64,000 bases of DNA from an uncultured Roseburia sp. (GTDB taxonomy: Bacteria > Bacillota > Clostridia > Lachnospirales > Lachnospiraceae). Location of the stretch: NCBI GenBank assembly GCA_947649645.1, contig CANSSP010000004.1, forward strand, positions 124,001 through 188,000, in the 5' to 3' direction. Each line of letters begins with the position of its first letter. Positions within the stretch are counted from its first letter, which is position 1. Positions 1 through 64,000 of this stretch are shown in pieces. Position numbers and translations under genes: made by a program. Under the pieces are notes generated by a model that saw nothing but the letters and a program-made list of their open reading frames with translations, made no database searches and was not told the DNA's origin.

Positions 1-1325
1 ATGGCTCCGAGCACCCATGAAGTGAGCAGGGAGATAAAAATACATTCCTGCCTCCCGTTCGGAAATTCCGCACTTCTGGTCAGAAATGCAATTCCATAGG
101 CGATAGGCACACGGACAAAGATTGTGGTGGCGATCGAGATCCACATGGGCGTCATCGTATCTCCTGCTCCGCGCATCACACCGGAAAGACTCTGCGTCAC
201 CGCCATCGCAATATAGCCGACGGCGAGGATTCCCATCATGTCGCGGCTCAGGCGCACCAGCTCAGGCGTACTTGTAAAAATCCCCATCAGAGATTCCCCG
301 AAAATCAGAATCAGCGCCGTGATCACGGCCGACGTTCCGATCGCAATAAACGTCCCCTGTTTCGCCCCCTCCTGTACGCGGTCGTACATCCTCGCACCGA
401 CATTCTGTCCTGCATAGGTCGTCATCGCTGTTCCAAAAGAAAAATTCGGCATCATCGCAAATCCGTCCACACGCATGATAATTACGTTTGCAGCGATAAA
501 CATTTCTCCAAAACTGTTTGTCAGAGACTGCACCACGATCATCGCCATGGAAAGGATCGCCTGTGTGATACCGGAAGGCAGACCCAGACGTATAATATTC
601 ATCGTGTGCCCTTTGTTAATCTTAAGATATCTGGGTGTGAGATCAAAAATCTCCTTCATGCGCATCAGACGGATTACGCAGAGAAGCGCGGAGACCGCCT
701 GCGCAATGATCGTGGCATACGCCACCCCGTTGACACCCATCTTAAACACCGCCACAAACAGAATGTCCAGCACAATATTGATCACAGTCGACACCAGAAG
801 ATAGATCAGCGCCGCCATGGAATCTCCAAGCCCGCGCAGCACACCGCTTAAAATATTGTAATAAGCGAGTCCTGCAGATCCCAGGAAGAGAATCAGAAGA
901 TAAGAGTGACACCAGTCAATAATTGTCTCCGGCGTGTTCAGCATCTCCAGAAGCGGCCTTGACATCAGCGATGCGACCACCATGACAAAAAGCGTCGCGA
1001 TTCCGGTCAGCGTGATACAGTTTCCGATCGTCTGTGAGAGCTCTTCCCTCCTCCGCGCGCCAAAATACTGGGATACCATAATTCCGGCTCCCACGCTGAT
1101 CCCGACAAAAAGCACGATCAGAAGATTTAAAATCGGCCCCGCACTTCCGACCGCTGCGAGCGCGTTATCCCCCACGTAGTTGCCTACCACAACGCTGTCC
1201 ACCGTATTGTAAAGCTGCTGTGCGATATTGCCGAGCAGCATCGGCACCGTAAACAGCACGAGCTGCTTCCACGGCGATCCGGTTGTCATATCAACCGGCT
1301 CAAAAAACTTCTTAAGCACTCCCAT
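1..1325 (-). CDS. MATE family efflux transporter (3' end outside window)
   Basis: This is the first 441 or so residues of a MATE-family exporter, an integral membrane antiporter that expels drugs or toxic metabolites using a Na+ or H+ gradient. The protein opens with MGVLKKFFEPVDMTTGSP, then continues as alternating hydrophobic helices. The stretch VPMLLGNIAQQLYNTVDSVV near residue 30 and the matching helix with GVMRGAGDTMTPM in the second half are typical of the two pseudo-symmetric halves of the NorM/DinF group. The start is the ATG at 1325, with AGGGGG about six bases upstream. Family members usually run about 450 residues, so only the extreme C-terminus is missing. It stands alone after the terminator of the chemosensory operon. 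Substrate cannot be read from the sequence. Confidence 0.93.
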   Translation of the reverse strand, partial: MGVLKKFFEPVDMTTGSPWKQLVLFTVPMLLGNIAQQLYNTVDSVVVGNYVGDNALAAVGSAGPILNLLIVLFVGISVGAGIMVSQYFGARRREELSQTIGNCITLTGIATLFVMVVASLMSRPLLEMLNTPETIIDWCHSYLLILFLGSAGLAYYNILSGVLRGLGDSMAALIYLLVSTVINIVLDILFVAVFKMGVNGVAYATIIAQAVSALLCVIRLMRMKEIFDLTPRYLKINKGHTMNIIRLGLPSGITQAILSMAMIVVQSLTNSFGEMFIAANVIIMRVDGFAMMPNFSFGTAMTTYAGQNVGARMYDRVQEGAKQGTFIAIGTSAVITALILIFGESLMGIFTSTPELVRLSRDMMGILAVGYIAMAVTQSLSGVMRGAGDTMTPMWISIATTIFVRVPIAYGIAFLTRSAEFPNGRQECIFISLLTSWVLGA

Positions 1326-1359
1326 AAATCCCCCTTTCTGCGCTGTTGTTATGTATAGC

Positions 1360-1393
1360 GGCGCTGTGACTGACAGCGTGCAGTCACAACGCC
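1360..1393. repeat. Hairpin-forming inverted repeat upstream of the MATE gene
   Basis: Thirteen-base arms (GGCGCTGTGACTG and CAGTCACAACGCC, one mismatch) flank an eight-base loop, between the MATE gene start and the terminator of the chemosensory operon. No T-run follows on the minus strand, so it is more likely a leader structure or operator than a terminator. Function is not determinable. Confidence 0.5.
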
Positions 1394-1451
1394 GTGAAAA
1401 AACTGCCGGGCTTCTTTTTCACACAATGCCTTCCCTTCGCGGCATGTGCAT

Positions 1452-1489
1452 AAAAAGCCGTGCACTGGTCCGGCCGTGCACAGCTTTTT
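1452..1489 (-). terminator. Rho-independent terminator of the chemosensory operon
   Basis: Read on the minus strand just after the MCP stop codon at 1501, an AAAAAGC-GTGCAC arm pairs across a ten-base loop with GTGCAC-GCTTTTT, ending in a run of T. It is well placed to end the ten-gene chemosensory transcript before the separate MATE gene. Confidence 0.8.
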
Positions 1490-1500
1490 AAGAGTCGACA

Positions 1501-2853
1501 TCAATATTTGCCAAATTCGTCTCCCAGAGAGATAATCTGTTCGTTTGTATTCTCTACGGACGGACTCATCTGATAATCCAGATCTTTTCCCAGCAACGGG
1601 CGCTCGTTTGCATTTCCCACATTGTAAATGGAGAGCAGCTCCCGCATCCTTGTCGCCTGACCGGACAGTTCCATACTCGCCGCCGCACACTCCTGGCTCG
1701 TCGCCGAGTTGGTCTGAACCACCTGCGATACCTGCGCCACCGCCTGATCGATCTGCGCCACTGCCGTCGCCTGGTAATTGGAAGACTCCGCAATACCGTG
1801 GATAATAACCTCGCTCTTCTGTACAATATTACTAATCGTCTCTAAAGCTCTGGCCGTCTCGTCCGCGATCTTCGACCCTGCCTCCACCTTCTGGATGGAA
1901 TCCTCGATCAGTTCCGCCGTCTCGGACGCCGCAGCAGCACTCTTTGCCGCAAGGCTGCGCACTTCCTCTGCCACCACGGCAAAACCTTTTCCTGCCTCTC
2001 CTGCACGGGCTGCTTCCACCGCCGCATTCAGCGCAAGGATATTGGTCTGAAATGCAATATCGTCGATCACCTTAATTATCTTGGCAATGCTCTCGGAAGA
2101 ACGGTTGATATCCTCCATGGCCGCCATCATATCCTGCATCTGTGCGTTGCCTCTCTTTACATCGCCGATCGCCTCAATTACCAGCTCTGCAGCGGAATTT
2201 GCCTCCTCCGCATTCTGCTTGGTCTTCTCCGCAATCTCATTGATCGAGGCCGTAATCTGCTGGATCGCGCTTGCCTGTTCCGTGGAACCCTGCGCCAGAG
2301 ATTCGCTTGCGCTCGCCACCTGGGAGGAACTCGTCGTCACCTGTCTGGATGCGTCGCTGATGTTGCTGATCGCATTATGGTTATCTTCTACCAGTTTTTT
2401 GAGAGAATTACCCAGAAGATCCCCCGCGGATTTCGGATTTACCTGTACGGTAAGATTTCCTTTGGAAACCTCCTCCGCAATGCCCGCCTGATATTTGATA
2501 TTGTCAATTACTTTTGTATACTCATCCACCAGCTCGCCAAACTCATCGTCATGATACTTGTGCAGCGTGATATTCGTATCGCCGGCCGCAATCTTCTTTG
2601 CCGCATTTGAGAGCTGCTCAACTGATTTTCTGATAATTTTTACCAGAGAAAGCCCGATAAAAACCGTGACAAGCACAGCGACTGCCGTGAGGCTGTAGAA
2701 AATAGCCGTCGCATACTGGTAATACCTGTGCTGGTCCTCCGCCTTCAGGATACCGTTTAAAGAACTTGCCCCGATATATGAGATAAAAAGACATAAAACA
2801 ACCGGAATGGAAAATCCGATAATCAGTTTGGTTTTCATTTTCATACTATTCAT
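1501..2853 (-). CDS. Methyl-accepting chemotaxis protein without extracellular sensor domain
   Basis: Chemoreceptor of 450 residues that would assemble with CheW and CheA of the same operon. Two hydrophobic helices (about residues 10-32 and 43-70) are separated by only some 15 residues, so there is no room for a periplasmic ligand-binding domain. HAMP-like segments follow (about 70-165, apparently two in tandem, the second around [17 protein letters not shown]). The long coiled-coil signalling domain contains the conserved hairpin tip ([20 protein letters not shown]). No C-terminal NWETF-type CheR/CheB tether is seen. GGAGGAG precedes the ATG, and CheW ends two bases upstream. The signal must be sensed in the membrane, at the HAMP domains, in the cytoplasm or through a partner protein. 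Confidence 0.95.
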
Positions 2854-2855
2854 TT

Positions 2856-3395
2856 TTATTTCTCCTCCACATCTTCTGCTTCCCTGACAGCCAGATCTGC
2901 TGCAGAACTATCCACATCGTTCAGTAATCTGTCCGGATCCAGCAGCAATTTGACATAATCGCCTACCTTACCGATGGCAAAAACATATTTATTCTGCCCC
3001 TTATCCGAATGACCGACCGACGACTGCGGCAGCTCCTTTTTCTCCTTTATCTCAACTACCTCTGCAATTTTCTCCACCACCAGGCCGACAATGGTTGACT
3101 TTACATTGATCACAATGATACAGGTTCTGTCGTTGTATTCAAACGGTTCCTGCTTAAATCGCAGTCTCACATCAATAACCGGGATAATCTTTCCCCGCAG
3201 GTTGATCAGTCCTTTTATGTAATCTTCGCTTTCCGGAATCATCGTGATCGGCTGAATCTGTATGATTTCACTGACATACTCAATCCGTATGGCGAAATAT
3301 TCATTTCCGGACTTAAAGGTCACATACTTCTCCTGTTCCTCCTCCTGCACTTCGTCCGTCCCATACAGATCTGTAAATTCCTTTATTTCATCCAT
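2856..3395 (-). CDS. cheW: Chemotaxis coupling protein CheW
   Basis: CheW adaptor linking chemoreceptors to the kinase CheA at the inner face of the membrane. The single CheW domain covers about residues 20-160 ([21 protein letters not shown], then [21 protein letters not shown] and [14 protein letters not shown], all hallmark strands). I chose the start MDEIKEF at 3395 because AAAGGA lies about eleven bases upstream; a longer form could begin at 3434, directly after the cheA stop codon. The acidic C-terminal tail is longer than usual. It sits between cheA and the MCP in one operon. Confidence 0.95.
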
Positions 3396-3434
3396 ATAGA
3401 TACCGTTCCTTTCTAGTATAGACCGGCCAGCCAT

Positions 3435-5579
3435 CTAACCAACCAGACCGCTGGGATCCAAGATCAATGCAATACTGCCGTCGCCAAGCTGTGTGCAGCC
3501 CGACAGCCCCTTCACTTTTTTGACGTAGGATGGAATCGGTTTCACAACAATCTCCTGTTTTCCGATCAGTCTGTCCACAAGCACGCAGATCGCCCTTCCC
3601 TCCATCTCCAGGATCACCATCATGCCGTCCTCGACATTTTCTTTGTAACCCTTAAGATGATACCACTCGCCGAGCCGTAAGACCGGGAAGCATTCCCCTC
3701 TGAGCATCACATATTCATCCCCGTTTGGTTCATGAATCATCATGTCCTGCGTAACGCTGACAAATTCCTTCACCACATTGGTTTCAATTACAAATGTAGA
3801 GCATCCGGTCTCCATCACAATTCCGTCGATGATCGCAAGTGTCAGCGGAATCTTTAAATTCATCGTGCTTCCCTCGCCGGGAATGCTCTCTATATCAAGA
3901 TTTCCCCCGATCGCCTGTATATTGGAAACAACGACGTCCATACCCACACCGCGGCCCGAATACTCGGTAACCTGTTCGTTCGTGGAAAATCCCGGCAATG
4001 TGATAAACTGATAGATTTCCTTGTCCGAATAGGAAGAATCCGGCCTGGTATCGTCGAGAATCCCCTGCTTTCTGGCCTTCTTTAAAATCTTCTCCCTATC
4101 GAGGCCTTTACCGTTGTCTATCACGCTGATCCAGACTTTCCCGGCCTCCGTCTTTGCGGAAAGCGTCACTTTTGCTTTATCCCTCTTTCCGCTTGCGGCG
4201 CGTTCTTCGTTTGTCTCAATACCGTGGTCAACCGCGTTCCGCACCAGATGCATCAGCGGATCGGAGATGTGCTCGATAATATTTTTATCTACCTCCGTGC
4301 CTTCCCCGATCATCTCAAAATCGACATCTTTTCCAAGCTTTCTTGAGACATCGAAAACAATGCGGTTCATCTTCTGAAACGTATTCGTAAGCGGCACCAT
4401 GCGCATCGACATGATCACATTCTGCAGATCCGTCGAGATCTTGGACATCTGGGCGGCCGCCTTATTAAAGTTGGTCAGATTCAGCCCCGGAACTTTGAGA
4501 TCCTGATTCTGCAGCACCACGGACTCCGATATGACAAGCTCTCCGATCAGATCCATCAGCATATCCATTTTACTTACATTTACACTGATAAAACTTGCCT
4601 TCTCCACAGGCTTTGGCTTATCCTTGCCCATCTTTTTCGGCTTGCCCGGCGCCTTTGGTTTGATGACAAAATCTCCGGGAGCCATCGCCGGTTTTTCCGG
4701 TGCGGCTTCCGCCGGATGTTCCTCCGCAGCTTTCTGCTCGATCTGCTCCACACTCGATTCCAGATCGATCTGTGCCCCGTGTTCTCCAAAGTCAAACCCC
4801 TGCAGAAACTCATTGGCACTGCACTCTTCGATATCGACCTGTTTGACGTCATAACCGACGCCGATAATCTTGCGGATGTCCTCCTCGCTGCACTGTGCCT
4901 GAAGCAGAATCTTAAATCCGTCATTTAAAATGACGTCCGCGCTCTCCTCATTGGACACAATATCCTCCGGAAGATACAGCAGATCCTCTGCCAGCTCCTT
5001 TAACGCGTACACCGCTTTATATGCGTGAATATTTACCAGCTCTGTGCCGGGATAGTAAGTAACAAAAATCCGGTAAAAATGGCTTGCACTGGTCGCCATC
5101 GGCGCTATGTAAAAATGCTTCGGCTCCTCGCTCGCAGCCGCCTGCGGCGCTTTCACCGCCTTGCCGTCTTTGGTCTGGATCTTTTTCAGGAACTTATCCA
5201 GCCCTGCCAGAAGCCCCGTCGCATCCCCGTCCGCCGGACTGCCGTTCCGGATCTTATCCATCTCGTTTGTTATAAAGTCTTCTACCTCCAGTACATGATC
5301 CACAAGTTCCAGATGCGGAACATTATCCGGATGCGACTCTCTTAAATAGAAAAATATATCCTCGAGCTTATGCGCCACGGTCGTGATATTGTCAAACATC
5401 ATGATCGCAGAAGAACCCTTGATCGTATGCATCGCTCTGAAAATCTCATTGATGCTCTCTTCATCAAAACAGTCGGCGTCTTTTTGTTCCAGAACCGTCT
5501 CCTGAAGCTGTTCCAAGAGCTGTTCGTTCTCGAAGAGATACATGTCAAGCATTCCTTCTGTACTAAACTCTTCCGCCAT
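3435..5579 (-). CDS. cheA: Chemotaxis histidine kinase CheA
   Basis: Central kinase of the chemosensory array, 714 residues. Domains in order: P1 HPt domain with phospho-acceptor His51 in AMHTIKGSSA; a middle region (about 155-260) in the place of the P2 regulator-docking domain; a Pro/Lys-rich linker; the P3 dimerisation helices (about 325-390); the P4 ATPase with N-box HLVRNAVDHGIE and glycine boxes DNGKGL and GRGVGMDVV; and the C-terminal P5 CheW-like domain (about 575-714). All kinase boxes look intact. AAAGGAG precedes the ATG by six bases. It phosphorylates CheB, the CheY-like protein encoded next to it, and possibly the HD-GYP regulators further upstream. Confidence 0.97.
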   Translation of the reverse strand: MAEEFSTEGMLDMYLFENEQLLEQLQETVLEQKDADCFDEESINEIFRAMHTIKGSSAIMMFDNITTVAHKLEDIFFYLRESHPDNVPHLELVDHVLEVEDFITNEMDKIRNGSPADGDATGLLAGLDKFLKKIQTKDGKAVKAPQAAASEEPKHFYIAPMATSASHFYRIFVTYYPGTELVNIHAYKAVYALKELAEDLLYLPEDIVSNEESADVILNDGFKILLQAQCSEEDIRKIIGVGYDVKQVDIEECSANEFLQGFDFGEHGAQIDLESSVEQIEQKAAEEHPAEAAPEKPAMAPGDFVIKPKAPGKPKKMGKDKPKPVEKASFISVNVSKMDMLMDLIGELVISESVVLQNQDLKVPGLNLTNFNKAAAQMSKISTDLQNVIMSMRMVPLTNTFQKMNRIVFDVSRKLGKDVDFEMIGEGTEVDKNIIEHISDPLMHLVRNAVDHGIETNEERAASGKRDKAKVTLSAKTEAGKVWISVIDNGKGLDREKILKKARKQGILDDTRPDSSYSDKEIYQFITLPGFSTNEQVTEYSGRGVGMDVVVSNIQAIGGNLDIESIPGEGSTMNLKIPLTLAIIDGIVMETGCSTFVIETNVVKEFVSVTQDMMIHEPNGDEYVMLRGECFPVLRLGEWYHLKGYKENVEDGMMVILEMEGRAICVLVDRLIGKQEIVVKPIPSYVKKVKGLSGCTQLGDGSIALILDPSGLVG

Positions 5580-5646
5580 TGCTTTCTCCTTTCCTGCTTA
5601 TTTCACACACGGGCCGGTGTTTTCCGCCCCTGTGCTTCATCTATAT

Positions 5647-6039
5647 TCAAATCAGTCCCAGTTTCTTGAGCGCCTGCTCAAACCGGTCCTGATCAATTGG
5701 CTTTCCGGAATAAATCGTACATCCCAGCTCAAATGCCATTTTCACATTGCGCTCCTCATTGAGCGCCGTGGTCATAATCACTTTTACTGCTTTATCCCCG
5801 GTGATACTGCGCTCTTTTTCCAGATTGCGGATGCCCTGCAGCGCCTGATAGCCGTCCATCACCGGCATCATGATATCGAGACAGACCAGATCATACGGTT
5901 CATCGTCCTCCAGGGCCATCATAAAAGCGTCAACCGCCTCCATTCCGTCCACCGTCACATCACACTCGCCGTACCGTGACAGGAAATTCATCATAAACTT
6001 CCTCGTTGCAAAATCGTCTTCCGCCAATAAAATTTTCAT
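5647..6039 (-). CDS. Stand-alone receiver protein (CheY-like)
   Basis: Single-domain response regulator of 130 residues. The acidic pair Asp8/Asp9, phospho-acceptor Asp55 in CLDIMMPVMDG, Thr90-Thr91 and Lys113 are all present. It lies between cheB and cheA and is the obvious direct target of CheA. No flagellar switch gene is visible in the window, so its output partner is unknown; it may act on pili, on the HD-GYP regulators or as a phosphate sink. AGGAG lies seven bases before the ATG. Confidence 0.92.
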   Translation of the reverse strand: MKILLAEDDFATRKFMMNFLSRYGECDVTVDGMEAVDAFMMALEDDEPYDLVCLDIMMPVMDGYQALQGIRNLEKERSITGDKAVKVIMTTALNEERNVKMAFELGCTIYSGKPIDQDRFEQALKKLGLI

Positions 6040-6053
6040 ACTTTTTCTCCTAT

Positions 6054-7079
6054 CTACATTTTATTCAGCACGGCATACATCCGCCCTGCAATTCCCTGAA
6101 GCTTTTCCTGGTATCTGACGGCGCCCAGATCGTATGCCACCTTCGGCATGCCGTACACAACGCAGGTCGATTCATCCTGTCCGATGGTCTGGGCGCCCGC
6201 CTCCCGCATCGCCAGCAGTCCCTTGGCGCCATCGCCGCCCATACCGGTCAGTATAATCCCGACCGCACGGCCTCCCGCCGCCTTTGCCACCGAGTCAAAC
6301 AGCACGTCGACCGACGGACAGTGCCCGTTCACCTTTGGCCCGGGCTTTATCTCCACTTGATAGACACCGTTCCCCTTAATCAGCCGCATGTGACTGTCGC
6401 CCCCGGGTGCGATCAGCACCTGCCCTGGCAGGACACGGTCGCCGTTTTTTGCCTCTTTTACCCTGACACGGCACTGATTGTCAAGCCGGTTCGCATACAT
6501 CTCCGTAAAACCCGGCGGCATATGCTGTACGATCACAACGCCGGGCACATCCGGCCCGAAATCCTTTACGACGGAAAAAATAGCCTCCGTGCCGCCCGTG
6601 GACGCCCCGATCGCCACCACAAGATTGCGGTCATTCACCTTCAGATGATGATCGCCGACCGGAACCGCACGCTTAATGTTGCTGATTCTGGCAGTCGAGG
6701 CAATCTTGACCTTGGCGAGCAGCTCGTTCCGGATAAAATCGACAAGCTGTTTTCTGCTCGAGACGACCGGCTTTGCCACAAAATCCACCGCCCCCGCGTT
6801 TAAAGCGTCAAACACTTTATCACTCAGCGCGCTGATCACAACGACGCGGATCGGATACTGCGGCATCAGCTTGCGCAGAAACTCGATACCGCTCATCCGC
6901 GGCAGCTCCACATCCAGCGTCATCACATCCGGGTGATGCGCCAGAATCGCGTCCCTCGCCTCAAACGGATCCCGTGCGGTCGCCACAACCTTGATCGCAG
7001 GATCTTTATTCAAATTCTGAACCAGTAATTCCCTGAAAACCAGCGAATCGTCCACTACCAAAACTTTGATCTGACGCAT
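6054..7079 (-). CDS. cheB: Chemotaxis response regulator / protein-glutamate methylesterase CheB
   Basis: CheB demethylates and deamidates chemoreceptors to reset the array after stimulation. The N-terminal receiver (residues 1-120) has Asp10/Asp11, phospho-acceptor Asp56 in TLDVELPRMSG and the conserved KPV near 104. The methylesterase domain carries the Ser-His-Asp triad within GASTGGTEA, QHMPPGFT and GMGGDGAKG. Length (341 residues) is normal. It is followed by the CheY-like gene 14 bases downstream and preceded by cheR, the opposing methyltransferase. Confidence 0.97.
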   Translation of the reverse strand: MRQIKVLVVDDSLVFRELLVQNLNKDPAIKVVATARDPFEARDAILAHHPDVMTLDVELPRMSGIEFLRKLMPQYPIRVVVISALSDKVFDALNAGAVDFVAKPVVSSRKQLVDFIRNELLAKVKIASTARISNIKRAVPVGDHHLKVNDRNLVVAIGASTGGTEAIFSVVKDFGPDVPGVVIVQHMPPGFTEMYANRLDNQCRVRVKEAKNGDRVLPGQVLIAPGGDSHMRLIKGNGVYQVEIKPGPKVNGHCPSVDVLFDSVAKAAGGRAVGIILTGMGGDGAKGLLAMREAGAQTIGQDESTCVVYGMPKVAYDLGAVRYQEKLQGIAGRMYAVLNKM

Positions 7080-7094
7080 GTTACCATTCCCTTC

Positions 7095-7901
7095 CTACTT
7101 TCTGAAAATCGAGGGTTGGATCAGTTTGAACGGCGAACTGCTTCTGTCAATCGTCTCCGTCGTGCCGATAAACAGGTAGCCGCCCGGCTCCAGCGCGTCA
7201 TAAATTTTCCGGACCAGCTCTCTTTTCGTCTTATCGTCAAAATAGATCATGACATTGCGCAGAAATATGACATGAAGCCTTCGCTTAAACGGAAACGGAT
7301 TCATCAGATTAAACTTCCTGAAAAGCACCTCTTTTTTGAGTTCTTCCGTCACGGCATATCGATCTTCTCCCGGAATCCGGTGAAAATAATGTCTCTTCCA
7401 CCGCTCCGGAACGGACGCAAGCTGCTCTTCCGTGTAAATACCTGCCTGCGCCTGCTTTAATACTTTTGTGGAAATATCAGTCGCCAGTACCTTTGTGTCC
7501 CACAGGCGGTGCTCCACACCGAAAAAATCCATGAGCACCATTGCGATCATATACGGCTCTTCTCCCGTGGAAGATGCGCCGCACCAGACGCGCAGATCTT
7601 TTCCGGCGCTCTCCCGCTCCTTCAGCCACGGAAGAACAACGCTGCGGAAATATTCAAAATGCTCAAACTCCCTCATAAAAAACGTATGGTTCGTCGTCAG
7701 CAGATTGACCAGCGTCTTCTCAAGCCCCCCGCTCTTATCTGCCTCCAGCGCATCCATATATTCTCCAAAATTATGATAACCGTTTTTTCGTATGTAATTT
7801 TCCAGCCTCCCATTCATAATGACTTTTTTGTGTCCCATATCAATTCCATAACGGGATTTCAGATAGACAGAGATTCTTAAAAACTCCTGATCTGATATCA
7901 T
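7095..7901 (-). CDS. cheR: Chemotaxis protein methyltransferase CheR
   Basis: CheR uses S-adenosylmethionine to methylate glutamates on chemoreceptors. The N-terminal helical domain (about 1-75) precedes the SAM-binding fold with GASSTGEEPYMIAM, LATDIS, FRKFNLMNPFPF and VIFLRNVMIYF, all characteristic of the family. Length (268 residues) is normal. There is no TPR or other extension. It sits between the degenerate HD-GYP regulator and cheB, with short gaps on both sides. Confidence 0.97.
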   Translation of the reverse strand: MISDQEFLRISVYLKSRYGIDMGHKKVIMNGRLENYIRKNGYHNFGEYMDALEADKSGGLEKTLVNLLTTNHTFFMREFEHFEYFRSVVLPWLKERESAGKDLRVWCGASSTGEEPYMIAMVLMDFFGVEHRLWDTKVLATDISTKVLKQAQAGIYTEEQLASVPERWKRHYFHRIPGEDRYAVTEELKKEVLFRKFNLMNPFPFKRRLHVIFLRNVMIYFDDKTKRELVRKIYDALEPGGYLFIGTTETIDRSSSPFKLIQPSIFRK

Positions 7902-7926
7902 ATCCTCTCACCTCATCATTAACATT

Positions 7927-9000
7927 TTAACACAACTGCCTGGAGATTTTACAGTATATTTGAAAAATATCGGGATTGAATTTTTTTCCAGAAGCCCTCT
8001 GCATCATCGACAATGCCTCGTCAATGCTGTAGGCGTCGCGGTAAGGGCGCTTTTCGGTCAGCCCGTTATATACGGTAACCACCGACACAATCTGCGCGGC
8101 AAGAGGAATTTCATCCCCCTTAAGCCCCTGGGGATAGCCGCTCCCGTCCCAGTTTTCATGATGAGAACGGGCAATGTCGACAGACATCTTCATAAAATCA
8201 TTGTAATCTTTTCCGGCAACGATATCCGATAAAAGCTCCGCTCCGATGCTCGTGTGCCTTTTCACGATTTCCCGCTCTTCCGGCGTCAGCGCTTCACCCT
8301 TGCCGAAAATGCCGGACGGTATCGCGATATTCCCCACGTCGCACAGCGGGGCGGCCAGCTCGATCGCGTCAATATAGGTGTCGGAGATCTGCTGCTCAAA
8401 CTGCGGTGAGAGCTGCATGCTCTGTGAAAGGATCCGGCAGTTACCGCTCAGCCGTTCAATATGGCCCGTACCGAAAAAGGAATTTTTCCCTGCCATCTTG
8501 GCAAGGGCATAGAGCACGTTTTTCTTTTCCTGCTCCATCTGACGGATCTGCTCTTTCACGGAAGCCTGCAGACGCCGGTTTGTCTCGGCGAGCTCCTTGT
8601 TCACCTCGTACAGATGCAGATGCGCGCCCACACGCGCTTTCACCACCTCGGGAATAAACGGCTTGGTGATATAATCCGCTCCGCCAAGCCCGAATCCCTT
8701 AATGATATCTTCCATTCCGTCGAACGCCGAAATAAAGATAATCGGAATGTCTCTTGTGTCGGGATTTTCTTTTACGATCCGGCAGAGCTCATACCCGTCA
8801 AGTTCGGGCATGGAGATATCGGATAAAATCAGGTGCGGACGACACTCCGGCAGACAGGAAAGCGCCTGTGCGCCGTTTTCCGCCTGAAACGCAGATAATC
8901 CCATGTCTTCAATGATCGCCTCGAGAATGCAGCGGTTTGTCTCCACATCGTCGACGATCAGCACACGGGCCCGATTCGTATCTTTTTCTTCAGCACTCAT
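7927..9000 (-). CDS. Response regulator with degenerate HD-GYP domain
   Basis: Two-domain regulator of 357 residues. The receiver (about 10-130, phospho-acceptor Asp61 in LILSDISMPELDG) looks functional. The C-terminal half is clearly HD-GYP by fold: HTSIGAELL and HHENWDGSGYP survive. The core metal-binding HD motif reads PLCDVGNIAIP where the active paralogue in this operon reads ALHDVGKIGIP, so the His and Lys are gone. The later VADVYDAL motif has become VVTVYNGL. It is therefore unlikely to hydrolyse c-di-GMP and may bind the nucleotide or the paralogue instead. The ATG at 9000 follows GGAAGG; a GTG 18 bases upstream is the alternative. Confidence 0.9.
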   Translation of the reverse strand: MSAEEKDTNRARVLIVDDVETNRCILEAIIEDMGLSAFQAENGAQALSCLPECRPHLILSDISMPELDGYELCRIVKENPDTRDIPIIFISAFDGMEDIIKGFGLGGADYITKPFIPEVVKARVGAHLHLYEVNKELAETNRRLQASVKEQIRQMEQEKKNVLYALAKMAGKNSFFGTGHIERLSGNCRILSQSMQLSPQFEQQISDTYIDAIELAAPLCDVGNIAIPSGIFGKGEALTPEEREIVKRHTSIGAELLSDIVAGKDYNDFMKMSVDIARSHHENWDGSGYPQGLKGDEIPLAAQIVSVVTVYNGLTEKRPYRDAYSIDEALSMMQRASGKKFNPDIFQIYCKISRQLC

Positions 9001-9041
9001 ATCACACCTTCCTTCCACTCTCCATACAGAGACACCGCCGG

Positions 9042-10481
9042 TCAGAACAACCCTTTCAGTTTCTCATATGCCTCGGATGTCTTGTCATAATTTTCTTTCT
9101 GTATCGCCATCTTAAGCCTTAAAAATACCGTTTTGATCTCCTTTGGCGCATCCGCCGACAACTGACGCAATGTCTCGACGAACATCTCGGCCTTTTCCCA
9201 GTTTTCCATTTCCACGCACAAAATCAGCTTGGAGAGATTCCGCCTGATCGTCTCCGTATTTTCTTCCGATCCGTAAGTATATACGCCGTCTTTTTCTCCC
9301 TCTTCCTCGCCGGCCGCCGCGTCTTTAAATTTCGTGATCGCCTGCGCAAGCTGATCGCCCGCCGTCTCCTGTGTTTCGTCTATGTACTCCTCCGGCACTT
9401 TTACCCAGACAGAAAAAGAAAACGTCGTCCCTTTGTTTTTCTCGCTCTCCACGCCGATATTGCCGTCCATCAGCTCCACAAGCTGTTTACAGATATTGAG
9501 CCCCAGACCCGTGCCGCCGTACTTGCGCGATATGGAGGCATCCACCTGCGAAAAGCTCTGAAACAGTTTATCCGTATCCGCCTTGTCGATCCCGATTCCT
9601 GTATCGACCACGAAAAAAAACAGCTCGATCTTATCCTTTACCTGCGCCGTCTTTACAACCTCCACGCTGATCTTTCCAATGGATGTAAATTTTGCAGCAT
9701 TCGAAAGAAGATTGTTAAGAATCTGGACAATCCTTAACTCATCGCCGATGACTTCCTCCGGTATCTCCGGGCTTACCGTCATAAAAAATTCCAGGCCTTT
9801 TTCTGTGATTTTATTGATATGGCTCGACTTTACATAGTCCAGCATATTCCGGAAATCAAACCTGCGTTCCTCCAGGGTGAATTTTCCGGCTTCCAGTTTG
9901 GAAAAATCCAGAATATTGTTGATGATCTTATTCATATCCTCACAGCACCGCTCAATCAGCCTGAGCACCTTCATCGTCTGGTCGTCGTGCGGTATATTTA
10001 AAAGCTCTCTCGTATTGCCAAGCACGCCATTGACTGGCGTCCGCAGCTCATGGGTCACGTTGGCCACAAATTCAGACTTCACCTTCGCCGCTTCCTCGGC
10101 CTCGTGGCGGACCCGGTCAACTTCCCTGCTCAGGAACTCTTTCTCGAAAATATCAACCGCCATGCACAGATAATCATCCGACTCTTCCTGCGCAAGAATC
10201 CGCGCTTCGACGGCAAAACAGGTCAGATTTTTCCGGTAAGCCATCAGCTTCTGCGTATCCTGCCCGAACGGATATTCCGTCACAAATCCGGCCCCGTCCG
10301 CATCCCGCTTAAAATCATTCGGAAAAATATCCGCAATATGTCTGCCGCAAAGCTCATCCCCGAACTCCAGCTTCTGCATTGCCGCCTCATTGGCATAAGA
10401 GATTATCCCGTCCCCGCCAAATTCCAGCATCAGCTCCAGCGCGGCATTATTTGAAAATAAAAATCCCTCGTCACGTCTCAT
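9042..10481 (-). CDS. PAS-domain sensor histidine kinase
   Basis: Soluble histidine kinase of 479 residues with no membrane helix. A PAS-like sensor (about 10-115, beginning [20 protein letters not shown]) is followed by HisKA with His144 in [12 protein letters not shown] and a full ATPase domain ([31 protein letters not shown]). The final 100 or so residues are an acidic linker and helices of no family I recognise. They resemble the size of an HPt bundle but lack an obvious acceptor His. The ATG at 10481 has GGAGG five bases upstream, so the longer frame is not used. Likely targets are the flanking receiver-HD-GYP proteins and the HPt protein. Confidence 0.92.
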
Positions 10482-10559
10482 CACAACCTCCGGGCAGAAA
10501 AGGACAGCAAAACATTCTTTCTGTTCTGCTGTCCTCCCCTGCGCACGCCCGCTCAATCT

Positions 10560-11642
10560 TTATGAAAAATCGAACATCTTAATCACTTCTATAATATTGA
10601 AGAAATCTTCTTTGGCAAGCTCAAAGCACTCCAGCACATCCGGTGAAAACTGCCCGCACTCACCGCCCATGATCATATCGTGCGCCTTACTTGTGGCAAA
10701 CGCCTCCTTGTAAACCCGCTTGCTCACCAGTGCATCATAGACATCCGCAACGGCCACTACCTGCGCGCTGATCGGAATCGCCTCCCCCGCAAGCCGGTCC
10801 GGATAACCGTTTCCGTCCCACCGCTCATGGTGATGGCGGCAGATATCATAACAGTGCTGATAAAACTCATCCACTTCATTTCTACGGAATTTTTCAAGGA
10901 TCTGACAGCCTATGGTCGTATGCGTCTTCATAATTTCAAACTCTTCTGCCGTCAGACGTCCCGGTTTCAGCAGAATCGCATCCGGAATACCAATCTTTCC
11001 GACATCGTGCAGCGCCGAAGCCCTGGCAATCGAGTCAATCCGCTCCGGCGTCATGCCGTATTTCGGAAAGTGCTTTGCAAGATACTCCAGCATCACTCTT
11101 GTAAAATACTTGATCCTCCTGACGTGATCTCCCGTCTCCAGATCCCGGAACTCCACAACCGTACTCAGCGTCTCGATCATGTACTCATTGCTCTCCAGAA
11201 TCTCCTTCTCCTGGGCCAGTATCTTCTTTCTCTGCTCCTGAAGCTTTACTTCCATGTTGTGCTTATTCTGGTACAGTTCTATAATATTGCGGCTTCTCCG
11301 CTTGACTATCTCGGGATAAAACGGCTTGTGCATTACGTCCGCAACGCCGTAAGAATAGGCCCGGTCATCACTCTCATCCACCTTCTGACTCGTAATCAGG
11401 ATGACGGGAAGACGATCCAACAGATTCTGTTCCCTCATATAGTCCAGAACACCAAAACCGTCCAGCTTGGGCATAATCACATCCAGCAGAACCAGCACAA
11501 GATCTTTATTTTCCTCAATCAGACGCGCAGCGTCCTGCCCGTTGTCCGCCTCCAGGATCTCATACTCATGGTTGAATATCTCGCTGAGGATTGCTCTGTT
11601 TATTTCTTCGTCGTCAACAATCAAAAGCTTCTGTTTTTCCAT
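10560..11642 (-). CDS. Response regulator with HD-GYP c-di-GMP phosphodiesterase domain
   Basis: RpfG-type regulator of 360 residues. The receiver (1-120) has Asp10/Asp11 and phospho-acceptor Asp54 in LLDVIMPKLDG. A short coiled coil leads into an intact HD-GYP domain with HDVGKIGIPDAIL, THTTIGCQIL, HHHERWDGNGYP and VADVYDALVSKRVYK. HD-GYP domains hydrolyse cyclic di-GMP, so phosphorylation here probably lowers or tunes c-di-GMP. Start chosen at 11642 because AAGGAG lies eight bases upstream. It is the active partner of the degenerate paralogue at 7927-9000. Confidence 0.93.
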   Translation of the reverse strand: MEKQKLLIVDDEEINRAILSEIFNHEYEILEADNGQDAARLIEENKDLVLVLLDVIMPKLDGFGVLDYMREQNLLDRLPVILITSQKVDESDDRAYSYGVADVMHKPFYPEIVKRRSRNIIELYQNKHNMEVKLQEQRKKILAQEKEILESNEYMIETLSTVVEFRDLETGDHVRRIKYFTRVMLEYLAKHFPKYGMTPERIDSIARASALHDVGKIGIPDAILLKPGRLTAEEFEIMKTHTTIGCQILEKFRRNEVDEFYQHCYDICRHHHERWDGNGYPDRLAGEAIPISAQVVAVADVYDALVSKRVYKEAFATSKAHDMIMGGECGQFSPDVLECFELAKEDFFNIIEVIKMFDFS

Positions 11643-11734
11643 TCTTAACTCTCCTTGGTAGTACCCACCTAGCATATTCTATATTAAATTAACATTTTTC
11701 CCTGCATGCGTCAAGTGGCATCTCGCCCCGGATA

Positions 11735-12106
11735 CTACCTGTTTTCCTTAATAATCTCACAGACTTTTGTATAATCCGCCTCAAGCTGTGCCAGAAGGCC
11801 CTGCACCTTTTCGGAATCCACTTCCCCTGGCGCCTTGTTGCGCAGCGCCTCCACAATTTTATCTGCAAGATCATGAACCGGGTTGATTCCTAAGTTTACC
11901 GCTACACCCTTTAACGTGTGCGCATACCGGAACGCCTCCTCATACTGGCCGGCCGGTATGGTTTCTTTCAGCCCTTCAAAATTCTTATCGTCCAGAAACT
12001 TTCCGAGAAACTTCAGATACAGCGTCTCGTTTCCCATAAAACGCTTTACCGTCATATCGACGTCGGCGCCGCACTCCTCGAGCTGTCTTTTTAACTCTGC
12101 ATTCAT
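11735..12106 (-). CDS. Histidine phosphotransfer (HPt) domain protein
   Basis: Stand-alone HPt module of 123 residues that relays phosphate between a kinase and receivers in the cytoplasm. The acceptor is His63 in the textbook motif YAHTLKGVAVNLG. Helices before and after fit a four-helix bundle and nothing else is attached. The start at 12106 has GGAGGG eight bases upstream. It lies between glgP (34-base gap) and the HD-GYP regulator, so it may be cotranscribed with either; content argues it belongs to the chemosensory operon. Confidence 0.88.
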   Translation of the reverse strand: MNAELKRQLEECGADVDMTVKRFMGNETLYLKFLGKFLDDKNFEGLKETIPAGQYEEAFRYAHTLKGVAVNLGINPVHDLADKIVEALRNKAPGEVDSEKVQGLLAQLEADYTKVCEIIKENR

Positions 12107-12140
12107 GATCCGATCCCTCCATAAAAATATCGTGCAAAAA

Positions 12141-14609
12141 CTACTCTGTCTGCATGTCAATCACAACTTTATCCAGATGCCAGATATCGTCCACATACTC
12201 CTGGATGGTGCGGTCCGAAGAGAACTTTCCGGAATGCGCCACATTTAAAATCGCACTCTTCGCCCAGGCCGCCTCGTCCCTATAGTACGCCTCCACCCGT
12301 CTCTGTGCCTCCGCGTACGCGCGGAAATCTTTCAAATTGAAATAAGTGTCTGCATACCGCGTGCTCTGTGTGTTGAGCAGGGAATTATAGAGCTCACGGA
12401 ACAGATCCGGATTGCTCGGCGAATAAAAGCCGTTGATAAGCTGCATCAGCACTTTGCGGATATCCTGATCACTGTTGAAAATCTGCATCGGGTCGTAGTC
12501 GCGGTTGCGCTCATGAGCGATCACCTCGTCAGAGCTCATGCCAAAAATAAACGCATTCTCCTCTCCGACTTCCTCGACAATCTCCACGTTCGCGCCGTCC
12601 ATCGTGCCGAGCGTGATCGCCCCGTTTAACATAAACTTCATGTTTCCGGTTCCGGATGCCTCCTTGCTGGCCGTCGAAATCTGTTCGCTGACATCCGCCG
12701 CCGCAAAAATCCACTCTGCATTGGAAACACGGTAATCCTCTATAAATACGACCTTGATCTTTCCGCCGATGCTGCGGTCGTTGTTGACCACTTCCGCAAC
12801 GCTGTTGATCAGTTTGATCGTGAGCTTTGCAATTTTATAGCCCGCCGCTGCCTTCGCGCCGAAAATAAAAGTGCGCGGATAAAATTCCATATCCGGATGT
12901 TCTTTTAACTCATTGTAGAGGTACATAATATGGAGTATATTTAACAGCTGGCGCTTATATTCGTGAAGTCTCTTTACCTGCACGTCAAAGATGGAGCGCG
13001 GATCCACCTCAATCCCGTTGTGCTCTTTGATATATTTTGCCAGACGCACTTTATTGCGGTACTTGATATTCATAAATTCCTGCTGCGCTTTTTTATCGTC
13101 CGCGTAAATTGCGAGCTTCTCAAGATGCGGCAGGTCCGTAATCCAGTCGTCGCCGATGTGCTCTGTCACCCAGTCCGCGAGCAGCGGATTGCCGTGCAGA
13201 AGGAAACGGCGCTGCGTGATGCCGTTCGTCTTGTTGTTGAATTTTCTCGGGAACAGCTCATAGAAATCGTGAAGCTGCTCATTCTTTAAAATCTCCGTGT
13301 GAAGCCTTGCCACACCGTTGACGGAATACCCCGCCGCAATCGCAAGATGCGCCATCTTCACCTGTCCGTCATAGATAATCGCCATCCGCGCAATTTTCCC
13401 GTTATCCCCTGGAAAACTTGCCTGAATCTGCAGGATGAAGCGGCGGTTGATCTCCTCGATAATCTGATAGATACGCGGAAGCAGTCTTGAGAAAATCTCG
13501 ATCGGCCATTTTTCCAGCGCCTCCGCCATAATGGTGTGGTTCGTATAGGCACAGGTTTTCGAAGTGATCTCCCATGCGTCCTCCCAGCTTAATCCTTCTT
13601 CATCGAGCAGGATACGCATCAGCTCCGCGACCGTCACCGTCGGATGGGTGTCGTTGAGCTGGAATACCACCTTCTCCGGAAGTTTATAAATATCGTCATG
13701 CATACTCTTATAACGGCCAAGGGCACGCTGCACGCTGGCAGACACAAAGAAATACTGCTGTTTTAAGCGCAGCTCTTTTCCAGCCACGTGATTGTCGTTC
13801 GGATAAAGCACTTCGACAAGATTGCGCGCCAGATTTTCCTGCTCCACCGCCTTTTTGTAATCGCCTTTGTCGAAGGAGAGAAGCTCAAACTCCTCCTTTG
13901 GCTCGGCATCCCAGATCATCAGCGTATTTACGACATTGTTTCCGTATCCGATAATCGGCATGTCATACGGCACGGCAATGACGGACTGGTATCCCTCCTG
14001 TACAAAGCGCGTTCTGCCGTCCGGCATGTGCTCCGCACGCACGTATCCGCCGAATTTGACCTCATAAGTATATTCCGGTCTGCGCAGTTCAAACGGATAG
14101 CCGTTTTTCAGCCAGTTATCCGGCGCCTCGATCTGAAAACCGTCCTTGATTTTCTGCCTGAACATCCCGTAGCGGTAGCGGATACCGCAGCCGTAAGCCG
14201 CATATCCCAGCGTTGCAAGACTTTCCATAAAGCAGGCCGCAAGGCGTCCCAAGCCTCCGTTTCCAAGCGCCGGATCCGGCTCCTGGTCCTCAATGATGTC
14301 AAGGTTGAGCCCGATCTCCTCCAGTGCTTCCCTGACCTCCTGCGACTCCTTTAAATTGATCAGGTTATTCCCGAGCGCACGCCCCATCAGAAACTCCATC
14401 GACATATAGTAGAGCATTTTCGGGTCTTCTTTCTCAAATGTCTTGCGGGTTGCCAGCCAGCTGTCGATAATCTTATCTTTGACCGCGTATGAAACCGCCT
14501 GGAATATTTCCTGCTGGCTCGCCTCCTCCAGCGTCTTGCGGGAAAGATTTTTCACATTTTCCCGCACATCTTCAATAAACGCCTCTTTACTGAAACTGTT
14601 TTTACTCAT
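12141..14609 (-). CDS. glgP: Glycogen/alpha-glucan phosphorylase
   Basis: Pyridoxal-phosphate enzyme of 822 residues that releases glucose-1-phosphate from alpha-1,4-glucans. Clear family motifs include YYMSMEFLMGRALGNNL near the N-terminus, EPDPALGNGGLGRLAACFMES, VFQLNDTHPTV and the PLP-lysine region KEASGTGNMKFMLNGA in the last third. Length is normal. The start at 14609 is set by GGAGG five bases upstream; a longer frame reaching 14678 lacks a ribosome-binding site. No other glycogen gene is next to it. Confidence 0.97.
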   Translation of the reverse strand: MSKNSFSKEAFIEDVRENVKNLSRKTLEEASQQEIFQAVSYAVKDKIIDSWLATRKTFEKEDPKMLYYMSMEFLMGRALGNNLINLKESQEVREALEEIGLNLDIIEDQEPDPALGNGGLGRLAACFMESLATLGYAAYGCGIRYRYGMFRQKIKDGFQIEAPDNWLKNGYPFELRRPEYTYEVKFGGYVRAEHMPDGRTRFVQEGYQSVIAVPYDMPIIGYGNNVVNTLMIWDAEPKEEFELLSFDKGDYKKAVEQENLARNLVEVLYPNDNHVAGKELRLKQQYFFVSASVQRALGRYKSMHDDIYKLPEKVVFQLNDTHPTVTVAELMRILLDEEGLSWEDAWEITSKTCAYTNHTIMAEALEKWPIEIFSRLLPRIYQIIEEINRRFILQIQASFPGDNGKIARMAIIYDGQVKMAHLAIAAGYSVNGVARLHTEILKNEQLHDFYELFPRKFNNKTNGITQRRFLLHGNPLLADWVTEHIGDDWITDLPHLEKLAIYADDKKAQQEFMNIKYRNKVRLAKYIKEHNGIEVDPRSIFDVQVKRLHEYKRQLLNILHIMYLYNELKEHPDMEFYPRTFIFGAKAAAGYKIAKLTIKLINSVAEVVNNDRSIGGKIKVVFIEDYRVSNAEWIFAAADVSEQISTASKEASGTGNMKFMLNGAITLGTMDGANVEIVEEVGEENAFIFGMSSDEVIAHERNRDYDPMQIFNSDQDIRKVLMQLINGFYSPSNPDLFRELYNSLLNTQSTRYADTYFNLKDFRAYAEAQRRVEAYYRDEAAWAKSAILNVAHSGKFSSDRTIQEYVDDIWHLDKVVIDMQTE

Positions 14610-14708
14610 CTTCTCCTCCATATGCGCACAATTTACTGTTCTATACTGAAAGGAAACCGCGTCGGCAGACGCATGCATTCCAGATTCGCCAGTATCGCTT
14701 TTTTGCGA

Positions 14709-17700
14709 TCATCCTTCTTCTTTCTTTACGCCTAAAAGAACCTTCTCGCCGTTGATATTCCATTCCCTTGTGTAACCCAGTTCAGCATCCGCAACAATCG
14801 CAACGCCCAGCACGTCGGAGCGGATTGCGTCCCCGTATTTCTCAAAAATGGCTGTCACTTTCTCATCTGCCTTATAGGAAACCGCAATCTGATCCGTCAC
14901 CTCAAACCCTGCCTCCTTGCGCATGGTCTGAATCTTGCTGATCAGTTCACGGACAAATCCCTCTTCCACCAGCTCCGGCGTAAGCCTGGTATCCAGAACG
15001 ACCGTCACGTTATTGTCTCCCTCCGTCACATAGCCTTCTTTCTGCGTCATCGTGATCAGAAGATCCTCCTCCGCGAGACGGATCTCATCGCTTACGGCAG
15101 GCAGGGTCAGCGCCCCGTTCTGTTTTAATTCCGCCATCGCCGCATTTCCGTCAAGCGCGGACAGCGCCTCCTGAATGGCCTTTAAGTATCTTCCATATTT
15201 CGGTCCGACCGTCCGAAGCTGTGGTTTAAAGCTGTAACTGGTATAACCGCTGACATCATCGGCAAAGCTCACTTTTCTGACGTTGAGCTCGTCCTCGATG
15301 ATCTTTACAAAAAATTCCGGAAGAACCGCAGGTGCTTTTACAAACAGATTCCCGACCGGCTGACGGTTTTTCAGATTGGCGGTATTGCGGCACGCCCGCG
15401 CCATCACGACAATCTTTAATACCTCGTCCATATTTTTCTCAAGCTCCGCATCGATGAAAGCCGTTTCTGCCTTCGGAAAATCGCACAGATGAATGCTCTC
15501 GGGCGCATTTTTATCCACGGAGCGCACCAGATTCTGATAGATGTCCTCCGTCATAAACGGGATCAGCGGCGCGGCGCATTTACTGATCGAGACCAGCGCC
15601 GTATAAAGCGTCATATATGCATTGATCTTATCCTGCTCCATGCCTTTTGCCCAGAACCGCTCACGGCTTCTCCTGACATACCAGTTGCTCATATCGTCCA
15701 CAAAACCGTCCATGGCGCGCGCCGCCTCCGGAATCCGGTAATCAGAAAGATTCGCATCCACTTCGCCGATCACGGTGTTTAACCTCGACAAAAGCCAGCG
15801 GTCCATCACGGAGAGTTTTTCATATTCCAGCGCATGCTCTGTCGCGTCGAATCCGTCGATATTCGCGTACAGTACAAAAAACGCATACGTATTCCACAGC
15901 GTCCCCATAAACTTGCGCTGCCCCTCCTGCACAAGTCTGCCGTGAAAACGCTTGGGCAGCCAGGGAGCACAGCTTGTATAGAAATACCACCGGATCGCGT
16001 CTGCCCCGTATGTTTTCAGCGCCTCAAACGGATCGACGGCATTTCCCTTCGACTTGCTCATCTTCTGCCCGTTCTCATCCTGTACATGTCCCAGCACAAT
16101 GACATTTTCAAACGGCGCCTTGTCAAACAGCAGCGTGCTGATCGCCATCAGCGAGTAAAACCATCCCCTTGTCTGGTCCACTGCCTCGGAGATAAACTGC
16201 GCCGGAAACTGTTCCTTAAATATGTCCTGATTTTCGAACGGATAGTGATGCTGCGCAAACGGCATCGCGCCGGAATCAAACCAGCAGTCAATCACTTCCG
16301 GTACGCGCCGCATCGTCTTCCCGCAGTCCGGACAGACAAACGTCACGCCGTCGATATACGGGCGGTGAAGCTCTGTCTCCGCCGCGTCCGGATTGCCGCT
16401 GCGCTCCGCCAGCTCTGCCCGGCTCCCGACGGCCTCCTGACGGCCGCAGCCTTCGCACTCCCAGATATTCAGAGGGGTCCCCCAGTAGCGGTTCCTGGAA
16501 ATACCCCAGTCCTGTATATTTTCAAGCCAGTCCCCGAACCTTCCTTTTCCGATGGATTCCGGAATCCACCGGACCGTGTTGTTGTTGCGGATCATCGCAT
16601 CTTTTACAGCGGTCATTCTGATAAACCAGGATTCTCTCGCGTAATAGATCAGAGGCGTATCGCACCGCCAGCAGTGCGGATAATCATGCTCAAATTTTGG
16701 CGCGTCAAACAAAAGACCCTTTTCGTCCAGATCCTTTAAGATCATCGGATCCGCCTTTTTCACGAAAACGCCCGCATACGCCGTCTCCGCCGTCATCTCT
16801 CCCTTGCCGTCCACAAGCTGCACAAACGGAAGATCGTATTTTCTCCCCACATTGGCGTCATCCTCACCGAACGCAGGCGCAATATGGACGATTCCGGTAC
16901 CGTCCGTCATCGTGACATAGGAATCGCAGGTAATATAATGCCCTTTCCTGTGCTGTCTTGCGATCACCTCGTCCGCAAAATCAAACAACGGTTCATACTC
17001 CATGCGCTCCAGATCCGTCCCGCGGTAAGTTTCAAGCACCTCGAAGGCCGGCTTCGCCTCGCCGCCGTCCTGTGCATCCTGCGCAGTTTTCCCCAGAACC
17101 TTATCCATCAGCGCCTCGGCCATATAATAGGTGTATCCGTCCGCCGCCCTGACTTTACAGTACGTCTCATCCGGATTGACGCAGAGCGCGACGTTTGAAG
17201 GCAGTGTCCAGGGCGTCGTCGTCCACGCCAGAAAATAAGCGTCCTCGCCCTTCACTTTAAAGCGCACGATCGCCGAACGCTCTTTTACGGTCTTATATCC
17301 CTGCGCTACCTCCTGGCTGGAAAGCGGCGTCCCGCAGCGCGGGCAGTAGGGAACAATCTTAAACCCTTTATAGAGAAGCTTTTTGTCCCAGATCTGCTTT
17401 AACGCCCACCACTCGGACTCGATAAAGTCATCTTCATAGGTCACATACGGATCGTCCATATCGGCCCAGAAGCCCACCGTGCCCGAAAAATCTTCCCACA
17501 TGCCTTTGTATTTCCAGACAGATTCCTTACATTTTTTTATGAAAGGTTCCATGCCGTACGCTTCGATCTGGTCTTTCCCGTTCAGCCCCAGAAGCTTTTC
17601 CACCTCCAGCTCAACCGGAAGGCCATGTGTATCCCACCCCGCCTTGCGCGGAACATACTTTCCCTTCATCGTCTGAAAACGCGGTATCATATCCTTGATC

Positions 17701-17888
17701 GTCCGCGTCTCGACATGACCAATGTGAGGTTTTCCGTTCGCCGTCGGCGGTCCGTCATAAAAGGTGAACGTCTCTCCTTCCTTCCGGTTTTCCATGCTTT
17801 TTCTGAAAATATCATTCTCTTTCCAGAATTTTTCGATGGCTTTCTCCCTTTCAACAAAATTCAGATTCGTGTCAACTTTGCTATACAT
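14709..17888 (-). CDS. ileS: Isoleucyl-tRNA synthetase
   Basis: Charges tRNA-Ile with isoleucine; class I synthetase of 1059 residues. The HIGH motif is at residues 55-58 (NGKPHIGHVETRTIKD) and the KMSKS motif at 609-613. Cysteine pairs such as CWRCDTP and CPDCGKTMRR lie in and around the editing and insertion regions. The length and N-terminal sequence resemble the eukaryote-like IleRS2 group found in many Clostridia and often associated with mupirocin tolerance; that subgroup call is inference. CGGAGG precedes the ATG by six bases. Expression is controlled by the T-box leader immediately upstream. Confidence 0.97.
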   Translation of the reverse strand: MYSKVDTNLNFVEREKAIEKFWKENDIFRKSMENRKEGETFTFYDGPPTANGKPHIGHVETRTIKDMIPRFQTMKGKYVPRKAGWDTHGLPVELEVEKLLGLNGKDQIEAYGMEPFIKKCKESVWKYKGMWEDFSGTVGFWADMDDPYVTYEDDFIESEWWALKQIWDKKLLYKGFKIVPYCPRCGTPLSSQEVAQGYKTVKERSAIVRFKVKGEDAYFLAWTTTPWTLPSNVALCVNPDETYCKVRAADGYTYYMAEALMDKVLGKTAQDAQDGGEAKPAFEVLETYRGTDLERMEYEPLFDFADEVIARQHRKGHYITCDSYVTMTDGTGIVHIAPAFGEDDANVGRKYDLPFVQLVDGKGEMTAETAYAGVFVKKADPMILKDLDEKGLLFDAPKFEHDYPHCWRCDTPLIYYARESWFIRMTAVKDAMIRNNNTVRWIPESIGKGRFGDWLENIQDWGISRNRYWGTPLNIWECEGCGRQEAVGSRAELAERSGNPDAAETELHRPYIDGVTFVCPDCGKTMRRVPEVIDCWFDSGAMPFAQHHYPFENQDIFKEQFPAQFISEAVDQTRGWFYSLMAISTLLFDKAPFENVIVLGHVQDENGQKMSKSKGNAVDPFEALKTYGADAIRWYFYTSCAPWLPKRFHGRLVQEGQRKFMGTLWNTYAFFVLYANIDGFDATEHALEYEKLSVMDRWLLSRLNTVIGEVDANLSDYRIPEAARAMDGFVDDMSNWYVRRSRERFWAKGMEQDKINAYMTLYTALVSISKCAAPLIPFMTEDIYQNLVRSVDKNAPESIHLCDFPKAETAFIDAELEKNMDEVLKIVVMARACRNTANLKNRQPVGNLFVKAPAVLPEFFVKIIEDELNVRKVSFADDVSGYTSYSFKPQLRTVGPKYGRYLKAIQEALSALDGNAAMAELKQNGALTLPAVSDEIRLAEEDLLITMTQKEGYVTEGDNNVTVVLDTRLTPELVEEGFVRELISKIQTMRKEAGFEVTDQIAVSYKADEKVTAIFEKYGDAIRSDVLGVAIVADAELGYTREWNINGEKVLLGVKKEEG

Positions 17889-17902
17889 CTCAGACCTCCG
17901 AT

Positions 17903-18215
17903 TTGTGTAAGATAAAAAAGGCTCTTCATCCTGTAAATAGGACGAGAGCCTTCCATCGTTTCACCACCTATATACAAACGTACAATTCTTCTGCCGCGCA
18001 GAAAAATGATACCCGTTCCCTGTAACGTGGAAAAAACGTCAGTCCCTACTCAGCCGGCTGTCAGCCGTACTTTCAGAACTGCAGCTTGGAAGTGATATTC
18101 ATCTACAGACTACTCATACCGGCTTCCACCATTTCCGGCTCTCTGTTATTTTCTCCCGTAAACTACTGTCTTCGTCATTGCCTTTTTTGTCAATCATATT
18201 GCTGAAGCTTTGAAC
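17903..18215 (-). promoter_or_regulatory. T-box riboswitch leader of ileS
   Basis: The untranslated leader between the promoter and ileS has T-box features. A conserved T-box stretch (about 17951-17972, minus strand GGTGGTGAAACGATGG) can pair with the uncharged tRNA end through UGGU. A competing terminator lies just downstream. In the 5' part, a stem-loop stretch reads GATGAATATCACTTCC with an AUC isoleucine codon at about 18094-18096 as the likely specifier. Uncharged tRNA-Ile would favour the antiterminator and raise ileS transcription. The T-box core departs from the common GGTGGTACCGCG, which lowers confidence slightly. Confidence 0.85.
17914..17953 (-). terminator. T-box-controlled terminator before ileS
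   Basis: On the minus strand, AAGGCTCTCGTCCT pairs with AGGATGAAGAGCCTT (one bulge) across a six-base loop and is followed by six Ts. Its 5' arm overlaps the T-box element, as expected for an alternative antiterminator fold. Confidence 0.87.
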
Positions 18216-18222
18216 ACGATTT

Positions 18223-18251
18223 AGTATATAAGCATATTAAAAAGTTGTCAA
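18223..18251 (-). promoter_or_regulatory. Sigma-A-type promoter of ileS
   Basis: Minus strand: perfect -35 TTGACA (18246-18251), 17-base spacer, -10 TATACT (18223-18228). It lies just upstream of the T-box leader and downstream of the DHH phosphoesterase gene end at 18271. Confidence 0.9.
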
Positions 18252-18270
18252 GTTATTGGCGCACATTTCT

Positions 18271-19254
18271 TCAACCTTTGCCGCCCTTCCAGGAGCCGAT
18301 CACATTCACAAACCGCTCTTTGATCTGGTCCATAAGGATCACTGCCTCCTGCTCGTCCCCCGAAAAAGGCACAAATCCCCCCGCCATGGCGGCATGACCG
18401 CCGCCGTTTCCGATACCGGCAAGCGACGCGCTGACGATTCTGCCTGCGTCAAGCGTGCTCTTTTCACTCCGCACCGACAGTTTGATTCCGCCGTCCCACC
18501 TCGAATAGACGACAGAAAAAGATACTTCCTTGAGCGCCAGCATAAAATCAGAGATGCTCGCAATCACAGGACAGTCCTCCCCCGTGTCGGCAAAGCTGAT
18601 ATTGTCATACACCTCAATGCTGGAAATCGCCTTGGAATACGCCACAAGGTCTTCAAAACAGAGATTACTGTTTTCAAGCATATGAATGACTTCATAATCG
18701 CACTCATCATACATCCGGCAGATCATCTCCAGATCAAGCCTTGAAATGCCGCGCGAAAGATTGTTTGTGTCAATCCGTATCGCATATGTCAGCGCCGTCG
18801 CAATCCGCTTGTCCATCGGTATCCCATTCTCAAAAAAATAATGGGCGATGATCGTCGAGCATGCCCCGACTTCCGGCCGGATGTCCGCAAAACGGTATTC
18901 ATACCTGTCATTCCTGGGATGATGGTCGATGCAGATAATCTCGTCGCCGTTTATATTGATGACATTGGAATTTCCCTTCTGAGCGTCCACAAGAATCACT
19001 TCGTCCTCGCTCGTCAGGATCGCCTCCAGATCTTCTACATTCAGACATTCAATCTCCATCAGTTCCCGCATCTTCTGGGTGCTGTAACGGTCAATTTTGC
19101 CTTTATAACAGATGGTAGAACGTATCCCGCGCTGCGCTAAAAGCCGCTGCATCCCGTAAGCACTGGCGATCGCATCCGGATCCGGAAAATTGTGCGTCTG
19201 GATATAGACATGATCCCTCTTTATTTTTCCTGACAATTCGTCAAACTTTGTCAT
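18271..19254 (-). CDS. DHH/DHHA1 family phosphoesterase (NrnA-like)
   Basis: Manganese-dependent phosphoesterase of 327 residues in the DHH superfamily, cytoplasmic. Metal-binding motifs appear in order: HNFPDPDAIASAYG (about 22-35), VDAQ (about 94), the DHH-type motif CIDHHPRND (about 111) and the C-terminal DHHA1 motif GNGGGHAAMAGG. This layout matches oligoribonuclease/pAp-phosphatase NrnA-like enzymes. A role on cyclic dinucleotide breakdown products is possible but not shown by sequence. GGAGG lies six bases before the ATG. It follows the HAD hydrolase gene by 32 bases and probably shares its transcript. Confidence 0.9.
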   Translation of the reverse strand: MTKFDELSGKIKRDHVYIQTHNFPDPDAIASAYGMQRLLAQRGIRSTICYKGKIDRYSTQKMRELMEIECLNVEDLEAILTSEDEVILVDAQKGNSNVININGDEIICIDHHPRNDRYEYRFADIRPEVGACSTIIAHYFFENGIPMDKRIATALTYAIRIDTNNLSRGISRLDLEMICRMYDECDYEVIHMLENSNLCFEDLVAYSKAISSIEVYDNISFADTGEDCPVIASISDFMLALKEVSFSVVYSRWDGGIKLSVRSEKSTLDAGRIVSASLAGIGNGGGHAAMAGGFVPFSGDEQEAVILMDQIKERFVNVIGSWKGGKG

Positions 19255-19286
19255 ACCATTCCTCCATACCGCAGCCTGGCTGCAAC

Positions 19287-19934
19287 TTATATCCGGGAGA
19301 AAAGCTCCCCGGCAGAAAACGCAGTCAGCTCCGCGAGCGCACGGATGCGGGGCACGTCCGCATCCACTGTGCCAAATCCGTACGCGGCATGGATAAATCC
19401 GATTCCCGCACTGACGCTGGCCTCGTAATCCCCCTGGATGTCTCCCACATAAACTGCCTGCACAAGACGGTTGCGCTCCACGACAAGCCGGATATTTTCC
19501 CCCTTGGGCTTCAGGTTATTTCCGTAACACTCCATATCGTCGATCTCGTCCCACAGTCCGTAAAAATCCAGAAATGCCTCAATATAACCTTTCTGACAGT
19601 TGCTGACAATATAAATCCCGTAGCCTTTTTCCCGCAGCTTTTCAAACGTCTCTCTCACGCCCTCATAAAGCTCTCCTCCATGCATGCGCAGATAGTCGTT
19701 CTCTCTCTCACAGCAGCGCTCCAGCAGCGCTTCCTTTTCCGCTTTATTCAGTTCCGGAAACAAAAGATCCGCGATCACGTCCATTGTCTTTCCCATGACA
19801 TTCTGAATATCCGTTCCGGTCAATGTCTTCTGAGACAGGCCGGATTCCCGGATGGCCAGATTCCAGGACTGAGCAACATTCTCCGCCGAATCCCAGAGCG
19901 TCCCGTCCATATCAAATATTATTCCCTGTTTCAT
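19287..19934 (-). CDS. HAD family hydrolase (phosphoglycolate phosphatase-like)
   Basis: Haloacid-dehalogenase-fold phosphatase of 215 residues. Motif I is IIFDMDGTLWDS at the N-terminus, motif II IVSNCQKG near residue 107, the motif III lysine lies in NLKPKGENI, and motif IV is VGDIQGDYEASVSAG. An alpha-helical cap between motifs I and II marks subclass I, as in Gph or beta-phosphoglucomutase relatives. The substrate is not readable. Start chosen at 19934, where GGAGG lies five bases upstream, rather than four codons earlier. Confidence 0.9.
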   Translation of the reverse strand: MKQGIIFDMDGTLWDSAENVAQSWNLAIRESGLSQKTLTGTDIQNVMGKTMDVIADLLFPELNKAEKEALLERCCERENDYLRMHGGELYEGVRETFEKLREKGYGIYIVSNCQKGYIEAFLDFYGLWDEIDDMECYGNNLKPKGENIRLVVERNRLVQAVYVGDIQGDYEASVSAGIGFIHAAYGFGTVDADVPRIRALAELTAFSAGELFSRI

Positions 19935-20108
19935 TCTTTCCTCCATGCCCTTCTTTATCCGCGCCTCCGCAATCTGTCTCCTACTTTAACACATATCAGA
20001 AAAACTTTCAATGACAATGCGCGCTCTGCCGTCGGCTATCGACTGTTTCTGCCGTCCGGCGGACACATAAATTATTTATCTGACAGAAGCTCCGACAGAC
20101 ACAGACGG

Positions 20109-20134
20109 CGTGGCATACGCCACGCCGTCCGCAT
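20109..20134. repeat. GC-rich hairpin between lipoprotein and HAD genes
   Basis: A near-perfect palindrome (ACGGCGTGGCATACGCCACG, then CCGT) lies about 20-45 bases beyond the lipoprotein stop codon at 20155. It can form a strong stem but lacks a T-run, so it is only a possible terminator or mRNA-stabilising structure. Confidence 0.5.
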
Positions 20135-20154
20135 AAAATCCCCGCTCTGTTTCC

Positions 20155-20733
20155 CTATGAACTATAATCTACATCGTAATTCTTTTTCATCTCCAGTGAA
20201 GTAACCTTTCCATTCTCATAGTAAACAAAAAGCGTATAATTATTCCCCGCCAGACTCGCAAGCCCCGCTTCCTCATTCACAGATATGCCGGAAACGTGTT
20301 CTTTGAGCGTGTCAAGACTCAGATCAGCAAGGGCCACACCATCAAACGAAGCCTTCGCGAGTCCTTCTTCACTGAAAAACTCCACTTCGGCGATCACCGC
20401 CTCCGATATGGGAATCGCGTTTTTTTCCGTGACGACAGCCAGCATTACCAGACTCTCATCCTCTTTTTGGGCGAAAACCTGACTGTAGTAGCTGTCCGCC
20501 TCCAGCTGTTCCGTGGCATCAATTTCCACCGATTCGCTTCCCCCGTATGCCACAATCGTATAGCCCGCGTCATAGAGCGCGCTCATGGTCGTCTCGCCCA
20601 CAATGATTTCCGTTCCGTCCACGCTCACCGGATACGCCTTATCACTTGCCCCTGAGCCACAGGCCGCCATCGAAAGACACAAGACCAGGGCCATCGCCGC
20701 GGCCACCGCTTTTTTCACAACCTTTTTTTTCAT
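20155..20733 (-). CDS. Putative lipoprotein of unknown function
   Basis: A 192-residue secreted lipoprotein. The N-terminus has a Lys-rich start, a hydrophobic stretch and a lipobox LSMAAC, with acylated Cys at about residue 26. The mature part is acidic, about 165 residues, with no domain I recognise; the repeated pattern of strand-like segments could be a small beta-rich fold. It has its own promoter and appears monocistronic. Its role is unknown. Confidence 0.85.
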   Translation of the reverse strand: MKKKVVKKAVAAAMALVLCLSMAACGSGASDKAYPVSVDGTEIIVGETTMSALYDAGYTIVAYGGSESVEIDATEQLEADSYYSQVFAQKEDESLVMLAVVTEKNAIPISEAVIAEVEFFSEEGLAKASFDGVALADLSLDTLKEHVSGISVNEEAGLASLAGNNYTLFVYYENGKVTSLEMKKNYDVDYSS

Positions 20734-20785
20734 TTCGTTTCTCCTTCTTTTTTACAGATTTTATCCCGGCACACACGCCTTTTCT

Positions 20786-20815
20786 ATTATAGCAGGAAAT
20801 ACGGCCCGACTGCAA
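20786..20815 (-). promoter_or_regulatory. Promoter of the lipoprotein gene
   Basis: Minus strand: -35 TTGCAG (20810-20815), 18-base spacer, -10 TATAAT (20786-20791), about 50 bases before the ATG at 20733. Confidence 0.75.
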
Positions 20816-20828
20816 CAGGTAATTGCAT

Positions 20829-20865
20829 AAGGGCCGACGCACATTCTTTTTGTGCATCGGCCCTT
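20829..20865. terminator. Strong hairpin after the half-MreB gene (possible terminator)
   Basis: Fifteen-base arms with one mismatch (AAGGGCCGACGCACA and TGTGCATCGGCCCTT) flank a seven-base T-rich loop, five bases past the stop codon at 20870. The trailing T-tract is poor, but the position at the end of the Rrf2-ACAD-FprA operon fits a terminator. Confidence 0.65.
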
Positions 20866-20869
20866 ATTC

Positions 20870-21442
20870 TCAGTCTGCCTGCCGCAGCAGTTCCGCCACT
20901 CTTTCCGCGGAAATCTTATTTTCTTCAGCAAACCGCAGGATCTCCTGCAATTCCTCTGCAATATAGCGCTCCGGCTCCTCCTTCGTGATCCCCACAACGA
21001 TTCTGCATCTGCGGTGCCGTTCCGGATACTTTTCCGGAAGCTCTTCCACAAACTGCTTCACAGGAACGTCGGAGAACGTGACATCCCTGGCTCCGGACTG
21101 GTACATGGCGTCCTCCATTGCCTTCTTATCCACTTCCGTAAATCCCCTGGGCACACAGACGGCAATCGAAGGCTTTAACAACGATTTTTTCCCCCGGGCC
21201 GTGCGAAGCAGATGCGAAATCAACACCTTTGCCGCCCGATAGTCCGCGATCGCGCCGCGCCGCAGAGGAGAGACAACCGTAACTTCTGCCGGTCCGCCGG
21301 CCAGACGCTCCGCCTCCGCTCCATATGCCACGATTTTCCCGGTCGCTTCTTCATACGCTATAAGTGCCTTTTCCTTTAACACCATCCCTTCACCCTGCAG
21401 ATATATGACAATATCCGCCGGCTCGTATCTCACGCCGTCCAT
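20870..21442 (-). CDS. Truncated MreB-like (actin-fold) protein
   Basis: A 190-residue protein that aligns by eye with the first half of MreB/Mbl. Matching blocks include VIYLQGEGMVLKEKALIAY (MreB LVYVKGKGIVVREPSVVA), SPLRRGAIADYRAAKVLISH, and KPSIAVCVPRGFTEVDKKAM followed by DAMYQSGARDV. The N-terminal phosphate-1 loop (DLGT in MreB) is absent, replaced by YEPAD, and the second half with the remaining nucleotide-binding loops is missing. It cannot be a normal actin-like ATPase. It starts three bases after the fprA stop codon, sharing its GGAGGAG site, so it is translationally coupled to fprA. Its function is unknown; it could bind MreB filaments. Confidence 0.75.
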   Translation of the reverse strand: MDGVRYEPADIVIYLQGEGMVLKEKALIAYEEATGKIVAYGAEAERLAGGPAEVTVVSPLRRGAIADYRAAKVLISHLLRTARGKKSLLKPSIAVCVPRGFTEVDKKAMEDAMYQSGARDVTFSDVPVKQFVEELPEKYPERHRRCRIVVGITKEEPERYIAEELQEILRFAEENKISAERVAELLRQAD

Positions 21443-21445
21443 CTT

Positions 21446-22669
21446 TTACTTCGTCTCCTCCGCCATGGACGCAAGAATCGCATCCGCCAGGGCGTCAAGT
21501 TCACCTGCTTTCTCCTCCTGCAGTGACGACGCAAGCGAGAGTCTGCTCCCCAGGACCGTCATTCCCTTAAGCTCTTCCTGGATAAATTTCTCCATCAGAT
21601 CGCCGGACTTGCACGCCCAGGAACCATTCTCTATAATGGCAAACGTCCTCTTCTGCAGATTCAGCGCTTTCATATCCATCAGATAATTGTGCATTACCGG
21701 ATAAATGCCAAGATTATAAGTCACGCTGGCCAGCACCACATGGCTCAGCCGGAATGTCTCGGAAATCAGATAAGAAACATGCGTGCCGGAGACATCGTAC
21801 ATCACAACATTGGTCATCCCCTTTTCGCAGAGCTTCGCCGCCAGCGCATTTGCCGCCGCCTCAGTGTTCCCGTACATCGAGGCGTATGCAATCATAACAC
21901 CTTTTTCTTCCGGCTCATATGTACTCCAGTGCTGATATTTATCGATCAGATAGCCGAAGTCATTGCGCCATACCGGTCCGTGGAGAGGACAGATATATTT
22001 GATTTTATCGACAATTGCCCCTGCTTTTTTCAGAAGAAGCTGCACATGCGGACCATATTTCCCTACAATATTCGTATAATATCTTCTGGCGTCGTCAATC
22101 CAGTCCCTGTCAAAACTGACTTCATCGTTAAACAGCTTTCCGTCCAGTGCGCCAAACGAACCAAATGCATCCGCCGCAAACAGCACTCCGTCTGTCACGT
22201 CAAATGTCACCATCGCCTCCGGCCAGTGCACCATCGGAGCTGCAACAAATGTCACGGTATGTGCTCCAAAGCAGCGCGTGTCGCCTTCGTGCACCTCATC
22301 GAGCGTATGACCGTCGATATGGAAGCCAAACTGCCGCATCAGCATAAAAGCCTTCTGCGTGCTGATCACCGTCACATTCGGATAGCGCAGCAGCACTTCC
22401 TCCAGTGACGCTCCGTGATCCGGCTCCATATGATTGATCACCATATAATCCAGATCGCGCCCGTCAAGAACGTGCTCGAGATTCTCCAGGAACTGACGGC
22501 AGGCGGACCAGTCAGCCGTGTCAAAAAGAACCGTCTTTTCATCCGTCAGCACATAGGCATTATAGGAAACTCCCCTCGGAATCGGATGGATATTCTCAAA
22601 TAAAGCCAGACGGCGGTCGTTCGCACCGATCCAGTACAAATCTTCCGTTACATTTCTCACACAATACAT
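21446..22669 (-). CDS. fprA: Flavodiiron protein (FprA, A-type flavoprotein)
   Basis: Oxygen and/or nitric oxide reductase of 407 residues, cytoplasmic. The metallo-beta-lactamase-like half holds the diiron ligands (His80, Glu82, Asp84, His85 in NHMEPDHG, then the His in MVHWPEA, the Asp in AADAFG and the His in CPLHGPVW). The C-terminal flavodoxin domain (about 253-400) begins MIAYASMYGNTEAAA and binds FMN. Such enzymes take electrons from rubredoxin or NADH:rubredoxin systems and reduce O2 to water. A rubredoxin domain is encoded in the gene immediately upstream, 13 bases away. AAAGGAGG precedes the ATG. Confidence 0.95.
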   Translation of the reverse strand: MYCVRNVTEDLYWIGANDRRLALFENIHPIPRGVSYNAYVLTDEKTVLFDTADWSACRQFLENLEHVLDGRDLDYMVINHMEPDHGASLEEVLLRYPNVTVISTQKAFMLMRQFGFHIDGHTLDEVHEGDTRCFGAHTVTFVAAPMVHWPEAMVTFDVTDGVLFAADAFGSFGALDGKLFNDEVSFDRDWIDDARRYYTNIVGKYGPHVQLLLKKAGAIVDKIKYICPLHGPVWRNDFGYLIDKYQHWSTYEPEEKGVMIAYASMYGNTEAAANALAAKLCEKGMTNVVMYDVSGTHVSYLISETFRLSHVVLASVTYNLGIYPVMHNYLMDMKALNLQKRTFAIIENGSWACKSGDLMEKFIQEELKGMTVLGSRLSLASSLQEEKAGELDALADAILASMAEETK

Positions 22670-22682
22670 GGCTCATCCTCCT

Positions 22683-24602
22683 TTAGGCTTCTTCAATAAA
22701 CTGCTCTTTGTCTTCTCCGCACTCCGGGCATACCCACTCCTCCGGAAGCTTCTCAAACAGCGTTCCCGGCAATACTTCTCCGTCCTCGTCACCGAGATCC
22801 GGGTCGTATACATATCCGCAGCCGCTGCAGACATAGCTTTTGCCGACGGGCTCTGGCTTTGGAGGCGCCGGCCGTTTCATCTTTATCATCGGAACAGGCG
22901 CCGGACTCTTTGGTTCGCCGTTGTCAAGCGCGGCGGCAAGAAGCGGCAGAATCTCCATCACATCCCCTACGATGCCGTAATCACAGTTTTTAAAGATAGG
23001 CGCGTTTGCGTTTTTATTGATCGCCACAATTGTCGCAGCATCCTTGATTCCCTTCAGGTGCTGGCTTGCGCCCGAAATCCCGCAGGCTATGTAAAGATTT
23101 CCGGTAAACTTCTGTCCCGACATGCCGACATAGCGGTTCATCGGAACGTACTTCAAGGTCTCTGCAACCGGACGCGACGAACCGACCGCCGCACCTGCCG
23201 CTGCTGCCAGCTTCTCGATCAGCGCCATATTCTCCTTTGCACCGATTCCCTTACCTGCACTGACCACTCTCTCCGCCTGTGTAATCGGCGTATCAATGTC
23301 GATCCCCACCGTAAAATCATACCCGTCCTTCTGCAGATTCTCCACAAGGGATGCCACTCTCTCTTCCGCGCTCCCGCCTTTGAAAATCATTTTTTTCCGG
23401 AGCCCTGTCACGGCTGGTTTCTTCTGCGACGCACTCTTCGGCGCAGAAGATGATTTCGGCATCCGGCCGATCAGATGCGAAGCGATGACTACTCTCTGTA
23501 TCTCATTTGTGCCCTCGTAAATCGTCGTGATCTTTGCATCGCGGTATGCACGTTCTACTTCCATTCCCTTTAAGTAACCGCTTCCGCCAAAAATCTGGAG
23601 CGCATCGTTTGTCACCTCGAGCGCAATGTCACTTGCATACTGTTTGGCCATCGCAGCTTCCATCGCATACGGCTCATGGTGCTCTTTTAACTCCGCCGCG
23701 CTATACACCAGCATCCGCGCACAGCGAAGCTTTGTCGCCATATCCGCAAGTTTAAACGAAATGATCTGCTGACGGCAGATCGGTTTTCCAAACTGTACCC
23801 TCTCTTTTGAATACTCCAGCGCATTCTCAAAAGCACCCTGCGCGATTCCCAGAGCCTGGGAGGCGATACCGATGCGTCCGCCGTCGAGCGTCGCCATCGC
23901 GATCTTAAAGCCGTCTCCCTCTTTCCCGAGCAGATTCTCCTTCGGAACCTTTACGTCATTGAAAATCAGTTCGGCCGTGGAAGAAGAACGGATTCCCATT
24001 TTATCATAGTGATCACCAAACTCAAAACCCTCGTATCCTTTTTCCACAATAAAGGCCGATATGCCCTTCGTGCCGATATCCGGCGTCGTCACCGCAAACA
24101 CTACGTAAGTATCCGCCTTCGGCGCGTTTGTGATAAAGATTTTACCGCCGTTTAACAGATAGTGATCGCCCTTTAAAACGGCCGTCGTCTCCGTCCCGCC
24201 CGCGTCAGACCCCGCGTTCGGCTCCGTCAGACCAAAAGCGCCGATCTTTTCTCCCTTTGCAAGAGGAACCAGATATTTCTGCTTCTGTTCTTCCGTTCCA
24301 TACTGGAAAATCGGCCAGCTCCCCAGCGATACGTGCGCCGAGAGGATGACGCCGGTCCCGCCGTCCACTCTCGCCAGCTCTTCGACCGCAATGGCGTAGC
24401 TTGTCACATCAAGTCCGGCGCCGCCGTACTCCTTCGGATACGGAATCCCCATCAGATTCATCTCCGCCATTTTTTTCACTGCTTCCGTGGGAAACTCATT
24501 GTTCTGATCCATCATAAACGCCTGCGGTTTTACCTCCGTCTCGGCGAATTTCCGGACCTGCATGCGGAACGCTTCATGGGCCTCTGTCGTTTTGAAATAC
24601 AT
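22683..24602 (-). CDS. Acyl-CoA dehydrogenase / EtfA C-terminal domain / rubredoxin fusion
   Basis: A 639-residue three-part flavoprotein. Residues 1-380 are a complete acyl-CoA dehydrogenase ([17 protein letters not shown] for flavin binding; [19 protein letters not shown] with the catalytic Glu). Residues about 390-560 match the FAD-binding C-terminal domain of electron-transfer flavoprotein alpha ([39 protein letters not shown]). After a Pro-rich linker, residues 588-639 are a rubredoxin with two CxxCG-type knuckles ([11 protein letters not shown] and CPECGED) binding one iron. EtfB and the EtfA N-terminal domain are absent. Electrons could pass ACAD FAD, Etf FAD, rubredoxin iron and on to FprA encoded next. 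Start at 24602 is set by AAAAGGAGG. Confidence 0.93.
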
Positions 24603-24671
24603 CGCACTTCCTCCTTTTCTAAAACTCGACATTTTTTATCCACTTTACACCATAAAAGTGCCAGAAACCTA

Positions 24672-24699
24672 CAGTTAAAACTATATATTTTATAGCATG
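24672..24699 (-). promoter_or_regulatory. Possible operator or internal promoter before the ACAD fusion gene
   Basis: In the 104-base gap between the Rrf2 gene and the fusion gene, a very AT-rich stretch contains an inverted repeat (CTATA-AAATA-TATAG on the minus strand). Rrf2 regulators bind AT-rich palindromes of roughly this kind, so it may be an internal operator. No clear -35 is seen. Confidence 0.35.
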
Positions 24700-24706
24700 A
24701 CTTCTG

Positions 24707-25129
24707 TCATCTGCTGTCCGGACTGGTCTGTCTCACCAGCTCAGACAACGTACAGCGCTTCAGCTCCTGGTTCAAAGATTTCTGAAGCGACACAAACTTC
24801 TGATTCATCGTACAGCACCCGCCCCTGTTGTCCCTCCTGCGGCACTCATAGTCCGGTATCATACAGGCAGAGATACGGATATCTTCCCCGATAACCCGCA
24901 TCAGATGATACAGAGTAGTCTCTTCCAGATCACAGGCCAGCCGACAGCCGCCGTTTTTCCCCCTGGTAATTTCGATCAGTCCGCCACGGTCCAGCTTTTT
25001 TAATATCTTGTACCCGAACTGGCGGGGAACCAGCTCCTGCTCGCAAAGCTCTCCTGCCGTAAACTGCTGTCCCAGAGCCAGAATCGACAGAATACGGAGT
25101 GCATAATCCGTCTCTCTTGTAATCAGCAT
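24707..25129 (-). CDS. Rrf2 family transcriptional regulator with Cys cluster
   Basis: DNA-binding regulator of 140 residues. The winged helix-turn-helix starts MLITRETDYALRILSILA, and the recognition region includes VPRQFGYKILKKLDRGGLI and the family-typical GKNGGC motif. The middle region has four Cys (ISACMIPDYEC followed within ten residues by GGCC), the position where IscR and NsrR bind an iron-sulfur cluster. This suggests sensing of oxygen, NO or cluster status. It is the first gene before the rubredoxin fusion and fprA and very probably regulates them and itself. Start at 25129 follows a GGGAGTGG site. Confidence 0.9.
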   Translation of the reverse strand: MLITRETDYALRILSILALGQQFTAGELCEQELVPRQFGYKILKKLDRGGLIEITRGKNGGCRLACDLEETTLYHLMRVIGEDIRISACMIPDYECRRRDNRGGCCTMNQKFVSLQKSLNQELKRCTLSELVRQTSPDSR

Positions 25130-25161
25130 TTTTACCACTCCCTGTCCTTTTGTATGAATTA

Positions 25162-25190
25162 ATTTTAACAAATATGATAATATCTGTCAA
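25162..25190 (-). promoter_or_regulatory. Promoter of the Rrf2-ACAD-FprA operon
   Basis: Minus strand: perfect -35 TTGACA (25185-25190), 17-base spacer, -10 TAAAAT (25162-25167). The transcript would start some 20-25 bases before the Rrf2 ATG at 25129. Confidence 0.85.
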
Positions 25191-25196
25191 TTTCTT

Positions 25197-25214
25197 TTTT
25201 ACATTTTTGTAAAA
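25197..25214. promoter_or_regulatory. Inverted repeat beside the Rrf2 operon promoter
   Basis: TTTTACA and TGTAAAA arms separated by TTTT lie six bases upstream of the -35 box. It could be a regulator-binding site; as a terminator for the small gene at 25289 it is too AT-rich to be convincing. Confidence 0.4.
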
Positions 25215-25288
25215 TATGCCTTGTAAGTCGTCTTCGCCAGCGTCCTGCCGTGCACGCAGACGCCGGCCCTCCTCTTCCACTCGGGATC

Positions 25289-25528
25289 CTACTGATCTGC
25301 TTTTGAGAAAATCCCCCATAAAGAAAACCCAATGCCTGTTATCAGCAAAACAGCGCCTGCAATCATCAGAGGAAGCAGACCCAGGTTAAAAACCGTCTGC
25401 CAGTATCTTCCCAGCCGGGTTTCCCACTCTGTCGTTTTTTCCAGATTCAGACTCGCGATTAAAGATGACAATAACAGCATCAAAGCTCCTGTAATTTCAA
25501 ATCCCGCTCCCGCCACTACTTTTTTCAT
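25289..25528 (-). CDS. Small two-helix membrane protein, unknown function
   Basis: A 79-residue hydrophobic protein starting MKKVVAGAGFEITGALMLLL, with helices at about 8-28 and 45-70 and a short charged loop between. Start chosen at 25528 because GGAGG lies four bases upstream; a longer frame starting near 25573 (MDQNLTQ) is possible. No family recognised. It lies alone between ilvE and the Rrf2 operon. Confidence 0.65.
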   Translation of the reverse strand: MKKVVAGAGFEITGALMLLLSSLIASLNLEKTTEWETRLGRYWQTVFNLGLLPLMIAGAVLLITGIGFSLWGIFSKADQ

Positions 25529-25696
25529 AATGCCTCCGTTCCTTTTCGCCCTTTGTGTCAGATTCTGATCCATTACTCTTCCCTTCCCATTGTAGCACAA
25601 ATCCAAAGATATGGAAACGGCCAGTTTTCCGGCATCCCCTGCTTTCTCTGCACCTTCTGTCACAGGCTGGCGAACTCCCTTTCATTCACGGGATAA

Positions 25697-25725
25697 AACA
25701 AAAAAGCACCATCGCTGGCGCTTTC
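25697..25725 (-). terminator. Terminator after ilvE
   Basis: Minus strand: AAGCGCCA, loop GCGA, TGGTGCTT, then a T-rich tract (TTTTGTTTT), some 55 bases past the ilvE stop codon. Confidence 0.75.
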
Positions 25726-25778
25726 CTGTCTTCTGTTGTGCAGGCCTTATCAGACCAGCGCTCTGCACCGGTCTGCCC

Positions 25779-26849
25779 TTAACATACTTCGACTGTCCAT
25801 CCGTATTTATCCGGAATCCTGCCCCACTGGATACCTGTCAGCGTATCGTAGAGCTTCTGCGTCAGCTCCCCGATCTGAAAATCGTTCACCGTGACAACGT
25901 CGTCCCTGTAACGCAGCTCTCCGACCGGAGATACGACAGCCGCAGTCCCTGTTCCGAACACTTCCTCGAGCGTTCCGTCATGCCCCGCCTTCATCAGATC
26001 GTCGATTGAGAGTCTCGTCTCGTTTACCTTGTAACCCCAGTCTCTCAGTATATGAATCATGGAATCCCTGGTGACACCTGCAAGCACCGTCCCCTCGATC
26101 GGCGCCGTGTAGATTTCACCCGCAATCTTGAACATGATATTCATCGTACCGACTTCCTCCACGTATTTCCGATGCTCTCCGTCGAGCCAGAGTACCTGGG
26201 AATACCCCATCTTCTCCGCCTTCACCTGGCCTAAGATGGAGCCGGCATAATTGCCTCCGCACTTGGTAAATCCCGTTCCGCCCTTCACCGCGCGCACCAG
26301 CTCGTCCTCCACAAGGATACGGACCGGATTGATCCCCTCGGCGTAATACGCGCCGACCGGACAACAGATAACCATAAATTTGTATGCCGTCGCCATATGT
26401 ACGCCGAGAGCGCTCTCCGTCGCAAACATAAACGGGCGGATATACAGGGACGTCTCCGGCTCCGACGGAACCCACTCCTGTTCCACCCGGATCAGTTCTT
26501 TCACCGCCTCCACAAACATATCCACCGGAAATCCCGGCATGCAGAGCCTCTCGTTCGAGACGATCATTCTCTTTGCATTCATCTCGGGGCGGAACAGCTG
26601 AATCTTTCCCACGGCAGTGCGGTACGCCTTCATTCCCTCAAACGTCTCCTGGGCATAGTGGAGCGTCACGCACGCCGGATCCATCGTGATCGGCGCGTAC
26701 GGCACGATCCGCGCATCCTTCCACCCTTCCTCCTTCGTCCAGTCCATCACGAACATATAGTCTGTCATGTATTTGCCGAAGCCAAGGTTTTTCTGGTCCG
26801 GTTTTTCTTTCAACACATCTTTTTTCTCAAATCTGATATCCATTCTCAT
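25779..26849 (-). CDS. ilvE: Branched-chain amino acid aminotransferase
   Basis: Fold-type IV PLP enzyme of 356 residues catalysing the last step of valine, leucine and isoleucine synthesis. Motifs include LHYAQETFEGMKAYRT near the N-terminus, the lysine-containing TGFTKCGGNYAGS region, LWLDGEHRKYVEEVGTMNIMF and the late EVFGTGTAAVVSPVGEL. Start MRMDIRFEKKD at 26849 follows an AGGAAGGG site; the longer upstream frame would run through the promoter. It has its own promoter and terminator. The acetolactate synthase genes of the same pathway are at 56684-58930. Confidence 0.96.
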   Translation of the reverse strand: MRMDIRFEKKDVLKEKPDQKNLGFGKYMTDYMFVMDWTKEEGWKDARIVPYAPITMDPACVTLHYAQETFEGMKAYRTAVGKIQLFRPEMNAKRMIVSNERLCMPGFPVDMFVEAVKELIRVEQEWVPSEPETSLYIRPFMFATESALGVHMATAYKFMVICCPVGAYYAEGINPVRILVEDELVRAVKGGTGFTKCGGNYAGSILGQVKAEKMGYSQVLWLDGEHRKYVEEVGTMNIMFKIAGEIYTAPIEGTVLAGVTRDSMIHILRDWGYKVNETRLSIDDLMKAGHDGTLEEVFGTGTAAVVSPVGELRYRDDVVTVNDFQIGELTQKLYDTLTGIQWGRIPDKYGWTVEVC

Positions 26850-26885
26850 AACCCTTCCTTTCCTCGCCTTGTTATCTCTGAACAC

Positions 26886-26914
26886 ATTATGATACTTTCT
26901 TTTTTTTGTGTCAA
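26886..26914 (-). promoter_or_regulatory. Promoter of ilvE
   Basis: Minus strand: perfect -35 TTGACA (26909-26914), 17-base A-rich spacer, -10 CATAAT (26886-26891), about 36 bases before the ATG. Confidence 0.87.
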
Positions 26915-26977
26915 GATTATTCCAAAGGCTTATATACAGCATAGTTCCAGGTTATGCAACCGCTCCTGCCGCCCTTC

Positions 26978-27901
26978 TTACGCCAGCATGGACAGAACGT
27001 CGGCCAGCTCCGCCTCCGTCAGATTGGTACTCTGCACGGTAAACCTGACGCCGCAGACTTCAAAGACAGCAAGAAAATAATCATCCCCGTCTTTTCCCCG
27101 GTAATGCCCGATCGTGACTTCCCGTCCGTTTATCAGCGAAACCGCAAGGCCGTCATCTGCAAATGAAACAACCTCGCCCGCCCGCTCTACGGTACGCGCC
27201 GAGATATCCAGGACGCGTCTGCCGCTCTCATCTGAAAAAGTCAACGTGTTATTATCGTCCACCACCTTATCCTTCGCATCATATGCCACTGCATAACGTG
27301 CTTCATCAGCGCCTTCCGGTACAAGTCCCTCCGGCAGACGTTCCGGCACAACCACGGTCCCGTAGTATTGCGCAAGCTCCTCCGCCTGAAACCATTCCAC
27401 ACGTTCCGGCGCAGCGATGTCATAGATCGTACTGGAAAATGTCTGCACTTCATTCAACCTGATCTGCGTTGCGCCTTCCTTCGCTTTCTGCCCCTCTTCC
27501 ACAGCCATTTCAGCGCAGCCTGCAGCCAGATCGTCTGCCTCCTGTCCCTGCCCTGTACCGCCCGTCTGCGGCGTCCCTCCGCCAGACTCTGCCCCGTCTG
27601 CCATACCGCCCGCTTCCGCCGCGCCGCCGTCTGCATTCTGTCCCGCGCTCTCCCACGTATTGTCCGCCGTCTGCTCCGCGGCCGATTCCACGCCGCCCGC
27701 ACTTTCACCCGCTCCCGTCGCTCCTCTGCGGCCCGGCATTCCGTATATTCCATACGCCACAAGACACAGACATGCCGCCAGCGGAATCATTGTGCGGAAC
27801 AAAAGACGCTTCTTTGTCCCACGCCATCGCTCTGCTTCCTCCACATATTTTAAATCGATCGCTCCGATCGCATCCGTCAGTTCTTCGATTTTCACATCCA
27901 T
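26978..27901 (-). CDS. Membrane-anchored anti-sigma factor (probable)
   Basis: A 307-residue single-span protein. The first 35 residues are cytoplasmic, followed by a membrane helix at about 36-53 (MIPLAACLCLVAYGIYGM). A long Gly/Ala/Glu-rich low-complexity extracellular spacer covers about 55-145. The C-terminal 150 residues form a beta-rich domain (VVVPERLPEGLVPEG and so on) resembling DUF4367-type domains of sporulation- and sigma-linked proteins. It overlaps the ECF sigma gene by ten bases, the usual arrangement for a sigma/anti-sigma pair, which is the main argument for its role. The signal sensed by the outer domain is unknown. Confidence 0.75.
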   Translation of the reverse strand: MDVKIEELTDAIGAIDLKYVEEAERWRGTKKRLLFRTMIPLAACLCLVAYGIYGMPGRRGATGAGESAGGVESAAEQTADNTWESAGQNADGGAAEAGGMADGAESGGGTPQTGGTGQGQEADDLAAGCAEMAVEEGQKAKEGATQIRLNEVQTFSSTIYDIAAPERVEWFQAEELAQYYGTVVVPERLPEGLVPEGADEARYAVAYDAKDKVVDDNNTLTFSDESGRRVLDISARTVERAGEVVSFADDGLAVSLINGREVTIGHYRGKDGDDYFLAVFEVCGVRFTVQSTNLTEAELADVLSMLA

Positions 27902-28446
27902 CCCTCCCGCTCAAGATGCGCACGCAGCTTTTTTCTGGAGCGGAACAGAGATGATTTTATCCGGCTCTCACTGCAGCAGACCCGTTCCGCGATTGCAGTG
28001 ATACTGTCCATATACCAGTACCTGCGCACAAAAATCACCCTGTTTTTCACATTCATCTCTTCCAGAAAGCGGCCGATGCTCTCCGCCAGTTCCATTCGCT
28101 CAACATACGCGGCGGGCTCATCTTTGCCCGCACAGTCCCGCAACTCATCCAATATGTACGGCGTCTGACCCTCTCCCCTCTTTTTCGCATACTTTCTGCG
28201 ATACCGGTCCAGAGAGAGGTTGCGCGTGATTGCCCCCAGAAAAGCAGACAGAATCCCCGGCCGCTCCTCGGGCATCGAATTCCAGGCCCGAAGCCAGGTA
28301 TCGTTCAGACACTCCTCTGCATCCTGCCGGTCGGTAAGGATGTTGTGCGCAATATGCCTGCAGTATCCTCCGTATTTTCGTTCTGTCTGCACAATCGCCT
28401 CCTGGTCCCTGCGCCAGTACAGATCAATGATCCTACTGTCGTCCAT
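27892..28446 (-). CDS. ECF-type RNA polymerase sigma factor
   Basis: Extracytoplasmic-function sigma factor of 184 residues. Region 2 covers about 20-90 (RHIAHNILTDRQDAEECLNDTWLRAWNSM, with the conserved DAEE and W pattern). A linker follows, then region 4 at about 125-180 (VIFVRRYWYMDSITAIAERV, then SESRIKSSLFRSRKKL). GGAGGAGG lies six bases before the ATG. The downstream overlapping membrane protein is the probable anti-sigma factor. No matching target promoter was recognised by eye. Confidence 0.93.
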   Translation of the reverse strand: MDDSRIIDLYWRRDQEAIVQTERKYGGYCRHIAHNILTDRQDAEECLNDTWLRAWNSMPEERPGILSAFLGAITRNLSLDRYRRKYAKKRGEGQTPYILDELRDCAGKDEPAAYVERMELAESIGRFLEEMNVKNRVIFVRRYWYMDSITAIAERVCCSESRIKSSLFRSRKKLRAHLEREGWM

Positions 28447-28731
28447 ATGATTCCTCCTCCAGGTATTCTGCCGGCCCGATCAGAACGGACGGCCCCCTTT
28501 ACGCATATCTCCGGCTTTTTCTCATGCCGGCCAGCCTTCGTTTCCTGACTTTTGACACAGTCCCCATACCGGCTTTTTTCGTCTCCGCCGCAGTGCGCAT
28601 CCTCCCGGAAAGCGTTTCATCGTACAGGACCTGTTTTCTTCTATGACAAAAAAGGAAACAGCAGCTCTACAGAGAAAGACGGAACAAAGGAAAAAAAGTT
28701 GCATTTTTTCTCAGATTTTTTTCACAGACAC
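28447..28731. other. Intergenic region with no recognised gene
   Basis: This 285-base gap between the ECF sigma start and the GT2 stop codon contains T/C-rich stretches and weak inverted repeats (CCGGC and GCCGG near 28510-28530). No reading frame on either strand resembles a protein and no clear promoter was found. Confidence 0.6.
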
Positions 28732-30135
28732 CTATTCCACATTGATCTTCTCCCGCTTAATACTTCCCCACTGTCTTCCCTTCTTTTTGTACCCCACAAA
28801 CGCTACAATCCGCACATAAGCCAGGATATACCGGAGAACCACCGCCTCCGCCACGCACATCAGCACCGCTTTTGCGACATCCATCACACACAGCGTGATA
28901 TTCTGCGTGTAAATACGGGCAAAAAAAGCAGTCAGCGTCATGACTGCCCCGAACAGCGCGTAGATCAGACAGAAAAACAGCATAAAACGCACGTTGATCA
29001 GATTGAACCACACGGCTGCCGCCATGGTAAACACGCCGAACAATTCAATCAAAGGCGAAAGCAGCTCGTAGAGCAGGTAATAAAGGTACGATACAAAGCC
29101 GACCATCCCATATTCCCGGTTTAAAAACATCTGACGATGTCTTACCATACTCTGAAACAATCCCAGATGCCATCTCCTTCTCTGCTTCATCAGATCTCCG
29201 ATGGAAGACGGCGCCTGACTCCAGCAGATTGCACCCGGCGTATACTGAATACTATACGGAATCCGGTTCGTCCGACAGAACACGTGGAGCCGGACCACCA
29301 GTTCCATATCCTCTCCCATCGTAGACGCATCGTAACCGCCCGCGCTCACCACCGCTTTCTTCTGAAACAGGCCAAAGGCGCCGGAAATGATGAGATTGCC
29401 GTTAAACTGGTTCATCATCAGCCGCGATGCCAGAAACGAACGGTCATACTCCATAATCTGCATTCCCACAACGGGATTCCAGGGCATCCGGTAAGTCACC
29501 AGCTTCCCGTCTTTTAACCTCGCACTGTTGGAAATACGGACCAGTCCGCCGCATGCCACAACATGATCATCCTCCAATACCGGCTTTACAATCTCTTTTA
29601 AGGAATCCGACTGAAGCACAGAATCGGCGTCCATACAGATAAAATACGGATAGCGCGACACATTGATTCCCATATTCAGGGCATCCGCCTTGCCTCCGTT
29701 CTTCTTTACGATCAAGGTCACAGAAATTTTTCCGGCCTGAGCTTCATAGACCGCCTTTTCTTCCTGACAGAAAATCTGCCTGCGAATCGGACGGGCAATT
29801 TTTCTCATATCAAACGCAGCAATCAGATTTTCCGCCGTCCGGTCGCTCGAACCGTCATCCACGATCACAATCTCATAGAGCGGATAATCAAGTCCCAGAA
29901 GCGAGCGCACCGTATCCACCACCGTTACTTCCTCATTGTGAGCAGGCACCAGGATGGAAACCGGAATATAGTAATCGTCATCCAGTTCATTTTTCAGCCG
30001 GCTCATGCGCTTCTGCCGATATAGCTCAAGAGACCCTGTCAGCACGGAAAGAAACAGAAAAGAGGAATAAAGAATCAGATAGAGAATAAAAAAATATCCC
30101 GTGTAAACCAGCAGCTCCCGCATCATCCCCGTCAT
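28732..30135 (-). CDS. Processive family-2 glycosyltransferase (polysaccharide synthase-like)
   Basis: Membrane-embedded GT2 of 467 residues, similar in layout to IcaA/HasA/BcsA-type synthases that polymerise and export a beta-linked glycan. N-terminal helices (about 5-32) precede the catalytic domain with SILVPAHNEEVTVVDTV, VDDGSSDRT, the DxD in CMDADSVLQ, GEDMELVVRL and the processivity motif QRRRW. Four or more C-terminal helices follow. It ends the six-gene operon; its start overlaps the stop of the HEAT-like gene by four bases (ATGA), indicating coupling. Sugar specificity is unknown; no PilZ domain is fused. Confidence 0.92.
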   Translation of the reverse strand: MTGMMRELLVYTGYFFILYLILYSSFLFLSVLTGSLELYRQKRMSRLKNELDDDYYIPVSILVPAHNEEVTVVDTVRSLLGLDYPLYEIVIVDDGSSDRTAENLIAAFDMRKIARPIRRQIFCQEEKAVYEAQAGKISVTLIVKKNGGKADALNMGINVSRYPYFICMDADSVLQSDSLKEIVKPVLEDDHVVACGGLVRISNSARLKDGKLVTYRMPWNPVVGMQIMEYDRSFLASRLMMNQFNGNLIISGAFGLFQKKAVVSAGGYDASTMGEDMELVVRLHVFCRTNRIPYSIQYTPGAICWSQAPSSIGDLMKQRRRWHLGLFQSMVRHRQMFLNREYGMVGFVSYLYYLLYELLSPLIELFGVFTMAAAVWFNLINVRFMLFFCLIYALFGAVMTLTAFFARIYTQNITLCVMDVAKAVLMCVAEAVVLRYILAYVRIVAFVGYKKKGRQWGSIKREKINVE

Positions 30136-31247
30136 GATCCACGCTCTCCCTTCCTCTGCCTGCTGCGATTGAGCATATATAAAAGAATTTCCCTCGCATA
30201 GCGGTCTTTTCCTTCCAGCACATCCGCAAATCGTTCTTCCTCATTCCCAAACACTGCAACCAGAGTATCTGCCGCATTGTACCGCACATACCAGTTTACA
30301 TGACAGAGTGCGCCCTTTAAAACGGCCTCTGTCTCTGCTCCCGGATAATTTGCCAGCGTCAGAGCCGTCACCGCCTGATATTCCCACCCCATGTCCTGCT
30401 TTCCCTTCATAATGTCTAAAAGCAGCGGGTATACCGGATCATACCGGTATTTCCGGAAATACCGGAGAGCTTCCAGCCGCAGCTCCTGATCTTCGCCCGC
30501 TTCCTCTAAAAGCTTACCAAATTCTTCTTCATATCCGTCCTGGCTCATGCGGATAAACTGCATGACGGCAAGCGTATAATCATCCGACAGCTGCTGTCTG
30601 TGTCTCCACAACTCCCACACAAGCTGACCGTGATCGCCCGAAAACGAGAGCAGACCGTCCGTCAGAAGCTTTCCATAATGAAAAACCCCCCTTCCGCTCA
30701 TCTGCACAAACGCCCGCACCACCGCTTCCGTGCTCCCGGAATGATACAGGACGCGCAGCGCATTCTCTCTCGTATAAACCGAAGGGCTGCACGTCATTTC
30801 CACAAGAACCTTTTTCAGCTCGTCATACTTCTCGCCCCCGCCCATCCCATACAATTCTAAAAGCCGTGCAAAATACGCCTTCTGCAATTCGTCCTTCTTC
30901 TGATAGACAAGCGCCAGATAGCGGGAATCTCCCTCACAGGCGGACAGATAAGCCGCCGTCTCATCGGGCATTTCCTGCATCAGTTTCTCTGCGGACCAGT
31001 GAAACCGTTCCAGTTTCCCAACGTGTGAAAGCATTCTCTGATTCTTTCTGTGCTCCTTCTTTGCAATCTGGCCGGTCTGCGCATACGACATCACTCTCTT
31101 TCGCAGGAGGCTGATATCCCGTCCCGGATTCTTAATCCGGCGCCCTTTTGCCGCATCGGCAAATATGTAACACAGATTGAAAGCCAGAAGACTGACACAG
31201 ATCCCCATATATACATAAATTAATAATTGTGCGTCCAGCCGCATCAT
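30132..31247 (-). CDS. Membrane-anchored HEAT-repeat-like protein
   Basis: A 371-residue protein with one N-terminal membrane helix (about 8-30). A cytoplasmic basic segment follows, then an all-helical region whose successive blocks (VYTRENALRVLYHSGSTEAV, ELRLEALRYFRKYRYDPVYP, WEYQAVTALTLANYPGAETE, WYVRYNAADTLVAVFGNEE) look like HEAT repeats. Such repeats are protein-docking scaffolds. It precedes the GT2 gene with an ATGA overlap, so it is probably a dedicated partner of the synthase. I know no described function for this combination. Confidence 0.75.
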   Translation of the reverse strand: MMRLDAQLLIYVYMGICVSLLAFNLCYIFADAAKGRRIKNPGRDISLLRKRVMSYAQTGQIAKKEHRKNQRMLSHVGKLERFHWSAEKLMQEMPDETAAYLSACEGDSRYLALVYQKKDELQKAYFARLLELYGMGGGEKYDELKKVLVEMTCSPSVYTRENALRVLYHSGSTEAVVRAFVQMSGRGVFHYGKLLTDGLLSFSGDHGQLVWELWRHRQQLSDDYTLAVMQFIRMSQDGYEEEFGKLLEEAGEDQELRLEALRYFRKYRYDPVYPLLLDIMKGKQDMGWEYQAVTALTLANYPGAETEAVLKGALCHVNWYVRYNAADTLVAVFGNEEERFADVLEGKDRYAREILLYMLNRSRQRKGERGS

Positions 31248-31299
31248 GCCACCCTCTTTCGCATCCTGTCAACAGTTCCATTATACCCGGCATGGCATT

Positions 31300-33498
31300 T
31301 CATTCGGACCAGCTTTCTTTCGCCACATTCCTCTCATTCACCCAGCAGTTTTTCACAATTTCATAAGACTGCTTCAGCCTCTGGTGAAAATCAATGCGGC
31401 GCCCCCAGTTTTCAAGGGCGAATGCAGCCATGGGAATCTCCCCTGCCCCCTGGCCGCTTCCCAGCCCCAGATAAATCTCTCTGACCTTCTGCCCCTGGAT
31501 TCCGTAATGCTTATAATAATCATCATGAACAATCCCCTGCGAGGGATCCATAAAATTCAGAAGCGCCCAGGGAATCCTGCATTCCACACCGTTTCCTTTC
31601 GAAAAAAAATCGGCCTGGGAATCATACGCCGGATCGTCCGGATCCGCCGTTCCGAAACGAAGCTGCCCGGTATCCGCCGTAACCGCATTCATCTGATTCC
31701 AGCCCACCAGATCGACCGGAGGACTGTCCAGAACCATCCGGAGCGGAACAAATTCTTCCGAATCTTTTTCCGGAACATCAATCGTATAGGCGTCGATATG
31801 CTCGATTCTCTGGTTCCACGCCGCACGCCACGGATCATAGTAATCCTGCACGAGAAGACGCCCATTATCTTCCCCGTCCAGGCACAGCAGAAAGTCCGCC
31901 TCCCGCTCAAATGAAACACCCTTACTCCGGCAGCTTCTGCTCCCGGACTTCGGCGTCACATCAATGGGAATATAAATGTGATCCGGCAGCTCTTTTACAG
32001 CGTCCGTTGTGTCCAGATAAAGGTAGAGATACGCTTCATCCTGCCTGGCATACAGTCTGCCCCACTCATTTACGGTCAGCGGTTCCTCACCCTCCCATTC
32101 CGAAGGATCTCCGTCCACAGTTACCTGCGGTCCGCTCCCCGGCTCAAAAGCCAGAAGCCCATACCCCTGCGCCTCTGACTGGACATTGTGCCAGACGATC
32201 TCACGCTCCTTTGCCGTCATCGGATAAATATTCCAGTCCGTCTGTGACCAGTCGTCCTGCCAGCCCGCAAACAGCACACCGGACAGCCCGGCGTCTGTGC
32301 ACTCCCGCCAGAGCTTTACCAGTGCCTCCCCCTGCTCTTCTTCCGTCCGTCCATGGGTAGCCGTCTGTCCCTTAAAACCGGCTTCCACGGCTCTCGCCAT
32401 TCCGCGGGAGCTGGAATAACCACATTCCCCGACAACAACCGGCATACTGTGGTATCTCGCCAGAAGGTTGAGATAACCGCCAGAACTCCCCTGCCGCGAG
32501 AGATCTTTGAGAATACCTGCCAGACGTTCCTGCTCTTCCTGCGTAAGATAATCCACCATATCCTCCGAAAGCGAATATAGCTTGTATGAGACAAAAAATC
32601 CGCTCAGAACGCTGTCCTGTGCCAGAATATGTTCCGCGTCAATCCGGTCATATTTCTCCATCTGAATTTCTATCAGACTCTCATACGCAAAGGGATCCGT
32701 CATCGGTTCACTGGCGACGGATACCAGGTGCTGCCGCCCATATTTTTTGCTTTCGTAATCCACCAGTGTGTCTAAAAGCCTGGCCAGCATATTTTCAAAC
32801 TGGCTCGCATCCTCTGACGCGCAAAACCACTTTCCCCTGTACAGCGGCTCGTTCCTCATCTGATTGGTATAGGCAGACGTATCGCCGCGCCACGTCGTCC
32901 CGAGTGTGATCCCTGCCACCCAGTCCGATATATCCGACCGATACCAGCCGCTGCCTCTTGTCTTCGCATAAGGAAGCAGTGTGTTTCCATAGATAATATC
33001 CACGACATTCTTCAGATCCATCTGAAGCTGCCCGTAAAAATCAGCAGAGTATGCATCCTCTCTCGAATCCTGGGCATAATCTGTCACCCAGAGCGCCTGC
33101 AGAAGATACAGCGGTTCGCCGCCTTCCGCCTCCCGCTTCGTGTTATAATCATACAGCGCGTCGTAAAAGTCATTGTCAAATATTTTCGAAATCCGTACCG
33201 TATTGGCCCCCATCTCCTGAATCAGCCTGAACCACTCCTGATACTGCTTCCTGCCGGCCGCATAGTCGGTCACAAAATGGCCCGGAAGAAAACTTTCTAC
33301 ATTGACGCCGCGCATTAGGAAACGCTCCTTTTTCCCGTCTGTGAGCCGATAGATTTCCCTGCCCTCCGCCACAAACGGGCCGGCCTCTATTTCCTGCTCC
33401 CCTCCCAGATAAATCTGCACAAAAAAATGACTCCTGATAAAAATCCAGCCCACCAAACATACAATCAGCACAATACTGATCGTCAGATATTTTTTCAT
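31300..33498 (-). CDS. Membrane-anchored glycoside hydrolase-like protein
   Basis: A 732-residue protein with an uncleaved N-terminal anchor (residues 4-22) and the rest outside the cell. Residues about 45-430 look like a clan GH-A barrel: RFLMRGVNVESFLPGHF, GANTVRISKIFDND, a likely acid/base Glu264 in VASEPMTD and a likely nucleophile Glu358 in VVVGECGYSSS. Residues about 450-720 resemble a CBM9/DOMON-like carbohydrate-binding domain (DPSEWEG, then AYLYLYLDTTD). By analogy with GH partners of bacterial polysaccharide synthases, it may trim or release the polymer made by the adjacent GT2. Family number and substrate are not assigned. Confidence 0.8.
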   Translation of the reverse strand: MKKYLTISIVLIVCLVGWIFIRSHFFVQIYLGGEQEIEAGPFVAEGREIYRLTDGKKERFLMRGVNVESFLPGHFVTDYAAGRKQYQEWFRLIQEMGANTVRISKIFDNDFYDALYDYNTKREAEGGEPLYLLQALWVTDYAQDSREDAYSADFYGQLQMDLKNVVDIIYGNTLLPYAKTRGSGWYRSDISDWVAGITLGTTWRGDTSAYTNQMRNEPLYRGKWFCASEDASQFENMLARLLDTLVDYESKKYGRQHLVSVASEPMTDPFAYESLIEIQMEKYDRIDAEHILAQDSVLSGFFVSYKLYSLSEDMVDYLTQEEQERLAGILKDLSRQGSSGGYLNLLARYHSMPVVVGECGYSSSRGMARAVEAGFKGQTATHGRTEEEQGEALVKLWRECTDAGLSGVLFAGWQDDWSQTDWNIYPMTAKEREIVWHNVQSEAQGYGLLAFEPGSGPQVTVDGDPSEWEGEEPLTVNEWGRLYARQDEAYLYLYLDTTDAVKELPDHIYIPIDVTPKSGSRSCRSKGVSFEREADFLLCLDGEDNGRLLVQDYYDPWRAAWNQRIEHIDAYTIDVPEKDSEEFVPLRMVLDSPPVDLVGWNQMNAVTADTGQLRFGTADPDDPAYDSQADFFSKGNGVECRIPWALLNFMDPSQGIVHDDYYKHYGIQGQKVREIYLGLGSGQGAGEIPMAAFALENWGRRIDFHQRLKQSYEIVKNCWVNERNVAKESWSE

Positions 33499-33522
33499 AC
33501 CCCTGCCTTCTCACTACAACTA

Positions 33523-35025
33523 TCACCGGTTATCATATATCTTTGCTTTTGACTCATGGCAATACTGTGCCAGCGCATCGATATGACTGTCCAGCCACCT
33601 TCCGCGCACCCTGATAAAATCCTTCATATCTTCGACGGCCTCCTTGAAGCTTTCCGGATTCCGCTCAATCGGAGTCAGCCGTTCATTCACATGCAGCTGC
33701 CCTGCGTCAAAAGAATACCCCCAGACCTCGTAATTACGCTCAATGCTTTTTCCAAGGTAGGCGATCGTCTCGTCAATATAGTTCATGAGATCATCCTCAT
33801 CCAGTACCGTCCTGCGGAGTTCACGGTAACGGTCGATCACCTTCCGGTTAAAATATGGATCGGAAAGCAGCCGGTCAAACCAGAGCCGCTCTACGTAAAG
33901 AAACTCGGAACCGTCCATCTGCAGCGTAAAATAATTGTCCAGCATATTATTATAATCCCATACCGGTCCCATATGGATTTTATTCAGCCGGTCCTTGTAC
34001 AGATAAGTGGATCGGATGCACATATCGTTATTGCACAGAAATTCCTGCAGAACATAATAGTCCACAAAAGAATCCACATCAATATATCTTCGATATCCCC
34101 GGATCGGATCTCTGTAGTCAGAGGAATACAGCGCCTTTTCAAAACGGCTGAAATCTTTTTCAATATAATCGCAGATTTCTTCGTTCAGTTTCTTTGTGCC
34201 GGGATATACGACCGAAAGCACCGTCTGTTCATTTTCACCGACGACTGTGCGAAGCGTATAATTGCTGAACGTATTCAGATCTCTTATATCCTGGTCTGGC
34301 TTATCCATTCTTACAATGTATTCCGTATAAGACTTTCCTTCCTCATAGGCACTTAAATTCACTCTGCCTTCCCCCCTGGCGATCGTCTCCATCATCAGAT
34401 ATAATCCCTGATATTTTCCGTCCAGAATAACTTCGCAATACCGGACATCCGGCGCATAACCCATCACCTCCGCAGAAAGATTCATCCACATGTAATTGCG
34501 GATGAGCGTTTTGTCCAGAAACGGTCCGTACAGCGCCCACTGGTCATGTGCACTCATCCCCATGACCTCCTGCGGATTTTCATCACCGTCTTTATCGATG
34601 AACTTCACAAGGTAACTCTTCTTGCTGAAATTTCTGGAAGAATTTCCCCGGATACGGAAACGTGCCTCTGTCTCCACCGCCGCCTCATCCTCCACCCGGT
34701 TTTCCGCTGTGCCGGAATCAAGGATCCTTATGGACGCGCAGATTGTCTTTTCACCGGACGCGCTCATCTCCACACCGATGTTTACGCCGTCCTTATCCCT
34801 GATCCAGTTTCCCGGGATTTTCTGACCGCCAGTGTTGATCTCCACGATCGGAAGGTGTGAAACCAGCTCTCCCGGCTCTGTTGTAACCGCCGCACTCTGC
34901 GGCTCCCTTTCCCAGGTCCGATGCTGATGTACCCGACGCCGGCCTGTCTGCGGACTTAAACCGAGAAGAACGGCCAGCAGAAACATTGCCGCAACCGCCG
35001 CGAGACTGATGATTCTGTATCTCAT
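33523..35025 (-). CDS. CotH-like secreted protein kinase
   Basis: A 500-residue protein with an N-terminal membrane helix (about 5-24) and an extracytoplasmic CotH domain. Kinase-type CotH landmarks are present: RIRGNSSRNFSKKSYLVKF (glycine-rich and lysine region), ALYGPFLDKTLIRNYMWM, GLYLMMETIARG, and MGPVWDYNNMLDNY with the metal-binding Asp. CotH of Bacillus phosphorylates spore-coat proteins; here the neighbours are polysaccharide and polyphosphate enzymes, so the target may be a surface protein or a glycan. The gap to the hydrolase gene is 24 bases. Confidence 0.88.
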   Translation of the reverse strand: MRYRIISLAAVAAMFLLAVLLGLSPQTGRRRVHQHRTWEREPQSAAVTTEPGELVSHLPIVEINTGGQKIPGNWIRDKDGVNIGVEMSASGEKTICASIRILDSGTAENRVEDEAAVETEARFRIRGNSSRNFSKKSYLVKFIDKDGDENPQEVMGMSAHDQWALYGPFLDKTLIRNYMWMNLSAEVMGYAPDVRYCEVILDGKYQGLYLMMETIARGEGRVNLSAYEEGKSYTEYIVRMDKPDQDIRDLNTFSNYTLRTVVGENEQTVLSVVYPGTKKLNEEICDYIEKDFSRFEKALYSSDYRDPIRGYRRYIDVDSFVDYYVLQEFLCNNDMCIRSTYLYKDRLNKIHMGPVWDYNNMLDNYFTLQMDGSEFLYVERLWFDRLLSDPYFNRKVIDRYRELRRTVLDEDDLMNYIDETIAYLGKSIERNYEVWGYSFDAGQLHVNERLTPIERNPESFKEAVEDMKDFIRVRGRWLDSHIDALAQYCHESKAKIYDNR

Positions 35026-35030
35026 AACTT

Positions 35031-35708
35031 CTACCCGCTTATCTCATCGTTCTGCGTCACGATGTTGACATATTCCATTCTCTCAATCTCATAGAGTGCT
35101 TCCGTGATGGTCTTTTCCTGTTTCTGATTTTCCAGATACACATTCCTCGCCATCTCATAAATCAGTTCCACGGAGTCCTGCGTCGTATTTTTCACTCGCT
35201 GGGACGCTTTTCCTCCAAAGCCCTGAAAAACGACGGCTTCAATCTGTTGTTCTTCACTTCTCTGACCTCTGATCACCAGAAGCATCCGGTTATCGTTTTT
35301 TACCCGCCCCAGAACCAGCAATACAAGAAAAACCGCACTGCTCCCGACGACCGCCACCGTATAATCACCGACTCCGCAGCAGATTCCCACAATAATCGTC
35401 CAGAATATATATGTAGTGTCTCTGGAATCCTTGATCGCCGTGCGGAAACGGACGATGGAGAGCGCGCCCACCATACCGAGCGACAACGCAATATTGTTGC
35501 CGATTACCGTCATGACCGTAGCGGTCAGAATGGTAAGCGTGAGCAGCGATATATTAAATTTCCTGCTGTATACCGTACCCGCGTGCGTGATATAATAAGA
35601 CAGATAAATACACCCGCCCAGAACCACACTCACCAGAATATGCAGGACCACTTCCTCAGTAGTCAGTGATCCGCTTTGTTCCAGCATAGAATAAATTGTC
35701 TGCTTCAT
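35031..35708 (-). CDS. DUF4956 family membrane protein
   Basis: A 225-residue protein with four hydrophobic helices (about 20-37, 50-75, 85-105 and 108-130) containing the family-typical block LGMVGALSIVRFRTAIKDSRDT, then a cytoplasmic C-terminal domain of about 95 residues. The function of DUF4956 is not established, but it recurs beside CotH and VTC-domain genes, as it does here. Start at 35708 follows AGGGAG; it lies 16 bases after the VTC gene. Confidence 0.88.
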   Translation of the reverse strand: MKQTIYSMLEQSGSLTTEEVVLHILVSVVLGGCIYLSYYITHAGTVYSRKFNISLLTLTILTATVMTVIGNNIALSLGMVGALSIVRFRTAIKDSRDTTYIFWTIIVGICCGVGDYTVAVVGSSAVFLVLLVLGRVKNDNRMLLVIRGQRSEEQQIEAVVFQGFGGKASQRVKNTTQDSVELIYEMARNVYLENQKQEKTITEALYEIERMEYVNIVTQNDEISG

Positions 35709-35724
35709 TTCTTTTCTCCCTGGT

Positions 35725-36420
35725 TTAAAACAGATAATGCAGCGAAACACTCCTGCCCAGACAATATTTCCCTACAGACGTCTCGCTCTTTTGTACAACA
35801 TTGATCGCATCCCGGATATAACTCAGAAGAAATCCGTTATATTTTACCTCAAACACGACAAGATACGGATCCCAGACCGGAATAAGACCCGGATTGCCGG
35901 AAAAAATATCCATATTGGTCTCACTCGATACGATATGGTGGTCAAACGTCAGCCGGATGCGGTTTTCCTTTGCGATAAACGCCTTCCGTCGATATTCAAT
36001 AATGCTTTTCGGGCGATACGCATGCATCTGCATCACGCCAAAACATTCTGCGGCAAAATCCTCCGCATACCCCAAAAGCACCTCATACCGGCCTTGTGTC
36101 AGCGCCGTCGCATCTGCCCTGGAGATCTTAAGAGAGCGCTTCCGCTGATTCGTCCCCTGCTTCTGCTTCATCTCAAGGACTGCAAATTCGTCCTCCGGAT
36201 GGTAAATCCGCAGCCTTATCTTCCTTCGGATTTCCAGACCGTCTTCTTTCTCATAAAAATCCCGGTCCCACGGGGTATCAAAGTACAGGCTGCGCACGGT
36301 ATAACCATCCCATCCATTATGCGGATCTTCTGTCAGAAATTTAGAAAAATAACCGCTGAACCGGTAAAATTCATCCAGTGACAAAAGAAACTTCCGTTCG
36401 TTTCTCATGACTTCATTCAT
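35725..36420 (-). CDS. VTC-domain polyphosphate polymerase-like protein
   Basis: A 231-residue single-domain protein of the VTC/triphosphate-tunnel superfamily. Features are NERKFLLS (the ExK-type opening), VRSLYFDTPWDRDFYEKEDG, RRKIRLRIY, VLEMKQKQG, an IIEYRRKAF block, RLTFDHHI and a late VVFEVKYNG. Alternating basic and acidic strand residues would line the tunnel. Yeast VTC makes polyphosphate from ATP; that activity is inferred here from the fold only. It is the first gene of the six-gene operon, with a clear promoter 50-80 bases upstream. Confidence 0.88.
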   Translation of the reverse strand: MNEVMRNERKFLLSLDEFYRFSGYFSKFLTEDPHNGWDGYTVRSLYFDTPWDRDFYEKEDGLEIRRKIRLRIYHPEDEFAVLEMKQKQGTNQRKRSLKISRADATALTQGRYEVLLGYAEDFAAECFGVMQMHAYRPKSIIEYRRKAFIAKENRIRLTFDHHIVSSETNMDIFSGNPGLIPVWDPYLVVFEVKYNGFLLSYIRDAINVVQKSETSVGKYCLGRSVSLHYLF

Positions 36421-36468
36421 TCTAATGCCAATTCCTTATCGTATCTCATTACACTTTTCAGCTCATGA

Positions 36469-36497
36469 ATTATATCAATATTCTCTATTTTTGTCTA
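36469..36497 (-). promoter_or_regulatory. Promoter of the VTC-DUF4956-CotH-GH-HEAT-GT2 operon
   Basis: Minus strand: -35 TAGACA (36492-36497), 17-base spacer, perfect -10 TATAAT (36469-36474). The transcript would start around 36462, about 40 bases before the VTC ATG. Confidence 0.85.
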
Positions 36498-36725
36498 TGT
36501 GAAAACACCATTCCAAAAACTGTCAGATGGCGCAAAATGCTTGTTTTGTCATCACATTGTCACAAACCAAAAAAATGTTCCCGTCAATCTGCACAAATAC
36601 AAAAAAACAAAATTATGTTTTTTTGACCAAATATTTATTTTGAGTAATTTCCGCAAAACAGATTGACACATAAAATCTAATGACTGATCCATAAAATAAC
36701 AACAGACCACGGCCCAAATCTCCCT
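36498..36725. other. AT-rich intergenic region upstream of the envelope operon
   Basis: This stretch between the operon promoter and the HelD stop codon is far richer in A and T than its neighbours and has poly-A/T tracts, for example near 36600-36650. It may hold regulator-binding sites for the operon. No gene, strong hairpin or second promoter could be established by eye. Confidence 0.55.
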
Positions 36726-39700
36726 CTACCGTATCTTCTGCCATCCACGCTCAATCTCCCGATATTGTCCGAGCACCCCCTGCGTATCCCCGCCATAGAG
36801 AAAGTAATAATCAATCTCCTTCATGCCGTCCGCATACAGATACGGCCCGTAAGCCGGAATATTACAACACAGTACGGCTCCTCCCGCGGCCACACCGATT
36901 CCATACCCATATTCGGAAATCAGCAGGGGCATACGCCGTTTCTTTCCGCCAAAACTGATATATGCCGCTTTCTGGCTCATCCGCAGAAAATCATCGCCAA
37001 GAACCCCCTTCGCTTTCAGCTTCTCCTTTTTCGGCCAGTCAAAATAAACCCATGTCTCAAGCGTTGTCACATCGATCTGCCGCGGCTGCGCTGCCCGCTC
37101 TGCAAGAAGCAGTCTGCCGCCCGCGTCCAGAAACTGGAGCGCGCCTGTTTTTTTCTCAATCCGGACAGTGAGCTTTTCCGTCGAAATCTCCACCAGGTTT
37201 TTTCCCTCTCTCGCCGTCCATACCGGAATCGGTGACGGATCGTCCCAACCGTTCTGCCCCACCGCTTCTTCCCTTGTGAACTGAACCCGGACAATGGCAG
37301 AGGAAAGCGGCGTCAGGCGCAGAACGCCGTATCTGCCGGTCAGATCAATATATTTTTTTGTCTTTTTTACGATTCGCACGGAACTGTCGATGCGGCTGTG
37401 TCCCCGCGGACGCAGTCTGCCGTTCTCCGGAATCTCACCAAAACGATATGGCGACACGTTGATTTCACCGGTATCCCGTACTGTCTGCACATCCGGCACG
37501 ACTTTTCGCTCCCGGGCGCACGGCGCCGTCTGTAAAGACCTTGCGTTCCACACGCCCGCTTCGCTTTCTTCTTTCGCCCGCGGTACGGCAACCGGCATCG
37601 GCCCAAGACTGCTTCTGTCCATCCGCTCCCGCTCTCCGTGCAGCGCCTTCAGCCGCTCTTCCTCCCGGGTCGTTTTTTCTTTCACGGCATAACGTCTGAC
37701 TTCTTTTCGCATCTCGTTTTCCAGCGACCGCATGCGTTTCTCCTCCGGAACCGGTTCTGCAATCAGCCCCGTGAGTTCCCCCCGATACAGAACCACCAGC
37801 TCGTGCAACGCGCGCGTGGCCGCCACATACAAAAGCTTCACATACGCATCTTCCGCAGGATAGGAAGCTGCCGACGGATTGAAAAGGAGCACAGCGTCAA
37901 ATTCGAGCCCTTTCGTATACACGATCGGCAGCACCATGACACCGCTGCCAAATTCCGCCGTCTCCAGATTGACATCCGCCAGTGTCAGATATGCTAAAAG
38001 ACCTGCCCTCACCGCTGCCGCCTCATCCTCATCACGGCAGATCACTGCGATCGTCTCCCGCCCGCTCTGCTGCCAGCCCTCTATCGTGCGCACCGCCTCA
38101 CCAAGCAATTCCGCCTCACCGGCACATTCTGTCACCCGCACATCATTTCCGTGACGGCAGACCGGCTCCACCGGATATATGGAAAAACCCCCGTGACGTA
38201 AAATCTCTGTGGCAAACCCGGCAATCTCAATAGTATTCCGATAGCTCTTCTGCAGCAGGCCAAACGTGTCAAACGTTCCTGTCAGAATCAGCTCCTGCAG
38301 CTCCTTCCAGCCTTCCAGTCCGTATCCGTAGTAAACATTCTGCGAAACGTCCCCCATGATCGTGTAGGTACAGCCCGTCAGACAATATGAGAGCGACCCA
38401 TATACCATCATGCCGAAATCCTGCGCCTCATCGATAATCACATGACTTGCCTCACGCACGGCGTCCGTCTCCCCGATACGCTTATACAGATAAGCCAGCG
38501 CCGCCAGATCATAGACGTCAAATGCATGCTCCGGAAACGGAACCTCTTTTCCCCTTACCGCCTGCGCCTGCAGAAACTCCTGGTAAATCTCATACACGCA
38601 CCCCTTCCATTTCTTCTTCCCGAAGTACTCCCGATACCTGCGCCGCAGCTCCTTTTTCGTCTCCGGAGGGTAAGAAACCTCCTTTCCGGACAGCTCATTT
38701 TCCAGCCTTGCCAGAAGTATCTCGTTGAGCATACCGATTTTATTCTGCATGGATACTTTCCGATGCTTTTCCAGGTACTGCCCGATTGACGCTCCCTCAA
38801 ACAGAAGCGCTCCTGTGTCCTCCAGATAAATGTCCTCCTTCAAAATCCTGGCGTCCTCGTAAGCCGCACAGAAAGCTTCCAGATCATAAAACCACTCACG
38901 GCTCCCTTTCACGGTTGCCTTACGGTTCTTTTTATCTACCGGACAGACCGTGCAGACGGCAGGATCCCACTCCTCATATAACAGCCTTATAAACAGCTCC
39001 TCCATTGTCATCTGTGAAACTCCGTAGACATCCAGATCCGGCAGCACACCGGTAATATAGTTCAGAAGAATCCGGTTACTCCCGATGATATAAAAATCCT
39101 CCGGGCGAAATTCGTCCCCATAATTATACAGGATATAGGAAATGCGGTGCATGGCCACCGTCGTCTTTCCCGACCCCGCCACCCCCTGTACAATCAGATT
39201 CGTCTTCGGCGACCTGCGGATCAGTTCGTTCTGCTCCTTCTGGATGGTAGAGATAATCTCCCCAAGAACTGCGCCCTTGTTCTTTGCCAGATACTGTGTC
39301 AGCAGTTCATCGTTGGCCACCACGTCAGAATCATAAACGTCAATCAGCCTGTCCTGCGCGATCTCGTAGGTGCGCTTGCGCTTTAAATCAATCTCATAGA
39401 CTCCCTCATCCTTTACCACATAACTGCACGGCCCTGCGGTACTCTCATAATAGACCGATGCCGCAGGCGCCCTCCAGTCAATGACAAGCGGCTCTTCACC
39501 CGGCTGCGCTATACCGACACGCCCTATATAATAAGACTCTTCAAACGGCACCTTTGCATCTTTAAAATCAATCCGTCCGAAATATGGCCTGCTCCGCGCC
39601 TTCTGCCGCCGCAGCAGATCGCGTCTGTATTCCCTCAGCTGTGACTGTGTGTTGTGCAAAAGCGACAGTGCTTCCTTATCCTTCGGCCCATAAGTCTCCA

Positions 39701-39854
39701 TCAGATCGTACAGCTCGCCGGAGAGCTCCCTGATATACGCCTCGGTCCGCTCAAGATTCTTCTGCGCCACACCGATCACCTCTGCAAGCTGCTTTTCCTC
39801 TTCCTCACGGCTCAGCCCCGGAACGGGGCGGTGCATTTTCATCTTTTCTTTCAT
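36726..39854 (-). CDS. HelD-type UvrD/Rep superfamily helicase with GH31 N-terminal-like C-terminal extension
   Basis: A 1042-residue protein. Residues 1 to about 700 are HelD-like: an N-terminal coiled coil, an ERRxDWR-like block (LVIDWRAPAAS), Walker A GVAGSGKTT at 224-232, DEAQDFG at 475-481, GDVSQNVY, LLQKSYRNTIEI and LYVAATRAL. HelD releases stalled RNA polymerase from DNA. After a charged linker (about 710-835), residues 840-1042 match the N-terminal beta domain of GH31 alpha-glucosidases (YGVLRLTPLSSAIVRVQFT, MPLLISEYGYGIGV, DYYFLYGGDTQGVLGQYREI). The protein stops where the GH31 catalytic barrel would begin. The start at 39854 has GGGAGG upstream. Confidence 0.88.
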   Translation of the reverse strand: MKEKMKMHRPVPGLSREEEEKQLAEVIGVAQKNLERTEAYIRELSGELYDLMETYGPKDKEALSLLHNTQSQLREYRRDLLRRQKARSRPYFGRIDFKDAKVPFEESYYIGRVGIAQPGEEPLVIDWRAPAASVYYESTAGPCSYVVKDEGVYEIDLKRKRTYEIAQDRLIDVYDSDVVANDELLTQYLAKNKGAVLGEIISTIQKEQNELIRRSPKTNLIVQGVAGSGKTTVAMHRISYILYNYGDEFRPEDFYIIGSNRILLNYITGVLPDLDVYGVSQMTMEELFIRLLYEEWDPAVCTVCPVDKKNRKATVKGSREWFYDLEAFCAAYEDARILKEDIYLEDTGALLFEGASIGQYLEKHRKVSMQNKIGMLNEILLARLENELSGKEVSYPPETKKELRRRYREYFGKKKWKGCVYEIYQEFLQAQAVRGKEVPFPEHAFDVYDLAALAYLYKRIGETDAVREASHVIIDEAQDFGMMVYGSLSYCLTGCTYTIMGDVSQNVYYGYGLEGWKELQELILTGTFDTFGLLQKSYRNTIEIAGFATEILRHGGFSIYPVEPVCRHGNDVRVTECAGEAELLGEAVRTIEGWQQSGRETIAVICRDEDEAAAVRAGLLAYLTLADVNLETAEFGSGVMVLPIVYTKGLEFDAVLLFNPSAASYPAEDAYVKLLYVAATRALHELVVLYRGELTGLIAEPVPEEKRMRSLENEMRKEVRRYAVKEKTTREEERLKALHGERERMDRSSLGPMPVAVPRAKEESEAGVWNARSLQTAPCARERKVVPDVQTVRDTGEINVSPYRFGEIPENGRLRPRGHSRIDSSVRIVKKTKKYIDLTGRYGVLRLTPLSSAIVRVQFTREEAVGQNGWDDPSPIPVWTAREGKNLVEISTEKLTVRIEKKTGALQFLDAGGRLLLAERAAQPRQIDVTTLETWVYFDWPKKEKLKAKGVLGDDFLRMSQKAAYISFGGKKRRMPLLISEYGYGIGVAAGGAVLCCNIPAYGPYLYADGMKEIDYYFLYGGDTQGVLGQYREIERGWQKIR

Positions 39855-39883
39855 CTCGTCCTCCCAGTCAGATAATAACCAAA

Positions 39884-39914
39884 ACACGGCGCCGGAATCC
39901 TCCGGCACCGTGTC
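39884..39914 (-). terminator. Terminator after the vWA lipoprotein operon
   Basis: Minus strand: ACACGGTGCCGGA pairs with TCCGGCGCCGTGT (one G-T) and is followed by TTTTGGTTATT, just past the stop codon at 39927 and before the HelD start. Confidence 0.8.
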
Positions 39915-39926
39915 TTCTCCTCCGCC

Positions 39927-41612
39927 TTACACTGTCACATTAAACAGATTTCTCAGCTGATTGGATATATCATCGCTCGTGGCATTTAACGCCGCGGCCT
40001 CGTTGATATCAGAGAGCAGATTCAGCTCCCCGTTCTCATCGTTATAATTGTACCCGATCGTGTAAACAGGCACCTGCATTCCTGCGACAATCGGCGTCAC
40101 CCTTTTCAGGCTGTAACCCTCATTCTGCTCCCCGTCGGAAAGGACAAACAGCATCAGTTTCGCTTCCGGAACCTCCCTGGCCTTTTCGGCGAGCATATCG
40201 AGCGCCACAAGAACCGCATCGTAGGTAGCCGTGCTGCCGCCCTCCGCCAGATTCTTTACCTCTCCCGAAAAATAGGCCTTCTGCGTTGCGTCAAACTGGG
40301 CGATCGGCAGGTTGACTGTGACGTTGCCCGAGAAACTGACCAGTCCGATATAATGTTCGGAACCAATATAGGAAGAGGCGTTGATCAGCGACGATCTGAG
40401 TGCGTTTAACGGCTCTCCGCCCATAGAGCCGGAAACATCGGCCACAAACACGGCGATAATCGGCCTTCCCCCGTTTTTATTCTGTTTCCAGACTTTCTGC
40501 GCCGTAAGATACCCCGTACCGTCCAGCCCGGGATCCTGGGAAACATACGCATCATGGCGGTTAAACCCTTTCTCCGTCGCAAGCTTCTGGCTCTCATCCG
40601 TCAGACAATAATCCACAAACAGCTTTGCGGCTTCCTTCTGCTCCCCGGAACAATACTCAAATGTGTAAACCGGATGATCATGACGGATTCCGGCGGGAAT
40701 ATAGACATAATTGACAAGCTCCGGCGTGTTGATATAAGCCTGCTCCTCCATCACCATCGCATTGATGATCCCTTTGGAAGCCTGGCTGCGAAGCACCGCG
40801 GTCGTATATGCCACCGGAGGGGATGACTTCTGATACTCTAAAAGCTTTCCCTGTGCCGCATCGGACAGCGGATTTGTCTCGTCAAACGACTTGAGCATCG
40901 CCGTCAGGATATTCAGTCCCGTGCTGGACGTATAGGGATTGGTGTAGGCAAACGTGAGATCTTTTGCCAGCGTGGCTTCCAGAACATTGGCAAGCGTGGG
41001 TTCCTCATATTTTTCGATAAAAGAATCGTAAACGTCATTTTTGATAAGAATACCGGCTGTGTTTCCTGCAATGCGGTCAGCTATCTTTTCCGTCCCGATA
41101 CCCGATGATTTCAGCATCATTCCCCACGCATCATTCGACGGGATAAAAAGCTGCGGCTGATAAGCCCCCGCATTCATATACGTAACGACCTCACCGGAAG
41201 TGATTTTGCGCACCGAAACAGTGACACGCCTGTCACCTATGGTAAACCCGGCCTTGTTAAACTCCTGCGCCACTATATTGATCCAGTCGTCCGGGGCCTC
41301 GGCGGTAAGCTCCGTGGCGGCGGCAATCTCGATATTGATCTCACCGTCACCCGTAACGGTCATCGGGAAAGTAGAAATATCCGCCAGCGTTTCCGCCTCC
41401 GACAAATCGTCCGAATAGATATCCAGCGCCGGCTCCGACACTCTGGTGACATTGACCTCCTTTAGCATAGAGGCGATCTCTGCCTGCGCATCCTCATAGC
41501 TGAGCGACCCTTCATTCCGCTCTGTTCTGACGCCGCCGCATCCGCACAGGAAAGCCGTCAAAAGAAATAACGCCAGAAACAGACCTTTTTTCCTTCGCTT
41601 TTTCATACTCAT
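39927..41612 (-). CDS. Lipoprotein with substrate-binding and von Willebrand A domains
   Basis: A 561-residue surface lipoprotein with lipobox FLCGC near residue 24. Residues about 70-370 look like an extracellular solute-binding protein of the molybdate/phosphate type (INIVAQEFNKAGF, YQPQLFIPSNDAW, LLEYQKSSPPVAYTTAVL, FVDYCLTDESQKLA). Residues 388-555 are a vWA domain with an intact metal-ion-dependent adhesion site: DVSGS (392-396), GGSTATYDA and LSDGEQ. The combination suggests ligand binding plus metal-dependent protein docking at the cell surface. It overlaps the preceding gene by four bases (ATGA) and ends the three-gene operon. Ligand unknown. Confidence 0.87.
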   Translation of the reverse strand: MSMKKRRKKGLFLALFLLTAFLCGCGGVRTERNEGSLSYEDAQAEIASMLKEVNVTRVSEPALDIYSDDLSEAETLADISTFPMTVTGDGEINIEIAAATELTAEAPDDWINIVAQEFNKAGFTIGDRRVTVSVRKITSGEVVTYMNAGAYQPQLFIPSNDAWGMMLKSSGIGTEKIADRIAGNTAGILIKNDVYDSFIEKYEEPTLANVLEATLAKDLTFAYTNPYTSSTGLNILTAMLKSFDETNPLSDAAQGKLLEYQKSSPPVAYTTAVLRSQASKGIINAMVMEEQAYINTPELVNYVYIPAGIRHDHPVYTFEYCSGEQKEAAKLFVDYCLTDESQKLATEKGFNRHDAYVSQDPGLDGTGYLTAQKVWKQNKNGGRPIIAVFVADVSGSMGGEPLNALRSSLINASSYIGSEHYIGLVSFSGNVTVNLPIAQFDATQKAYFSGEVKNLAEGGSTATYDAVLVALDMLAEKAREVPEAKLMLFVLSDGEQNEGYSLKRVTPIVAGMQVPVYTIGYNYNDENGELNLLSDINEAAALNATSDDISNQLRNLFNVTV

Positions 41613-42394
41613 GGTTCCTTTCTCCTGTCATCCTCAATCGACGAGAGGATGGTAGATTTATAGATATCCAGCAGTTCCATACTGTTGTCGTCTTCGCCCT
41701 GCCGGTTCAGAAAATCTGCCAGCGCAAAAAGAAATTCCTGCACCTGCGTGAGCTGCTTATTTCCTTCCTCGTGGCATTCTGCGAGTTTGTCTCTGACCAG
41801 TCCGACATCTTTTACCGGATCGGCCACATCCAGGTAGTTCAGCACTTTCCGGACATTTTTGCACAGATACTGCTCCACCCGGTCTAAAATATCCTCCGTG
41901 TTGGCCAGGGCGTCGGCTCCGTTAATATCGAGAAGGTGTGAAAGCTTATCCTGATGCTCATCCATAATGTCAAGCTGCAGCTTAAGCTGCAGCAGCGGCT
42001 GTGACAGGGCGCTCCACTTCTCTGCGGCATAATCGGTCAGAAGCCCCCTGATCCGCTTCGAATCCATCTTCCTGGAAACCGACAGAACCTCTCTGTGCCG
42101 TTCCGTTTCCTCAAGAATCTCCCGGCGGATTACTTCATCCCGCGCGATCTCCTCGTCTCTGGCATCGCGCCATTTTTTCTGCCCCATAAAATCCAACGCA
42201 TACAAAAGAATCACGACAAGGCTGGCCACGCCGCCCACGGCGCATACAGCGTTGCGCAGACTGCGGTAAAACCGTATCCCGAAGCGAATCACGATCGCAT
42301 GCATCCTGACATGCAGAAAAATGCAGGCCATGGCAGACAGTCCCACGATCAGTATGACATAAATCAATTTTACTTTTTGTTTTCTTTCCGGCAT
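41609..42394 (-). CDS. Two-helix membrane protein with coiled-coil cytoplasmic domain
   Basis: A 261-residue protein. Helices at about 10-28 and 47-66 form a hairpin, then a highly charged helical region of about 190 residues including EEIARDEVIRREILEETERH. No family is recognised with confidence. Its shape recalls XpaC-like proteins that often accompany TelA and vWA genes, but that is a weak analogy. It is coupled to both neighbours: its start lies 25 bases inside the preceding gene and its stop overlaps the vWA gene. Confidence 0.75.
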   Translation of the reverse strand: MPERKQKVKLIYVILIVGLSAMACIFLHVRMHAIVIRFGIRFYRSLRNAVCAVGGVASLVVILLYALDFMGQKKWRDARDEEIARDEVIRREILEETERHREVLSVSRKMDSKRIRGLLTDYAAEKWSALSQPLLQLKLQLDIMDEHQDKLSHLLDINGADALANTEDILDRVEQYLCKNVRKVLNYLDVADPVKDVGLVRDKLAECHEEGNKQLTQVQEFLFALADFLNRQGEDDNSMELLDIYKSTILSSIEDDRRKEP

Positions 42395-42840
42395 AAATCG
42401 AGCTCTCCTCTCAATATATTCGCAAGCCGGACAACCTCGGCTGTTTCGCGCATTTCCCTGGAATCTTTCAGCTGAGCGCCGGTCAGACCGGAATGCGCGA
42501 GAAATTCCGTCAGAAAATTCTCTTTCTGCTCCAGAATCACCAGATTCTGTGCGATCATCTGCCTGGTGACAGCCAGGCTCTCTTCCTCTCCTCCTGCCTT
42601 TTCACCTGCCGGAACACACTCCTGCCCCCGCCCCAGTGCCGCCGAAATCTCCCGCAGCTTTCCGGCCAGACGCTTGCAGCGCTCCCGCTGCACACGACAC
42701 TGCAGGTCAGTCATCTCCTGCGGAACCGTCCCATATACGTCGACAATATATTTCCCGATCTCCCGGCTGATCTCCACCAGCTCATCCGTGCAGAATGCCG
42801 CCTGTCTCTGCAGTTTTCTGACATCCATCGCCGCTCCCAT
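42370..42840 (-). CDS. Helical coiled-coil protein, unknown function
   Basis: A 156-residue soluble protein that looks almost wholly helical, with Glu/Lys/Arg-rich heptads (CKRLAGKLREISAAL, IAQNLVILEQKENFLTEFL) and a short Gly/Glu-rich break near residue 80. No family recognised. It is the first gene of the substrate-binding/vWA operon and has a strong promoter, so it is probably a real protein acting with the membrane partner it overlaps by 25 bases. The start could be 42840 or four codons later; both have G-rich sites. Confidence 0.72.
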   Translation of the reverse strand: MGAAMDVRKLQRQAAFCTDELVEISREIGKYIVDVYGTVPQEMTDLQCRVQRERCKRLAGKLREISAALGRGQECVPAGEKAGGEEESLAVTRQMIAQNLVILEQKENFLTEFLAHSGLTGAQLKDSREMRETAEVVRLANILRGELDLCRKENKK

Positions 42841-42889
42841 ATCCTCTTCCCCGCCCCCGGGAACGATTCCACCCGGTTTCTTTTCTTTT

Positions 42890-42918
42890 ATTATACTGCC
42901 GGCAGACCATCAAGTCAA
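42890..42918 (-). promoter_or_regulatory. Promoter of the vWA lipoprotein operon
   Basis: Minus strand: -35 TTGACT (42913-42918), 17-base spacer, perfect -10 TATAAT (42890-42895), about 50 bases before the first ATG. Confidence 0.87.
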
Positions 42919-42965
42919 CAATTGTACTGAAGGGCTGTCACTTCGGCGGTTTCCCCAAAAGCCCA

Positions 42966-42995
42966 TTGATCGGACAGGAAATCCTGTGCTATAAT
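42966..42995 (+). promoter_or_regulatory. Promoter of the plus-strand methyltransferase-like gene
   Basis: Plus strand: -35 TTGATC (42966-42971), 18-base spacer, perfect -10 TATAAT (42990-42995), 33 bases before the ATG at 43029. It is divergent from the vWA operon promoter about 50 bases away, so both may share regulation. Confidence 0.75.
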
Positions 42996-43028
42996 CGGTT
43001 CAGCAACTCGGAATCCGGAGGGAAAACA

Positions 43029-43610
43029 ATGGAATTTAAGCTGATTTCCATAGCAGTCCTGATTGCTTTTTATGGCTGCTATTTTTTAAAAATGCTTTGT
43101 CAGAAAAAGAAGGGAATACAGACGGACCAGATCGGAAAGGACAAAGTCGGTTTTGTGAAATTCGTGGAAGTTACAATGAAGATTGCCGCTGTCCTTGCTT
43201 TCGCGGCGGGACTTGTCAGTATTTTCACCGGGACAGGTCATGGCCCTGTCGCTGTCCGGGTTACAGGCGCGGTGATGAGTGTTGCGGGAACAATCGCATT
43301 TATTGCCGCAGTACAGACCATGCGTGACAGCTGGCGGGCCGGCGTTTCCAGAACCGATAAAACGGAGCTTGTAACAAACGGTATTTATCAGATCAGCCGC
43401 AATCCCGCCTTTTTGGGATTTGATCTTTTGTATATCGGTATATTATTGATGTTTTTTAACTGGATTTTATGTATTCTGACTGTTTTCGCCGTCATCATGT
43501 ACCATTTGCAGATTGTCAGAGTGGAGGAGGATTTTCTGCTTGCCACATTTGGAAATGCGTATCTGCAATATAAGAAAAAGGTCTGCCGCTATCTTGGCAG
43601 AAAACGATAA
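43029..43610 (+). CDS. Isoprenylcysteine carboxyl methyltransferase-like membrane protein
   Basis: A 193-residue integral membrane protein with about five hydrophobic helices. The C-terminal third carries the ICMT/phospholipid-methyltransferase pattern: GIYQISRNPAFLGFDLLYIG, then RVEEDFLLATFGNAYLQYKKKV. This fold binds S-adenosylmethionine at the membrane interface; in bacteria the substrates are mostly unknown. Start at 43029 is fixed by GGAGGG six bases upstream. It is one of only two plus-strand genes here, convergent with enolase. Confidence 0.88.
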   Translation: MEFKLISIAVLIAFYGCYFLKMLCQKKKGIQTDQIGKDKVGFVKFVEVTMKIAAVLAFAAGLVSIFTGTGHGPVAVRVTGAVMSVAGTIAFIAAVQTMRDSWRAGVSRTDKTELVTNGIYQISRNPAFLGFDLLYIGILLMFFNWILCILTVFAVIMYHLQIVRVEEDFLLATFGNAYLQYKKKVCRYLGRKR

Positions 43611-43618
43611 ATTACACA

Positions 43619-43650
43619 AAAACGGCATAGCCCGCAGGCTACACCGTTTC
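43619..43650. terminator. Bidirectional terminator between the methyltransferase-like gene and eno
   Basis: AACGGCATAGCC and GGCTACACCGTT arms (one mismatch) form a hairpin. On the minus strand it is followed by TTTTTG, making it a good terminator for eno; on the plus strand the T-tract is shorter. Confidence 0.78.
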
Positions 43651-43684
43651 CCGAAAATATTCATGTCTGCGCCGCGACAGCCAT

Positions 43685-45106
43685 TCAGCCAAACTCTGCC
43701 TGTACGCCCAGCTCTTCTTCAATCCTTAAAAGCTGGTTGTACTTGCTGGTCCGCTCTGCACGGCATGGCGCGCCCGTCTTAATCTGTCCCGCGTTGACCG
43801 CCACGGCAAGATCTGCGATAAACGCATCTTCCGTCTCCCCGGATCGATGCGAAATGACGGCATGATACCCCGCATTTTTCGCCATCTCAATCGCGTCGAG
43901 CGCCTCCGTCACTGTTCCGATCTGATTGACCTTGATCAGAACCGCATTCGCTGTCTTCATGTCAATCCCACATTTGATCCGTTTCGGATTTGTCACAAAT
44001 AAATCGTCGCCGACGAGCTGCACTTTCTCTCCCAGACGTTCTGTCAGTTTCTGCCAGCCCTCCCAGTCGTCTTCAAAAAGTCCGTCCTCGATGGATACGA
44101 TCGGAAATTCTTTCGTCAGCTCCTCGTAGAAGGAAATCATCTCTTCCGGGCTGCGCTTTATGCTGCACGAACCGGCATCCTTTTTGGAACCCTCGCCCTG
44201 TCCGTCCGCCGTCTCTGCTTTATTCTGCTTCGCCGCAGTTTCATGTTCCCCTTCCCCTGCCGCGCGTCCGTCCCGGCACCCACATCCGGCTTTTGCACGC
44301 GTCTCACCCGGAAAAATATAAACGCCCGTCTCCTCGTCATAGAGCTCGCTCGCGGCGGCATCCATCGCATAAACCACGTCCTCCCCGACGCGATAACCCG
44401 CTTTTTCCACCGCACGGCCGAGATAGCGGAACACATCTTTCACCTCATCAAAATCCGGCGCAAAACCGCCCTCGTCCCCGACTGCCGTTCCGAGTCCGTC
44501 CTCATTTAAAATCTGGCGCAGGAAATGATAAATCTCCGCCCCCATCCTGAGCGCGTCGCGGTAAGTCTTTGCCCCGACCGGCATAATCATAAATTCCTGA
44601 AAATCCAGAGAATTTTTTGCATGGACGCCGCCGTTTATCACATTCATCATCGGCACGGGCATCTTTTTTGCATTCACACCGCCCAGATAGCGGTAGAGCG
44701 GCATGTCAAGCGCTTTTGCCGCCGTCTTTGCACAGGCCAGGGAAACGCCTAAAATCGCGTTTGCGCCGAGACTCCCCTTATTGTCCGTCCCGTCCAGTTC
44801 CACCATCGCACGATCCAGTTTTCCCTGTTCCAGCACATTTTTTCCTACAAGCGCCTCGCGAATTTTCGTGTTCACATGATCCACAACCTTCTGCACACCC
44901 AGGCCAAAATACTTTTCATCCCCGTCTCTCAGCTCAATGGCCTCAAACCTTCCCGTGCTCGCCCCGGAAGGAACCGACTCGCGCGCCGTGATCTTCTTTC
45001 CGGTCGTCTCCGTCTCCGCCGTGACCTCGACCTCGACGGTGGGATTTCCCCTGGAATCCAGGATTTCTCTTGCATGTACATCTGTAATCTTGATAATCAA
45101 AGACAT
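43685..45106 (-). CDS. eno: Enolase with an internal low-complexity insertion
   Basis: Glycolytic enzyme converting 2-phosphoglycerate to phosphoenolpyruvate; Mg2+-dependent, cytoplasmic. Motifs are intact: [41 protein letters not shown] (about 210-217), [24 protein letters not shown] and SHRSGETED. At 473 residues it is about 45 longer than usual. The excess is a Gly/Glu/Lys-rich stretch with three Cys at about 271-316 (44159-44296 in DNA), between the FPGET strand and the helix beginning [12 protein letters not shown]. The reading frame is unbroken and catalytic residues lie on both sides, so it is probably active. Start at 45106 follows AAAGGGG. Confidence 0.96.
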
Positions 45107-45178
45107 CCTTTTCCCCTTTCACATACCATGTTTCGGATTTCAATTCCCCACTAGTATGTCCATGAATAACCGGGATTA

Positions 45179-46312
45179 TCAATTTTCAACAGCAATTCCC
45201 TTCGTTTTTAAGAAATCAACCCAGATACCATATTTTGAGCCGAGCAGATGAAGATTGTCAAAAGTCAGCTCTGATCTTAAATTCCCCTCCTCATCGCATA
45301 CCACCTCGTTCACATCAATGTAAAAAATCGTCCGGTTATCGGAGAGCGCCGCAATCCTCGCGTTGCGCTCGTTGATGCCCTGATTATTAAAAATCGGGTC
45401 GGTGTCGGATTTTTCCTTCGCCACGCGCATAATTCCCTGCACGAAAATAATGGCGCCGGGCTGAAGCTCTCTGAACTTTGAAACAGACTGCGCATACGCC
45501 TCCATAAAGGTGTCCACCGTTCCTCTTCCCATCTCGTTGATGCCGATCTGAAAGTAGACCTTTTTGTACTGCCTCAGCGAAAGCGCCTCCTCAAGCGTCA
45601 TCCTTTTGCCATCCACCTCACAGAAAGCTTCCGTCCAGATATCATAGACGTTCATCCCGACCGTCGCAAAAAAAGACGCGTTCGTTAATCCACTGTAATC
45701 GTGCAGTCCGACGGTTCTGGAATCGCCGATAAAAACGGCGTCGTCAAAATAACTTTCGTCCACGCTGACAAATCCCTTCTCCTCCTGCTGCCCGCTCTGC
45801 GTATCGGCCACATTCCCCGGCCTCTCCCCGGCCTGCGGATTCTCACTTTCTGTCCCTGTGCCATTTTCCGGACTTTCGCCCTGCGTTCCGCCACTCTCCG
45901 GCGCCTTTTCCGGATTTTTGGCCGTCACATCGTCCTTATCCGCGGCTTTTTCCGGATTGCTCCCCTCCATATCGCCGCTTTCTCCATCCCCAGGATTTTC
46001 ATCCGCCGCATCGCTCTCTTCTTCTGCCCCTGCATTTTTGCCGTCGTTTTCCGTCCCCGGCGCCGCCAGCACCTCGTCGCCCGGCCATTTTCCCTGCCAG
46101 CTCCATTTCTCCCAGAAATCGACGGGCTCGCTGCTCCACGGAAAGATACCGTCGTGCACGCCCTGCATGACCAGGACAAAATACGGTGTATACCGTCCGT
46201 CAATGGTATAATTTTTATACAGACTGTCTTTTCCCATATATCCTGCCACAGACAGCGACACCCATCCAAAAATCAGAAACATCGTCACTCTGCACCGCAA
46301 TATTTTTTTCAT
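45179..46312 (-). CDS. SGNH/GDSL-type esterase-like protein, membrane-anchored
   Basis: A 377-residue protein with an N-terminal membrane helix (about 8-24), a long Glu/Asp/Gly/Asn-rich disordered spacer (about 85-175) and a C-terminal SGNH hydrolase domain. SGNH signatures are FIGDSRTVGL (catalytic Ser), GINEMG and a late DNLHLLG (Asp-His pair). It lies 14 bases downstream of an MBOAT acyltransferase gene. MBOAT plus SGNH pairs O-acetylate extracellular polysaccharides or peptidoglycan (AlgI/AlgJ-, PatA/PatB- or DltB/D-like logic), with the SGNH protein transferring or removing the acyl group outside. Confidence 0.87.
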   Translation of the reverse strand: MKKILRCRVTMFLIFGWVSLSVAGYMGKDSLYKNYTIDGRYTPYFVLVMQGVHDGIFPWSSEPVDFWEKWSWQGKWPGDEVLAAPGTENDGKNAGAEEESDAADENPGDGESGDMEGSNPEKAADKDDVTAKNPEKAPESGGTQGESPENGTGTESENPQAGERPGNVADTQSGQQEEKGFVSVDESYFDDAVFIGDSRTVGLHDYSGLTNASFFATVGMNVYDIWTEAFCEVDGKRMTLEEALSLRQYKKVYFQIGINEMGRGTVDTFMEAYAQSVSKFRELQPGAIIFVQGIMRVAKEKSDTDPIFNNQGINERNARIAALSDNRTIFYIDVNEVVCDEEGNLRSELTFDNLHLLGSKYGIWVDFLKTKGIAVEN

Positions 46313-46326
46313 TCTTTACACTCTCA

Positions 46327-47679
46327 CTAAAAATTAAAATACAAAAACGGATTATTCGTGGAAACTGCCAGATAATAAACGTCCAGCACTAAAATCACCG
46401 CCACAATCAGACTCCCCGCCCATTTTTCCCTTACCTTCCTGTAAAGCCAGAGCGGAAGCGGCGTTGAAAATACAATCCCGGCTGCAAACAGCGGTCCGTA
46501 ATCCCAGAGATACCGGATATAGTCCGTCTGGTTTACAGTCGCCGCGGCCTCCCGGATAAACGGAAACAGTCTCGTAAAATAAATCCCGAGCTGACCCACA
46601 TCCGAAATCGCAAACGCCATCCACGTCAGCGGTACAAAAAACAGAACGTACACATGACAGATAACCCGGCTCTTTTCAAGAAAACGCAGAAGAAACAATT
46701 TTTCCAGCCCCTGCAGCACCAGAAGCGAAAAGCCCCAGATCAGAAAATTGCAGTCCGAGCCGTGCCAGAGCGCCGTAAGGCTCCACACCGCAAACAGGTT
46801 AAAAATCGTCCTCATCTTTCCCCTGCGGTTTCCGCCCAGCGGAATATATACATATTCACGGAACCATTTGCCCAGTGTGATATGCCATCTGCGCCAGAAT
46901 TCCGTGACGGATTTTGACACATAGGGCTGTCTGAAATTGACCGGTATCTGAAACCCCAGCATCCTCCCGAGCCCGATGGCCATCATCGAATACCCTGCAA
47001 AATCAAAATAAAGCTCGATCGAATAGGCAAACGCCCCCATCCAGGCAAGCTGAGTAGAAATACTCGCAAAACCGATGCTTTGGATATTATTCCAGAGAAG
47101 CCCGATGCGGTCCGCAATGATGACTTTTGCGCCAAGTCCGATGATCAGCGTCTTTAATCCGTCCTCAAAATCAGCCAGCGACACCGTCCTATACTTCAAA
47201 CTCACCCGCACTTCCAGATAATTGATGATGGGCCCCGCGATCAGCTGCGGAAACATTGTCAGATATGTTCCCAGCTTTACAAACGACTTTTCGGCCGGGA
47301 CTTTTCCGCGATAGACATCGATAATATACGCCGCAATCTGAAACGTATAAAAGCTGATGCCCAGCGGTAATTTATCCGTCAGACCGCTGTATTTAAAGAA
47401 AAACAGCACTCCGAAATCATAACAGAGCGCCAGAATCAGCAGCAGCTTCTGCCTGGGTCCTCTCCCTTCGTCGATATTTAAATACATGATACGCCCGAAC
47501 AGGTAATTGACGATCACACAGACAAACAGAAGAAGCACATATTCTGCCTCTCCTGCGGTGTAAAACACGATACTGCCTGCAAACAATATAAAATTTTTCC
47601 AGCGCTTTGGCGCCGTATAATAAAAAAATAAAAAAATCGGTAAAAACCGAAACAGAAACTCAAAACTACTGAATACCAT
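46327..47679 (-). CDS. MBOAT family O-acyltransferase (AlgI/DltB-like)
   Basis: Integral membrane acyltransferase of 450 residues with ten or so helices that moves acyl groups across the membrane. Characteristic blocks are LPLGISFYTFQIAAYIIDVYRG, FPQLIAGPI, FWRRWHITLGKWFREYVYIPLGGNR and SLTALWHGSDCNFLIWG with the catalytic His. It is followed directly by the SGNH protein, so the two probably decorate a surface glycan with O-acetyl groups. The upstream region (47700-47850) is AT-rich and contains a TATAAT-like box near 47740 without a good -35. Confidence 0.93.
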   Translation of the reverse strand: MVFSSFEFLFRFLPIFLFFYYTAPKRWKNFILFAGSIVFYTAGEAEYVLLLFVCVIVNYLFGRIMYLNIDEGRGPRQKLLLILALCYDFGVLFFFKYSGLTDKLPLGISFYTFQIAAYIIDVYRGKVPAEKSFVKLGTYLTMFPQLIAGPIINYLEVRVSLKYRTVSLADFEDGLKTLIIGLGAKVIIADRIGLLWNNIQSIGFASISTQLAWMGAFAYSIELYFDFAGYSMMAIGLGRMLGFQIPVNFRQPYVSKSVTEFWRRWHITLGKWFREYVYIPLGGNRRGKMRTIFNLFAVWSLTALWHGSDCNFLIWGFSLLVLQGLEKLFLLRFLEKSRVICHVYVLFFVPLTWMAFAISDVGQLGIYFTRLFPFIREAAATVNQTDYIRYLWDYGPLFAAGIVFSTPLPLWLYRKVREKWAGSLIVAVILVLDVYYLAVSTNNPFLYFNF

Positions 47680-47851
47680 ATTTCCGTGTCTTTCTTATCA
47701 TCCGTATCTTTTCTCTATCGTTATGCTCCTTACATTATGCCCCATTATAGACCAAATAATCCAGAAAAAACCATCTATTAAGCAAATTGTCGAAAATGTA
47801 TTATTTTCGTCACAATCCGTCGAATCTGTAACGATTCTGTAATTTTTCCGT

Positions 47852-49156
47852 TTAACGCTTCTGCCGCGCCGCAATCAGCGCGCCGATAAAATAAAGCGAG
47901 CCGAACGCCACCGTTTTTATCCCCGTATCACCGCTTTTTATGTCAAAAACCGCATCGGATACTTCTCCGATGGCCTCCGCCTTTATTCCTTTTTTGCGGA
48001 TGGATTCCGCGAGCGCTTCCGCATGAAGCGCACGGCTGCTCTCCACCGTCACGGTCCTGAACTCCGCCGCCAGAGGCAGCAGCAGCTCAGTCATCTCCTC
48101 ATAATCCTTATCCGCAAGCACCCCCATGACAAAGCAGAATTTTTCGCCCGGAAACAACCCCATAAGGCTGTCCCGCAGCGCGGCAACGCCGCTGCAGTTG
48201 TGCGCCCCGTCCACCATAAAAAAAGGCTCCCTGCACAAAATTTCCATCCGCCCCGGCCAGCGCGCCCGTGCGATTCCCCGGCCGATATAGTCCCTCTCCT
48301 TTGCAGGCCGCCCTTCCGCCCCGTTCTGCGGATACCGCAGCTCTAAAAACGTCTCCGCCGCAAGTATGGCCGCCGCCGCATTTTCGTACTGGTGGACGCC
48401 CAGCATCCGCATCCTTACGTTTTCATACTGCCGGAAGGAAAAAATCTGTTCCCCGTCCCGGCAGCGGCAATCCTTTATTTCCCGGGGCTTTACTTCTTTC
48501 CAGGGTACGCCCGTACCGGCGGCCGCTTCCACAAGCACCTCCCGCACGCACGCCTCCTGGCTTTCAAAAATAAGGGTTGTCCCCTTTTTCAGAATCCCGG
48601 CCTTCTCCGACGCAATCTGCGCAAGCGTGCTCCCCAGAATCTCCGTGTGATCATATCCGATCTTTGTGATGACAGAGACATCCGCAGTCCCGATCGCATT
48701 TGTCGAATCAAGCCTTCCGCCCAGCCCGGCCTCCGCCACGACGACGTCGCAGCACTGTTCCCTGAAATAAATCAGCGCCATCACAGTACAGTAATCAAAC
48801 ATGGCCGGGGCATCGGAAAAATCCTGCTCCAGAAGCCATCCCCCGATGCGCACCACGTCAGCCTCCGCAATCATCTCCCCGTCAACCCTTATGCGCTCCC
48901 TGAAATCAACAAGATGCGGGGAAGTAAACATACCCACTTTAAGTCCCGCCTCCTGCAGAATGGCGCACAAAAAAGCAGAGACGGAACCTTTTCCGTTCGT
49001 CCCTGCTATATGGATCAGCTTTCCCTTCATGGGCGCAATGCCCAGAGCGGAGAGCATTCTGCCGGTGAGCGCGACTCCCGGCAGAATACCAAAACGTCTC
49101 TTTTTTCCGATTTCCTCTACAATTTCCCGATAACACTTTACTGCTTTACTTTTCAA
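47852..49156 (-). CDS. folC: Bifunctional folylpolyglutamate synthase / dihydrofolate synthase
   Basis: ATP-dependent ligase of 434 residues (Mur ligase fold) adding glutamates to folates. The P-loop is IAGTNGKGSVSAFL near residue 45, followed by MFTSPHLVDFRERI, EAGLGGRLDSTN, TKIGYDHTEILGSTL and VDGAHN. Translation most likely starts at a TTG at 49156, since the family-typical N-terminal helix (KRRFGILPGVALTGRML) lies upstream of the first ATG; the ribosome-binding site there is only moderate. Folate genes folA and thyA lie at 59028-60373, not adjacent. Confidence 0.93.
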   Translation of the reverse strand: MKSKAVKCYREIVEEIGKKRRFGILPGVALTGRMLSALGIAPMKGKLIHIAGTNGKGSVSAFLCAILQEAGLKVGMFTSPHLVDFRERIRVDGEMIAEADVVRIGGWLLEQDFSDAPAMFDYCTVMALIYFREQCCDVVVAEAGLGGRLDSTNAIGTADVSVITKIGYDHTEILGSTLAQIASEKAGILKKGTTLIFESQEACVREVLVEAAAGTGVPWKEVKPREIKDCRCRDGEQIFSFRQYENVRMRMLGVHQYENAAAAILAAETFLELRYPQNGAEGRPAKERDYIGRGIARARWPGRMEILCREPFFMVDGAHNCSGVAALRDSLMGLFPGEKFCFVMGVLADKDYEEMTELLLPLAAEFRTVTVESSRALHAEALAESIRKKGIKAEAIGEVSDAVFDIKSGDTGIKTVAFGSLYFIGALIAARQKR

Positions 49157-49199
49157 TCCGCACCCGGCTTTCCCGCCCTTTTCCCTTAAACAGCTTCTG

Positions 49200-49390
49200 C
49201 TATTTTTTCTGCTTTCCGGAAGGCACCTTAATCCACGCGTCAGACCGGTTCCCCTTAAACGTATTCCTGCCGACGCTTTTGAGCTTTCCCGACTTTATTG
49301 TCACCTTTCCAGGCTTTTTACAGCCCACAGACGCTCTGCGTCCAATCTTCTCTCCCGCCGGCACGCAGGCACAAAAAACCGGCCCATAAT
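49200..49390 (-). pseudogene. Remnant of a BspA-type leucine-rich-repeat surface protein
   Basis: The minus-strand frame ending at 49200 encodes GEKIGRRASVGCKK, then PGKVTIKSGKLKSVGRNTFK and KVPSGKQKK, which reads like the last one and a half repeats and C-terminal cap of BspA-like LRR proteins (typical form: VTIKSTKLKSVGKNAFKGI). No signal sequence or further repeats precede it; the upstream part runs into the PilZ gene. It is best read as a decayed fragment, not a working gene. Confidence 0.55.
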
Positions 49391-49446
49391 TTTTCCTGCC
49401 TCCCGCCCCATAAAAACGCGGACAAAAATCTGTCGGGATTTCCTCG

Positions 49447-49782
49447 TCACTGCTTATATTCTTCGACGGTCTGATAAACCTCAATCCGATATGCATCCAT
49501 TTCTGTCATTCCGATAAAAATTCCGCCGTACTGATTTTCCTCTTCCTTTTTTACAGCCCGCACAATCTCTATAAATGTGCGCATGACTTCCTTTGTCCAC
49601 AGCGTAAGAAAGCACTCATATACGGAGCCCATCTCCAGTTCTTCATCACACTGAAATCCGATTCCTGTCTTGGACACGTCGTTGACGCGAATCAATACCT
49701 TATCGCCTGTCCTGTCATCCAGCCGTTTTATGACCAGTTCTCCTTCCAGATCGGTTCGCACGTTTCGTCTTCGCTCTTCCAT
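49447..49782 (-). CDS. PilZ domain c-di-GMP-binding protein
   Basis: A 111-residue single-domain protein. The two c-di-GMP-binding motifs are present: RxxxR within MEERRRNVR at the N-terminus and DxSxxG in NDVSKTGIGF (about 34-43), followed by the usual beta-barrel strands. It would act as a receptor that changes a partner's activity when c-di-GMP rises. It stands alone, but the window also holds an HD-GYP phosphodiesterase (10560-11642) and a GT2 synthase lacking its own PilZ domain, which are candidate network members. Confidence 0.9.
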   Translation of the reverse strand: MEERRRNVRTDLEGELVIKRLDDRTGDKVLIRVNDVSKTGIGFQCDEELEMGSVYECFLTLWTKEVMRTFIEIVRAVKKEEENQYGGIFIGMTEMDAYRIEVYQTVEEYKQ

Positions 49783-49865
49783 ACCTATTCCTCCCTATGC
49801 GTTCCTTCCAAACGTCTCGCTTTTTCTTATTCTACCACAGAATGCCATATTATGATACTACCTTT

Positions 49866-51248
49866 TTACAACGAATCCTGTGACTGTGTTCTTTTCCCGA
49901 GACGCCGGAACAGCCGGGCAAGAATGCACACCGCGGCAATGGCCAGCACCAGCTCCGCACAAAGCTGCGCGTAGGCAAGCCCGTACACCGGATAAATCGT
50001 GTTGAGAAGATAGAGCGCCGGAATTTCCAGCAATATCTTCCGCAGAATCGCAAACATCAGCGCCATTTTTCCAAGACCGCACGCCTGGAACACACCGACT
50101 GCGAGAAAGTCCATGCACAAAAACGGAAGGGCAAAACACATCGCGCGCAGGAACTGTGTTCCGTAACCGACAATGCTCTCATTTTTCATAAACAGCATCA
50201 TCAGATTTCCCGCAAACAGGTAATAACAGATGCTCATAAGAATCAGAAATGAGATGGAGGCGCGGGCGGAAAAAACCAGCGTCTTTTTCATGCGGTCCGA
50301 ATTTCCGCTCGCATAATTGTAACTGATCAGCGGCATTATCCCCTGTGAAAGTCCGAGCGCGACATACATCGGAACCATATTGATTTTCTGTGAAATCCCC
50401 ATCGCCGCCACAACATCGGAACCATACGATGAGGTAAAGTTATTGAGCACCGTCATCCCCGTGACGTTTAAAAGATTCTGAATGGACGCCGGAATGCCGA
50501 CGCCACACACGCCGAGGACAATCTGCCTTTTAAAGCCGAACATCGACGGTCTGATACAGACATACGTATTTTTCCGCTTTACAAACAACAATACAAAAAA
50601 GTAAACACACGCCACACAATTTGAGAGAAACGTCGCAAGCCCCGCCCCCTCTGCTCCCATGCCAAATCCCCACGGCAGAATAAAAACCGGATCAAGAATA
50701 ATATTCAACAGACACCCGCTCATCGTGCCAATGCTGGCGTGGAGCGACGAGCCCTCAGAGCGCACGAGATACGCCAGCACCACATTTAATATGGCGGGCG
50801 TTGCCCCAAACGTCGTCGTCCAGTGCAGATATGCCCCCGTCGCGGCTGTCGTCGTCGCGTCCGCGCCGAGCGTCGCCAGAAGCGGCGTCCGGAACACCGT
50901 ATAGAGAACGGAAAACAAAATCCCGCTGAACAACGAACAGTAAAATCCGAACGCTGAACTGCGGTAGACTGTGTCATAATCCCTGCTGCCGAGCGCACGG
51001 CTCATCATACTGGAAGTTCCCACTCCGAAAAGATTGTTGACCGCGTTAAACGCGAGCAGCACAGGAGCCGCCAGCGTCACCGCCGCATTCTGGACCGGAT
51101 CGTTTACCATACCAACAAAGTAAGTATCGGCCAGGTTATAGATCACCATGACGAGAGAACTGATGATCGTCGGAATCGCCAGCGTCATCACGGCTTTCGG
51201 CACCGGCGTCTCCTCAAACAACGTTGTTTTGCTCTGCTCTTTCTGCAT
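49866..51248 (-). CDS. MATE family efflux transporter
   Basis: A 460-residue exporter of the MATE family with twelve predicted helices. Signature regions are IPTIISSLVMVIYNLADTYF at the first helix, ALGSRDYDTVYRSSAFGFY and NYASGNSDRMKKTLVFSA. Start MQKEQSKTTLF at 51248 follows GGAGG by six bases; the longer frame would run through a hairpin. It is downstream of the GH2 glycosidase gene but separated by that strong hairpin, so cotranscription is uncertain. It is only distantly similar to the truncated MATE protein at 1-1325. Confidence 0.93.
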   Translation of the reverse strand: MQKEQSKTTLFEETPVPKAVMTLAIPTIISSLVMVIYNLADTYFVGMVNDPVQNAAVTLAAPVLLAFNAVNNLFGVGTSSMMSRALGSRDYDTVYRSSAFGFYCSLFSGILFSVLYTVFRTPLLATLGADATTTAATGAYLHWTTTFGATPAILNVVLAYLVRSEGSSLHASIGTMSGCLLNIILDPVFILPWGFGMGAEGAGLATFLSNCVACVYFFVLLFVKRKNTYVCIRPSMFGFKRQIVLGVCGVGIPASIQNLLNVTGMTVLNNFTSSYGSDVVAAMGISQKINMVPMYVALGLSQGIMPLISYNYASGNSDRMKKTLVFSARASISFLILMSICYYLFAGNLMMLFMKNESIVGYGTQFLRAMCFALPFLCMDFLAVGVFQACGLGKMALMFAILRKILLEIPALYLLNTIYPVYGLAYAQLCAELVLAIAAVCILARLFRRLGKRTQSQDSL

Positions 51249-51265
51249 ATTTATCCTCCATGCCA

Positions 51266-51296
51266 GAATACCCCGCAGCACGCCTGCGGGGTATTC
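51266..51296. terminator. Perfect hairpin between the GH2 and MATE genes
   Basis: Perfect 13-base arms (GAATACCCCGCAG and CTGCGGGGTATTC) with a five-base loop lie directly after the GH2 stop codon. There is no T-run, so it may attenuate rather than fully terminate, or stabilise the GH2 mRNA. Confidence 0.6.
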
Positions 51297-51311
51297 CGAT
51301 CTGACAACCAT

Positions 51312-53552
51312 CTACTTTCTGATCTGATTTAACCGTCCATTGATTTCAAGAAGCTGTTCTTTGGTAAACGAAAGCTTCGGCCCTGCCGCGCCAAGAAGAT
51401 TTAACATGCGCAGCACCGTAAACCCCCCAAGCATCGTCATCATGCTTTCATTGATTACGCCGGCGCCAGAATCCGGAATCGCATTTTTCAGCAGCTCTGA
51501 AAGAACGCCTTTTCCTTCTTCTGATTTCATGATATCGGCCATCGTATCGTTCAGAGAAAAACATCCCTCCGGGGCCGTGATGTCAAACCAGTTTAAAACC
51601 GCCCCTTTCTCTTTTAAAAGATAATCTTCATTGAACTTGTCCACTTTCCGGATAAAGCTCTCATCTGTGCAGTCTCCTGCAACCGCTTTAAGCCGCGATT
51701 CGCCTGCATTCGGCACCTGGAAATAGAAGAAATGATCCGGCGACGCCTGTTTTCCGAGACTCGTCCCATTTGCAAACAATTCCACTTCCGGCAGATTGGA
51801 GTAAACCGTCACTTTGGTGATCTCCTCCACGCGGTCCACATACCGTTTTCCGCAGATATGAACAAACGGCTCGTCCGACAGCCATGCCTTATATGCATAA
51901 AACGCGTCCTTTTTGTATTTACGGTCGATCGTCATAAGTCCTTTGTGGTTCTGCCCGTTCTCTCCGCCCTCATTTCGTGCATCCGCACCAAAGTCAAACA
52001 TATTCCAGACATGTGTCGCCCACAGATACGGCCTCGCAAAAATCTGTCTGATCAGCTCCTCATGATAATACGCCTGGTATTCCTCCGTGTAATCTCCCTG
52101 CTTCGGATCGGAAGTATGCCAGTCGAGCGCCTCGCAGCCATACTCACTGATACCGATCGGAATATCCGGAAACTCTTTGTGGAAATTGTCAAACCACGGT
52201 CCGTTCATCGAAGTATCGCCGCCATACCATCCAAAATAGTGATTATAGGAAACCGCATCCGGAATCTGGATATACGGATCGTGAATATCGCACATAGAGA
52301 CAGCCGCCAGCACCGTGCGCCTCGTCTTGTCCATCTCGTGTACCATATCGTTTAATATTCTGTGATTTTCAAGCAGATCTTCCGTGGAGCTTCCCGACAT
52401 CGTAATCTCATTGGAAAGCCCCCATACAACAATACACGGATGATTGTAATTCTGCGTAATCAGTTCCTTCATCTGGGAGATCGTATTCTCGCGCCCGGCC
52501 GGCATATGACTGGAAATGTAGGGAATCTCAGCCCAGATCACAAGACCATTTTCATCACAGAGATCATAAAAATAGGAATCATGCTGATAATGCGCAAGAC
52601 GGATCGTAGTCGCACCGACTTCCATAATAAACCCGATATCCTCTTTATGATGTTCCGGAAGCAGCGCGTTGCCGTATCCCAGGCGGTCCTGATGGCGCGC
52701 CACACCGCGCAGCGGATAGCTTTCGCCGTTCAAGATAAATCCGCGCTCCGGGTCGATCTCATAACTGCGGCATCCAAAACGTGTCTTCACCGCGTCCAGC
52801 GTCTCTTCACCTTCTGTCAGCGTGACTTCCGCCGTGTAGAGATATGGATCTTTTCTTCCATGCCACAGATGAACCGCCGGGATCTCTAATACCGTCTCCG
52901 TCACATCCGCCGACGTCTCTGTTTCCGCGACAATCCCGCCTTCTTTGTCTTTTATCACAAAATGAAGCTTCTGTCCCGGTTTTGCGTCTGTCAGATATAC
53001 TTCCGTCACGACTTTTGCATCCGCTCCGCAGATCTCCGGTGTAACCTTAATTCCGGGGCCTCCATAGTAATCCAGGTCAAAATGAGACGCCCCGACCGCA
53101 ATAATGGAAACGCCTCTGTAAAGTCCGCCGTAGAATGTAAAATCTGCATTCTGCGGATAGACGGTATCGTTTGCGCTGTTGTCTACCGCGATGACAAACA
53201 GATTTTTATCCTCCAGCACCTCTGTGATATTCACACGCCAGGTAGAATACCCCCCGTCATGATGCGCCAGCTTTTTGCCGTTTACGTAGACGTCTGCGGA
53301 AGAATTGGCGCCCCGCAGCTCCAGGTAATACAGAGTTTTGTTGTCCTCGTTTTTCGGCAGCTCTGACCGCTGCAGCTCTTTGGCATAATAACCGGTCCCA
53401 CGATAATAGTCATTGCCGCCGTCCTGGCCGTCGATCGCATTCCAGGTATGCGGAAGATTTACCCAGTACCATTTTTCCGGCATTGTCTCCGGAATACCGG
53501 ATGCATCCTTGGTAAACGCCCATTTCGTATTAAAATCAAAAATTTCCCTCAC
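51312..53552 (-). CDS. GH2 family beta-glycosidase (beta-galactosidase/glucuronidase-like)
   Basis: A 746-residue retaining glycosidase with the GH2 order: N-terminal jelly roll (WYWVNLPHTWNAIDGQDGG, YYRGTGYYAKEL), Ig-like domain, then a TIM barrel. The acid/base Glu is in VVWGLSNEITM and the nucleophile Glu in IGISEYGCEALDW; RGVARHQDRLG is also typical. There is no signal peptide, so it acts in the cytoplasm on imported oligosaccharides. I place the start at a GTG at 53552, because GGGAGG lies eight bases upstream and the protein then begins VREIFDFNTKWAF; a TTG at 53612 has no such site. Exact substrate unknown. Confidence 0.93.
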   Translation of the reverse strand: MREIFDFNTKWAFTKDASGIPETMPEKWYWVNLPHTWNAIDGQDGGNDYYRGTGYYAKELQRSELPKNEDNKTLYYLELRGANSSADVYVNGKKLAHHDGGYSTWRVNITEVLEDKNLFVIAVDNSANDTVYPQNADFTFYGGLYRGVSIIAVGASHFDLDYYGGPGIKVTPEICGADAKVVTEVYLTDAKPGQKLHFVIKDKEGGIVAETETSADVTETVLEIPAVHLWHGRKDPYLYTAEVTLTEGEETLDAVKTRFGCRSYEIDPERGFILNGESYPLRGVARHQDRLGYGNALLPEHHKEDIGFIMEVGATTIRLAHYQHDSYFYDLCDENGLVIWAEIPYISSHMPAGRENTISQMKELITQNYNHPCIVVWGLSNEITMSGSSTEDLLENHRILNDMVHEMDKTRRTVLAAVSMCDIHDPYIQIPDAVSYNHYFGWYGGDTSMNGPWFDNFHKEFPDIPIGISEYGCEALDWHTSDPKQGDYTEEYQAYYHEELIRQIFARPYLWATHVWNMFDFGADARNEGGENGQNHKGLMTIDRKYKKDAFYAYKAWLSDEPFVHICGKRYVDRVEEITKVTVYSNLPEVELFANGTSLGKQASPDHFFYFQVPNAGESRLKAVAGDCTDESFIRKVDKFNEDYLLKEKGAVLNWFDITAPEGCFSLNDTMADIMKSEEGKGVLSELLKNAIPDSGAGVINESMMTMLGGFTVLRMLNLLGAAGPKLSFTKEQLLEINGRLNQIRK

Positions 53553-53698
53553 GTTGTTTCCCTCCCATTTTTGTCTTCTCCTTTTATTCCCATCCCGGCC
53601 AGACAGCTGCAAAACAGACAGCTGATAAATGCCGCAGGGATCCGGCCCCCACGGCCTCGCCGCCTCACAGGCTGAACCGCCCTGCCGAAATGCCGGCC

Positions 53699-53735
53699 TT
53701 CAGAAACAGCCGTGGTTTCCACGGCTGTTTCTGAA
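53699..53735. repeat. Perfect 17-base inverted repeat between the MCP and GH2 genes
   Basis: TTCAGAAACAGCCGTGG and its exact complement, separated by TTT, form a very stable hairpin. It lies past the end of the second MCP gene (53813) and upstream of the GH2 start (53552). It is the likely terminator of the MCP gene or a processing signal, although a T-run is missing. Confidence 0.7.
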
Positions 53736-53812
53736 TCCGACATATTGATCTTACCATAAAATGCCTTTGCTTTCCCTAACTATTTTTAGGTAAAACGGCA
53801 CAATTTTTGTTT

Positions 53813-55105
53813 TTACAAGCGCTTTTTGATCTCACTGATATCAAACTTCTGGATATATCCGACCAGTTCTTCCGATACGCCGACGACCTTGTCCGTCGTC
53901 CGGCTGCATTCATCCGCAATCTGCCGCAGTTCTTCCATACTCTCCGAAGTCTGGCGCGCATTGTCGGCATTCTCTTTCGCAAAAGTGGTAAGCGATATAA
54001 TCCCGCCCTCTATCATGTTCCTATGGCCGCCAAGCTCCGCTACCTCGCCTCCGATTCCGTCAATCGAATCTCCGACCTGCGCAATCTCGGCATTCAGCGA
54101 GCGGAAAATCTCTTCGGTATCATGGATCTTTTCATTCTGTCTGGTAAACGCCTCGGAAACCTGCTCCGTAATCTGCACGCTGATATTGGAATTTTCAATC
54201 AGGTCATTGACAATCTTATTGATCTGCTCCGTCGACTCCTTGGACTGATCCGCAAGAATACGGATCTCCTCCGCCACGACGGAAAAACCTCTGCCGTGCT
54301 CTCCGGCCCGCGCCGCCTCAATGCTCGCATTGAGTGCAAGCAGGTTGGTCTGGCCCGATATCCCGGCGATAATCTCCGTGGCCGTCTGAATCTGCTGCGC
54401 AGACTGATTGGTGCGGTCCGTCTGCTTTCTTACATTCTCGATCGCAATACCGCTTTCCTGGCTGATCGCCACCAGCTCCTGCATGATCTGCTCTGCCGAA
54501 TGATTGCAGGACTGCATCGTCTCCGCACTCTTCGTCAGCGCCGCAATATTGTCTGCAATCCGGTCGATGGAAGCGCTGACCGCCTCGATCTTCTCCTTCA
54601 TGTCCACAACATGATCCGCCTGGGAAACCGTATTCTCGGTAATCTCCGTCACTGCTTCACCCGCGTTGTTAAGCGCGCCCGCCATACTCACAAATATCGC
54701 CTGAAATTCCTCCGACGCATCATTCAGCTCCCCGGACGCCTTCTTAATCCCTGCCAGCACCTGTGCAAACGCATTTGCAGCCGACTGAATCGTGCGGATA
54801 AGCTGGCCGATCTCGCCGTCGCTCTCCGCCAGCTTCTGCGTCCGCTCTGTAATCCGGCCATTGTCCGCGGGACGGCTGTAGAGCACTGTGCTGATCTGAT
54901 CCAGCACCGTCTTGACGATGATAAAAACAAACCCGAAAACCAGCACCAGCGAGCCGCACAGCAGAAGCATCGCAATCGTGGTATGTATGATCCCGTTTTC
55001 CAGCAGCTTCAGCACAATGATCTGCGCGATCAGAAGCACCGCCATCAATCCGGCGATGGGCATCAGCAGCCTGATCCACATCGACTTTTTCTTTCTCTCT
55101 TCCAT
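53813..55105 (-). CDS. Methyl-accepting chemotaxis protein without extracellular sensor domain
   Basis: A 430-residue chemoreceptor. Two membrane helices (about 10-32 and 38-65) are joined by a loop of only a few residues, so no external sensor is present, and the region after the second helix is only weakly HAMP-like. The signalling domain has the conserved tip [20 protein letters not shown] and long helical bundles on both sides. Start at 55105 follows AAGGAG. It is monocistronic with its own promoter and could dock to the CheA/CheW array encoded at 2856-5579. Confidence 0.93.
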
Positions 55106-55182
55106 TTTCTGGCTCTCCTTCCTATGTGAGACCGGAAAACGTACTCTCCACCCGACGATCCTTCCCCTCACATACTTCCTTT

Positions 55183-55210
55183 ATTATACCAGATTCTGCA
55201 GCTTTTTCAA
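55183..55210 (-). promoter_or_regulatory. Promoter of the second MCP gene
   Basis: Minus strand: -35 TTGAAA (55205-55210), 16-base spacer, perfect -10 TATAAT (55183-55188), about 78 bases before the ATG. Confidence 0.72.
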
Positions 55211-55214
55211 GCCG

Positions 55215-56660
55215 TCAATATACCCCCAGAAAGGATAACGTGGGGCATATCCTGGCATCGCGTATCCGGATATACAGTTCTTTCACCCTGGCCGCCGCAA
55301 ACTTTGCAATTTTCTGATATCCGACTGTAGTACCTCTGTACAGGAGTTCTCCTTTCTCATCCCGGATGTCAAACGCCTCAATACGCTGACTCATCCGGAT
55401 ATTTTCCCTGAGCACGACACACGAGACACGTGTGGCCGCAGGAAACCGGATCACAATTTCTGCTGACCGTATTCCGTCTTTCGTCTTATAAAATGTTTCG
55501 TACCCGTCCTCCCGCACGGCGTCAATCTCATGCCCTTCTTCCCACACGTCAGCCTCTATAAGCGCTTCGCAAAGCAGATTCACGGAAAACATGTTTCTTA
55601 TGCTTTCTCCCAGCTCTCTTAAACGCGCTACGTCCGTTTCATGAAACCTTCCGTCTTTCGCAGGGGGGATATTTAAAAGGAACGTTGCATTTCCGCCAAC
55701 GGCATTTAAATAAATGCGCAGCAATTCATCCAGCGGACGCACATCCCCGTCTTCCCTCTCATGATAAAACCAGCCCGGCCGGATGGATGTGCTGACCTCG
55801 GCAGGATACCAGACCAGCGACTCCTCACCCGCCAGAACCTCCCTGCTTCCCAGATCCAGATCTGACGAACGGATGTCACGCATCCTGAAAGCCGTATTGT
55901 CAGCGTGCTGGCTTTCCGCCGCCACCTTTTCCGTATCGCGCAGACGTTCCGGCACCACGCTCCACTCGGCAGGCCTGGTATATCCGGCCTCGTTGCCGCA
56001 CCAGCGGATATCAGGGCCGCAGATGCAGATACAGGCCTGCGGCTGTAATCTGCGGATCCGTTCATAATAGCGGTTCCAGTCGTACTGCTGCTTTTTTCCG
56101 TTTCTGCCCTCTCCGCAGGCGCCGTCAAACCATACACAGAAAATATCACCGTAGAGCGTCAGAAGTTCAGTCAGCTGATTCACAAAAAAATCATCATACG
56201 CTTTTCCGGAACCATAGCTTTCATTATTGCGGTCCCAGGGCGAGAGATATATGCCAAAACGGATACCGCCCCTGCGGCACGCCGCAGACACCTCCTTTAC
56301 AATATCACCCTTCCCGTTCTGAAAGGGACTTGCCGCAATCGTATGCGTTGTATATCTGCTCGGCCACAGACAAAAGCCGTCATGATGCTTACATGTGAGA
56401 ATCAGCCCTTTCATACCGGCCGCCCTGACGGATTCCACCCACTGGTCGGGATCAAACCGTTCCGGCAAAAAAATATGCCCGGGCTCTGTTCCGTCGCCCC
56501 ATTCCTTATCGGTATAAGTGTTGACTGAAAAATGAATAAAGGCATAGAACCCGACCTGCTGAAACGCAATCTGACGTTCACTCGGAACCACCTGGACCAG
56601 CTTCCTGTCAGCCTCGTCCCTGTCAGCCTGCCACTTTGTTGAAATCGTCTCTTCCGGCAT
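55215..56660 (-). CDS. GH29 alpha-L-fucosidase-like protein
   Basis: A 481-residue glycosidase of the GH29 type that removes fucose from host glycans. Typical blocks are GFYAFIHFSVNTYTDKEWGDG, LILTCKHHDGFCLWPS, GIYLSPWDRN and the nucleophile Asp in CVWFDGACGEG. The C-terminal 120 residues are beta-rich, like the carbohydrate-binding domains often attached to this family. No signal peptide is present, so it is intracellular. Start at 56660 follows GAGGGGG. It begins 23 bases after ilvN, so it may be read through from the ilvBN transcript, an unusual pairing. Confidence 0.92.
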   Translation of the reverse strand: MPEETISTKWQADRDEADRKLVQVVPSERQIAFQQVGFYAFIHFSVNTYTDKEWGDGTEPGHIFLPERFDPDQWVESVRAAGMKGLILTCKHHDGFCLWPSRYTTHTIAASPFQNGKGDIVKEVSAACRRGGIRFGIYLSPWDRNNESYGSGKAYDDFFVNQLTELLTLYGDIFCVWFDGACGEGRNGKKQQYDWNRYYERIRRLQPQACICICGPDIRWCGNEAGYTRPAEWSVVPERLRDTEKVAAESQHADNTAFRMRDIRSSDLDLGSREVLAGEESLVWYPAEVSTSIRPGWFYHEREDGDVRPLDELLRIYLNAVGGNATFLLNIPPAKDGRFHETDVARLRELGESIRNMFSVNLLCEALIEADVWEEGHEIDAVREDGYETFYKTKDGIRSAEIVIRFPAATRVSCVVLRENIRMSQRIEAFDIRDEKGELLYRGTTVGYQKIAKFAAARVKELYIRIRDARICPTLSFLGVY

Positions 56661-56683
56661 ACATTTTCCCCCTCGGCCGTCCT

Positions 56684-57181
56684 TTATCTGCACGACGTAC
56701 TGATAGATTCAATCGCCACCGCGCCGCCCCTGACGACTTCGATGCGCCGGAACTTTTTCCGAAGAAGCGTAATCAGCTCGTTATTCCTGCGCTCCGTCAG
56801 CATACACTCCAGAAGCGCGCTGTCATTTCCGATATCCGTCACCTCAACGTGAAATACCTGCGCAATCCGGAATACTTCCTGCTTCTCCTCCGCGCTGATA
56901 TTCAGCACTTTGGCAAACAAAATCTCTTTCATGTGAAGCGGCACGTCCGTCAGATCAATTACTTTTATGACCTCGACCATACGGTTGAGCTGCTTTTTGA
57001 TCTGCTCAAACGTAATATCATCGCTCGTGACGCAGATTGTCATACGGGAAACCGTCTCGTCCTCTGTCGTACCGACGGTAAGGCTCTGTAAATTATAGGA
57101 TTTCCCGGAAAAAAGACCGGAAACTTTCGCCAGGACACCGACCTGGTTCTCCACATAGAGTGCAATCCATCTGTTTTTCAT
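56684..57181 (-). CDS. ilvN: Acetolactate synthase small (regulatory) subunit
   Basis: A 165-residue regulatory subunit with an N-terminal ACT domain (WIALYVENQVGVLAKVSGLF, YNLQSLTVG) that binds valine for feedback inhibition, and a C-terminal ferredoxin-like domain. Length matches the family. It lies 27 bases downstream of ilvB, the catalytic subunit it activates. AAAGGAAG precedes the ATG. Confidence 0.95.
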   Translation of the reverse strand: MKNRWIALYVENQVGVLAKVSGLFSGKSYNLQSLTVGTTEDETVSRMTICVTSDDITFEQIKKQLNRMVEVIKVIDLTDVPLHMKEILFAKVLNISAEEKQEVFRIAQVFHVEVTDIGNDSALLECMLTERRNNELITLLRKKFRRIEVVRGGAVAIESISTSCR

Positions 57182-57208
57182 GAAATCTTCCTTTCTCTCT
57201 GCTCTTCT

Positions 57209-58930
57209 CTATTTCAGAATCATCTCACTCATCGGATTGCCGCCTTTGACCATCGGCAGCACATTCTCGTCGGAAGAGATCACAAACTCAATAACCGTGG
57301 GGGCACCCGAAAAGCTGCGCGCCGCTTCAAGCGCCGGCTGAATCTCCTCCTCGCGCTCCACGCGGATCCCCTGCGCCCCATAACTCTCCGCCAGCGCCAC
57401 AAAATCCGGCGTATAAGGCGGACAGGACGGGTTCGGTCCCTTACAGTTTGCAGGACATCCCTTCCTCCGGCGCAGGCAGGTCGCCTCATAGCGCTTTCCG
57501 TAAAAAAACTGCTGCATCTGCCGCACCATGCCAAGATACTGGTTATTAAACAGGCAGACAATCACAGGCACCTCCTGCGTCACCGCCGTCGCCATCTCCT
57601 GGATATTCATCTGAAAACCGCCGTCCCCGGTAAAACAGACAACCGCTTTGTCCGGGCTGCCGATCGCCGCGCCGATTGCAGCCGGAAAGCCAAACCCCAT
57701 CGTCCCAAGGCCGCCGGAGGTGACAAGCTTATGCCAGTCGTCGAGCTCCAGATACTGGGCAGCCCACATCTGATGCTGTCCCACATCCGTTACATAGACA
57801 GCGCTGCCAAACGTCCGGTTGACATGCTCAAAAACCATCTGCGGCGTCATGCCGTGATCCCTGCGCATTGCAAGTGGATTTTCCCTGTTCCACTCCGAAA
57901 TCTGTCTCTGCCAGTCCTCCGTATCTTTCGTCTCCGCCCATTCCAGAAGCTTCTCCAGTGCCACGTTCGCATCGGCGACAACCGGAACATCGACGACAAC
58001 ATTTCTCGATATGGAAGCCGTATCCACGTCAATGTGTACTATTTTCGCCTTCGGGGCAAATTCATTCAGATCTCCTGTAATCCGGTCATTAAAGCGCGTG
58101 CCGATGGAAAAGAGCACGTCGCACCGGCTGACTGCAATATTTGCCGCATACCGCCCGTGCATGCCGCTGTTTCCCACGTACAGAGGATGCCCGGTCGGGA
58201 TGGCGCCCTTTCCCATAATCGTTGTGACGAGCGGCACCTGTGTCTTCTCCACAAAAGCGAGCAGTTTGTCATTGGCTCCCGCGATATGAATGCCTCCTCC
58301 CGCCAGAATCAGAGGCCGCTTCGCCCCGCGCAGCAGCTTGTACGCCTTTTTCAGCTGCCCGACATGGACGCCCTCGTTTGGTTTATAACCGCGGATCTGG
58401 ACGCTCGAAGGATATTCCGACGGCCCCGCCGCCGTCTGGATATCTTTCGGGATATCGATCAGAACCGGTCCGGGCTTGCCCGTCGCCGCGATGTGAAACG
58501 CCATCTTTAAAATGCGCCCCAGATCCTCTCTTTTACGCACTGTCACACTATACTTCGTGATACCGCGGGCCATCCCCACGATATCCACCTCCTGAAAGGC
58601 GTCATTCCCGATCAGGGAAAGCGGCACCTGTCCCGTAAAGCAGACCAGCGGGATGCTGTCGTAATGAGCGTCCGCAAGCCCCGTGAGCGTATTTGTCGCG
58701 CCCGGCCCGCTCGTCACCAGACATACCCCCACCTTTCCCGTGGCCCTGGCATATCCTTCCGCCTCGTGCACCAGCCCCTGTTCGTGCCGCGGCAGGACGA
58801 CGTCGATCACATCCTGCTTATACAATTCGTCAAGAATATCCGTCACATTGCCGCCCGGATACGCAAAAACCGTATCCACGCCCTCTTCCTGCAAAGCTTT
58901 CACAAATAATTTCCTGCCTGTAATATCCAT
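57209..58930 (-). CDS. ilvB: Acetolactate synthase large subunit with Cys-rich insert
   Basis: Thiamine-diphosphate enzyme of 573 residues catalysing the first committed step of branched-chain amino acid synthesis. Catalytic Glu50 lies in PRHEQGLVHEAEGYARATGK. FAD-region blocks include GIHIAGAND, and the ThDP motif GDGGFQMN is near 435-442 with NNQYLGMV downstream. Residues 485-503 hold an unusual motif, C-x6-C-x3-C-x6-C (from TCLRRRKGC to SCPPY), where many IlvB proteins have a shorter loop near the active-site lid. It may bind metal or an Fe-S cluster, or form a disulfide. GGGAGG precedes the ATG. Confidence 0.96.
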   Translation of the reverse strand: MDITGRKLFVKALQEEGVDTVFAYPGGNVTDILDELYKQDVIDVVLPRHEQGLVHEAEGYARATGKVGVCLVTSGPGATNTLTGLADAHYDSIPLVCFTGQVPLSLIGNDAFQEVDIVGMARGITKYSVTVRKREDLGRILKMAFHIAATGKPGPVLIDIPKDIQTAAGPSEYPSSVQIRGYKPNEGVHVGQLKKAYKLLRGAKRPLILAGGGIHIAGANDKLLAFVEKTQVPLVTTIMGKGAIPTGHPLYVGNSGMHGRYAANIAVSRCDVLFSIGTRFNDRITGDLNEFAPKAKIVHIDVDTASISRNVVVDVPVVADANVALEKLLEWAETKDTEDWQRQISEWNRENPLAMRRDHGMTPQMVFEHVNRTFGSAVYVTDVGQHQMWAAQYLELDDWHKLVTSGGLGTMGFGFPAAIGAAIGSPDKAVVCFTGDGGFQMNIQEMATAVTQEVPVIVCLFNNQYLGMVRQMQQFFYGKRYEATCLRRRKGCPANCKGPNPSCPPYTPDFVALAESYGAQGIRVEREEEIQPALEAARSFSGAPTVIEFVISSDENVLPMVKGGNPMSEMILK

Positions 58931-59027
58931 GTCGTCCTCCCTGCTTTTTCATCGATAAAACTCCTGCCGTCTTTAAAGGAAAAACCCGGCGCGTCACACC
59001 GACACTCTGTAAAACCTCCCACCAGCC

Positions 59028-59516
59028 TTAAGACCTTTCATATCTGCAGAAATAATATTCCAGATCAAAATAGGTCTGTTCCTCGCTCTCCTCCGTCATC
59101 CGCCACCCGGGCCGCCCGTCCAGTTTCGGAAAATAAGCGTCCGCGTCGTATGCAAAGTCTATCTTCGTAATAAAGGCCGTGTCGCACTTGTCAATCAGCT
59201 GCGCATATACTTCTTCCCCGCCGATCACATAGACGTCTTCGGACCGATATTTTTTCAGCTCCGCAAAAAGAGCCTCTGTCGAATGCAGGACGACGGCTCC
59301 CTGCACATGCAAAGACAGATCATGCGTCAGAACGATATTGACTCTGTCTTTCAGCGGAAGCCCGTTCGGAAAGCTCTCCAGCGTCCTGCGCCCCATCACC
59401 ACCACTTTTCCGGTCGTCGTCTCCCTGAAAAACTTCTGATCTGCCGGAATGCGGACTAAAAGCCGGTTTTTCATCCCGATCGCCCAGTTTTTATCGACTG
59501 CTGCAATCACATTCAT
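59028..59516 (-). CDS. folA: Dihydrofolate reductase
   Basis: NADPH-dependent reduction of dihydrofolate to tetrahydrofolate; 162 residues. Family motifs are VIAAVDKNWAIGMKNRLLV, VVMGRRTLESFPNGLPLKDR and VIGGEEVYAQLI, with an acidic C-terminal region near YFDLEYYFCRY. I prefer the second ATG (59516), which leaves six bases after GGGGGG; the ATG at 59522 is almost touching that site. It is five to eleven bases downstream of thyA, whose product dihydrofolate is its substrate. Confidence 0.95.
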   Translation of the reverse strand: MNVIAAVDKNWAIGMKNRLLVRIPADQKFFRETTTGKVVVMGRRTLESFPNGLPLKDRVNIVLTHDLSLHVQGAVVLHSTEALFAELKKYRSEDVYVIGGEEVYAQLIDKCDTAFITKIDFAYDADAYFPKLDGRPGWRMTEESEEQTYFDLEYYFCRYERS

Positions 59517-59527
59517 GCTCATCCCCC

Positions 59528-60373
59528 CTACACTGCGATCTCGATATCCTTTACCTGCGGCCCCGTCACATAATTTTCTATCGTAACGTCATCCGGCGTA
59601 AACCGATAAAAATCTGTAACTTCCGGATTCAGTCTGAACGACGGCGCCGGATGCTGCTCCCGCGTGATCAGCTCTTTTATGATCGGAACATGCCGGTCGT
59701 AAATATGCGCGTCCGCGATCACATGTACCAGCTCCCCCGCTCTCATACCACTGACCTGCGCGAACATGTGCAGAAGCACCGCATACTGACACACATTCCA
59801 GTTGTTGGCCATGAGCACATCCTGGGAGCGCTGATTTAAAATCCCGTTCAGGATAAGCCCTCCCTCTTTCTCCTGTGTCACATTAAACGTCATGCTATAA
59901 GCGCACGGATACAGATTCATCTCGTGCAGATCCTGGTGCACATAAAGATTTGTCAGAATACGGCGGCTGAACGGATTGTTCTTCAGATCAAAAAGAACCC
60001 GGTCCACCTGATCCATCATGCCTTCCCTGTACTGATGTCTGACGGCGAGCTGATAACCATACGCCTTTCCGATGGAACCGTCCCCGTCCGCCCATTCGTC
60101 CCAGATGGTACTTTTCAGATCCCTGATATTGTTGGACTTTCGCTGCCAGATCCAGAGGAGCTCGTCCACGCAGGTCTTTATCGCCGTCTTTCTGAGCGTA
60201 ATCGCAGGAAATTCTTTTGAAAGATCATAGCGGCTGACCACCCCGAATTTCTTGATCGTATAAGCGCTTGTCCCGTCCGCCCACCGGGGGCGGACCTTTT
60301 CGCCCTCCGTACTCGTCCCGTTCTCCAGAATATCCCTGCACATATCCACAAAAATCTTATCCGCGTAACTCAT
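59528..60373 (-). CDS. thyA: Thymidylate synthase (ThyA type)
   Basis: Methylates dUMP to dTMP with methylene-tetrahydrofolate; 281 residues. Conserved parts include LRKTAIKTCVDELLWI, WDEWAD, the nucleophile Cys157, NQRSQDVLMANNWNV (phosphate and pyrimidine contacts) and DAHIYDRHV. The usual PCH after the nucleophile reads YPCAYSM here, so the conserved His is Ala158; this variant may be a clostridial subgroup. Start MSYADKIF at 60373 follows GGAGG. It forms an operon with folA. Confidence 0.95.
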   Translation of the reverse strand: MSYADKIFVDMCRDILENGTSTEGEKVRPRWADGTSAYTIKKFGVVSRYDLSKEFPAITLRKTAIKTCVDELLWIWQRKSNNIRDLKSTIWDEWADGDGSIGKAYGYQLAVRHQYREGMMDQVDRVLFDLKNNPFSRRILTNLYVHQDLHEMNLYPCAYSMTFNVTQEKEGGLILNGILNQRSQDVLMANNWNVCQYAVLLHMFAQVSGMRAGELVHVIADAHIYDRHVPIIKELITREQHPAPSFRLNPEVTDFYRFTPDDVTIENYVTGPQVKDIEIAV

Positions 60374-60447
60374 TGCGCTCCTCCATTTTCCTACCCCCTT
60401 CATCCCCGACAACACGATAAGCACCGGAGGTTTTCTGTCGAAATATC

Positions 60448-60476
60448 ATTGTAGCTGATTTTAAGGAAATTGGCAA
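60448..60476 (-). promoter_or_regulatory. Promoter of the thyA-folA operon
   Basis: Minus strand: -35 TTGCCA (60471-60476), 17-base spacer, -10 TACAAT (60448-60453), some 75 bases before the thyA ATG. Confidence 0.75.
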
Positions 60477-60543
60477 GATGCTGACGTGGTTTTCAAAACC
60501 GGAAAATGCGATCCGCGAACTTTAGAATACCCCGGCAGATCTC

Positions 60544-60572
60544 TTGCATTTTCCCGGCGGATGCGTTATAGT
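60544..60572 (+). promoter_or_regulatory. Promoter of the small plus-strand membrane protein gene
   Basis: Plus strand: -35 TTGCAT (60544-60549), 17-base spacer, -10 TATAGT (60567-60572), about 46 bases before the ATG. It diverges from the thyA promoter. Confidence 0.72.
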
Positions 60573-60618
60573 AGTACTCGGACAGACCCGGATAAGGGCA
60601 GGACAAAAGGAGATTACC

Positions 60619-60861
60619 ATGAGCCAGGCAAAAGTAAATCGATATAAAGAAGAAAAGGCAAACCGCAGACAGATCATGGCGCGCGAAAAGCGTAACCACA
60701 AGATCGCCGTCGTCTGCGGATGGGCTGTTGCCGCCGCGCTTATCGGATGGGCCGGATATTCGGCCTATGGTATCTATGAGGACAGCCGGCCGATGGAGAC
60801 CGTCTATGCAAATCTGGATCCCATCAACGATTACATGGCGACACTCAGCACAGAAGAATAA
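60619..60861 (+). CDS. Small single-span membrane protein, unknown function
   Basis: An 80-residue protein with a strongly basic N-terminus (RYKEEKANRRQIMAREKR), one membrane helix (about 31-52) and an acidic tail of 28 residues, predicted outside the cell. No family recognised. AAAGGAG lies six bases before the ATG, a promoter is visible upstream and a terminator downstream, so it is very likely a real gene even though it is small and on the minority strand. Confidence 0.8.
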   Translation: MSQAKVNRYKEEKANRRQIMAREKRNHKIAVVCGWAVAAALIGWAGYSAYGIYEDSRPMETVYANLDPINDYMATLSTEE

Positions 60862-60869
60862 GCAGCACA

Positions 60870-60915
60870 AAAATATCCCAAAGCCGTGAGTCATCTCACG
60901 CTCTGGGATATTTTT
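60870..60915. terminator. Bidirectional terminator between convergent small genes
   Basis: AAATATCCCA...CGTGAG pairs with CTCACG...TGGGATATTT around a short loop, with T-runs on both strands. It can end both the plus-strand gene (stop 60861) and the minus-strand gene (stop 60919). Confidence 0.85.
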
Positions 60916-60918
60916 ATA

Positions 60919-61371
60919 CTATTCCGCCGCTTCCCCCTCCACGATTTTCGCCTTGGAAACCGCATTCTCAATCGCGTTCAGCAGCACAATGGACGTATAC
61001 TGGTTTTCCGCATTGTAAGTAATTCCTTCCGTCGTCTGTTTTTCGATCACCTGACTTCCGATGCTCTCAAGCGCCGGCTCCATCAGCGGATACATCGTCG
61101 TCACCGTCTCGTCGAGATTAACCATGGAAATAGACTGTATCCTGTTTTCATCCACAATTACCTGTACATCCACTGTACTGTCGCCGCACATGATCGACGA
61201 TGAATAGACACCCGCCACATACTGCATCGTCTCCACCGATTCTCCGTCCTTCTCTCTGGGCAGAAACATAAACAGCAGAAGAATCACAAGCAATATCCCC
61301 AGCCCCGCAAAAATCAGGGTATAAATGAGTTCTTTCATATGAAGGACTACAATCTTTGTCTTTGCACTCAC
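60919..61371 (-). CDS. Membrane-anchored FMN-bind-like domain protein
   Basis: A 150-residue protein with one N-terminal membrane helix (about 14-37) and an external domain of about 105 residues. The pattern YVAGVYSSSIMCGDSTVDVQ, VIVDENRIQSISMVNLDE and YTSIVLLNAIENAVSKA resembles the small FMN-binding domain of RnfG/NqrC, but the Thr that attaches FMN covalently is not clearly identifiable. Translation probably starts at a GTG (61371), with GGAGG six bases upstream, rather than at the ATG at 61338, which lacks such a site. Confidence 0.65.
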   Translation of the reverse strand: MSAKTKIVVLHMKELIYTLIFAGLGILLVILLLFMFLPREKDGESVETMQYVAGVYSSSIMCGDSTVDVQVIVDENRIQSISMVNLDETVTTMYPLMEPALESIGSQVIEKQTTEGITYNAENQYTSIVLLNAIENAVSKAKIVEGEAAE

Positions 61372-61394
61372 CCTTGGCCTCCAGATTACTGATT

Positions 61395-61425
61395 ATTATA
61401 TTGTATGAGGCGCATACCGTATCAA
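61395..61425 (-). promoter_or_regulatory. Possible promoter of the FMN-bind-like gene
   Basis: Minus strand: -35 TTGATA (61420-61425), a long 19-base spacer, -10 TATAAT (61395-61400). The spacing is suboptimal, so this is tentative. Confidence 0.45.
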
Positions 61426-61438
61426 TGACTCTTTTTTG

Positions 61439-61972
61439 TCAGTCGTTTTCCATACACTCAAAAAGCGGCTTCAGATAGCTTTTATCCGTCCAGTCACAGT
61501 TTTTCCCGGACGCTTCGAGCAATGCCTTCATCCACGGCTCGCAGGAGGCAGGATCCTTTTTCGCGACCACCTTCTTTAACATGCCGCACATCGTTCTGTC
61601 GATGAAGGTCATTGCGCTCTCGTCCCAGGCGCCCCGCCCGTAAAAAACAGGAATCTCTTTCAAATCTTCTTTCAGATTGTGCTCCTTAAGTTCACGAAAT
61701 GCCTTTTCATCATACGGAGACGCGCCCACACACAGCACAAAGATCCGGCTTTCCGACTGTTTCCGCCTGTTTTTTCGCAGAAAAGAAAGCCCCGCAATGC
61801 CGGAAGCATATATCCCGCCGCAGAATATTACCGTATCGTACTGCATCACCTCGTCAGCTACCGCATTTTTCATTTCCACCAGGTCAAAACCCGTCTCCTC
61901 CTTTATCCAGTCCGCATATTTTTTTGTCGCTCCGTACCTGGACCGATAAACAATGATTCCTTTTTTCATCAT
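61439..61972 (-). CDS. Flavodoxin-domain protein
   Basis: A 177-residue cytoplasmic flavoprotein. The N-terminal FMN-phosphate loop reads IIVYRSRYGATKKYADWI, followed by VIFCGGIYASGIAGLSFL and VLCVGASPYDEKAF, typical of the flavodoxin/HemG-like group. The C-terminal 60 residues are a helical extension. Start at 61972 follows GGGGAGGAG; the next codon is also ATG. It lies 34 bases after the TetR regulator and is almost certainly controlled by it, perhaps as a stress or redox response. Electron partner unknown. Confidence 0.88.
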   Translation of the reverse strand: MMKKGIIVYRSRYGATKKYADWIKEETGFDLVEMKNAVADEVMQYDTVIFCGGIYASGIAGLSFLRKNRRKQSESRIFVLCVGASPYDEKAFRELKEHNLKEDLKEIPVFYGRGAWDESAMTFIDRTMCGMLKKVVAKKDPASCEPWMKALLEASGKNCDWTDKSYLKPLFECMEND

Positions 61973-62006
61973 AACTCCTCCCCTACCGCCGCAGACGTTC
62001 TGCGTC

Positions 62007-62633
62007 TCACTCCTTTTTCCCGGAATCTTCCTCCCGTAAAATCGCACTATCCTGCTCCCCCTGCACACCTTCCGCCGGATCCGCCGCCTGCCTAAGAAAC
62101 GCCCTGTAAGCAGTTTCCTGCCGTGCGAAGATCTCTTCCGCCGCGATTCCAGGCGTCGTCACGGAAAAAATGGTGCCGATACCGATCGTATAGATCAGCA
62201 TATTCAGATGAAGCTCCCTCGCCTGCCCGATACCGATGTTTAAGGAATCTGCAATCACCCCCGCCGTCTCCGGGCTGGCCTGTGACCGGTACAGATCGTC
62301 CAGCGAGGCAATGCCCATACGCCTCTGCAGAATAAACATTTTAAACAGATGCGGTTCTTCTTTTGCCAGACAGACATATGCCTGCCCGGTACTGCGAAAC
62401 AGATTGTCTTTATCAGCACGGGCCGCCACATAGTCCCGCACAAACCGGTTCATCCTCTCCGTGACTTCCTGGCGCAGCCCCTCCATATTTTTACAATAGC
62501 TGTAAATCGGCTGCACAGAACACCCGATCCTGTCGGCAATATTTTTGACCAGAACCTGCTCCATTCCACTGCTTTTTGCAACTTCAAAGGCGGCATCCAC
62601 AACCATTTCTTTTGTGATACGCTGTTTTGGCAT
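62007..62633 (-). CDS. TetR/AcrR family transcriptional regulator
   Basis: A 208-residue repressor. The N-terminal helix-turn-helix covers about 1-55 (ITKEMVVDAAFEVAKSSGME, VKNIADRIGCSVQPIYSYCKNM), and the C-terminal ligand-binding half is helical and not assignable. GGGAG precedes the ATG. A perfect 39-base palindrome lies just upstream and overlaps the promoter, the expected operator for autoregulation. It is the first gene of a two-gene unit with the flavodoxin-like protein. Confidence 0.92.
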   Translation of the reverse strand: MPKQRITKEMVVDAAFEVAKSSGMEQVLVKNIADRIGCSVQPIYSYCKNMEGLRQEVTERMNRFVRDYVAARADKDNLFRSTGQAYVCLAKEEPHLFKMFILQRRMGIASLDDLYRSQASPETAGVIADSLNIGIGQARELHLNMLIYTIGIGTIFSVTTPGIAAEEIFARQETAYRAFLRQAADPAEGVQGEQDSAILREEDSGKKE

Positions 62634-62659
62634 TTCTTTTCATCACTCCCTGCAAAAAA

Positions 62660-62698
62660 ATAAACAAGTTATATAATCAGATTATATAACTTGTTTAT
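62660..62698. promoter_or_regulatory. 39-base palindromic operator (probable TetR-family binding site)
   Basis: Two perfect 19-base arms (ATAAACAAGTTATATAATC and its exact complement) flank a single central A. It starts 27 bases upstream of the regulator's ATG and overlaps the -10 box, so binding would block transcription. The length and symmetry fit two regulator dimers or one extended site. Confidence 0.85.
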
Positions 62699-62722
62699 AA
62701 CACAAATTTTTCATTTTTTCAA
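62694..62722 (-). promoter_or_regulatory. Promoter of the TetR-flavodoxin operon
   Basis: Minus strand: -35 TTGAAA (62717-62722), 17-base spacer, -10 TATAAA (62694-62699). The -10 box runs into the palindrome. Confidence 0.75.
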
Positions 62723-62826
62723 CCCGATATACCGATTTCATATCCTTTTTCCGATACCGCACCGTTTATTTCAGTCGCTGACACCATCTGCGAAACAGAA
62801 CAGCCGGCCAGGGCCGGCAAAAGCGG

Positions 62827-64000
62827 TCAGAGCTGCCTCACCCTGACCGCCTGTCCATCCCTGAGCCGGTTTCCGAAAGAAAGCGCCATCTGTATCCCGC
62901 CGGAATATGCACCATTCAGAGCGGCTTTCGCGCCGTCCCGTCTTAAAACCGTGACAATGCGCTCCCGCACCACCGTCTGTGGCCCGAACAGCCCCTCGCC
63001 TTGTTCAATAATATACACGGCGCTGCGGCCGTCAGCCAGCTGAAAAACACAGTCCGTCGGAACTACATTCGCATATGCCTGCCCGTCGGACAAAACCTGA
63101 CGTTCAGGCTCCGCCACCGTTACCTCCGTAAGATTTCTTTGTTCTATCAGAAAAGACGTCCCCGTACAGACTGCAAGGACGAGCAGAACCAGAACCGAAA
63201 ACACTCCTGCCCGGCTCCGCATCCTGCCCCTCTTGCGCATTCCACTCCTCTGTCTCCACACGCCGCCTTCCATCCGTCGGACATTTTTCCGCCGGATCAC
63301 CGGATCCGACTCTCCCCCATGCGCGTCAAGACCTTCCGCCAGATTACGCCCCGTCAGCAGAAATAACAGGAATACCGGAACGAGCGCCAGCACGCCGCCC
63401 GCAAAACTCAGCGAAAAATTTGTATCATTGACAACAGACAAAAAGACGCTGAGCGGATACCGGCGCTGATTCTCAAGAAACGTCATGGGCTGCTCTACCA
63501 CATTCCAGGCGTCAATAAAGCTGATTGTAAAAAGACAGAGGATCGCCCCTTTGCTCATCGGCGCCGCTATGCGAAACAAAAATCCGAAATCAGACGTTCC
63601 GTCCAGTCTGGCGGCTTCCAGCGGGGCATCCGGCATTTTCTGAAAAACATACTGCATCCACAATGTCCCAAGCGGCGAAAAAATCAGCGGCAGCGCGACG
63701 GCCCCCCAGGTATCCAGTAAATGTAAACGTTCCAGAACCAGATACTGCGGCACCAGAGTGACCTGAACCGGCAGCAGCATCAGCACAAGCAGAACCGCGG
63801 ACAATGATTTCTTTCCCACAAACTCATATCTGGCAAAAGCAAATCCGGCCATACAGCTGACCACACACTGTCCCGCAGCTACGATCACACCCGGCAAAAA
63901 GCTCTTCCAGAATTTCAGCAGATAATCCGGGCGGCTCAGAAAAACCCCATACAGACTTTCAAGCGATATTTTCTCCGGTATCAGATGAAGATGAGCCCAC
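62827..64000 (-). CDS. Sugar ABC transporter permease (MalG type) with C-terminal adaptor-like extension; 5' end outside window
   Basis: At least 390 residues, open at the window edge. The first part (to about 63316) is a MalG-type permease: HLIPEKISLESLYGVFLSRP, then five helices and the EAA loop APLEAARLDGTSDFGFLF, ending near NLAEGLDAHGG. Instead of stopping, the frame continues for about 162 residues: a basic linker, a new membrane helix (SVLVLLVLAVCTGTSFLI) and an external beta-rich domain (VPTDCVFQLADGRSAVYIIE, ending LRDGQAVRVRQL) resembling the end of HlyD/MacA-type membrane-fusion adaptors. The substrate-binding protein and ATPase are not in view. It may be a fusion of two neighbouring genes. 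Confidence 0.85.
   Translation of the reverse strand, partial: WAHLHLIPEKISLESLYGVFLSRPDYLLKFWKSFLPGVIVAAGQCVVSCMAGFAFARYEFVGKKSLSAVLLVLMLLPVQVTLVPQYLVLERLHLLDTWGAVALPLIFSPLGTLWMQYVFQKMPDAPLEAARLDGTSDFGFLFRIAAPMSKGAILCLFTISFIDAWNVVEQPMTFLENQRRYPLSVFLSVVNDTNFSLSFAGGVLALVPVFLLFLLTGRNLAEGLDAHGGESDPVIRRKNVRRMEGGVWRQRSGMRKRGRMRSRAGVFSVLVLLVLAVCTGTSFLIEQRNLTEVTVAEPERQVLSDGQAYANVVPTDCVFQLADGRSAVYIIEQGEGLFGPQTVVRERIVTVLRRDGAKAALNGAYSGGIQMALSFGNRLRDGQAVRVRQL

Follow-up and report, generated by a model that had tools for sequence, protein, structure and literature searches.

Butyrate-forming gut anaerobes are confronted with oxygen that leaks from the gut wall. Flavorubredoxin and the NAD(P)H-linked flavodiiron proteins (FDPs), such as NorV and the multidomain FDP of Clostridioides difficile, combine an FDP core with a rubredoxin donor. 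A further arrangement, butyryl-CoA oxygen oxidoreductase (BOOR; BCR plus FDP; FN1423-FN1424) of Fusobacterium nucleatum, was characterized in 2024 by Bystrom and Wolthers (as cited in PMC12288474, PMC12630350, and PMC13404960). In the account given in PMC12288474, which also mentions the NAD(P)H-linked FDPs, it forms an alpha4beta4 complex with butyryl-CoA-dependent O2 reduction and no NO reduction. BOOR would let the cell use butyryl-CoA, a weak reductant, to remove O2; the price would be paid in butyrate, and the crotonyl-CoA regained would serve energy conservation (PMC12288474, PMC13404960). As described in PMC13404960 (bioRxiv, July 2026), an Rrf2-family protein (UniRef50_C0FN14) is encoded beside BOOR in Roseburia, Eisenbergiella, and Faecalibacterium; of its 149 neighborhoods, 123 contain BCR and 115 contain FDP. 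That the BOOR-linked Rrf2 is an Fe-S-cluster, DNA-binding regulator responsive to O2 or NO is put forward there as a hypothesis.

Composition and conservation of the locus

The window (the whole stretch of 64,000 nucleotides that was analyzed) encodes on its (-) strand an Rrf2-family regulator (24707..25129; 140 aa, ATG at 25129), BCR (22683..24602; 639 aa), and a class A FDP (21446..22669; 407 aa), the predicted O2-reducing subunit of BOOR, which starts 13 bases after the stop of the fusion. The BCR open reading frame extends over 22683-24632, and the ATG at 24602 was picked as its start by the ribosome-binding site. Pfam searches, together with full-length relatives, identified in this one polypeptide, and in the order of BOOR, an acyl-CoA dehydrogenase (ACAD; Acyl-CoA_dh_N/M/1, best E = 1.7e-50), the FAD-binding domain of EtfA (ETF_alpha, PF00766, E = 5.9e-27; 23043..23285, (-) strand; contig C4 147043-147285), and a rubredoxin (PF00301, E = 1.1e-19; 22698..22835, (-) strand; contig C4 146698-146835), the last being the only PF00301 match in the genome. 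The FDP was assigned from its ODP (E = 7.3e-17) and Flavodoxin_1 (E = 5.6e-07) domains and its ligand motifs. The regulator matches PF02082 (E = 3.9e-24; 85.7 bits against a cutoff of 30) and narrowly misses the NCBIfam model rrf2_super (73.1 versus 73.3 bits).

The residues expected of each part are in place. BCR retains E363, which we take to be the catalytic base of the ACAD, and Cys 592/595/625/628, presumably the rubredoxin iron ligands, and the GMSGxKFxG and SGAxQHLKGI stretches of its EtfA domain are kept across a 13-sequence alignment. The FDP has the motifs HMEPDH (H80, E82, D84, H85), PMVHWPE, LFAADAFG, and CPLHGPVW and the residues H148, D167, and H230; we take the seven numbered residues to be metal ligands. 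The Rrf2 protein has D8 and Cys 89/96/105/106, with a Cys-x6-Cys-x8-Cys motif that is also seen in an alignment of 22 Rrf2 proteins; the roles of D8 and three Cys are discussed in PMC13404960. These results bear out the observation made in the first-pass annotation, which is correct as to the positions of the three genes, the 13-base gap, the domain calls, the Cys-containing nature of the regulator, and the lack of EtfB in the fusion, where no EtfB domain was found with Pfam. Its interpretation is partly supported: the novelty that it implied is ruled out, for both the enzyme (PMC12288474) and its Rrf2 neighborhood (PMC13404960) are already in print. The locus is thus not a new kind of system, its fusion and FDP being BOOR.

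By the description of the F. nucleatum protein, the order Bcd, C-terminal EtfA, and rubredoxin is common to both fusions, and both have a neighboring class A FDP, with the motifs of the window's copy intact. The window has an Rrf2 gene adjacent to BOOR, whereas the two Fusobacteriaceae loci among those fetched (L117 and L124) have none; one of these, from Fusobacterium gastrosuis (L124), encodes a BCR with 83, 73, and 66% identity to that of the window over the ACAD, ETF, and rubredoxin parts and an FDP with 69% identity. The window's regulator can be likened, by description, to UniRef50_C0FN14, with which it shares D8, three Cys, and adjoining BCR and FDP. It shares the Rrf2 domain and a Cys motif with NsrR, IscR, and RirA, but all of the equivalog scores are below cutoff (for IscR, 36.8 versus 207.55 bits in NCBIfam). 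The likeness to NorV and the C. difficile multidomain FDP lies in the FDP core and rubredoxin donor; here, however, the rubredoxin is carried on an acyl-CoA dehydrogenase, and the predicted donor is acyl-CoA rather than NAD(P)H.

After removal of 2 duplicates from 60 fetched loci of relatives, 55 of the remaining 58 have a codirectional FDP gene downstream of BCR (exceptions, L086, L091, and L130), with a gap of at most 262 bp save in L115 (553 bp) and L110 (880 bp), and the arrangement is therefore not due to chance. The neighborhood proposed for the fusion and FDP in the first-pass annotation accordingly holds among relatives, but its Rrf2 member does so only in part, being beside BOOR in 20 of the 58 loci (some of them truncated by contig ends). 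In L085 and L129, the ETF-rubredoxin protein comes without an ACAD; L085 also has no Rrf2 match and no operator site of the kind described below.

Electron path, donor, and alternative enzyme readings

What we derive from sequence comprises the parts, their conserved order, and the dyad described below, and the enzyme reaction is that of the F. nucleatum report. By analogy, we infer that the present copy performs the same reaction. BCR would oxidize butyryl-CoA to crotonyl-CoA, placing electrons on the dehydrogenase FAD, from where they would pass to the FAD of the EtfA-type domain, the rubredoxin iron, and then, in the adjacent FDP, the FMN and the diiron site. The FDP would reduce O2 to water, and the crotonyl-CoA would go back into the cell's butyrate pathway. 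The same path from acyl-CoA to O2 had been drawn in the first-pass annotation and agrees with the chemistry described for the F. nucleatum homolog (PMC12288474).

The genome of the window groups genes for thiolase, 3-hydroxyacyl-CoA dehydrogenase, ACAD, EtfB, and EtfA on contig C3 and has, elsewhere, one enoyl-CoA hydratase-family gene; an RnfC-type gene is also present. Judged from these genes, the host probably makes butyryl-CoA, with most of the NCBIfam matches behind the calls lying under equivalog cutoffs and the assembly being 90.87% complete. Among 299 family genomes, at least one additional ETF-query match, taken to be EtfA, was recovered in 16/16 BCR-type-positive genomes versus 151/283 others (Fisher P = 9e-5). 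Of the 60 fetched loci, 8 include butyrate pathway genes (L080, L083, L088, L089, L099, L122, L126, and L128), and in L122 the neighbor of the FDP gene exceeds the NCBIfam cutoff for butyryl-CoA:acetate CoA-transferase (799.6 versus 674.8 bits). Because the thiolase, 3-hydroxyacyl-CoA dehydrogenase, ACAD, EtfB/EtfA, and enoyl-CoA hydratase genes are all encoded in the same genome, butyryl-CoA is the most likely donor.

A different natural donor feeding the same path (e.g., propionyl-CoA/acryloyl-CoA or a branched short-chain acyl-CoA) appears quite improbable. In NCBIfam, the ACAD part does score highest with the model of the acryloyl-CoA reductase AcrC (493.6 bits, under its cutoff of 640), but so do the free Bcd-type genes of this genome and of L128, again below cutoff, so this match does not discriminate. 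The best solved relatives include butyryl-CoA dehydrogenase (1buc) and a short-chain enzyme (1jqi), with three ranked above them named just acyl-CoA dehydrogenase; moreover, the host has a butyrate-type pathway, butyrate genes lie near BOOR in the eight loci listed above, and butyryl-CoA is the substrate of the F. nucleatum enzyme (PMC12288474). A main role of the pair in NO reduction, as in some other FDPs, with an NsrR-like Rrf2, is very improbable. The FDP does match models of the anaerobic NO reductase flavorubredoxin at 209 bits, and the regulator has D8 as in NsrR (for its role, see PMC13404960), yet the NCBIfam equivalog cutoffs are far from reached by either protein (209.4 versus 635 and 198.3 versus 711 bits for flavorubredoxin; 42.6 versus 182 bits for NsrR). 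As given in PMC12288474, the F. nucleatum BCR-FDP is without NO reductase activity; NO reduction, which the first-pass annotation had set beside O2 reduction, is thus unsupported as a main role by the closest characterized homolog. It is scarcely credible that the fusion is a bifurcating or ordinary Bcd-Etf complex serving crotonyl-CoA reduction, with the FDP incidental. Its ACAD and EtfA FAD domain are homologous to those of the bifurcating clostridial Bcd-EtfAB, but it has just the FAD-binding part of EtfA, no EtfB was found in it or among the ten neighboring proteins scanned, a separate bcd-etfB-etfA set exists on contig C3, and the FDP linkage recurs in 55/58 loci.

A predicted operator for the Rrf2 regulator

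The upstream regions suggest a 21-bp dyad, about ACTTGAYAAAAWTTRTCMAGT, as the predicted Rrf2 operator. In the window, a strong site (24624..24644, (-) strand; AGTGGATAAAAAATGTCGAGT; matrix score, 19.4) stops 22 bp short of the BCR start codon, and a weak one (25172..25192, (-) strand; AATTGACAGATATTATCATAT; score, 13.1) covers the -35 box and spacer of a sigma-70-like promoter of the Rrf2 gene (25162..25190, (-) strand; TTGACA-17-TAAAAT with TG ahead of the second hexamer; 11/12 matches, a consensus match only); both sites were used in training. The dyad found upstream of BCR recurs in other loci. Since the left half resembles a -35 box, a match at an Rrf2 promoter is in part a match to the promoter itself, and the distinguishing part is the right half.

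The matrix was trained on the window and a set of other loci distinct from the 38 test loci (395,652 bases), in which 14 of 14 sites scoring at least 15, a threshold set after the scores were seen, lie upstream of Rrf2 or BCR, as against a mean of 0.75 sites in shuffled test loci (20 shuffles). The sites of L083 and L119 lie outside the initial 150- and 200-bp search windows and were found later. Where an intact Rrf2 gene is adjacent, 10 of 12 loci have such a site; where it is not, 2 of 19 do (P = 8e-5). There is none at L112 and just a weak one (10.6) at L111. Lowering the threshold to 13 yields 18 sites in the test loci, of which 15 are in place and three lie elsewhere, one each in L097 (inside the FDP gene), L116, and L119. 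L082 and L123 lack a site at BOOR; Rrf2 is encoded at another place in the genome, and a site of 15.02 falls within a different gene. With a BCR 100% identical to that of L082, L123 was excluded as a duplicate, and retaining it gives 14/15 in place. Also dropped before the counts were L094 (a duplicate with the same matches as L075), L098 (Rrf2 truncated by the contig end), loci with <100 bp upstream (L110, L125, L126, and L131), and those with no ACAD start (L103 and L129); duplicates were looked for only among BCRs of >500 aa, so fragments may repeat a species. Unrelated loci (L132 to L171) gave 0 sites in 416,871 bases but are a weak control because they are richer in G+C (0.54 versus 0.48), the shuffles being the better one.

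Proposed control in cis and in trans

Three BOOR operons have a site and no adjacent Rrf2 (L105, L122, and L083, the last of which begins with genes for an MFS transporter and a CoA-transferase-family protein), and their genomes encode an Rrf2 elsewhere with a site of its own (L195, 16.3; L192, 16.1; and L201, 20.7, respectively); in L192, this Rrf2 precedes an FDP 67% identical to that of the window. An Rrf2 elsewhere (match at E ≤ 1e-20) was found in 3/3 site-positive versus 1/25 site-negative genomes (P = 0.001), or in 3/4 versus 1/24 (P = 0.005) if L072 (13.8, no close Rrf2 in the genome) is counted as positive. This comparison left out L126 (genome G712, with an Rrf2 at 6.6e-27 elsewhere and only 48 bp upstream of BCR), L085 (no ACAD), and genomes outside the search (e.g., L079, L091, and L114).

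The Rrf2 protein would most likely sit on the dyad before its own gene and before BCR, act there as a repressor, and leave once its Fe-S cluster is damaged by O2 or NO. The locus is very probably BOOR with a local regulator of this kind. In Clostridia, BOOR probably belongs to a regulon in which a dedicated Rrf2 protein acts through an operator of its own; this regulon would cover the regulator itself and BOOR in cis and, in some genomes, a distant BOOR or a second FDP. It is unlikely that the dyad is instead the site of another regulator or mere promoter sequence, with no binding by Rrf2. The left half does equal the -35 hexamer in many Rrf2 promoters, and the site-bearing L122 has a Crp/Fnr-type gene directly upstream; however, the right half is absent from TTGACA promoters without Rrf2, L085 has a Crp/Fnr-type gene but no site, and the site tracks Rrf2 both in cis and in trans in the counts given above.

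In the literature searched outside subscription journals, no DNA target of BOOR-linked Rrf2 proteins was found, and the main text of PMC13404960 never mentions an operator, motif, palindrome, binding site, or promoter. New here are the predicted operator and the trans cases, the enzyme and its Rrf2 neighbor being already known. A defined operator makes the hypothesis of PMC13404960 open to direct experiment and permits a regulon search in other genomes. The exact consensus recovered no new BOOR site in 397 family genomes; it gave 6 sites (reversed control pattern, 1), of which 4 are in training loci and 2 (L206 and L207) in one coding stretch common to two genomes. A degenerate pattern was nonspecific in the window's own genome (161 matches versus 170 for the control), and a regulon drawn from it was set aside as uninformative. 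With the operator matrix, one other place in this genome (L178) scores 15.3.

The BOOR locus and its host genome

The three-gene locus seen in the first-pass annotation proved correct in its coordinates, Pfam domains, and functional motifs, the last all intact on inspection. In order of transcription on the minus strand, it comprises an Rrf2 regulator (25129-24707; Pfam Rrf2 domain), a fusion protein (BCR; 24602-22683) in which Pfam identifies three ACAD domains, an EtfA FAD-binding domain, and a rubredoxin in a single polypeptide, and, after 13 bases, a flavodiiron protein (FDP; 22669-21446) with beta-lactamase-like and flavodoxin domains (Pfam). This arrangement is the butyryl-CoA oxygen oxidoreductase (BOOR), a system already described in the literature. 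Passages of the published accounts describe BOOR in Fusobacterium nucleatum, where it is reported to reduce O2 with butyryl-CoA and to lack NO reductase activity, and state that it is encoded by many Firmicutes, butyrogenic gut bacteria among them (PMC12288474), restate its reaction (PMC12630350), and report that in gut Clostridia it is adjoined by an Rrf2 protein with D8 and three Cys residues, whose departure from DNA is proposed to follow cluster oxidation (PMC13404960). The mechanism proposed at first pass, with electrons passing through the fusion to the FDP and O2, is mostly upheld; the suggested NO reduction is unsupported. What the present analysis adds is a predicted operator and its agreement with the presence of Rrf2.

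The host assembly (3.07 Mb, 41 contigs, 90.87% complete) has on contig C3 a butyrate-type thl-hbd-bcd-etfB-etfA cluster (L004:9591-14957) encoding thiolase, 3-hydroxyacyl-CoA dehydrogenase, acyl-CoA dehydrogenase, EtfB, and EtfA, with most NCBIfam matches below equivalog cutoffs. Enoyl-CoA hydratase is not adjacent, the one host gene of that family (PF00378) lying away from the cluster on contig C34. An RnfC-type gene is present. Because the sole match to rubredoxin (PF00301) in the assembly is the domain within BCR, BCR is the only visible rubredoxin-type donor for the FDP. Adjoining the FDP gene, a 190-aa protein (20870-21442) matches just the N-terminal third of MreB (PF06723; 1.2e-28), and a homologous stretch occurs in the related locus L078.

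Distribution and fusion variants

The locus is patchily distributed, since a genome of the same genus (G685) yielded EtfA-level matches only and a BCR-type match was recovered in 16 of 299 sampled family genomes, one of which (G422) lacks the ACAD part. We collected 20 loci of relatives (L072-L091) and 40 further BCR-like loci (L092-L131), the latter from at least 80 matches; removal of two duplicates left 58 for neighborhood counts. Among the matches listed, FDP lies downstream of BCR in 55 of the 58 (exceptions: L086, L091, and L130), at a gap of at most 262 bp save in L115 (553) and L110 (880), and Rrf2 is adjacent in 20 of the 58, some of the remaining loci being truncated where their contigs end. 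Genes of the butyrate pathway (those for thiolase or 3-hydroxybutyryl-CoA dehydrogenase, bcd-etfBA, or a member of the CoA-transferase family) occur within the fetched stretch in 8 of the 60 loci, again among the matches listed; in L088 and L089 they lie ~2.5 to 5 kb from BOOR. CoA-transferase-family genes directly adjoin BOOR in L122 (4185-6826), L126 (1981-4642), and L083 (5915-10380), linking it to butyryl-CoA/butyrate exchange. The L122 gene, which adjoins FDP, is a butyryl-CoA:acetate CoA-transferase (NCBIfam, above cutoff); its counterparts in L126 and L099 hit this model with scores below the cutoff.

Variant loci show that the modules are separable. L085 (8538-9314) and L129 (1920-2735) encode EtfA-FAD-domain/rubredoxin proteins without ACAD (69% identical over 261 columns), followed directly by FDP, which in L129 is cut by the contig end; here a dehydrogenase would be needed in trans. 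A Crp/Fnr-type gene lies upstream of the L085 protein. ACAD-EtfA-domain fusions without rubredoxin are found in L131 (86-3097), where FDP follows, and L091 (8368-10068), where it does not, and BCR fusions without an adjoining FDP in L086 (7880-9823) and L130 (4720-6657; Allobaculum mucilyticum).

A predicted Rrf2 operator

A recurring 21-bp dyad was noticed in upstream sequences of the L072-L091 loci. From ten sites (the window and L074-L088), we built a symmetric matrix, which was tested on the L092-L131 loci. The window's two predicted operators, both in the training set and thus not independent evidence, are a BCR-proximal site (24624-24644; score 19.4) 22 bp before the BCR ATG and an Rrf2-proximal site (25172-25192; score 13.1) overlapping a TTGACA-17-TAAAAT promoter at its -35 element and spacer. 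By eye, a perfect 6-bp inverted repeat, CACTTT-N8-AAAGTG (24641-24660), overlaps the former by 4 bases.

Within 200 bp upstream of Rrf2, 9 of the 12 Rrf2-adjacent test loci score at least 13, a score reached in none of 400 dinucleotide shuffles per region; L111 attains 10.6 (P = 0.005), and the matrix scan found no site in this interval in L112 and L119, the latter having one (17.6) 225 bp upstream. At a threshold of 15, a site lies upstream of Rrf2 or BCR in 10 of the 12 Rrf2-adjacent loci versus 2 of 19 without adjacent Rrf2. Across 38 loci (395,652 bases), this threshold yields 14 sites, every one of them upstream of Rrf2 or BCR, compared with 0 to 3 (mean, 0.75) in 20 shuffles of these loci and none in 40 unrelated loci of higher G+C content (416,871 bases). 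With the threshold lowered to 13, 15 of 18 sites lie in these upstream positions, the three others (L097, 14.8, inside FDP; L119, 14.7; L116, 14.0) approximating the shuffle yield (mean, 2.2). In the duplicate locus L123, a site scoring 15.02 falls within another gene. The right half of the dyad was checked separately, since a -35 hexamer can coincide with the left half: it matches at 4 or 5 of 5 positions in 11 of the 12 Rrf2-adjacent loci, whereas among the 19 without adjacent Rrf2 only L105 and L122 match at 5 and L092 at 4. The comparisons of loci with and without adjacent Rrf2 are not strictly equivalent, as they set regions upstream of Rrf2 against regions upstream of BCR.

Across 22 aligned Rrf2 proteins, D8 is conserved save for a Glu in L112 and L195, and the three Cys residues are retained by all but L075, in which a frame break interrupts the gene. 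A single further exact operator-like match falls inside the coding region of an ABC-transporter/response-regulator/kinase-like block (named by eye), similar in two genomes (L212 and L213) and perhaps mobile.

Predicted operators and Rrf2 genes in trans

Three loci (L105, L122, and L083) have a site at BCR or the operon head and no adjacent Rrf2, and all three genomes encode, away from BOOR, an Rrf2 protein matched at E ≤ 1e-20 (G692, 4.4e-21; G693, 2.4e-36; G481, 2.6e-23); such a match was found in 1 of the 25 site-negative genomes searched (that of L082/L123), where the gene adjoins one for methionine sulfoxide reductase and has no site. The Rrf2 genes of G481 (L201) and G693 (L192) carry their own predicted operators (20.7 and 16.1). 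In L192 (1101-3156), the Rrf2 gene is followed by a second FDP, 67% identical to the window's, and the pair sits apart from the same genome's BOOR operon, L122. The best match in G692 (L193, contig C33) has no own site in the matrix scan, and the second best (E = 1.1e-18; L195, contig C61) has one (16.3). G694, the genome of L092, whose BOOR lacks a clear site, encodes an Rrf2 of 32% identity with an operator-like site ~100 bp upstream (L188:981-1001; score 15.6), and a 13.7 site lies near another distant Rrf2 in L203.
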